Positions 1 through 25,172 of a DNA stretch of 25,172 bases are shown piece by piece (position 1 is the first letter of the stretch; each line of letters opens with the position of its first letter). Origin of the DNA: a virus. A program made the translations under genes and the position numbers. The stretch is taken from IMG/VR virus record IMGVR_UViG_3300043395_000161, positions 1-25,172 of that record; one strand, given 5' to 3'. The notes under the pieces were generated by a model. It did no database searches. It saw nothing but the letters and a program-made list of their open reading frames with translations, and was not told where the DNA came from.

Positions 1-1500
1 ATGTATGAGTGGAATACAGGGAGACCAAAGCAATATATAAAAGGGGGGTTAAGAACTAAAGTAATTAATAGGTATGCTACTGGAGGAGGAGCTGCAAAGT
101 GGCTAAATCAGTATGATAATGGTGGAAATACTGATGAATGTCCTCCTGGTCAAATTTATCACCCACAATATGGATGCATATCATCTAAGGGCTGGCTAAA
201 AAACAGAGATGGTAGTTTGTATGAACTTAAATCAATAACCCAGGCAACCCCAGACGGTAAAAGATATGATTATATTACTGGAGAGTATGTATCTACTGTG
301 ATGGATCCTTTAATGTATACTAGTGCAGATGATGACGCAAAAAGAAATAGTCCTATCTCATCTGAGATACTATTAAATAAAGAGCTTCAGGATATAAAAT
401 TTGAGAAAGAGCAAAATGAACAGCTTAAGAAACTTCCACCATCGGGAGCTATTACTCCTGTTTTAGGTCCTGTAGAGTATGCTCTAGGTGCATATACACT
501 TGCCCCTATAGCATCTGCGGCAGCACCTTATGTTGGAGCAGCACTTAATACTCCCTTAAGTATAGGAGCTACAACGATCCCAGGAGCTACTTTAGGTAAT
601 GCTTTAACAGCAGGGTTCGGAGCTCGTAGTGCTTCAATGCTTGGTAATGATGTCTCAACAGGTTATTATGGTTCTGATGCACCCTTAATGGATAAGCTTT
701 ACAGAGGGTTAGACACAGGACTTGGATTTGTGGGAACAGGTGTATATCCAGCTTTAGGAAAAGGTTTAGGTGCTGGTTACAGAGGTTTAACTAACATAGG
801 AAAAACTTATGATAGAATAGCAACAGGAGAGACTTTTTTAACAGATTTAGGTTTAAAAGCTTGGAAAAGTCCAGCTGTAGGTTTATCTCAATCAGCATCT
901 GATGATATGTTTAGATCATTACTTAATAGTGGTAAACTTGCACCTGAGGAAAGAGCATTAATTATAGAGTATCAACATAATAGTCGACCATTTACAGGAA
1001 GAGATTTAAGGTGGACTACTTCAGAGCAAGCTCTAGTTAATGCAAAAAAAAGACAAGATTTAAATAACATCATTAATAAATATCGGGCAGGAATTGGTGA
1101 TGACGTTGTGCTAACAAGAATGTTTGGTGACCATCCAGGTGCTTTAGGTGCTAAATTAGAAAAAGGTAGATTAAATTTTGGAGATAGACCCACATCTTTT
1201 ACAGCAGGTGTGCAACCTGCAGGTTATGCTCGATCTATTAATAGAGTAGTTATACCAAGAAGATATTCTAAACAGTTGGGGGACAAATTTTTAGTTAATC
1301 AGTATGATCTTCCTTCTGAAGATGTTTTTAGACATTTAGATGATAGCGCAAAAGATTTTGCGTCGTGGTTAGGAACTAATTCAAAGGTAGCGCAAGAAAG
1401 AGAACTAATAGGAACCGGTCTTGATTTTAGACAGATAGGTAAAGTAAAAAATGATATTGGCGGTTATGATCTAATAGTTAAACCAAACACACCTAAATAA
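1..1500 (+). CDS. Putative virion-internal protein with candidate C-terminal ADP-ribosyltransferase domain
   Basis: 499 codons ending in TAA. The ATG is the first base of the window, so the true start could lie upstream. Residues 1-60 carry repeated GG motifs (YIKGGLR, YATGGG, YDNGG) followed by a paired-cysteine motif, C47-P-P-G to C59, also found in the last gene of the window. Residues about 145-270 are Gly/Ala/Pro-rich and mildly hydrophobic, as in phage ejection or cargo proteins. The C-terminal 130 residues contain, in the order of R-S-E class ADP-ribosyltransferases, R373 in VVLTRMFG, S399-F-T401, and E466-R-E468 followed by L-I-x-x-G-x-x-F. Codon use (GGA/GGT glycine, NNT before CCN proline) differs from most of the window. 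Virion location is inferred from context and the GG motifs. The enzyme call is motif-based; an EndoU/barnase-like toxin fold is an alternative. Confidence 0.6.
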   Translation: MYEWNTGRPKQYIKGGLRTKVINRYATGGGAAKWLNQYDNGGNTDECPPGQIYHPQYGCISSKGWLKNRDGSLYELKSITQATPDGKRYDYITGEYVSTVMDPLMYTSADDDAKRNSPISSEILLNKELQDIKFEKEQNEQLKKLPPSGAITPVLGPVEYALGAYTLAPIASAAAPYVGAALNTPLSIGATTIPGATLGNALTAGFGARSASMLGNDVSTGYYGSDAPLMDKLYRGLDTGLGFVGTGVYPALGKGLGAGYRGLTNIGKTYDRIATGETFLTDLGLKAWKSPAVGLSQSASDDMFRSLLNSGKLAPEERALIIEYQHNSRPFTGRDLRWTTSEQALVNAKKRQDLNNIINKYRAGIGDDVVLTRMFGDHPGALGAKLEKGRLNFGDRPTSFTAGVQPAGYARSINRVVIPRRYSKQLGDKFLVNQYDLPSEDVFRHLDDSAKDFASWLGTNSKVAQERELIGTGLDFRQIGKVKNDIGGYDLIVKPNTPK

Positions 1501-1533
1501 CTACCTGATTGGAAAATGCTATACAATAAAGCT

Positions 1534-1561
1534 AAGTATAAAAGATAAATTTATACTTTTT
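1534..1561 (+). terminator. AT-rich hairpin with T run after gene 1
   Basis: A perfect 9-bp inverted repeat, AAGTATAAA (1534-1542) and TTTATACTT (1550-1558), flanks a 7-base loop and runs into TTT. It lies 34 bases past the stop of the first gene and before the scaffold-like gene. With a single G-C pair the stem is weak, so termination would be partial at best. Confidence 0.4.
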
Positions 1562-1578
1562 AATCATATGTAAACCAA

Positions 1579-1591
1579 TACCTTTGTATAT
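1579..1591 (+). promoter_or_regulatory. TAnnTTTG element directly before the scaffold-like gene
   Basis: TACCTTTG (1579-1586) fits the Bacteroidota -7 box TAnnTTTG and ends five bases before the ATG at 1592. No clear -33 TTTG box is visible at normal spacing. Transcription from it would give a nearly leaderless mRNA. The stretch CTTTGTA-nnn-ATGGCAAC recurs almost unchanged at 12946-12963, which is the main reason to list it. It could instead be a translation-start element. Confidence 0.3.
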
Positions 1592-2731
1592 ATGGCAACC
1601 AAAGAACAAAAATTAAGTATTCAAGACATCACCTTCGACGATTTCATTGGGGATGGCTTGGCTTCTGTTGAAGAAGGGAAAGAAGAAACCCCAAACGCAG
1701 AAGATGAAGAATTAAAAAACGCTTCTGACTCTGATGAAGATGAAGATGAAGACGTAAACGAAGAGGATGATAATAATGATGATAATGATGATGATGAAGA
1801 TGAATCCCCCTCGTTTAATAGAAGAAAAGATAGAGAAGAGGATGAAGATGAGGATTCAGATGATGAAGACTCAACCGACTCCTCAGTAGCAGGCACTATT
1901 GCAAAGGCATTAGGCTACGAACTTGAAACTGAATATGCAGATACTGAAGAAGGTCTTGTAGAATTCACAAAAGATATTGCTCAAAATATTGCTGAGGATC
2001 AAATCAATGAATTATTCCAGCAGTTCCCACTTGTACAAAAGCATTTAGATTATGTATTAGCTGGGGGAGATTCTGAGCAGTTCTTTAAGGCTTACAACCC
2101 TAACTCAGATTATGCTAATTACGAAATTAATAAAAATGATACAAGAACTCAAAAAGCTTTTGTTGCAGAGTATTTCAAAACTAAGGGCCATGATGACGAA
2201 TTCATCAAAGACATGCTCGAAGACTACGAAGACTCAGGAAAATTGTATGACAAAGCAGTCGTTGCTCAAAAACAACTCTCAGCCGTTCAAGCCAGACAGC
2301 GTGAAGAACTTGTACAACAGCAACGAGAACTTCAAAAACAAGAAGAGCAAAGGCAGCAACAATTCTGGGAAGAAATAGCAGCTAAGATTGATGAGAATGC
2401 AGGCTTTGCAGGCATTAAAATCCCAGAAAAAGAGAAAGGAAAGTTCTTTGATTATATATCTGAACCTGTAGACAAGACAGGAAGAACCAGAAGAGATATG
2501 GATTATGCTAACTCTGATGTAGATGTAAAACTTGCAATTGATTATCTTATGTATAAGAAAATGAATCTGCAAGATATCATCACAACAAAAGCTAAAACTG
2601 AAAGTGTAAAAAGTCTTAGAGATAAAATCCAACGAAATGAAGAAAGAGTTCGGAGCTATGCTAAGACTGAAAAGAATAAAAATAAGAAATTTGATCCCGA
2701 CCAAGTGGATATAAAGAAGCTGTTTGAATAA
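1592..2731 (+). CDS. Acidic scaffold-like protein upstream of the major capsid protein
   Basis: 379 residues. Residues about 20-95 are an extreme Asp/Glu/Ser tract with long runs of D and E. Residues about 100-200 look globular, about 205-270 are Q/E/R-rich and probably coiled coil, and the C-terminus is Lys-rich. An acidic, helical, low-complexity protein immediately 5' of the capsid gene (38-base gap) is the usual position and character of a capsid scaffolding protein, which organises the shell during assembly and then leaves or is cleaved. No protease motif is visible, so this is not obviously a protease-scaffold fusion. The function rests on position and composition. The acidic tract could also serve another charge-based role, such as mimicking DNA inside the prohead. 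Confidence 0.6.
   Translation: MATKEQKLSIQDITFDDFIGDGLASVEEGKEETPNAEDEELKNASDSDEDEDEDVNEEDDNNDDNDDDEDESPSFNRRKDREEDEDEDSDDEDSTDSSVAGTIAKALGYELETEYADTEEGLVEFTKDIAQNIAEDQINELFQQFPLVQKHLDYVLAGGDSEQFFKAYNPNSDYANYEINKNDTRTQKAFVAEYFKTKGHDDEFIKDMLEDYEDSGKLYDKAVVAQKQLSAVQARQREELVQQQRELQKQEEQRQQQFWEEIAAKIDENAGFAGIKIPEKEKGKFFDYISEPVDKTGRTRRDMDYANSDVDVKLAIDYLMYKKMNLQDIITTKAKTESVKSLRDKIQRNEERVRSYAKTEKNKNKKFDPDQVDIKKLFE
1722..1875 (+). repeat. Asp/Glu codon low-complexity tract
   Basis: Degenerate GAT/GAA/GAG trinucleotide run encoding the poly-acidic segment of the scaffold-like protein. Tracts like this can vary in length by replication slippage. The opposite strand reads as a poly-serine open frame, which is an artefact of this composition. 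Confidence 0.6.
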
Positions 2732-2769
2732 ATAACAAACAACAATTAACTTTTAAAATTTAAATAATC

Positions 2770-4194
2770 ATGGCACTAATGCAAGTACTTAAGACGTACT
2801 ATAATGATGCACAAATGACCGACAGTAACTCGTTGGCCAATGCTCTTATGGAACGTCCTGCGGAGTTATCTCCAATCATTACTCATTTGGCTGGTCGTGA
2901 AGAGAAAAAATTCCCTCTGTCTTTCTTGACTGAAGGTGTAGGAAATACTCGTTCAATTGACCGTTTTGAGTACGAATATCGTGTTAAAACTCACGAAATT
3001 AATGTTCGTCCTGTTGTTTCTGCAGCTCCTGCAGCTGTAGTTGGAGCAGGTGGTTCTGCTTTCACACTTACCTTCCCTGATAAGTGGTTCATTTTCCCTT
3101 ACACACTGGTATCACAATCTGGTGCTCTTGCTCGTATTATGAACGAGCCAGTTGCTGATGGTAGCGGTTGGAAATACACTTTGAAAATTGTATCTCCTGA
3201 CACTGCTTCTGTATCTATTGCAGATTGCAGCCCAGGTGCTTTGTGGGGTATGTTGTATGCTAACGTGGGTATTGACTTCTCACGTGGTAATGCTTCTAAC
3301 TGGACTGCCCCAGGTCTTGTTCGTTCTAAGATTGGTACTGTACGTAAGTCTTACCACTTCTCTGGAAATGCTAAAGACTATGTAGCCCAGTTCGAACTTC
3401 CTTTAAAAGAAGGTTCTAAGACTAAGTTGTGGATGGATTACGAAGAGTACCGTCACATGCTTAAGTTCAAAGAAGAGTGTGAAATGTACTACTGGTATGG
3501 TCAGAAAACTCACGATGCTAATGGTACTTCTACTATGCTCGATGAGAATGGTCAACCTGTAATTTCTGGTCCTGGTTTGCTTGAGCAGATCATCAACAAA
3601 GACACTTACTCTACTCTTACTCAAGCTAAACTTGAGGAGACTATCGGGGATTTGTTCTATGGTATGACTGATGCTACTGACAAGCAAGTTACTTTGTACA
3701 CTGGTATTGGTGGTGCTCGTGAATTCGACAAAGCATTTAAATCATACTATGGTGCAAACACTTACCTTCAGACTACTCAGCCTTACTTCATCACTGGTAG
3801 CGGTCGTAACCTTGGAATCACTGGTTACTTCACTAGCTACCAACACGTAGATGGTCACCACGTTAACGTAGTTAAGTCTCCTTTGTTTGATCACGGTCCT
3901 GTGGCTCAAGCTTCTAAGAAGCACCCAGTATCTGGTCTTCCATTGGAATCTTACCGTATGGTGTTTGTTGACCAATCTACTTATGATGGTGAAAATAACC
4001 TTCAGATGGTAAATAAAAAAGGTCGTGAATTGCTTCGCTGGTGTGTAGCAGGTTCAGTTGTCCCAAAAGGATTTACTGAAACCGACACTCGTGCAAGTGA
4101 CATTGACGGTGCTTCTGTTCACATGCTGAAGACAGCTGGTATCTTACTTCGTCGTTTCGATACTAGTCTGGACATGCAGTGTGTTGCATCGTAA
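2770..4194 (+). CDS. Putative major capsid protein
   Basis: 474 residues, close to the usual size of HK97-fold capsid proteins in large Bacteroidota phages. No single catalytic motif applies. The call rests on several signs together: it directly follows an acidic scaffold-like gene, it is closed by a strong terminator 20 bases downstream, and its codons are strikingly optimised. Arginine is almost always CGT and glycine mostly GGT, whereas most neighbours use AGA and GGG/GGA. That pattern suggests a very abundant product. The N-terminal 60 residues (ALMQVLKTYYNDAQMTDSN onward) look like an extended arm; the rest is mixed alpha/beta with many aromatics. Start ATG at 2770 follows an A/T-rich leader. 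An abundant tail protein is the main alternative, but the order scaffold-then-capsid favours capsid. Confidence 0.75.
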   Translation: MALMQVLKTYYNDAQMTDSNSLANALMERPAELSPIITHLAGREEKKFPLSFLTEGVGNTRSIDRFEYEYRVKTHEINVRPVVSAAPAAVVGAGGSAFTLTFPDKWFIFPYTLVSQSGALARIMNEPVADGSGWKYTLKIVSPDTASVSIADCSPGALWGMLYANVGIDFSRGNASNWTAPGLVRSKIGTVRKSYHFSGNAKDYVAQFELPLKEGSKTKLWMDYEEYRHMLKFKEECEMYYWYGQKTHDANGTSTMLDENGQPVISGPGLLEQIINKDTYSTLTQAKLEETIGDLFYGMTDATDKQVTLYTGIGGAREFDKAFKSYYGANTYLQTTQPYFITGSGRNLGITGYFTSYQHVDGHHVNVVKSPLFDHGPVAQASKKHPVSGLPLESYRMVFVDQSTYDGENNLQMVNKKGRELLRWCVAGSVVPKGFTETDTRASDIDGASVHMLKTAGILLRRFDTSLDMQCVAS

Positions 4195-4213
4195 TTTGTG
4201 TTTGGTTTGCAAT

Positions 4214-4242
4214 AAAAGGGGGGTATCCACTCCCCCCTTTTT
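4214..4242 (+). terminator. Strong intrinsic terminator after the capsid gene
   Basis: AAAAGGGGGG (4214-4223) pairs perfectly with CCCCCCTTTT (4232-4241) around an 8-base loop, giving a 10-bp stem with six G-C pairs and a T run on the 3' side. Placed 20 bases past the capsid stop, it should separate abundant capsid message from the downstream genes or protect its 3' end. Confidence 0.88.
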
Positions 4243-4299
4243 AAACATAAAACTTAGGTTATTCTTTACCCTAGGATTAATTAATAAAAAGAACTAATT

Positions 4300-5106
4300 A
4301 TGGAGAAGAAGATTATTATTAGAAGAAAGGAGGTCTTAAACCACCTCCCAAAAGAGATCAGAGCAGGAGCTAGGATCAAATTAGGGTCAATTTATGTTGA
4401 CCGTCTCCCACTCAAAGGAGTTGATGGAGAAGAAGAAGAAAAATTGTTAAAAGGGATTATTGATGTTCCAGCAGGACACCAAGATTGGCCAGCTAAAACC
4501 AAAGACTTTTGGGCTAGCTTAGCACTAAAAGTGCCATTCGAGGGAGTAGAGCTGAACATTGGTACTTATGAAGACGGAACCCCAATAAGTGCAATGGATT
4601 ATATCTATTGGAAATGGGCCCTAAAGCATAAGCAAGTAGCAATTTCTGAAGAAGAAATGAAGACGGATGCAAACAAAAGATTTTACATCTACGATCCTCA
4701 GAAAGACCTTCTTAAGAAAAATGCTAAAGTGCAGGTTAAGAAAGACGCTGACAAAGAGTTTATCAAACTTACTGGAGACGTCAATCGAATGAAGATGTTA
4801 TTGAGAGTTCTAGTTCAGGGAGATCCTGAAAGACTTTCTACAATGGAGATCGAGAATACCTTGTACGACTATAAAACAAGTAACCCAGAAAGATTTTTGA
4901 AATACTGCCTGGATACCAACCTTGACATTCAAGCAGAGATTGAGGAGATGGTTGCAAAAGATATCCTACGTAAAATTGGGAATCAGTTAATCTTCGAAGA
5001 TGAAACAATCGGGGAAGATACTAAAGATGCAATTGTTTATTTCAAGAACAAAAAGAATTCTGGACAAGTAAACGTGATGAGAGCAAGGCTCAAAGAAGTA
5101 TCTTAA
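4300..5106 (+). CDS. Conserved-type phage protein of unknown function downstream of the capsid gene
   Basis: 268 residues with no domain I can name. The N-terminus is basic (EKKIIIRRKEVLNHLPKEIR). Residues 40-120 are rich in Trp and acidic residues, and residues 150-260 appear helical, with KMLLRVLVQGDPERLSTMEI as a well-formed segment. There is no signal peptide, membrane segment or catalytic motif. It opens the group that follows the capsid terminator and ends 8 bases before the next start, so the two genes are probably co-transcribed. Position just after the capsid gene suggests a head-completion or assembly role, but the sequence does not show this directly. Confidence 0.7.
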   Translation: MEKKIIIRRKEVLNHLPKEIRAGARIKLGSIYVDRLPLKGVDGEEEEKLLKGIIDVPAGHQDWPAKTKDFWASLALKVPFEGVELNIGTYEDGTPISAMDYIYWKWALKHKQVAISEEEMKTDANKRFYIYDPQKDLLKKNAKVQVKKDADKEFIKLTGDVNRMKMLLRVLVQGDPERLSTMEIENTLYDYKTSNPERFLKYCLDTNLDIQAEIEEMVAKDILRKIGNQLIFEDETIGEDTKDAIVYFKNKKNSGQVNVMRARLKEVS

Positions 5107-5114
5107 TTTGATAG

Positions 5115-6281
5115 ATGACTATAAACGAGATGCATATAGCTGTTAACCTGGGGGTGCAAAAGATTGCATCCTTCCAGGTTGACACTCTTTTACCTCAAGA
5201 GATAGACCATGAGTTAAATCTAGCTATCTTAAGATTTGTAAAACAACGATACTCTCAACTATCTAATAGAGTAGGGAGAGGATTTGAGCAATCTCAAAAA
5301 AGGATAGATGACCTTAGAAACTTGATAGTAGATCAAAGTATGAACACCTTTAATGAAGGGTATAAATACGATTCTACTGGGGGGTATATCTACACTGCTG
5401 ATAATTCTAATATCTACATAGATAAAGGAGTTATCCCACTAGACTATCTATTCTTAATATCTGTTAAAGCAGATGTTTACTACTTATGTAACTCTCAAAT
5501 TACTCCCCCGACTTTATACTTAGAGAACTATTATTTCTATGGGACAAAAGTAGATTTAACTCCCCCGGCTGCTGGTTACACACTGGTTAACCTTGAAGTT
5601 TCAGCAAGTAGTACATGGACATCTTTAATTAATAACCCTAATGGGGCAGGGGCAGAGATTACTTTAGACATTCTTAGGGATATTAATAACTATAATGCAA
5701 GTTTAGGGTCGTATGAGCCAGCTGAAGGCTTTCCTTACGAAACAAATACTTTGCAAGTATCAACTACATCACCTCTTATAGATGCTAACCATATCTTTAT
5801 TAATTTAAAAAATGGTGGCTGGGAACTACTGGACGGGGGGTATGTAAGGCTAACTTGGAGATATAACAATGATCCTTCTACTGATGTATTTTTAATACAA
5901 GCAGAACGTAAAAATATAACTCAATCTCAAAGAACTGCCCCAGATGCAACAAACAGAATAAGCCTCTGTAAGTTTGCACAACACGATGACATTATTTATA
6001 TGATGAACGACCCGTTTAACATAACGGATTATCGTTCCCCATTATATACAGTATCAGAAAACTACGTAGCTATCTACACAGATAATACTTTTGTAGTGCC
6101 TAGGGTATATTTAACTTACCTTAAAAAGCCAGCTAAAGTATCTATTACAGATGGGTTGGGGACTGATCTCCCAGAACATACTCACCCTGAAATTGTAGAG
6201 ATGACTATAAAGAGTATACTTGAGGGTATTGAATCCCAAAGGTATCAATCACAATCAATGGAAACATTTGAAAGTGAGTAA
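5115..6281 (+). CDS. Putative connector/neck-type virion structural protein
   Basis: 388 residues. The N-terminus (TINEMHIAVNLGVQKI, then QEIDHELNLAILRFVKQRY) matches a pattern I associate with structural proteins of crAss-like and other Bacteroidota phages: a helix ending in EID..LN.A...F. The middle (residues 100-290) is Tyr/Thr/Asn-rich and probably beta-structured. The C-terminus has LPEHTHPEIVEMTIKSILEG, also typical of that family. It is followed by a C-terminal tail of Gln, Ser and Glu residues. In these phages such proteins belong to the neck or tail ring, but I cannot say which ring it forms. Start ATG at 5115 follows a short leader without a clear Shine-Dalgarno site. Confidence 0.6.
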   Translation: MTINEMHIAVNLGVQKIASFQVDTLLPQEIDHELNLAILRFVKQRYSQLSNRVGRGFEQSQKRIDDLRNLIVDQSMNTFNEGYKYDSTGGYIYTADNSNIYIDKGVIPLDYLFLISVKADVYYLCNSQITPPTLYLENYYFYGTKVDLTPPAAGYTLVNLEVSASSTWTSLINNPNGAGAEITLDILRDINNYNASLGSYEPAEGFPYETNTLQVSTTSPLIDANHIFINLKNGGWELLDGGYVRLTWRYNNDPSTDVFLIQAERKNITQSQRTAPDATNRISLCKFAQHDDIIYMMNDPFNITDYRSPLYTVSENYVAIYTDNTFVVPRVYLTYLKKPAKVSITDGLGTDLPEHTHPEIVEMTIKSILEGIESQRYQSQSMETFESE

Positions 6282-6318
6282 TTAAAATCAATGTTTAACT
6301 GCCTAAAACTAAATTAAA

Positions 6319-7329
6319 ATGGCACCTCAAAATTTAAATCAGGTATTCGTAATTAACGATCCTGCTATGTATGACACTACTACATTTGCCAACACAGCAG
6401 CTGTTACAGCTTCTAAGTTGGGTGTGTGGGATGTGGATAACAGCACTTATGATGATGACGCAGCTTTGACCACAAAGAAACGTATTCAAATTGTGCAAAC
6501 TATGCCTTCTGGCAATCCAATTGCTACCCCAATTATTGATGTAGCAAATATTGTAAGAATTAACTACAAAGAATGGACTTCGGTAATTCCTACAAGAGCA
6601 ACTCAAACTATTGACTTTGGTTCACCAACAAGCACTAAAGATGTAATGTTGAGAATTGCACTTCGTACAGCTCCTACAGCTTATGCTAACTACTATCAAG
6701 ATGGTACTGCAGTAGATTTGTCTGGTGGTGGATATGAATTCCCATTGCTTGGTAACTTCTCTGCAGGTCGTATGATCTTCAATATTGAAGTTGCTGCATC
6801 AGTACATGGTGGTTCTGAGACTGCTTTGGTTACAGCTGCGTACAATGCAATCATTGGCAACAAGACTTTTAATGCTTTGTTTGCTGCTACTGATAGCGGT
6901 AGCTCAGGGTTAGTTCTTACTGCTCGTCACTATGGAGTAGAGTTTGACATTACTTCTCAGTATTCTGATAAGTCAGGTGCTGTAGGTACTGTTACTGCTT
7001 CTCGTACTAACGCTACTTCAAACTATGCAATTGCATTGTCTGATGAAAAAGCTCAACGTGCTCGTTACGGAAACTTCAACCGTATGTACTTCCCATACAA
7101 TTTCCCAACTTTTGCTCAATCCGGGTATAAGTATGATGTAATCGAAGTTCAATACAAGCATGACTGGCCTTCATCTACAGGTATTGCTCGTGCAGGAGAG
7201 TTGAACACTGTTAAAATTTACGTTGGAGCTAGCTCTACTGCACTAGCTTATGCTGCAGAAGCAACTGGTACTGACTTTGCTACTGTATTTGATTACACTG
7301 GCGGTACAGATAAAGAACAAGTATTCTAA
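6319..7329 (+). CDS. Second abundant virion protein (tail tube-like or auxiliary capsid protein)
   Basis: 336 residues, no cysteine, rich in Ala/Thr/Ser/Tyr. Like the capsid gene it favours CGT arginine and GCT/GGT codons, mixed with some AGA, and it has its own strong terminator 14 bases downstream, so it is probably made in large amounts. Residues about 150-220 follow the pattern of a small beta domain common in phage tube and sheath proteins: ETALVTAAYNAI, then a stretch ending SSGLVLTARHYGVEFDI. That suggests a tube-like protein. In a short-tailed crAss-like phage an auxiliary head protein would be the alternative. The sequence alone does not decide between them. Confidence 0.55.
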   Translation: MAPQNLNQVFVINDPAMYDTTTFANTAAVTASKLGVWDVDNSTYDDDAALTTKKRIQIVQTMPSGNPIATPIIDVANIVRINYKEWTSVIPTRATQTIDFGSPTSTKDVMLRIALRTAPTAYANYYQDGTAVDLSGGGYEFPLLGNFSAGRMIFNIEVAASVHGGSETALVTAAYNAIIGNKTFNALFAATDSGSSGLVLTARHYGVEFDITSQYSDKSGAVGTVTASRTNATSNYAIALSDEKAQRARYGNFNRMYFPYNFPTFAQSGYKYDVIEVQYKHDWPSSTGIARAGELNTVKIYVGASSTALAYAAEATGTDFATVFDYTGGTDKEQVF

Positions 7330-7343
7330 TCTAAAATTAATTT

Positions 7344-7375
7344 AAAAGTAGGGGGAGCAATTCCCCTACTTTTTT
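7344..7375 (+). terminator. Strong intrinsic terminator after the second abundant virion gene
   Basis: AAAAGTAGGGG (7344-7354) pairs perfectly with CCCCTACTTTT (7363-7373), an 11-bp stem with an 8-base loop, followed by more T. The A-tract/T-tract arms could allow function on either strand, but no minus-strand gene ends here. Confidence 0.88.
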
Positions 7376-7396
7376 ACTATCTTTAACCCTTGAATT

Positions 7397-7876
7397 ATGG
7401 CTACAATTGATTCAATAACTCTGACTGCTAATTGTGATACTATCACAGTCACTTTTAGTGATATGGCTGCAACTGTTGATGTAAGTTATTACAACTCAAT
7501 AACTGAAACTGAATACCTTGAAACTATCTCAGATAGTGGAGATCCTACAACTTTGTGGGTCCTTGATGCAACAACAGTAGAAGGGGTTGGGTCATTTAAT
7601 GGGGTTATAACAATATCAGAAGTAGACGGAGATAGTGATTACATTGTAGCTACGTGTGAAATAGACTGCTGCATTTCAAGTCTAGTGGAATCAGCTATTA
7701 ACTGCACATGTGAATGTGATAAATGTGATGATGATTTAAGAATAGCTGAAAAAGTTCAACTTTTAGTGGTATCAGCTAAGCATTCTACTTACTCACAAAG
7801 CAATATAACTGATGCAGTAGCTAAATACAACAAAGCAAAAGATTTCTGCACCGCAACTTGTGCTTGTGGCTGCTAA
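7397..7876 (+). CDS. Small protein with cysteine-rich, probably metal-binding C-terminus
   Basis: 159 residues. The first 90 are Thr/Ser/Asp-rich and beta-like. The last 65 hold 11 of the 12 cysteines: CEIDCC near residue 90, then CTCECDKC, a helix (RIAEKVQLLVVSAKHS), then CTATCACGC at the end. A cysteine cluster, a helix and a second cluster suggest a zinc-binding or disulfide-linked domain. I recall similar Cys-rich tails in small proteins of other Bacteroidota phage structural clusters but know no function. The stop is followed within 10 bases by the start of the next gene. Confidence 0.65.
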   Translation: MATIDSITLTANCDTITVTFSDMAATVDVSYYNSITETEYLETISDSGDPTTLWVLDATTVEGVGSFNGVITISEVDGDSDYIVATCEIDCCISSLVESAINCTCECDKCDDDLRIAEKVQLLVVSAKHSTYSQSNITDAVAKYNKAKDFCTATCACGC

Positions 7877-7884
7877 TAAATAAG

Positions 7885-8601
7885 ATGGCATCCCCCTACA
7901 TCAAAATATATCTAGAAGAGGTTGCTACAGGAGACATTAACATTGTAACTGTAGGGACAAACTCTCTTTTAAATGGGTCTGACTACTATGAATTTGCTGT
8001 AAATGACATTCAATTTGAAATTTACTACGATGGAGCAGACTGGACATTTGAATCTTTAGACGGGAATAGCTTTGCACAAGCAAATTCATCAAGTCCAGAG
8101 CAAGTAAGTACTGGTGCTTGGACTAATACTGGAGGTAATATCTATGATGTTTCCGATATCGATCTAGCTAAACCTTTATTTCCAGTAGGTTTTTCAAATA
8201 CCGTAACAGATCTCCAGGAGTGTCTTGCAAATAAGGGCACTAACTTTCTATATAAAATTAAAGGGGGAGTTAAATGTTCTACTATTGAACTAAGTAAGCT
8301 TCAATTAATATACTACTTACTTCAAAAGTATGACCAGCAAACAGGAGATGCATTAGAATGTATCTTTAATGGTAAAAGCATTGAAGGATATGACTTCACT
8401 GACTCGATAAACTTTACCCCACTTAATACTAATACATATCTAGAGACTTTCTTAAACTATATAAAGAAGAGTTGTAGAGATTGTATCATTACATCACCCC
8501 CGGATGCAGTAGCTCCTACAACTCCAATAAGAAGAGTAGAAGGGGAAGACGGAACAACTATAATAACTATGGAGGATAACTCCGATATATTGTACGAATA
8601 A
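7885..8601 (+). CDS. Unknown protein next to the fiber gene, probable virion component
   Basis: The open frame begins at 7858, but I place the start at the ATG at 7885. The upstream start would overlap the preceding Cys-rich gene by 19 bases and add a poor leader (MCLWLLINK). The 7885 ATG lies just after that gene's stop and gives MASPYIKIYLEEV. The 238-residue product has a beta-rich first third, a helical middle (STIELSKLQLIYYLLQKYDQ) and five cysteines, including KKSCRDC near residue 200. The last 40 residues are Pro/Asp/Glu-rich. Lying between a Cys-rich protein and a fiber, and overlapping nothing, it may be a fiber base or adaptor. That role is inferred from position only. Confidence 0.6.
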   Translation: MASPYIKIYLEEVATGDINIVTVGTNSLLNGSDYYEFAVNDIQFEIYYDGADWTFESLDGNSFAQANSSSPEQVSTGAWTNTGGNIYDVSDIDLAKPLFPVGFSNTVTDLQECLANKGTNFLYKIKGGVKCSTIELSKLQLIYYLLQKYDQQTGDALECIFNGKSIEGYDFTDSINFTPLNTNTYLETFLNYIKKSCRDCIITSPPDAVAPTTPIRRVEGEDGTTIITMEDNSDILYE

Positions 8602-8602
8602 C

Positions 8603-9886
8603 ATGGCAAAGATTTCAGCATTAACAAGTTTAGCAAAAACAAGTGTAGGAGCTAACGATTATTTCCTCATTGCTAATACAACTACCCCTACTAACTATAA
8701 AATTCTAGCTCAGGATTTTTTTCCTACCTTGAATACATTAGGGACGTCTAGTGAGTCTTTGTTTGTCAATATTACAAACAAGAATATCCTTAATTTTAAA
8801 GGGATTAAGTCTTTAAATAGCTTATTGACTGTTGCTACAGCTAGCAACAACATTACTTTGCAGGTTAATGAGGCTAATATAGACTTAGCTAACTGTGATA
8901 ATACCACATCTGCCTTCTTATCTACTGTAACCTTAACAACTGATGTGACAGGTATCCTCCCAGTAGCTAACGGAGGCACTGGAGCTTCTACATTAACTGC
9001 AAATTCTTTGATCCTTGGTAATGGAACTGGAGCATTTACTGCACTAGGGGCTGCTACTAATGGCCAACTCATTATTGGGAGAACAGGTTTGTCCCCACTT
9101 CTTGCAACATTAACTGCAGGAGCTAACGTAACAATTACAAATGGGGCAGGCTCTATAACTATTGCAGCTGCTTTAAGCACAATGACCTCAAACGTAGATG
9201 GGGGAGGATACAACCTCTACAATCTAGGATGGTTAAGTGGGGATGGAGCTAATGAAGGTATTAAAATAGATAGCTCAGGAAGAGTATTTGCTGGAAGCTC
9301 AACCCCAAGTTCATTCTTTACAGGGGACTTAAACGTAAATCAAGATATTTACTTAAAAGGGGGAGTTACACAATATATTAAACAAGCTGACTCATCATCA
9401 GGAACTAGTCTTTTAGTTCTTCAAGGTGGAAGCAGAGTATCCTCTGCAGGTGTTGGGGGTGGAGTTAGAATCCTCGGTGGAGATAGTGTAGGAGCTAATC
9501 AAGCCGGAGGTCTTGCATTCTACACAGGAAATCACGATGGAACAGGTTCAGCTGGAAATGTTGTATTTTACGGATATAACAGCTCAGCAACTCTTCAAGA
9601 TATTATGACTATGATTGGGGCAACTAAAAGAGTTGGGATAAATAATAATAGTCCATCAGCTCCTTTAGATGTAACTCAAACAGATTCTAGTGCTAACCTC
9701 CCAGTTGTAGAGCTTGAACAGCTTGATACTAATGAATCATTTATTAATTTTGTAGGGACTAGTGGAGCAGCTAGTGCCAGCTCTTTGTCTAGCTCAACAG
9801 CATCAGCTGCTGCTAAGACTGGAGCAATTAAAGTTAAGATAAACGGAACAGATGCATGGATTAGAGTCTATGCAACTGCAGAATAA
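8603..9886 (+). CDS. Tail or head fiber protein
   Basis: 427 residues. The N-terminus (AKISALTSLAKTSVGANDYF, then NYKILAQDF) matches the short anchoring module of many phage fibers. Residues 115-135 contain GILPVANGGTGAS, the classic fiber shaft motif, followed by Gly/Ala/Thr/Asn-rich repeats. The segment RVGINNNSPSAPLDV near residue 345 is another common fiber module, and the C-terminus (KVKINGTDAWIRVYATAE) is a typical end domain. The protein probably forms trimeric fibers that contact the host surface. Start ATG at 8603 follows the previous stop by one base. I see no chaperone domain and no reverse transcriptase or template repeat that would mark hypervariable targeting. Confidence 0.8.
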   Translation: MAKISALTSLAKTSVGANDYFLIANTTTPTNYKILAQDFFPTLNTLGTSSESLFVNITNKNILNFKGIKSLNSLLTVATASNNITLQVNEANIDLANCDNTTSAFLSTVTLTTDVTGILPVANGGTGASTLTANSLILGNGTGAFTALGAATNGQLIIGRTGLSPLLATLTAGANVTITNGAGSITIAAALSTMTSNVDGGGYNLYNLGWLSGDGANEGIKIDSSGRVFAGSSTPSSFFTGDLNVNQDIYLKGGVTQYIKQADSSSGTSLLVLQGGSRVSSAGVGGGVRILGGDSVGANQAGGLAFYTGNHDGTGSAGNVVFYGYNSSATLQDIMTMIGATKRVGINNNSPSAPLDVTQTDSSANLPVVELEQLDTNESFINFVGTSGAASASSLSSSTASAAAKTGAIKVKINGTDAWIRVYATAE

Positions 9887-9916
9887 GCAAACAAAAACCA
9901 AATAATAATTTAGAAC

Positions 9917-10345
9917 ATGGTACAAAAATTAGAAAAGTACGGAGTGCATATCACTGCAACCAACAGAGAATTCCTTAACATCTTTAAAGTCTTGAATGAG
10001 ACCAGAGCTGCAAAAGGAGTTAAGTATGCAAAAGCTGTAGTCATTAACTCAAAAGTTATCAAAGATCATCTTGATCACTTAGAGACTATGGCCCTCCCAA
10101 GTGAAGAGTTTATTAACCTTTCACTAGAAGCTCAGAAGTTTATTCAAGCTGAAGATGCAGAAGGCTTGAAAAAGTTTGAAGAAGAACATGCTGAGATTAT
10201 TGAAAAAAGAAAAGCTCAGATGGCAGAAGTAAATGCTAAGCTTGATGAGCAGGCTACATTGGAACTTAAAACAATCAGTGAAACAAATCTCCCTGAGGAG
10301 ATCTCAGCTGATCAGTTAGATACACTTATTAAAATTATACAATAA
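9917..10345 (+). CDS. Small helical protein of unknown function
   Basis: 142 residues, almost entirely predicted helix, rich in Lys, Glu and Ala, with a likely coiled coil over residues 80-125 (EDAEGLKKFEEEHAEIIEKR). No cysteines, membrane segments or known motif. Its stop overlaps the next start by one base (TAATG), which points to translational coupling. It follows the fiber gene by 30 bases, so a fiber-assembly or tail-assembly chaperone role is possible but not shown. Confidence 0.6.
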   Translation: MVQKLEKYGVHITATNREFLNIFKVLNETRAAKGVKYAKAVVINSKVIKDHLDHLETMALPSEEFINLSLEAQKFIQAEDAEGLKKFEEEHAEIIEKRKAQMAEVNAKLDEQATLELKTISETNLPEEISADQLDTLIKIIQ

Positions 10346-10776
10346 TGGCTTACAATACAACTACTGATAATTTACTTAACGAGATAGTACAAGGAGTAGG
10401 TAAATCAAATTCTATCTCCTCTGACTTCCCATCATGGAATGGGAGAGGGTATTATGGGAGTGGTTCTAGTTATAGTGGTATGGATGCGTCCACATTATCA
10501 TATTATGGGGCACAAAAATTTGCAGGGCTTGAAGAGATGGTGTACATATATGTTGGATCAGACTATACTTTAGTAACTCCATATGTTAGTTCTGCTGATT
10601 TAAATATTTCAGTAGGTGGAATACTGCAAGATATATCTAGTGCATATTTAACAGCATGTGGAGGAACTACATCTTATATTATATTTAGAAAAATTGATAT
10701 TGATGTATTTTACAACCCAACTAGTTTAAAATACACCCCGTATTATAAAGTTTGTGTAGACCTTTGGTTCTCTTAA
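10345..10776 (+). CDS. Small Tyr/Ser-rich protein, possible virion component
   Basis: 143 residues. The N-terminal 60 are Gly/Ser/Tyr-rich and probably flexible (RGYYGSGSSYSGMDAS). The C-terminal 80 are beta-rich and end in YTPYYKVCVDLWFS. I do not recognise a family. It starts on the TAATG overlap with the preceding helical gene and ends 10 bases before the phosphoesterase gene. Composition and position suggest a minor structural protein. Confidence 0.6.
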   Translation: MAYNTTTDNLLNEIVQGVGKSNSISSDFPSWNGRGYYGSGSSYSGMDASTLSYYGAQKFAGLEEMVYIYVGSDYTLVTPYVSSADLNISVGGILQDISSAYLTACGGTTSYIIFRKIDIDVFYNPTSLKYTPYYKVCVDLWFS

Positions 10777-10786
10777 TAACTAATAC

Positions 10787-11911
10787 ATGGATTTAAAATC
10801 CTTAATAAACCAGCTAAATTTAAAACAGGGATATCTTAAAAGTGGGGTTACAGTAATAGCCAAGACTTTTAAAGTAGATGAAGAGACAGCAAGAGAAGCT
10901 TTAAAATTAGCTAAGTTAGTAAATAAAGATAACGTCAATATTAATGACAATCTTACAGACTACGAAGAGTTTTTGATTAAAAACAATATCAATAACTCTG
11001 ATGTAAAGTCAGTTAAATACTGGCAAACAATGGGAGGAGAACAACGGTTCTCTGTCGTAACTAAAAATAATGATTTCTCTATTGAAGAGCTTAAGAAAGA
11101 AATTGAGGACTTTGCAAGAGGGTATTCCCCATCAGTTTTCAAACAATCTTATATCTCTAAAAATGAGAGTGACTTAGTAGCTTACGAGATCTCACTTCCT
11201 GATATACACTACGGAAAGTTAACTGAGCTTTCTATAGAAGCAATGGAGTATCAATTCATGGCCACTGTTCAATCCTTAGTTGATAAAGCTAAAGGTTTAA
11301 ACATTGAGAAGTTTATCCTCCCTATAGGGAATGATGGGATGAACTCTGAGGGCATGAGACTTGCAACTACTAAAGGAACCCCACAGCATGATTCAACTGG
11401 GTGGAGAGAATCTTTTAGAGGCTACTGCAAACTAATGATGGCTGCAATTGACTTCTTAAAAAGAAAAGCCCCAGTTCATGTAGTAGTAGTTCAGGGAAAT
11501 CATGATTTTGAAAGAATGTTTTATGCAGGGGATGTCATAAAAGGATGGTATCATAATGATAAGAATGTTACTGTTGATAATGACATCTCCTCTAGAAAGT
11601 ATGTAGAGTACGGGGTAAACATGTTAATGTATACTCACGGGGATAAAGAAAAGCCTAGTGATATGCCTTTGATTATGGCAACTGAGCAACCAGAAATGTT
11701 TGCAAGATGCAGTATTAGGGAAGTACATTGTGGGCACTTACATAAAGAAATGGTAAATGAATATCGTGGAATTAAAGTAAGATTTATCCCCTCCATCTGT
11801 GCTAATGATGATTGGCACAGAGTAATGGGATACGAAGCCTTAAGAACTGGTCAAGCCTTTATATGGGGTAAGACTAAAGGACTTGAAGGCTACCTACAAA
11901 CAACATTGTAA
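10787..11911 (+). CDS. Calcineurin-like metallophosphoesterase
   Basis: 374 residues. Residues 1-45 form an N-terminal helical region resembling a helix-turn-helix. The rest shows the metallophosphoesterase motifs in order: D139-I-H141, G181-N-D183, G237-N-H-D240, H284 in THGD, and G316-H-L-H319. These bind two metal ions in enzymes that hydrolyse phosphomono- or diesters, including DNA nucleases of the Mre11/SbcD type. The second motif reads GND where GD is usual, but the aspartate is kept, so activity is plausible. The substrate is not evident. The gene sits inside the virion cluster and its stop overlaps the next start by one base, so it is expressed with the structural genes. It could process DNA during packaging or entry, or be carried in the particle. 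Confidence 0.85.
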   Translation: MDLKSLINQLNLKQGYLKSGVTVIAKTFKVDEETAREALKLAKLVNKDNVNINDNLTDYEEFLIKNNINNSDVKSVKYWQTMGGEQRFSVVTKNNDFSIEELKKEIEDFARGYSPSVFKQSYISKNESDLVAYEISLPDIHYGKLTELSIEAMEYQFMATVQSLVDKAKGLNIEKFILPIGNDGMNSEGMRLATTKGTPQHDSTGWRESFRGYCKLMMAAIDFLKRKAPVHVVVVQGNHDFERMFYAGDVIKGWYHNDKNVTVDNDISSRKYVEYGVNMLMYTHGDKEKPSDMPLIMATEQPEMFARCSIREVHCGHLHKEMVNEYRGIKVRFIPSICANDDWHRVMGYEALRTGQAFIWGKTKGLEGYLQTTL

Positions 11912-12234
11912 TGGACGATTATGATGAATTTGATGAAGAGTTCGAACAGACAATGGACGAATTCTTTGAGAAAGTAGCATCAATAGATGCTTGCTACAAT
12001 AACGGGTATAAGTTAATAACTAATAAGAACACATTAGCAGAATTAACTAAAGCCAAGTTAGTAGTTCTCTTCCCCTTTAACCCTAAAAAGTTAGAGGAGT
12101 TTTTGAATGTTGCAGACCTAATGATAAAGTATTTTGAAGGAACAGAAGAATATGAAAAGTGTATTGACTTGGTTAAAGCCAAGGAAGAAATGATAGAAAA
12201 ATTGGGAATTAATACATTCAAAAATGACGCTTGA
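11911..12234 (+). CDS. Small acidic helical protein of unknown function
   Basis: 107 residues. The N-terminus is strongly acidic (MDDYDEFDEEFEQTMDEFFE) and the remainder is helical with alternating Lys/Glu. It is coupled on both sides: its ATG shares one base with the phosphoesterase stop, and its own stop overlaps the next gene by 11 bases. It carries the only TGA stop among the 21 complete genes. No motif is recognised. It might partner with one of its coupled neighbours. Confidence 0.6.
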   Translation: MDDYDEFDEEFEQTMDEFFEKVASIDACYNNGYKLITNKNTLAELTKAKLVVLFPFNPKKLEEFLNVADLMIKYFEGTEEYEKCIDLVKAKEEMIEKLGINTFKNDA

Positions 12235-12934
12235 TGAAATTGCATACAATATCTTAAATGCTTTTAGAGGGGGTAGAGGATCTCAAGATGAATACGTAAC
12301 TATTGATCAGATTAAGTTCAATATTAGGCACTATCGTGCTATGCTCATCAGAAGAGACTATGCCAGAAATGGTTTAGTAACCAGACACTTAGAGCAAGAT
12401 TTAAGATGTGTTGAACTTGAAAAAGTTGACTTATCTAAATGCTGTGGGATTACAATAGGATGCCCAGCATGGAGAAGTGTAAAGAAAATTCCACGTACAG
12501 TTAGGTTTAATTTTGAAGAAGCTATTACTTATGTAGGGGACGTATCAGGCACAGGACGTATCCCATTAATCAAGCCCTATGAAGTAGCTTATATCACAGC
12601 TGATAAGTTCACTAAGAACAATGCTAAAGCTTACATGATTGAGGATTATATGTACATTCTCAATAATAAAGGGGCAGACACAATAAACATTAGAGGAATA
12701 TTTGAAAACCCAGAAGAAGTAGCTGAATTTTCAGACTGCTCTGGTCTCCCTTGTTATACAGGGGGTTCTCCATTCCCAATGCCTATGGATATGGTACAAG
12801 CTGTAACTCAAGGCTTAATGTCTGGGGAGCTTAGATTGCTTACTGGAACATTCTCAGACCAAACGGCTGATAGAACTCAAGATATGGCACCTGCTGCCCC
12901 ACAAATTGGGGGACAAACTCAACAATCTGAATAA
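12224..12934 (+). CDS. Conserved Bacteroidota-phage virion structural protein (neck/ring type)
   Basis: 236 residues. The N-terminus TLDEIAYNILNAFRGG, then QIKFNIRHYRAMLIRRDYAR and DLRCVELEKVDLSKCC, matches a pattern I recall in structural proteins of crAss-like and many other Bacteroidota phages. The C-terminal 60 residues are Pro/Gly/Gln-rich and probably flexible. Its role in the particle is most likely a ring or adaptor between head and tail, but this is by recollection of the family, not by a motif. It begins inside the previous gene (11-base overlap), favouring translational coupling. Confidence 0.65.
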   Translation: MTLDEIAYNILNAFRGGRGSQDEYVTIDQIKFNIRHYRAMLIRRDYARNGLVTRHLEQDLRCVELEKVDLSKCCGITIGCPAWRSVKKIPRTVRFNFEEAITYVGDVSGTGRIPLIKPYEVAYITADKFTKNNAKAYMIEDYMYILNNKGADTINIRGIFENPEEVAEFSDCSGLPCYTGGSPFPMPMDMVQAVTQGLMSGELRLLTGTFSDQTADRTQDMAPAAPQIGGQTQQSE

Positions 12935-12942
12935 AAATTAAT

Positions 12943-12955
12943 TAACTTTGTACCT
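12943..12955 (+). promoter_or_regulatory. TAnnTTTG element directly before the basic SFCxRM protein gene
   Basis: TAACTTTG (12943-12950) fits the Bacteroidota -7 box TAnnTTTG and lies five bases before the ATG at 12956. The ten bases AATTAACTTT (12940-12949) also occur at 2744-2753, upstream of the capsid gene. The longer CTTTGTA-nnn-ATGGCAAC pattern matches 1582-1599. No -33 box is evident, so a phage-specific promoter or a start-site element is as likely as a host promoter. Confidence 0.3.
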
Positions 12956-13225
12956 ATGGCAACTCCAGCATGGCAACGATCAGAAGGGAAGAACCCAAAA
13001 GGGGGATTAAATGCAAAGGGGAGAGCATCTTATAGAGCATCTCACCCTGGATCTAAGCTTGGTGCCCCACAACCTCAAGGTGGGAAACGACGTAACTCAT
13101 TCTGTAGTAGGATGTGTGGGATGAAAAGTAAGTTAACGTCATCAAAAACTGCAAACGACCCAAAATCACGAATCAATAAGTCCTTAAGGATTTGGAGATG
13201 CGGAAGCTGTTCTAACTGGAAATAA
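12956..13225 (+). CDS. Small basic phage protein, SFCxRMxGMK type (DUF6321-like)
   Basis: 89 residues, strongly basic. It begins TPAWQRSEGKNPKGGLNAKG and continues with NSFCSRMCGMKSKL and a Lys/Arg/Ser-rich C-terminus ending CGSCSNWK. This arrangement is typical of a family common in phages and usually annotated DUF6321. Function is unknown; small basic proteins of this kind may bind DNA. Extra cysteines (FC, MC, C-G-S-C) suggest a small metal site. It follows the previous stop by 21 bases and has its own upstream element. Confidence 0.75.
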   Translation: MATPAWQRSEGKNPKGGLNAKGRASYRASHPGSKLGAPQPQGGKRRNSFCSRMCGMKSKLTSSKTANDPKSRINKSLRIWRCGSCSNWK

Positions 13226-13230
13226 TACTA

Positions 13231-13458
13231 ATGTCAACTTTAAAACTAAAAATGCACGACAATCAACTAGAATGGGTAGGGCTTAATGCTATTTGGGCAG
13301 GCTGGACTTGGGCAATGTTATCTAACTCGATAACTTGGACACTTGGGATAATAGGGGGTATAACCCTTATTTGGTTTAATATAGAAAGAGCACTTACTGC
13401 TAGAAAACAACGAGCCATGTACGATAAAAAATTACAAGACAATGAAGAAAATGCTTAA
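13231..13458 (+). CDS. Small membrane protein, holin candidate
   Basis: 75 residues. Residues about 15-50 form one long or two short hydrophobic segments (WVGLNAIWAGWTWAMLSNSI, then TWTLGIIGGITLIWFNIE), followed by a basic, charged tail (RALTARKQRAMYDKK). Size, a hydrophobic hairpin and a charged C-terminus are usual for holins, which open the inner membrane at lysis. However, no lysis enzyme gene lies nearby, so it could equally be a virion membrane or assembly protein. The next gene starts inside its last 17 bases. Confidence 0.6.
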   Translation: MSTLKLKMHDNQLEWVGLNAIWAGWTWAMLSNSITWTLGIIGGITLIWFNIERALTARKQRAMYDKKLQDNEENA

Positions 13459-14371
13459 AAGAGCTGACGGCTCGTATAGTCAAAGAGGGTTGTGGGATAA
13501 TATCAGGGCAAATAAAGGCTCTGGTAATCCCCCTACTAAAGAGATGCTTGAACAAGAAGCTAAAATTAAAAGTAAAAAATATGGGGATGGAGGTCCTGAA
13601 GACCCCCCAAGAAAAAAAGGTGCTTTAAGAAGACTTCTTGGGATTAAAAGTGGGTTTTCCCCACAGTACATAGCCCCAGGTAGTGCAGCTGCTCAGGAAA
13701 GAAATAAACAAGGTTGCACATCCCCAGAGTGTAGAGATAAAATGGGGGGTAGAGATGCAGCTGCATGGACAAGAAACGGAGGAGGATCTATGGGGGGAAT
13801 GGATACACAGTCTGGGCAAAAACCACCTCCACTAGAAGTAATGGGGCGAGCAGATGCAGATAAAGCTAACTTTTTAGAAGATGCTAGATACCCTGATAAA
13901 CTTGTAATAGACCCTAAAACTGGGGAAAAGACTATTATACAAGATCGTTCAAAGCCTTATAATTTTTTCCAAAGAATGGGGAATCGGTTTAGGGGTTACG
14001 AAAAAACTGATTTAGGGGGAGCTACAATGGGGGGTAAAAATATGGAGTACATAGACCCTAACTCCCCTTCTTTAATTGCTACTAATACTAATGAGCAACC
14101 TTCATTAGGTCCTATGAAGTGGACACCAATGACTTATACCCCGGATACCACTATAGGCAATCAAAAAATAGAACCTGCTCAATATGGGGATAGAAACTAC
14201 CCAGAAGGACCCCCATCATTGAAAGCAATGAAGCCGACTCCTAAATTTAATATAAATGATACACTCCCTAAATTTAAAAAAGGGGGAGTTAAAAATAAAT
14301 CATTTATTGAAGACTCTAAAGAACTGATGTTTGGGGGAGTTTCTAATAAAAGAAAAAAAGGTAAATACTAA
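13442..14371 (+). CDS. Gly/Pro/Lys-rich phage protein with RADGSYSQRGLWDNIR motif
   Basis: 309 residues from the ATG at 13442; the ATG at 13451 is an equally good start and gives MLKRADGSYSQRG. Residues 4-50 (GLWDNIRANKGSGNPPTKEM and on) match an N-terminal motif I recall from many Bacteroidota phage proteins of unknown function. The rest is low complexity, rich in Gly, Pro, Lys and Met, with GG motifs (YGDGGPEDPP, FKKGGVKNK) and a CTSPEC pair near residue 95. Near the C-terminus (287-300), SFIEDSKELMFGGV closely resembles residues 26-39 of the next protein. Probably disordered; perhaps carried in the virion. No catalytic motif. Confidence 0.65.
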   Translation: MKKMLKRADGSYSQRGLWDNIRANKGSGNPPTKEMLEQEAKIKSKKYGDGGPEDPPRKKGALRRLLGIKSGFSPQYIAPGSAAAQERNKQGCTSPECRDKMGGRDAAAWTRNGGGSMGGMDTQSGQKPPPLEVMGRADADKANFLEDARYPDKLVIDPKTGEKTIIQDRSKPYNFFQRMGNRFRGYEKTDLGGATMGGKNMEYIDPNSPSLIATNTNEQPSLGPMKWTPMTYTPDTTIGNQKIEPAQYGDRNYPEGPPSLKAMKPTPKFNINDTLPKFKKGGVKNKSFIEDSKELMFGGVSNKRKKGKY

Positions 14372-14389
14372 TTTAAAAATAAAAACAAA

Positions 14390-14965
14390 ATGAAAGGCAT
14401 GTATAAAAAAGGTGGTAAAGACCTTAAATCTAAAGTAATGAAAGAAGCCAAAAAAGAAAAGGAATCTTTCATGGAGGAGAGCAAAGAGCTTTCTTTTGGG
14501 AGAGTCAAAAAAGAAACTGGAGGCCCTGGTGACGAGATGAGTAGAGGTGAAGCTAGGCTTACTAACAGGATTAACAGAAACAAACTAAAGCTTGAACAAG
14601 CTCAAAAAGAATACAACCAATCCCCAGATGACCCAAAAGATTTGTACAGATCTACTCCAGGTGGAACTGAAATGCTTGAGAAATATATTGAGCAGAAAAC
14701 AAACAAAGTGAAAAAGCTTGAAGATAGAAAAAATAGAAAATATCCTACAAAAACTTATGTAGCTAAAACAGGTGGAGCTAAGTCTATGGAGCCAGGTGGT
14801 GGTGGAAGATTTGCTAAGATGGTAAAAGGCTTGAAAAAGAGTGGTAAGTCTGAGGAATCTGCTGAAGCAATTGCTGCCTCTATTGGAAGAAAGAAGTACG
14901 GTAAGTCTAAGTTCCAGGCTATGGCTAATGCTGGTAAGAAGAAAATGGGGGGAGCTAATTGTTAA
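14390..14965 (+). CDS. Lys-rich phage protein, GG-motif and KSEESAxAIAASIGRKKYG type
   Basis: 191 residues, very basic. It opens MKGMYKKGGKD (ATG 14399 is an alternative start) and carries SFMEESKELSFGRV at residues 26-39, matching a segment near the end of the previous protein. A charged helical middle follows. The C-terminal 50 residues, FAKMVKGLKKSGKSEESAEA then IAASIGRKKYGKSKF, form a motif I recall at the C-terminus of small proteins in many Bacteroidota phages. The basic charge suggests nucleic-acid binding. Function is not established. Confidence 0.65.
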   Translation: MKGMYKKGGKDLKSKVMKEAKKEKESFMEESKELSFGRVKKETGGPGDEMSRGEARLTNRINRNKLKLEQAQKEYNQSPDDPKDLYRSTPGGTEMLEKYIEQKTNKVKKLEDRKNRKYPTKTYVAKTGGAKSMEPGGGGRFAKMVKGLKKSGKSEESAEAIAASIGRKKYGKSKFQAMANAGKKKMGGANC

Positions 14966-14970
14966 TTTGA

Positions 14971-15480
14971 ATGCAAACCAAATCACAAACAATTAAAGCT
15001 GTATTTAAAGACTACTCAAAAAATATCGACGATAAAATAGAGTATCGAGTATTTGCTGATATATGTGCTGACTTCAACATTGCATTAATTGAAGAATTAC
15101 TATTAGGGTATGAATTCAATATGCAAAATAACCTCGGAACACTATCAGTCAGAAGAGTTGAAAGAGACCCAAGAATCCCACAGATTGATTGGGGGGAGAC
15201 AACTAAATACAAGAAAGAGCTATTAGATAAAGGGATAGAGCTTTACGACAGCACAACTGGGAAGGGCCAGAAATGGCATATTTACTATACTGATAAGTAT
15301 TACTGTAAATATCACTGGACCAAGAGCAGAGCTAAAGTTAAAAATAAGACAGCCTATAGGTTTGATGCTACAAGAGGGGTAAAGGGGAATAAAGAAAAAC
15401 TTACCTCTCTTTTGCATACAGATGACTTAGCTTACTTAAGATTTAAAAAGTATGTACCTCGGTACAATAAAGAGAACTAA
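14971..15480 (+). CDS. HU/IHF-like DNA-binding protein (tentative)
   Basis: 169 residues. The first 65 follow the HU/IHF pattern: a helical start (AVFKDYSKNIDDKIEYRVFA), a second helix (DFNIALIEELLLGYEF), then NNLGTLSVRRVERDP, like the GTF-x-VR-x-R-x-x-R-x-P turn into the DNA-binding arm. The C-terminal half is basic and Tyr-rich (KYYCKYHWTKSRAKVKNK). IHF-like genes are known in crAss-like phages. The family's DNA-bending residues are not clearly conserved, so this is by overall pattern. It follows the basic protein by 5 bases and ends 2 bases before the next start. Confidence 0.5.
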   Translation: MQTKSQTIKAVFKDYSKNIDDKIEYRVFADICADFNIALIEELLLGYEFNMQNNLGTLSVRRVERDPRIPQIDWGETTKYKKELLDKGIELYDSTTGKGQKWHIYYTDKYYCKYHWTKSRAKVKNKTAYRFDATRGVKGNKEKLTSLLHTDDLAYLRFKKYVPRYNKEN

Positions 15481-15482
15481 CA

Positions 15483-16379
15483 ATGATTTACAAACTGATT
15501 TCTAGCAAGGCTATAATTAGGAAGGTTATGAGAGATCTCAAGCCTCCTGGGGATAACTGGATTGACGATGCCGTAGAGTGGATGGGGGAAGCTCTTGACC
15601 ATATTGGGTCAGCTCCTCAGCTTGAACAGAAGAACTGTGTCATCACAATCAAGAATTTTAAAGCTTTGCTTCCTGCTGATCTCTATTACTTAGAGCAAGT
15701 AGGGGTTAATAACTCCATTAACCCATCAGTTACTAATGAGTTAGATGCTCTATTTGAACAAATTAAGGAGCTTAATGCACAGATTGTATCTGACCCTAAT
15801 GATAAAATAGCTTTCAATAATCAATTAAGAACATTGAATGCTAGAGTAATGGTTCTTGAGAACTTATACTTAAATACAGGTCAGCCTTTAACCCCTTTAC
15901 AATATGCTACAACTACATTTCATGCCAGTGCAGATTGTGAAGATTGTAAGAATTTATATGGGGTTATCAAACCTAGTTACTTTATAGATGGGGATTACAT
16001 TAAGACATCATTCCAAGATGGGGCTGTTTGCATTAGCTACAAAGCTTTCCCAATAGATGATGACTGCTACCCTATGGTCCCAGATAATATCAGCTTTAAA
16101 GAAGCTTTATTCTGGTATGTATACAAGCAAATGCTGCTTGGGGGATACATGCCATCTATGAATGGGATTGGGTATGACTTTGCAGATAATAAATGGAAGT
16201 TTTACTGCTCTCAAGCTAGAAATAGCTCTAACTTCCCAAGCATTGACAAGTACGAATCGTTCTTGAATCAGTGGGTTAGACTTGTCCCTAACTTGAATAG
16301 ACATGCTAACTTCTTTGAGAACATGGGAACTAGAGAAACTTTGGATAGAGGAAGATATACTAACTACGGAATACTATAA
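15483..16379 (+). CDS. Conserved Bacteroidota-phage virion structural protein (neck/tail type)
   Basis: 298 residues. The N-terminus SKAIIRKVMRDLKPPGDNWI then DDAVEWMGEALDHIG, and a following Leu-Pro segment (FKALLPADLYYLEQ), match a pattern I recall from structural proteins of crAss-like and related phages. Residues 85-125 include a heptad-like helix and a Gln/Asn-rich stretch. A CEDC pair occurs near residue 150. The C-terminal half is aromatic-rich. It starts just after the IHF-like gene and its stop shares one base with the start of the giant virion gene (TAATG), so the two products are probably made in fixed ratio and assemble together at the neck or tail. Confidence 0.62.
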   Translation: MIYKLISSKAIIRKVMRDLKPPGDNWIDDAVEWMGEALDHIGSAPQLEQKNCVITIKNFKALLPADLYYLEQVGVNNSINPSVTNELDALFEQIKELNAQIVSDPNDKIAFNNQLRTLNARVMVLENLYLNTGQPLTPLQYATTTFHASADCEDCKNLYGVIKPSYFIDGDYIKTSFQDGAVCISYKAFPIDDDCYPMVPDNISFKEALFWYVYKQMLLGGYMPSMNGIGYDFADNKWKFYCSQARNSSNFPSIDKYESFLNQWVRLVPNLNRHANFFENMGTRETLDRGRYTNYGIL

Positions 16380-19300
16380 TGGCTGAAGATTTAAAGTTTG
16401 TAAAAGGGATGTTTAAGGATACTGGTCCAATTGACCAGCCTGACTACACCTACCGTGATGCATTAAATGCAGTTATTGATCAAAACAAAGCTGCTATATT
16501 TAATGAAGTTGGGAACTCTTTTGTAAGTTCTATAGTAGCTGACTATAATGGGGAGTTAATCCCAGTTAGTGTAGTAGGGGCAATTCCATTAGAAGATGAT
16601 AATATCGTAGTATTTGCTTGTAGACAAAAAGTTAAGATAACTAACTCTGTAACATTTGTAGACGTATCAGCTATTTTGCTTATTGATACAGGGAATAAAA
16701 AGACTAAAACTCTTTATATAACTACAAATGAAGACCCATTTACAGGGGTAGATTCTAAATATGGGCACTTAGATTTTAATGTTTCTTACCCTATAACTGG
16801 GGAGTATAGAGTGTCAGCTAACGGGGATATTCTAGTTTACTTTACAGATAACAGATATGTGATAAACACAGACCCTGCAACTGGAATCGAGTACATTGAG
16901 AAATACAATCCCCCAAGAGTATTTAACATAACAAGGCAATTAGAGAAGATTACATCTGGGCCTAGCACGTTTCTTTATACCTCCCCTTCTAAACACGTAG
17001 AAGTATTAAACATCTTTATGGATTCAGGGTCAATCCCTGAGTTTGAAAGCATTGAGATAAAATTTGGGGGAGGAGTTGAAAGTGGGACATACCACTTAGG
17101 ATTAGCTTATGCAGATAGAGACTTTACAGAAACTAACGTACTAACTGTATCTAACCCAGTATATGTAGTCCCTAATGATGACACTACTATCCCAAGGGAG
17201 ATTATCACAGGATCCCCTAATGAAACACAAACTGGGAAAACAATTAACTGGAACATTGATCTTAACTCAGTTAATTACGATTATGAATATTTAGTCCCTT
17301 ATATTATACAAAGAATAGGGACTGCAGTATTTGCAAATAAGTTAGAGGCTATAAAATTATACCCTGGAGCTAAACTAAAAGTTTCTTACAGTGGGATAGA
17401 GAATGCAGCTCAATCAGCATTAGCTGAAGTAGCTATTGATAAAGTAAAATTCATAGCAGCTAATGCAATAACTCAATTAGATAACAGACTTTATCTAGCA
17501 AATTTAACTGCAAGAAAAGATATTGGGTATCAAAGATTTGCTAATAACATTAAACTTGATGCTGTTACAGAGACTGTATCTAAGTTTGATCCTAGACACT
17601 ATGATATCTATAATTTAAATATAGGGTATGCACAACTAGTATACCCTGATAACCCAGGCTCTTCTTCAATCCCTGATATAACTGTAAATAAAGGGAGAAT
17701 GTCTACATACATTCAAACAGTTATCAAGCCTATACAGCAGAATACACACAGAGGATATAGAGACCCAGACTTTTTATTTAAGAAAAAAGGGTACAGAAGA
17801 GGAGAAGTTTATGCATTCTACATCTCATTTGTATTAAAAGATGGGAGTGAAACATTTGCTTATCATATCCCTGGAAGGGCTGCTAGAGTGCTAAACCCTA
17901 ATGCCCCAGCTGTTATACCTAGAATAAGTGAGACAGATTCTTTAACTACATATTCTGCATACTCAGCTTTATCTTTAATACAAAGTTTTAATGGGCTTGA
18001 AGTTACAGCTTCTAATCCTGATGCTAAGGTATATCAATATCTAGACACAAGTACTCAGCTAGGGTTAACAACAGGATTTTGGAGGAATCAAAATGAATTC
18101 TACCCTACAGATGAAGTTGACTTTGAGATATGGAAAGTAGATAACAATGGAAATGGGGTTAATACTTTAACTTCTTTAGAGGGGTTAAATGTTAGGCACC
18201 ATAAGATGCCATCTAACCATAACTCTAACTTTAGCTATGTACAAACCAATGTTGACTTCTCTACCCCGGGGCTTACAGTTCAGGGGACTAACAGTGTAGA
18301 TTTCAAAGAAGATATTAGAATTTTAGGGATTAAATTATCAGATATCTCTATCCCAAAATTCATTTTAAAGCAAGTACAAGGGTATAAGATTTATTATGCA
18401 AAGAGAAACCAGTATGATAAAACAATCATAGGGCAAAGTGGGGCACACCCTGCAACCCCTTATCTTACTGCTAATATTGGGACTACAAAAGAAGATGCTA
18501 AATATGGTCCTTACTACAGCCTTTGGCAGATGGATGGGTATCATCATAGCACAGGGTTATTGAACAATGATGCTTTGTGGACTCAAGCTTCTTATCTTTC
18601 ACAGCCTGTATTTAAATTTCATGACTTTAATCTTTTAAGAAAGAAGCACACATTAGCTACTGCAACCCACATTGATATCCAGTTCATAGCAACTATGCAT
18701 GCATGGAATGGGGGATTCAAAGGAGTTCGTCCAAAACCAATTGCAGATGCAGTAATAGAAGGGGTAGACAGTATGTTCTACACATCATTTAGAACAGGGC
18801 ATGGGGACTCTGATTATATATGGATACACCCAGATTTAGGGAATACGATAAATAGAGACTTAACAGAAGGGGATGTATCTTATGATGTACAAGGCCCTAG
18901 AATACTGTGGGGAACTGTCTTTGTAGCAGCAAGATATAATCACCCAGGCCAAGCAGGGGTTGACATTGGTAATCCATATAGTTTGTCTATTGCAGTAGGG
19001 AGAGGTCAAAAGTTTGAGGCTAATCAAGCTAACTTATTGTCTACTATGCAGACTATATTTATGATTGCCCCTAACTCTGCAAGTTACTTAAATGGGTTAT
19101 CTATCTTAAGTAATCAAGCAGCTACTGCATATCAAGGGGCTACATACTTAGCTAACACTAGTGGGGAAAGCTCAATAGCTATCGGATTAGTTTCTGGGTT
19201 ACCTACATTATTTGGGTATAACTCAGGCTCAGTAGAAAATTCACAGTTTCAACAACTTTGGAATGTATTAAACTTTATAGAGGTAAGTAAAGTCCCAATA

Positions 19301-21688
19301 GATCCTGAGGCAGCTTCTTACCAAGAAGATATTGAATCTTTACCACAATGGATGCAAACTTTTTGGGGATACACCCCTTATGGATATATATATAATAATA
19401 TAATATACCCTCCTGAAGATCCTGAAAACACTATTACAGGACGGTTGTCCACAGGAAGAGAATATCTTACAGCATTTAACAATGACTATGGCAAAGCAAA
19501 TGTTTACTTAGTTAACTTATGCTCTGCTAAAACAAATGTCTTTGAACCATTTGATACACAAACTCTAGTATGGACTGGGTTTTATCAGAATCTTCGTGAT
19601 GTAGATGTAGAAACTGGTTGGGGTACTAATAGCAATAATAAGTCTGTAAACTATTATACTGGGGCTGATTCCCCTAATATATTCGGGGGAGATACATATA
19701 TTGTAAGGCATTCTTACAGAATAACATCTCAGAATAGTCAGCTAGTTTACTTTAAGATTGGGGAGAATGCTGAGTACCCTGATAATACTAACTCTCAAGG
19801 TCAGTTTATACGAGGGAATACCCCATTCAATATGCTAGAGGGGTATACAGGGAATGATAAAGTGTTGTGGGTTACTGGGGATTACACACAAAGAGTAGAT
19901 ACTGTAGCATCTGGAGATAACTCAGATGATAACTGGAGTACTGGGGATCATAATGTATTTGCCACAATCTTCCAGTTTATGGTGGAGGCTGACGATAACA
20001 TTAACTACAGACACTCCGGGGATGTGGAGAAAGGAGTCCCAGTTTCATCTAGTGTATTCTTTGACAGGCACGTAGCATCTGAGGTTCTATTTAGATCCCC
20101 ACTTCGTGACTTAACTAAGATGGATAATATCTTGTATGAAGATGTGTACTCAGCTGTACAAGATATCAGAGTTACAACCCCTTATGGGAAAGGGATAACA
20201 ACTGTATTTAATTTCCCTAACAGGATTATTAGATCCTCTGTATTAGATGGGAACTTTAATGATACTTACAGGTACTTCTTAGCTTTAGATTATAAAGACT
20301 TTGCAGTAAATAAAGGGGAGATTAAGAACATATTTAACTTAAATGCTCTCCTGCATATACACACAGAGAGAAGCTTATACAGAACTAAAGGTAAACAAGT
20401 TGTACAGTTATCTGATGCTTCTCAAGCTTATATTGGAAGTGGAGATTTATTTGCTCAAGAACCAGATGAATTCTTACAAAGTTTTGATGGGCATATAGGG
20501 CTGAATGGTAAGATGGCTGCTTTAGTAACAAAGGCTGGATATGTCTTTGTAGCTAGAAAATCTAAGAGAATATTCTTAGTAGCTGGGGAGATTAAAGACC
20601 TTACAGAAATAGGGATTACTACATGGGCTAGAAATAACATCCCATTTGACATTGAGAACTATGGATACGTATTTGAAAGTGATACATCAGTAGCTTCAGA
20701 TGCCCCAACAGATAAGTTTGGGTTTGTGGCAGGTTATGATCCTTTATTCAAAAGAATTATCATAACTAAACACGAACTTGTCCCATCAAGTAAGTTTAAA
20801 GCTTTATACTTTAATAGCCAGGCAAAGTTTGAGAAGAATGTCCCTATGGTGGTTAACGATGATGGGAAGTGGGTTACAACTTCTTTACAGGATAATGACT
20901 ACTTTGATATAGGGGGATGGACAATATCATACTCAACAGATTCTCAAGTATGGGTTAGTAGACACAGCTATGTATCTCCACTACTCCCATTCACAAGTTC
21001 TGCTATGTACAGCTTTAAGCCTATCACTATAAACTATATAGGGGTAGGAGTAGGGGCTAGTACACAGCTTGTCCCTGGGGGAATTTATTCACACAATAAC
21101 GTAGATAATCCTGGTAATTTCTATGGAAGTACATATAACTTTGAAGTAGACTGTGTGTTTACAGGGGAGGTTAAAAAGTCAATTCAAGGAGCAACTAGCA
21201 TGAAAAATGAGAACAGACTTTATTCTGCTGTCTCATTTGTATCTAATACTATCTCTAAAACATTTGCTCAAGATCCTGAAGCTCTGATATTTGACCCTGG
21301 ATTTACAAGTTACTATGTATACAATACTCACCAAAACTCAGGGGTTACTACATTTAAATACTTAGAGAATCTTAGGAAAGTAGAAGGGCATTGGACCTTT
21401 AATAATTTCAGAGATATGTCTAGTGTGTTCTATACTTCAGGATTAGTTAATGGGCAGGTAGATGTACAAGGTAATCCATACAACGGAAGTTATACCCCAG
21501 TATCTGCTCCTATGTTTTCAGCAGAAGGGGTTGTAAACCCTGGTTATATAAACAGTTCTAAACCTTGGTATGAACAAAAGAAATTTGTAGATAAGTACTT
21601 AGGACTTAGATTAATTTGCAACAACGGATCAAAAAATTTAGTAAGTTTGTATACTGTGTCTGCAGCTTACAGAATATCTCCAAGATAA
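16379..21688 (+). CDS. Giant virion protein (tail stabilisation/muzzle-like), 1769 residues
   Basis: The N-terminus FVKGMFKDTGPIDQPDYTYR followed by DALNAVIDQ matches the signature GMxKD...P..Y.DALN of large tail proteins in crAss-like and related Bacteroidota phages. The body is Asn/Gly/Tyr-rich with regular short beta motifs, consistent with a propeller-like or repeated beta fold; no signal peptide or membrane segment is seen. Near the C-terminus, W1672 in HWTFNNFRD and the final segment (KFVDKYLGLRLICNNGSKN, then a Y-R-x-S-x-R end) are typical of the same group. I expect it to form the outer or distal part of the tail, possibly with receptor contact. The gene is unbroken, with heavy use of GGG glycine and C-ending codons before proline. 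Confidence 0.72.
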   Translation: MAEDLKFVKGMFKDTGPIDQPDYTYRDALNAVIDQNKAAIFNEVGNSFVSSIVADYNGELIPVSVVGAIPLEDDNIVVFACRQKVKITNSVTFVDVSAILLIDTGNKKTKTLYITTNEDPFTGVDSKYGHLDFNVSYPITGEYRVSANGDILVYFTDNRYVINTDPATGIEYIEKYNPPRVFNITRQLEKITSGPSTFLYTSPSKHVEVLNIFMDSGSIPEFESIEIKFGGGVESGTYHLGLAYADRDFTETNVLTVSNPVYVVPNDDTTIPREIITGSPNETQTGKTINWNIDLNSVNYDYEYLVPYIIQRIGTAVFANKLEAIKLYPGAKLKVSYSGIENAAQSALAEVAIDKVKFIAANAITQLDNRLYLANLTARKDIGYQRFANNIKLDAVTETVSKFDPRHYDIYNLNIGYAQLVYPDNPGSSSIPDITVNKGRMSTYIQTVIKPIQQNTHRGYRDPDFLFKKKGYRRGEVYAFYISFVLKDGSETFAYHIPGRAARVLNPNAPAVIPRISETDSLTTYSAYSALSLIQSFNGLEVTASNPDAKVYQYLDTSTQLGLTTGFWRNQNEFYPTDEVDFEIWKVDNNGNGVNTLTSLEGLNVRHHKMPSNHNSNFSYVQTNVDFSTPGLTVQGTNSVDFKEDIRILGIKLSDISIPKFILKQVQGYKIYYAKRNQYDKTIIGQSGAHPATPYLTANIGTTKEDAKYGPYYSLWQMDGYHHSTGLLNNDALWTQASYLSQPVFKFHDFNLLRKKHTLATATHIDIQFIATMHAWNGGFKGVRPKPIADAVIEGVDSMFYTSFRTGHGDSDYIWIHPDLGNTINRDLTEGDVSYDVQGPRILWGTVFVAARYNHPGQAGVDIGNPYSLSIAVGRGQKFEANQANLLSTMQTIFMIAPNSASYLNGLSILSNQAATAYQGATYLANTSGESSIAIGLVSGLPTLFGYNSGSVENSQFQQLWNVLNFIEVSKVPIDPEAASYQEDIESLPQWMQTFWGYTPYGYIYNNIIYPPEDPENTITGRLSTGREYLTAFNNDYGKANVYLVNLCSAKTNVFEPFDTQTLVWTGFYQNLRDVDVETGWGTNSNNKSVNYYTGADSPNIFGGDTYIVRHSYRITSQNSQLVYFKIGENAEYPDNTNSQGQFIRGNTPFNMLEGYTGNDKVLWVTGDYTQRVDTVASGDNSDDNWSTGDHNVFATIFQFMVEADDNINYRHSGDVEKGVPVSSSVFFDRHVASEVLFRSPLRDLTKMDNILYEDVYSAVQDIRVTTPYGKGITTVFNFPNRIIRSSVLDGNFNDTYRYFLALDYKDFAVNKGEIKNIFNLNALLHIHTERSLYRTKGKQVVQLSDASQAYIGSGDLFAQEPDEFLQSFDGHIGLNGKMAALVTKAGYVFVARKSKRIFLVAGEIKDLTEIGITTWARNNIPFDIENYGYVFESDTSVASDAPTDKFGFVAGYDPLFKRIIITKHELVPSSKFKALYFNSQAKFEKNVPMVVNDDGKWVTTSLQDNDYFDIGGWTISYSTDSQVWVSRHSYVSPLLPFTSSAMYSFKPITINYIGVGVGASTQLVPGGIYSHNNVDNPGNFYGSTYNFEVDCVFTGEVKKSIQGATSMKNENRLYSAVSFVSNTISKTFAQDPEALIFDPGFTSYYVYNTHQNSGVTTFKYLENLRKVEGHWTFNNFRDMSSVFYTSGLVNGQVDVQGNPYNGSYTPVSAPMFSAEGVVNPGYINSSKPWYEQKKFVDKYLGLRLICNNGSKNLVSLYTVSAAYRISPR

Positions 21689-21689
21689 T

Positions 21690-24600
21690 ATGAAAAAACT
21701 ATCAAAAGTTAAAAAATACGGAGCTGGGGGTCCAGCTTCTCTCCCTGTTAGAGGAAACCTAGGGATAACTAAAAATATGGCTAATGACTTTGCTTACAGT
21801 GCAATAGGTAATGTGCAAGATGCAGAGGCAGCTAAGCAACAAAGTTATGACAACAAACTTAACTCTATGTTTAGTTCAGCTAAGAGTCTAATGGGGACAA
21901 AGTATTTTACTGGGGGAGTAGATCGATCTTGCCCTGAAGGGTATTATAGAGATTTTAATACAAATCAATGTGTTGCATTTGGGTCAAATGCAATAACTCC
22001 TGCCTCACAAATTAGCACAAATATTACTATCCCAGATACTCAAATGGGAGGGTCATACTTTGGGAGATATGAACCTACCCTGCAAGAGAAAGTAATGCAG
22101 AGTGCAACTAATAGTTTAAATAACCCAACTACTCAAGCCCCTCCACAATCTGGGGGAATAAATCCATCTGTATATGGAATAGCTGGACAAGCAGCTGGGT
22201 ATTTAGTTAGAAAAGGGACTGATGATAAGAATGAAGCAGTAGTCACAGATAAAGAAAGATTTGGGAATATGGCTGGTTCTGTTTTAGAATCTGCTGGTAA
22301 AGGAGCTGCATTAGGGAGCATGTTTGGTCCTTACGGGACAGCAATTGGTGCAGTTGGGGGAGCTGTATTTGGGGTAGTGCAAGGAAAGAAAGAAAACAAA
22401 GAAGCTAAGAAAACTGCAGCTAGAATTCAAGAAGATTCACTCATAGCAGGGAACTTAAATAGAGAAGCTATGTTAGCTAACTCAATGCCTAATCAAACTG
22501 GATTTGGGTATAAGAGCTCTACTAATATGAATATGCAGCCTACTAATTACTTCTCTGGAAAAACTGGGGGAGTAAGAAAAGTAGAGGGGGGAGTTATAAA
22601 GCAAATCCCTGGTACTGATGCAGTTAAATTCATTGGGAGAAGTCATGCTCAGGGAGGAATTAAAGTAGACCCTAAAACTGAGGTAGAAGGAGGAGAGACT
22701 CAAGATCAAGTGTACATGAAGAATAATGCAAAGCAAGATTATATCTACTCTAAGTATCTTAAGTTAGGGGGTAAATCCTTTGCTAAAAGACACGAAGAAA
22801 TCTTGAAATCAAATATGCCTGCAGTTCAAAAGCAGAATGCTATGCAAGATCTTGCTAAGATGCAAGAGCAAAAAGCTGGGAGAGATCCTCAGCAAATAGC
22901 TAAGACTGGGGGAGTTAGAAGATACTTAAATGGGGGCCCACAAGATTGTGGTCCTGATGAAGCATGGAGTGAAGCTGAGCAAAGATGTGTTCCTGGACCT
23001 ATGGTACGAGATTTAAGTACCACAGAACAACGTACATCAGGTTATTATTGGCCTAGACGTAACAACACCTGGTTAGATACTAGACTTGGAGATCCAGAGT
23101 ATACTATGAATAGTGGAGATTGGAATGAAGAGGATTATAATAAGGTATATGAAGGCAGGGATAAAGGTAAGTATGTAAGATTTGAGCCTAGACTTCCTAA
23201 TAATGTTACTGGAGATTTAAATGAAGGATCTACTGAAGTTGGTCCAGCTGATAAATATAGAATCTTCCAAAATGCAGAAGGAGATTACATCTTAAGAGAT
23301 GCTGACAATAATGAGATTACAAGAAGCAAGGATTTAAATACTGTCTATCAAGCAAAAGGAAGATTAGTTAATAAAGGGTTCTTCCAAAATAAAGATAATA
23401 CTATAACAGAGCCTACAAAGGTAGAAACAGTAGCAGATTTAAATACCCCTATAGATCAGCAGATAGTAAGCCAAGATCCAAATACTGGTGTGTATTCTAT
23501 AACAGATAAAAGTGGAAACGAAGTATTTAGTAGCGGTGATATAAATGATGTACTTACTTACAATCGTGATCAAGCTGCAAAGAATACACCGTCAGAACAA
23601 CCTGTTCAATCTAAAATTCAGAATGATACTGTAGATATAGATTTTTCTAAATTTACTGCAGAAAAAGCTGCTGAAGAATTAAATAAAGTATATAACGTAG
23701 ATAACGGAGGTGTTGTTCCAGCAGATGTAATTGAAGCTTACACCAATTACTATAGCTCGCAAGAAGAACAGCCTGCTTCAAATACTACTAATACTAATAC
23801 AATCCCAACAGTAGCAGACCTCAATACTCCTTTAACTTCACAAGGATCAGCTGATGCTCAATCAAATGCAGATGCTGTAGATGTAACATTAAGAGATGAG
23901 AATAAAGCTAACTCTAATGCCCCATCTGATCAAACTGTTGTTACTGAAGGGTCAGACTCTAATGCTTCTGGGGTTAATGCAATGCAGCAAGATAGACCTA
24001 AGAGAGATAATGAGCCTACTTACTTTATGGGGGCTAAAAGAAAGATTGATGACTTAGGTAATGTAGCTGTAGGGAATCAACTTCTTCAAGGTCATGGAGC
24101 TTTGATTGGCTCTGGATTAGGGACTACTGGAGAAACAATAGAAGAAAGACAAAAGAATATTATTGGGACAGCTGTTGAAAGAAAGCAAGAGAATGACTAT
24201 GTAAATAAGAGTGAAAAAGTAGGGGGGCTCTCATCTTCTAATGCTATAAAAGATAGAGAAAAAATAGCACAAACAGACTGGGGTAAATACTTTGGTTATA
24301 AGCCTGGAATGAGTAAGGATGATGCTCGAAAAGCACACGATAATTATGCTACTCAAGCTAATGAGTTATTTACTAAAGACCCAGACTTAGTATTAAGTTA
24401 CTTCCAATACATGCTTGATAATGCAACTACGGGAAGTGAAGCTGAGCAAATAAAAAATTATCTTAAAGGTAAAGGGCACATTACTACAGAGAAGAATGGA
24501 AGAGCTGTAATAAATAGAAGTGCATTAAAGATTCTACAAGAACAAGCTACTAATGATGAGGTAGGGCCTATCCATAATTCAATGGCTTATTTAACTTCTA

Positions 24601-25172
24601 CAGAAAGGAAAGATGCAATTCCTATTGCAACTTATACCCCACCTGAAGAGCCTCAGCCTGAAGAACAGCCTGAGAAAAGATATACTCCCCCATCAGATTG
24701 TCCCCCAAACTCATATAGAAATCCAACAACTGGAAGATGTGAGCCTTTAAGTCCTTATCAAGCACAAGAGAGATTTACAGGTATTATCCCACAGTTAGCT
24801 CAATTAGTTCCTGTAGGATATTCACTGTTAAACCCTTACCAAATTCAATCAGGTATTGGGGCTGTAGGTTCTGCAGCAAGAGCTATTCTCCCAAGAGTTA
24901 ATTACAATCAAGAAAGAGCATCTCTTATTGATCAGAATGTAGCATTAAGAAATGCAATAACTTCTCAGAATGCAGGTCCTGGAGCACTGTCTGCTATGAT
25001 GGCTGCAGGAACTCAAGCAGCTAAAAATCAATTAGCTATATCTCAATCAGAGTCTGAAGCTAATAAGCAACTAGCTGCTGAAGAGGCTCGATTGAATCTG
25101 CAAGCAGCCATGTCTAACCAAGAGATGGGGATGAAGAGAGAGATGTTTAATAAAGAATTTGCTAATAAGCAA
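21690..25172 (+). CDS. Very large virion-internal (cargo/ejection-type) protein, 3' end outside window
   Basis: Open from ATG 21690 to the window end, 1161 codons without a stop; the C-terminus is missing. The N-terminus KKLSKVKKYGAGGPASL and later YFTGGVD, KTGGVRKVEGGVIKQI, LGGKSF and RYLNGG repeat the GG theme of gene 1. Residues about 208-235 form a Gly/Ala-rich hydrophobic zipper (GSMFGPYGTAIGAVGGAVFG), able to insert in a membrane. SHAQGGIKVDPKTEVEGGET (about 325-345) is a motif I associate with large structural proteins of Bacteroidota phages. Paired-cysteine motifs occur at 81-94, 420-433 and 1004-1017. Residues about 418-750 differ in codon use and hold internal repeats. The C-terminal part seen is Gln/Ala/Glu-rich and helical. 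Likely ejected with the DNA; a tape-measure-like role is possible. Confidence 0.65.
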   Translation, partial: MKKLSKVKKYGAGGPASLPVRGNLGITKNMANDFAYSAIGNVQDAEAAKQQSYDNKLNSMFSSAKSLMGTKYFTGGVDRSCPEGYYRDFNTNQCVAFGSNAITPASQISTNITIPDTQMGGSYFGRYEPTLQEKVMQSATNSLNNPTTQAPPQSGGINPSVYGIAGQAAGYLVRKGTDDKNEAVVTDKERFGNMAGSVLESAGKGAALGSMFGPYGTAIGAVGGAVFGVVQGKKENKEAKKTAARIQEDSLIAGNLNREAMLANSMPNQTGFGYKSSTNMNMQPTNYFSGKTGGVRKVEGGVIKQIPGTDAVKFIGRSHAQGGIKVDPKTEVEGGETQDQVYMKNNAKQDYIYSKYLKLGGKSFAKRHEEILKSNMPAVQKQNAMQDLAKMQEQKAGRDPQQIAKTGGVRRYLNGGPQDCGPDEAWSEAEQRCVPGPMVRDLSTTEQRTSGYYWPRRNNTWLDTRLGDPEYTMNSGDWNEEDYNKVYEGRDKGKYVRFEPRLPNNVTGDLNEGSTEVGPADKYRIFQNAEGDYILRDADNNEITRSKDLNTVYQAKGRLVNKGFFQNKDNTITEPTKVETVADLNTPIDQQIVSQDPNTGVYSITDKSGNEVFSSGDINDVLTYNRDQAAKNTPSEQPVQSKIQNDTVDIDFSKFTAEKAAEELNKVYNVDNGGVVPADVIEAYTNYYSSQEEQPASNTTNTNTIPTVADLNTPLTSQGSADAQSNADAVDVTLRDENKANSNAPSDQTVVTEGSDSNASGVNAMQQDRPKRDNEPTYFMGAKRKIDDLGNVAVGNQLLQGHGALIGSGLGTTGETIEERQKNIIGTAVERKQENDYVNKSEKVGGLSSSNAIKDREKIAQTDWGKYFGYKPGMSKDDARKAHDNYATQANELFTKDPDLVLSYFQYMLDNATTGSEAEQIKNYLKGKGHITTEKNGRAVINRSALKILQEQATNDEVGPIHNSMAYLTSTERKDAIPIATYTPPEEPQPEEQPEKRYTPPSDCPPNSYRNPTTGRCEPLSPYQAQERFTGIIPQLAQLVPVGYSLLNPYQIQSGIGAVGSAARAILPRVNYNQERASLIDQNVALRNAITSQNAGPGALSAMMAAGTQAAKNQLAISQSESEANKQLAAEEARLNLQAAMSNQEMGMKREMFNKEFANKQ
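23280..23573 (+). repeat. Two degenerate protein repeats in the last gene
   Basis: 29-residue units begin at 23280 (GDYILRDADNNEITRSKDLN onward) and 23487 (GVYSITDKSGNEVFSSGDIN onward). They share nine positions: G1, Y3, D7, N11, E12, S16, D18, N20 and V22. The heptapeptide VADLNTP also appears twice, at 23430-23450 and 23811-23831, with different codons. Both lie in the segment whose codon use differs from the rest of the gene. Confidence 0.4.

Follow-up and report, generated by a model that had tools for sequence, protein, structure and literature searches.

The window analysed here (the whole stretch of 25,172 nucleotides) is a fragment of a crAss-like phage in which two genes, the capsid gene (MCP) and a gene for a 336-residue protein (AUX), have very likely been kept in host-preferred codons by translational selection for high output. 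Judged by its predicted fold and the place of its gene, the 336-residue product is very probably a capsid auxiliary protein, a coat on the capsid with roughly one copy for each copy of MCP. In phicrAss001 the protein of this type, gp36, covers the outer face of the capsomers, and section 6 of PMC10172136 gives it nine copies per asymmetric unit, equal to MCP's nine. Since AUX would match MCP in copies, the codon signal appears to have singled out the principal two components of the shell. Selection on translation would maintain CGT and GGT and exclude ATA where hundreds of protein copies are needed, and most of the structural block would drift to AGA, GGG/GGA, TTA and ATA. An A-rich leader would raise initiation and a hairpin would end or protect the transcript; MCP and AUX could thereby be made at matched high levels despite the low-copy ring gene that lies between them. 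The features on which this reading is built are collected in Table 1.

Table 1. Genes, leaders and hairpins of the window, with predicted roles
Feature	Position	Strand	Basis
Acidic protein directly before MCP; a scaffold, if its place is a guide	1592-2731	+	Relatives p-crAss gp75, ProJPt gp32, others
MCP leader: TTAAC-N3-TAAA 24 nt before ATG; A at -3, -6, -12, -13	2746-2769	+	
MCP, Crassvirales type, codon-optimised	2770-4194	+	Pfam PF23898 Crass_capsid (E 6e-81, 272.7 bits, cut-off 27); PDB 7qof gp32 (E 4.5e-18)
Terminator-like hairpin after MCP (G6/C6 stem 4218-4237, then TTTTT)	4218-4242	+	
Gene between MCP and the gene at 5115; intermediate codon tier	4300-5106	+	Relatives p-crAssphage gp73, crAss002 gp13, cr10_1 gp60
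Candidate tail-barrel ring protein (R3/R4/R5 type), long middle insertion; low codon tier, poor leader	5115-6281	+	Family profile against PDB ring protein gp34, E 0.0027; relatives cr10_1 gp57-59, phi14:2 gp100
AUX leader: TTAAC-N4-TAAA 24 nt before ATG; A at -3, -6, -12, -13	6295-6318	+	
Probable AUX, phicrAss001 gp36 type, 336 aa, codon-optimised	6319-7329	+	AlphaFold; Foldseek/VIA match to 7qof_a; codon index
Terminator-like hairpin after AUX (7344-7373, then T's)	7344-7375	+	
Ring protein 2 homologue, low-copy comparison gene	12224-12934	+	PDB gp40, E 2.4e-05
191-aa Lys-rich protein, strong leader; next below AUX in amino-acid-controlled index	14390-14965	+	
Ring protein 1 homologue, low-copy comparison gene	15483-16379	+	PDB gp43, E 4e-15
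Muzzle-type tail protein	16379-21688	+	phrog_15100; blastp Fpv3 gp29, crAss001 gp44; phmmer against PDB without match

The first-pass annotation had described a capsid gene that takes CGT for nearly all arginines and GGT for many glycines, and the counts bear this out: all 19 arginines are CGN (18 CGT, 1 CGC, no AGA or AGG) and the 41 glycines divide into 35 GGT, 5 GGA and 1 GGG. The same tendency mixed with AGA, which it had ascribed to AUX, is found as 9 CGT and 3 AGA among 12 arginines and GGT at 15 of 25 glycines. The two genes between them, at 4300 (2 CGT, 1 CGA, 8 AGA, 2 AGG; GGT at 1 of 14 glycines) and 5115 (2 CGT, 1 CGA, 7 AGA, 5 AGG; GGT at 3 of 20), are of the AGA type, as are most later genes, again as described; CGN makes up 42 of 285 arginines in the other 20 genes of the window. 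MCP and AUX contain no ATA (0/19 and 0/20 isoleucines, compared with 36% in other genes), and both prefer TTG or CTT to TTA and have raised TTC and AAC.

When codons were resampled within amino acids, the departure from chance reached z 30 for MCP and z 9.3 for AUX, with none of 300 resamples as large. The first gene, g1 (z 9.3), and the muzzle-type gene (z 9.5) depart equally strongly in the same resampling, but not towards MCP; the muzzle-type gene has the strongest anti-MCP codon use of all (z -5.6). On a score of MCP direction that controls for amino acids, AUX leads the 21 non-MCP genes at z 9.4, followed by the genes at 14390 (4.1) and 4300 (3.3), with the rest at or below 1.5. Of the earlier claim of two codon tiers, the separation of MCP and AUX thus stands but the strict division does not: the gene at 4300, the scaffold-position gene and the gene at 14390 form an intermediate tier, and the tiers are closer to three than to two.

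A search of genome contigs with MCP as query found no relative, and so no host, which is why Bacteroidota-wide codon tables were used. These came from the 56 of 80 fetched rpsL loci that yielded a usable codon set, the "ribosomal" genes being mechanical open reading frames of at least 80 aa, not individually checked, at most 9.5 kb downstream of rpsL. MCP ranks first in 53 of the 56 tables and AUX second in 39, with another rank in 17; in the low-GC subset (26 tables) the figures are 23 and 20. Three low-GC sets, L162, L123 and L172, place MCP 17th, 2nd and 4th of 20 and AUX 10th, 3rd and 7th. The separation that a per-gene codon index against Bacteroidota had been proposed to reveal is therefore seen, on tables drawn from the phylum at large: the codon use of MCP and AUX is closer to Bacteroidota ribosomal-operon genes than that of the other window genes.

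Could the tiers stem from differences between genes in CpG depletion or mutation, and not from translation? The window is CpG-poor (observed/expected 0.30), CGT contains a CpG, and cross-codon CpG reaches 0.70 in MCP and 0.54 in AUX, against 0.37 in the remaining genes pooled. Cross-codon CpG is, however, as high in genes that lack a CGT preference, namely g1 (0.69), the gene at 4300 (0.61) and the scaffold-position gene (0.58), and NCG codons are equally rare everywhere (4/122 in MCP, 2/113 in AUX and 31/1671 elsewhere; p 0.29 and 1.0). Only CGN is raised (MCP p 5e-15, AUX p 1e-5), and preferences that involve no CpG, such as GGT, TTC and the lack of ATA, point the same way as CGT. Relaxed CpG depletion was rejected as the cause because CGN is raised in MCP and AUX while NCG is not, and a mutational origin of the tiers is on the whole very unlikely.

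Related loci give the same picture. Among 72 loci distinct by MCP sequence, the window included, 39 were kept, the others having fewer than seven genes of at least 100 codons or insufficient AUX. With amino acids controlled, the AUX orthologue comes closest to MCP in codon use in 38 of these 39 loci, which are not independent because near-identical contigs are still among them. With partial contigs counted as well, an earlier index that was not amino-acid centred placed AUX second behind MCP in 49 of 50 loci; the gene ranks given here rest on the centred indices. Pooled over loci, ATA accounts for 3% of isoleucines in MCP, 4% in AUX, 6% in the 4300 family, 11% in both the scaffold-position and the 14390 families, and 17-67% in the remaining families.

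The AlphaFold model of the AUX product (pLDDT 84, pTM 0.81; 34-sequence alignment) points to its identity. Foldseek against the PDB gives as top match 7qof_a (E 5.6e-10), a chain named "Auxiliary capsid protein gp36", and only 2 of 467 matches reach E 0.001, the second being another phicrAss001 entry. VIA aligns 269 residues of the two (Z 15.8, rmsd 4.0), with model residues 2-329 on chain residues 4-333, in a comparison list that may miss families that Foldseek did not retrieve. The predicted architecture, with borders drawn from the structural alignments, is a PH-like domain (about 1-90 and 232-336) into which a FliD/sheath-like domain (about 91-231) is inserted. Nine of the best 12 matches in BFVD are named proteins of crass-group phages and three are nameless; the phi14:2 match S0A3H3 (E 7e-12), equated by length with gp099, is annotated as structural on the basis of MS/MS. 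Gene order agrees, AUX being third after MCP here (MCP, the gene at 4300, the ring-like gene, AUX) and fourth in phicrAss001 (MCP, gp33, R4/R5, R3, gp36).

Sequence similarity of AUX to gp36 appears marginal. The AUX product found no usable match in Pfam, PHROGs or phmmer against the PDB and none by tblastn against phage records, and the profile of its 34-sequence family matched the PDB only at chance level. The family HMM run against 147 proteins finds gp36 at E 0.03 and phi14:2 gp099 at E 1.6e-4, and hhalign gives a probability of 8% for gp36 and 70% (E 4e-5) for gp099. The assignment therefore rests on fold and place, by which the product is best modelled as a further member of the known gp36-type AUX. 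Its earlier description as a second major virion component gains support from this, given the 9:9 ratio of gp36 to MCP in phicrAss001.

The inserted domain allows another interpretation, in which the gene encodes a tail-sheath or tail-tube protein, also a highly expressed structural type. VIA matches this domain to FliD/FliC and to the sheath domains of myophages (Z 11.0 for 9cba and 8kee_C), one of the 34 family members matches PHROG 165 "tail sheath" (E 6e-05), and the genes at the AUX position in crAss002 (gp15) and p-crAssphage (gp71) are named "tail sheath". Yet the listed sheath and FliD matches span about 85-102 residues of the inserted domain only, whereas the match to gp36 includes the PH-like part, and PMC10172136 already points out that the FD domain of gp36 resembles FliD/FliC. 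As the phicrAss001 virion also has a short, non-contractile tail, we consider a sheath or tube protein highly unlikely.

Codon bias might also mark strong expression at any time, so that AUX would be abundant in the cell without being a major part of the virion. An rIIB-like gene is MCP-like in each of two long relative contigs and outranks AUX in one of them, and an rIIA-like gene is MCP-like in one; scored along the ribosomal direction of Flavobacterium, AUX takes third place in one long contig and only sixth in the other, where its frame is cut by a piece boundary. Because the rIIB-like genes are also MCP-like, the logic that a codon-optimised gene encodes a virion protein is not specific. 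What makes a purely intracellular role very improbable is the fold shared with a capsid protein of nine copies per asymmetric unit, together with the MS/MS annotation of the phi14:2 relative.

Both MCP and AUX have distinctive flanks. The element TTAAC-N(2-5)-TAAA occurs in 35 of 40 distinct MCP leaders, 24 of 38 AUX leaders and 9 of 43 leaders of the 4300 family, and in none of 278 from 16 other families. Elsewhere in 816 kb the exact N3 form occurs 27 times on the plus strand and 9 times on the minus strand (about 14 expected per strand), and in rpsL leaders of low-GC Bacteroidota the element is found in 1 of 26, anywhere within 60 nt. Its nearly fixed distance to the ATG would speak for a role in translation; as a promoter, a reading that was also considered, it does not fit the Bacteroidota -7 element TAnnTTTG. 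Leaders score on average 3.70 (MCP) and 3.62 (AUX) out of 4 for A at -3, -6, -12 and -13, positions that have been linked to the efficiency of translation in Flavobacterium johnsoniae (Baez et al. 2019, PMC6847099). Both leaders of the window share these four A's with F. johnsoniae starts, for which the relevant sections of that paper describe no extra TTAAC-N-TAAA element.

The strong hairpins that the first-pass annotation placed behind both genes are indeed there, each a GC-rich stem with a T-run directly behind it, and are putative intrinsic terminators. By a strict definition such a hairpin follows AUX in 45 of 45 cases, MCP in 41 of 69, the gene at 9917 in 4 of 29 and 13 other families in 0 of 380. 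Fpv3 and phi14:2 yielded no hairpin behind MCP or AUX, and in cr10_1 one was found behind MCP alone; an Rfam search of the window gave no match.

The capsid unit of T7, gene 10, has its own strong leader and a terminator behind the capsid gene. The MCP and AUX units may work like it; they differ in being two separate genes instead of one. We tentatively speculate, as a possible though unlikely extension, that the two form a split expression cassette in which host tRNAs serve the shell and phage tRNAs the rest. Each gene would carry the TTAAC-N-TAAA element at a near-fixed distance from its ATG, host-preferred codons and its own terminator, and 1:1 capsid stoichiometry would thus be independent of the ring gene. 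For the AGA and TTA codons used by the remaining genes, phage-encoded tRNAs are present in at least one relative, so that two separate translation pools could exist. If true, the signature would find the hard-to-recognise AUX across Crassvirales from sequence alone.

Lucks et al. 2008 (PMC2266997) describe translational selection on phage structural genes, with host-preferred codons commoner in those for head and tail than in the rest. In contrast to that pattern, a strong effect is confined here to the two capsid proteins of the 1:1 pair, and the ring and muzzle genes in the part of the structural block covered by the window do not have it. Among named crass phages, AUX (assigned by fold or position only) is the most MCP-like gene in five of eight. 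It ranks second in crAss002 and p-crAssphage, and none of the candidates for AUX in ProJPt-Bp1 resembles MCP in codon use; in Fpv3, crAss002, p-crAssphage and 'jaberico' AUX was labelled by position alone. Phage phi14:2 gp099 resembles AUX in fold, in its place behind MCP and a ring protein and in being first in codon index, and differs in its weak sequence match and in the lack of a detected terminator-like hairpin behind it.

The closest parallel is phicrAss001 gp36, first in MCP-likeness among the 27 genes of its block (z 7.6). It shares with AUX the fold, the length (333 vs 336 aa), the PH-like domain with its FliD-like insert, a place behind MCP and one or more ring genes and a hairpin after the gene, at about 13% identity and with no significant sequence match. 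The preferred arginine codon is CGT here and AGA in phicrAss001, whose genome is almost without CpG and whose MCP has no CGT at all, so that CGT is not a universal mark among crass phages. A graded codon read-out of copy number was rejected: in phicrAss001, AUX itself apart, copy number is not reflected in the codon index, with rho 0.01 over 12 proteins of at least 150 codons and 0.31 over 15 proteins. Copy numbers were entered by hand from the paper's text, and those for head fibres (180, 240), gp22 (36), the muzzle (6) and AUX (540) were our own reckoning.

Because Pfam and PHROGs do not recognise AUX, annotation would leave unnamed one of the two main shell proteins of this clade, and the genes in its place in two gut relatives, crAss002 and p-crAssphage, now carry the name of a tail sheath. 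Codon use, leader and hairpin together offer a cheap search for AUX where sequence similarity fails.

Over 40 loci mostly chosen by MCP similarity, which favours MCP, median identity is 52% for AUX, 90% for MCP, 72% for the gene at 4300 and 76% for R2. Such divergence might suggest recent acquisition of AUX from a genome with other codon habits. This is extremely unlikely, however, as AUX comes after the gene at 5115 in the loci that reach far enough and is nearest to MCP in codon preference in all but one of the 39 ranked; its divergence fits an outer, exposed layer of the capsid. AUX is unusual in that it is apparently expressed as strongly as MCP, yet is much more divergent.

The 25,172-base window belongs to a crAss-like phage, of which it is a fragment, and the virus record is exactly as long as the window; neither tRNA genes nor Rfam matches were found in it. 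The genes discussed here are collected in the table. In the ring-type protein encoded by g5115 (genes are named by their start), matches to relatives lie mostly at the two ends (about residues 1-90 and 275-384), and the ~180 residues between them rarely match.

Products of the window discussed in the text
Product	Position	Basis
Major capsid protein (MCP), 474 aa	2770-4194 (+)	Crassvirus MCP family, 272.7 bits (cut-off 27); phicrAss001 gp32 in PDB, E 4.5e-18
Ring-type protein with middle insertion	5115-6281	gp34, E 0.0027 with profile A2 (ring-type g5115 family)
Probable auxiliary capsid protein (AUX), 336 aa	6319-7329 (+)	
Ring protein R2	12224	PDB gp40, E 2.4e-05
Lys-rich protein, 191 aa	14390-14965	no Pfam match; PHROG match only weak, function unknown
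Ring protein R1	15483	PDB gp43, E 4e-15
Muzzle-type protein	16379	phmmer against PDB: no match

The sequence libraries searched gave no name for the product of g6319, which the first-pass annotation had proposed as a second major virion component. Its AlphaFold model, built on a 34-sequence alignment (pLDDT 84, pTM 0.81), has a single outstanding PDB match in Foldseek, 7qof_a (E 5.6e-10). This chain, which bears the label 'Auxiliary capsid protein gp36', aligns in VIA with Z 15.8 and rmsd 4.0 across 269 residues. In gp36 a PH-like domain is split by an inserted FliD-like domain (PMC10172136); the model reproduces this two-domain layout, and the FliD, FliC and tail-sheath structures among the matches listed align to residues 90-232 only. 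The best viral-model matches include proteins from cr130_1, cr10_1, phi14:2, cr8_1, ProJPt-Bp1 and Fpv1. At the level of sequence, the resemblance to gp36 is marginal. Gene order is parallel too: MCP, g4300, ring-like g5115 and AUX in the window, MCP, gp33, R4/R5, R3 and gp36 in phicrAss001. In that phage, according to a passage of PMC10172136, MCP and gp36 are each present nine times per asymmetric unit. Taken together, the predicted fold and the gene order bear out the proposal that g6319 would encode a second major virion component. In crAss002 (L092:14570-15451) and p-crAssphage (L093:15830-16693), genes named 'putative tail sheath' occupy the AUX place, a name that probably stems from the sheath-like inserted domain. 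ProJPt-Bp1 carries two adjoining AUX-like proteins, gp34 and gp33 (L095:16372-18398), upstream of MCP; their likeness to AUX rests on fold, with the proteins equated by length, and on HMM, and neither has MCP-like codons.

The codon observation that had led to the proposal, a CGT and GGT preference in MCP and g6319, holds as written in the codon counts. When codons are resampled within amino acids, MCP stands at z 30 and g6319 at 9.3. Strong deviations are also seen for g1 and g16379, in directions other than that of MCP, and each gene was therefore scored on the MCP direction after controlling for amino acids. On this axis AUX reaches z 9.4, followed by g14390 (4.1) and g4300 (3.3), with the muzzle gene at -5.6 and all others at or below 1.5. 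The gene ranked just below AUX here, g14390, also has a strong leader. Loci of relatives came from two IMG/VR scans, one with g6319 (15 loci) and one with MCP (the best 80 of at least 597 confirmed); 72 are distinct by MCP sequence, window included, with near-identical contigs still among them. Seven or more genes of at least 100 codons were available in 39 related loci; the AUX orthologue resembles MCP most closely in 38 of these and ranks third in the remaining one.

Across eight named crass-group phages (147 genes; AUX assigned by fold or by position only), AUX is the most MCP-like gene in five, namely phicrAss001 (z 7.6), Fpv3 (4.4), phi14:2 (3.8), cr10_1 (9.5) and 'jaberico' (5.1), second in crAss002 and p-crAssphage, and unremarkable in ProJPt-Bp1. 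The favoured codons themselves vary: the structural block of phicrAss001 has no CGN in 570 Arg codons, and there ATA is absent from MCP (0/22) and gp36 (0/25) as against 438/920, the two genes also having more C-ending codons in common. The codon index showed no grading with virion copy number in phicrAss001. In p-crAssphage, KP06_gp61 (L093:30598-31371; 12 CGT versus 2 AGA) scores z 6.9, above that phage's own AUX candidate, and is possibly another abundant protein.

Genes were also ranked in two long contigs from relatives, one of 86 kb with 57 ORFs of 100 aa or more and one of 84 kb with 51. MCP comes first in both, along the MCP direction and along a Flavobacterium ribosomal direction; AUX is third in both along the former, where a 201-aa gene of unknown function precedes it in one contig and a rIIB-like gene in the other. 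On the ribosomal direction it takes sixth place in the first contig, its frame there being cut to 275 codons by a piece boundary, and third place in the second. The name rIIB is based on PHROG matches that are partial (best E 2e-07). Codon use is thus a sign of strong expression rather than of belonging to the virion. MCP-like codons occur in a rIIB-like gene of both relatives and, in the one contig where the PHROG scan took in the neighbouring gene (939 aa in the other contig), in a rIIA-like gene (L178:10736-14727; L183:5807-6976).

The host search with MCP found no relative in genome contigs, and ribosomal-operon ORFs from 56 Bacteroidota (80 fetched) stood in for a host that may differ. 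Their tables rank MCP first in 23/26 low-GC and 30/30 other sets, and AUX second in 20/26 and 19/30. The window is CpG-poor (o/e 0.30), so CGT could instead have marked genes escaping CpG loss. Across codon borders, CpG does stand at 0.70 in MCP and 0.54 in AUX as against 0.37 for all remaining genes pooled; it is as high in g1, g4300 and the gene in scaffold position directly before MCP, yet they lack the CGT preference. NCG codons are equally rare in MCP, AUX and elsewhere, only CGN being raised, and CpG-free preferences common to MCP and AUX, above all the avoidance of ATA, go the same way as CGT. Together these observations make escape from CpG loss an unlikely source of the mark.

As an observation in its own right, phicrAss001 (NC_049977) is almost without CpG (o/e 0.01 and 0.03 in two genome parts; 3 CGN among 957 Arg codons counted in 53 CDS), with Fpv3 at 0.07 and six other crass phages at 0.48-0.67; a full-text literature search found no paper on CpG depletion in crass bacteriophages. 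One long contig of a relative (L178:3014-3361) encodes tRNA-Leu(UAA) and tRNA-Arg(UCU), which read TTA and AGA, codons little used by the window's MCP and AUX and preferred by its other genes.

AUX is less conserved than MCP. Over 40 loci, its median identity to the window is 52% versus 90% for MCP, with g4300 at 72% and R2 at 76%; most of these loci were chosen for their similarity in MCP, which works in MCP's favour. An Extended Data legend of PMC10172136 places phicrAss001 AUX in the outer layer of the capsid, from which we infer that exposure to the outside may drive its faster change.

That head and tail genes of phages lean towards host codons is known (PMC2266997). A full-text search on the link between crass AUX and codon use returned one review, PMC10136315, whose passages found there do not draw it. 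The codon observation is true and well aimed, and both the protein and the selection that account for it are of kinds already known; the leader and hairpin common to MCP and AUX add a testable detail. TTAAC-N(2-5)-TAAA, starting at a median of 22-23 nt before the ATG, occurs in 35/40 distinct MCP and 24/38 AUX leaders, in 9/43 of g4300, a gene that begins downstream of the MCP hairpin, and in 0/278 of 16 other families. Its exact N3 form has, in 816 kb, 63 copies in MCP and AUX leaders, 27 elsewhere on the plus strand and 9 on the minus strand. The element may be a promoter or a translation element; a passage of the review PMC10136315 has late crass genes probably transcribed by host RNA polymerase. 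In F. johnsoniae, A at -3, -6, -12 and -13 goes with translation efficiency, according to part of PMC6847099. A stands at -3 in all distinct MCP (44/44) and AUX (39/39) leaders, and the mean A count over the four positions (maximum 4) is 3.7 for MCP and 3.6 for AUX, as against 1.3 for the scaffold position and 1.8 for the ring gene; it is 3.4 for g13442, 3.3 for g4300 and 3.2 for g14390.

A strict terminator-like hairpin follows AUX in 45/45 flanks, MCP in 41/69 and g9917 in 4/29 (other flanks, 0/380); by a fold-based criterion on distinct flanks the counts are 36/36 for AUX, 37/51 for MCP, 7/46 for g4300, 6/27 for g9917, 2/34 for g7397, 2/18 for g10787 and none in ten other families. These hairpins may terminate or protect the RNA. 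Fpv3 and phi14:2 showed no terminator-like hairpin after MCP or AUX; cr10_1 has one after MCP only, and phicrAss001 has them after MCP, gp36 and 3/26 other genes.

Follow-up and report, generated by a model that had tools for sequence, protein, structure and literature searches.

The paired-cysteine segments found in a crAss-like phage probably act as optional disulfide hairpins at payload joints: we favour a reading in which the cargo protein C1 and a hypervariable slot protein encoded ahead of the MCP both consist of conserved ends and an exchangeable payload, joined by GG linkers and, in some members, by such hairpins. The window, that is, the whole stretch of DNA that was analysed (25,172 nucleotides), is a 25-kb IMG/VR virus record of a crAss-like phage; its MCP matches Pfam Crass_capsid (E 6e-81) and the ORF at 15483-16379 matches CrAss_Ring_1 (E 1e-59). 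Among human gut viruses, crassviruses are the most abundant, and environmental metagenomes contain them too. A recognisable joint, composed of a GG linker and an optional disulfide hairpin, would reveal cargo proteins and payload boundaries from sequence alone; it also draws attention to a hypervariable cargo slot next to a nearly invariant capsid gene, and it opens the redox state of ejected phage proteins to direct tests. The coordinates of all features are collected in Table 1.

Table 1. Features of the window discussed in the text
Feature	Position	Strand	Basis
Gene 1, slot protein, 5' part missing	1..1500	+	first ~30 residues match relatives internally; gene order in relatives
GG linker INRYATGGG of gene 1	64..90	+	motif [KR][YF]xx[GA]G
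Module 1, gene 1 residues 47-59, NGGNTDE-CPPGQIYHPQYGC	139..177	+	pattern; 9.2 bits, relatives-only HMM
Gene 1 C-terminal payload	850..1497	+	ADP-ribosyltransferase-like motifs (LTR, PTSFTAG, ERELIG), recognised only by eye
Third GG-linker family (KYGDGG, KFKKGG), conserved ends, variable middle	13442..14371	+
Partner ORF of third family, fused to the third-family ORF in several relatives	14390..14965	+
Last ORF, homologue of cargo protein C1, truncated at the 3' end	21690..25172	+	hhalign matches to gp45-type C1 proteins in three collinear blocks; muzzle-C1 gene order
N-terminal GG linker KKYGAGG	21711..21731	+	shared by almost all close C1 homologues
GG linker KYFTGG, before module 2	21900..21917	+
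Module 2, last ORF residues 81-94, CPEGYYRDFNTNQC	21930..21971	+	pattern; 13.2 bits, relatives-only HMM
Conserved C1 core, residues 270-407, matching the portal-bound domain of gp45	22497..22910	+
GG linker RYLNGG, N-edge of payload	22920..22937	+
Module 3, last ORF residues 420-433, CGPDEAWSEAEQRC, N-junction	22947..22988	+	pattern; spacing to GG anchor
Variable payload region, residues 434-1003	22989..24698	+
Module 4, last ORF residues 1004-1017, CPPNSYRNPTTGRC, C-junction	24699..24740	+	pattern; spacing to QL anchor; AF2
Conserved C-terminal helical region of C1, residues 1035-1161, cut by contig end	24792..25172	+

The last ORF as a C1 homologue

An alignment of 14 C1 homologues matches PhicrAss001 gp45 in hhalign (E 2.2e-8, probability 95). 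With the gp45, DAC15 and bajarodcaudo virus 1 proteins, the C1 alignment shares three blocks in collinear order (E 4e-6 to 4e-5; probabilities 71-87), one of which is the portal-bound domain of gp45. Pfam crAss_CARG1 (PF25725), which gp45 itself matches with an E of 2.3e-66, does not detect the last ORF at E<=1, and tblastn of the gene 1 and last-ORF proteins against cultured phages gave no match. The last ORF directly follows a large virion protein gene (16379-21688, phrog_15100), and in relatives the C1 homologue is followed by genes of 765 and 2344 aa. In PhicrAss001 the gene order is gp44-gp45-gp46-gp47, with gp45 directly after the muzzle gene gp44; the last ORF fits this order, in which C1 comes directly after the muzzle gene and ahead of the large RNAP-subunit genes. 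Cryo-EM places gp45, which is cargo protein C1, in capsid and tail, and mass spectrometry detects it; C1 links capsid with tail and is believed to be the first to exit, partly unfolded (PMC10172136). Judged by profile matches and gene order, the last ORF is a crAss-like cargo/ejection protein C1, presence in the virion being known only for gp45.

Apart from gene position and the three blocks including the portal-bound domain, the window protein shares with gp45 the occurrence of GG motifs throughout, and gp45 has one Cys pair beside GG (YCGGKVTEAC). It differs from gp45 in its larger size, its payload and its Cys module (CPxG..C). Payloads are swapped among C1 homologues, with DUF2272 found in some; PG_binding-like segments seen by eye in the C1 proteins of G001, G020 and G024 were unconfirmed by Pfam. 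The AF2 model of the window C1 is poor overall (mean pLDDT 51). Its payload comprises two beta-beta-beta-alpha repeats (residues 523-561 and 592-632; window 23256-23372 and 23463-23585, pLDDT about 72-88) and a helical domain (residues 849-970). In Foldseek, small phage proteins match part of the model, and one of 44 aa, annotated SPOR (prob 1.00, E 0.13), probably falls on a beta-beta-beta-alpha repeat of the prediction; the search against PDB and BFVD gave no match with E<=0.001. The PDB matches of a two-sequence profile (A1) to Gram-positive surface-protein repeats were weak (E 8e-5) and covered its variable region.

Cysteine pairs and GG linkers at payload joints

The original prediction described four short segments in gene 1 and the last gene, each with a GG or a similar motif followed by C-[PG]-x-[GDN]-x(8-9)-C. 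All four are present at the positions it had given, and GG precedes three of them, the fourth being preceded by a Pro-rich stretch (TPPSDC). They contain every cysteine of the two proteins (2 of 2 in gene 1 and 6 of 6 in the last ORF), and no other ORF of the window has the C-[PG]-x-[GDN]-x(8-9)-C pattern. In the AF2 model, module 4 appears as an isolated beta-hairpin (residues 1008-1019, strands 1008-1010 and 1017-1019) with a pLDDT of ~80 and low-confidence flanks. Module 2 is predicted with low confidence as a beta-hairpin (85-88/93-96), and module 3 is unstructured.

Searches for the module covered IMG/VR and phage records. In 17 related contigs the CPxG..C module is limited to C1 homologues (G003, G005, G011, G013, G015, G017, G021 and G022) and pre-MCP slot proteins (G013 and G018; L050 too), the remaining C..C regex matches falling in a small Cys-rich protein that has CxxC pairs and in proteins of unrelated sequence. 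Of the four window copies, a profile HMM built solely from the relatives' modules found three (13.2, 9.2 and 7.6 bits); among 1,957 ORFs it gave one further non-training match, which was weak (10 residues, 7.0 bits). As the best score on 39,140 shuffled proteins was 8.6, only the 13.2-bit copy is clear by score, and position supports the other copies. Matches of the consensus module in cultured phages were weak and confined to unrelated phages (best E 0.4), and were discounted. The notion of a portable module is upheld, and in the 17 contigs the module is confined to the C1 and slot families. The further claim that it marks virion-internal proteins fits the C1 family, homologous to the proven virion cargo protein gp45; the slot family, encoded among the head genes, is a putative virion component. 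Loss of the cysteines in homologues, which had been named as an observation that would speak against the idea, is seen in part: about half of the C1 homologues have none, so the module is dispensable.

The modules of C1 are concentrated at the two borders of the variable payload: 10 of 14 are no more than 40 aa away from a border, where random placement would give 1.0 (0 of 20,000 trials). Their distances to the conserved anchors are nearly constant. In six homologues, 17-21 aa separate the second Cys from the C-terminal anchor that follows it, and in three the first Cys comes 10-14 aa behind the GG anchor. For module 4, the distance to the conserved QL anchor region downstream is 19 aa, compared with 17-21 aa in five other C1 homologues. 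Module 3, the weakest copy and the one missed by the relatives-only HMM, occupies the same junction as the relatives' copies with similar spacing, 12 aa after the GG anchor compared with 14 and 10 aa. On the MCP tree, which is weakly resolved, module presence at the C-junction changes at least 6 times, and the module therefore appears easily gained and lost.

GG and the Cys pair do not form the single unit that had been proposed. Each is found without the other, which rules out an indivisible GG plus Cys tag, and some Cys pairs follow Pro-rich linkers. GG motifs occur with or without cysteines in C1, in the slot proteins and in a third family; the close C1 homologue L002 keeps the junction (QYKMAGPE) and has zero cysteines. 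The density of [KR][YF]xx[GA]G per 1000 aa is 1.8 in C1, 2.0 in slot proteins and 4.1 in the third family versus 0.05 in the remaining 842 proteins, a value lower than shuffled sequences would give; the motif is thus 36-80 times denser in the three cargo-like families. Proteins of the third family have a conserved C-terminus and a conserved N-terminal segment, RADGSYS.RGLWDNIRANKGSG..PT.EML. This segment recurs in residues 348-402 of the G024 C1 (L170) and hence is portable too.

A different Cys pair, YCGGKVTxxCI, with GG between the cysteines, is found in gp45 and distant C1 homologues, and in bajarodcaudo virus 1 C1 it adjoins a lysozyme-like insert. Like CPxG..C, this element of Steigviridae C1 is a small portable unit of GG and two Cys beside the payload, but it is a C-x(7)-C pair within a basic unit of ~40 aa and has no sequence similarity to CPxG..C. 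A basic GG/Cys-pair unit of ~55 aa, NRGKFT.YCGG.VT..CI.RG...RKRA.FA.NARKW, is tandemly duplicated in the DAC15 C1 (L208:26177-28675) and present as a single copy in PhicrAss001 gp45, and distant environmental C1 homologues (L192, L196 and L200) have its YCGG Cys-pair part N-terminally.

Gene 1 and the hypervariable slot

Gene 1 is probably a second, hypervariable cargo protein beside the head genes, belonging to a slot that in relatives lies between the portal and scaffold/MCP genes. Its first ~30 residues are 77-79% identical to internal residues 138-173 of the L004 and L006 slot proteins; gene 1 therefore starts inside the slot-protein pattern, its true start probably lies off the contig and M1 is probably internal. 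In the relatives L004-L083 the gene order is portal, a protein of ~140 aa, the hypervariable slot, an acidic protein of ~375 aa and MCP. Slot genes span about 90 to 1048 aa, and the MCPs of those relatives are 85-97% identical. The slot proteins have the N-terminal segment MDN.TRR..L..GYPGSILDVF in common and, at the other end, a tail that is rich in Lys and Tyr and contains GG; their middles are mostly unrelated between phages. Pfam payloads in individual slot proteins include ADP-ribosyltransferase (L048, a clear ADPrib_exo_Tox member with E 1.3e-10), lysozyme (L033), glucosaminidase and YkuD. The INRYATGGG linker of gene 1 is situated at the same place as INRFATGGA in L006 and VNRFANGGP in L004, and the sequences diverge beyond it.

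The C-terminus of gene 1 is a putative ADP-ribosyltransferase, as suggested by R-S-E motif-like residues. Its last 216 residues have a 57% identical stretch in L206 and L207, where the ADP-ribosyltransferase-like motif residues are invariant. This payload has no Pfam match, and the AF2 model of gene 1 (pLDDT 41) is too poor for fold assessment. The stretch is one domain of a 2286-aa multi-domain protein (L206:2343-9203; also in L207), the domains of which are separated by GG..LPKAQ[ND]G repeats; other domains resemble cysteine peptidases (CHAP/NlpC-like) by eye.

Role of the cysteine pair

All 32 nonredundant Cys-containing proteins of the C1 and slot families have an even number of cysteines, versus 166 of 328 background ORFs. 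After stricter redundancy removal and with the CYTC tail dropped, the ratio is 16 of 16 (P 1.5e-5), although the proteins share ancestry and the counts are not fully independent. Cys density per 1000 aa is 2.2 in the two families versus 5.8. The even number favours disulfides and, together with the low density, fits proteins that would avoid free thiols and act outside the reducing cytoplasm. Among the roles proposed earlier (packaging tag, protease site, metal site or disulfide clamp), the clamp is the best supported, a packaging tag or a metal site being conceivable as well.

A metal site, in which each Cys pair would supply half of a zinc site and another module or subunit the rest, would accord with the four-Cys clusters of two relatives (G017 CPDCPPGTICDPATGNC; L006 SCPCPPTCDC) and with the GG-x-CYTC tail, a CxxC pair, in which 19 of 47 slot proteins end. 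We nevertheless consider it very unlikely, as most modules are isolated and have two Cys only, zinc sites do not usually have a spacing of 12-13, some proteins have a single module (G005) and the module alignment shows no conserved His/Asp partners. The GG motifs might instead be maturation-protease sites separating payloads, with the Cys pair holding the cut ends together. Although GG lies between the payloads of the L206 protein and at both ends of the C1 and slot payloads, many sites read AG instead of GG and no phage protease was identified, and the paper on the PhicrAss001 structure mentions neither cleavage nor a protease (PMC10172136); a role as cleavage sites appears improbable.

Somewhat less improbable, but still unlikely, is that the Cys hairpins bind glycan (peptidoglycan) as minimal elements, akin to the C4-C5 loop of the chitin-binding CBM_14 (peritrophin-A) fold, and so anchor the ejected protein in the cell wall. 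The loop has a CP-x-G/N-x..C hairpin of similar spacing, and five proteins match CBM_14 below threshold, all at profile positions of about 28-49 (E 0.025-0.078). However, these score 13.6-15.2 against a curated cut-off of 22.1, each module has two Cys compared with the six cysteines and three disulfides of CBM_14, the other four being absent, and CPxG...C loops converge easily. Glycan binding would also suit the wall-acting payloads of relatives, the SPOR-annotated match to the C1 model and the lack of modules in homologues with a DUF2272 payload, but the last of these is based on few related genomes. That the motif is a matter of chance or low-complexity convergence, with no shared function, is most improbable of all: the motif is short and the 420-433 copy is a poor fit, but the exclusivity to two families in 17 contigs, the fixed anchor spacing and the cross-validated HMM argue against it.

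These results suggest that the cysteine hairpin, often located directly behind a Lys-Tyr-x-x-Gly-Gly linker, is a small oxidation-locked spacer for swappable cargo, and not a chance motif. In the model that we prefer, C1 and gene 1 would have conserved end segments around an exchangeable payload (wall hydrolases, ADP-ribosyltransferase and others). The [KR][YF]xx[GA]G stretches would provide flexible linkers at the payload joints, where the C-P-x-G-x(7-9)-C modules would form optional beta-hairpins of ~14 residues with one disulfide each. Such hairpins may serve as compact, unfolding-tolerant spacers or caps, their disulfides forming either in the virion or, as the protein is ejected, in the periplasm. 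During threading through portal and tail, the hairpin would be a small stable element between payload and backbone; flexible GG linkers and thin, stable single-disulfide spacers would suit this passage. A broader version, in which crAss-like phages possess a general cassette system of three loci with conserved ends, swappable payloads, a GG linker and single-disulfide caps acting as an oxidation-dependent lock or wall anchor, is conceivable but doubtful.

T7 gp16 and gp14, the P22 ejection proteins and T4 Alt, a packaged ADP-ribosyltransferase, are likewise carried in the virion and are wall-degrading or host-modifying. C1 and the slot proteins would resemble them by analogy of working mode, and to our knowledge none of these has modular joints with GG/Cys elements. 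C1 as cargo is already known; in the literature, mostly that outside subscription journals, we found no account of a joint module, an even-cysteine rule or a hypervariable cargo slot beside MCP, and nothing relevant on crAss cargo cleavage, an ADP-ribosyltransferase in crAss virions or peptidoglycan ejection proteins.

Elsewhere in the window, a Cys-rich ORF at 7397-7876 has 12 Cys in 159 aa and the C-terminal sequence ..CTATCACGC; its position is similar to that of PhicrAss001 gp38 (11 Cys, ..CGCYG).
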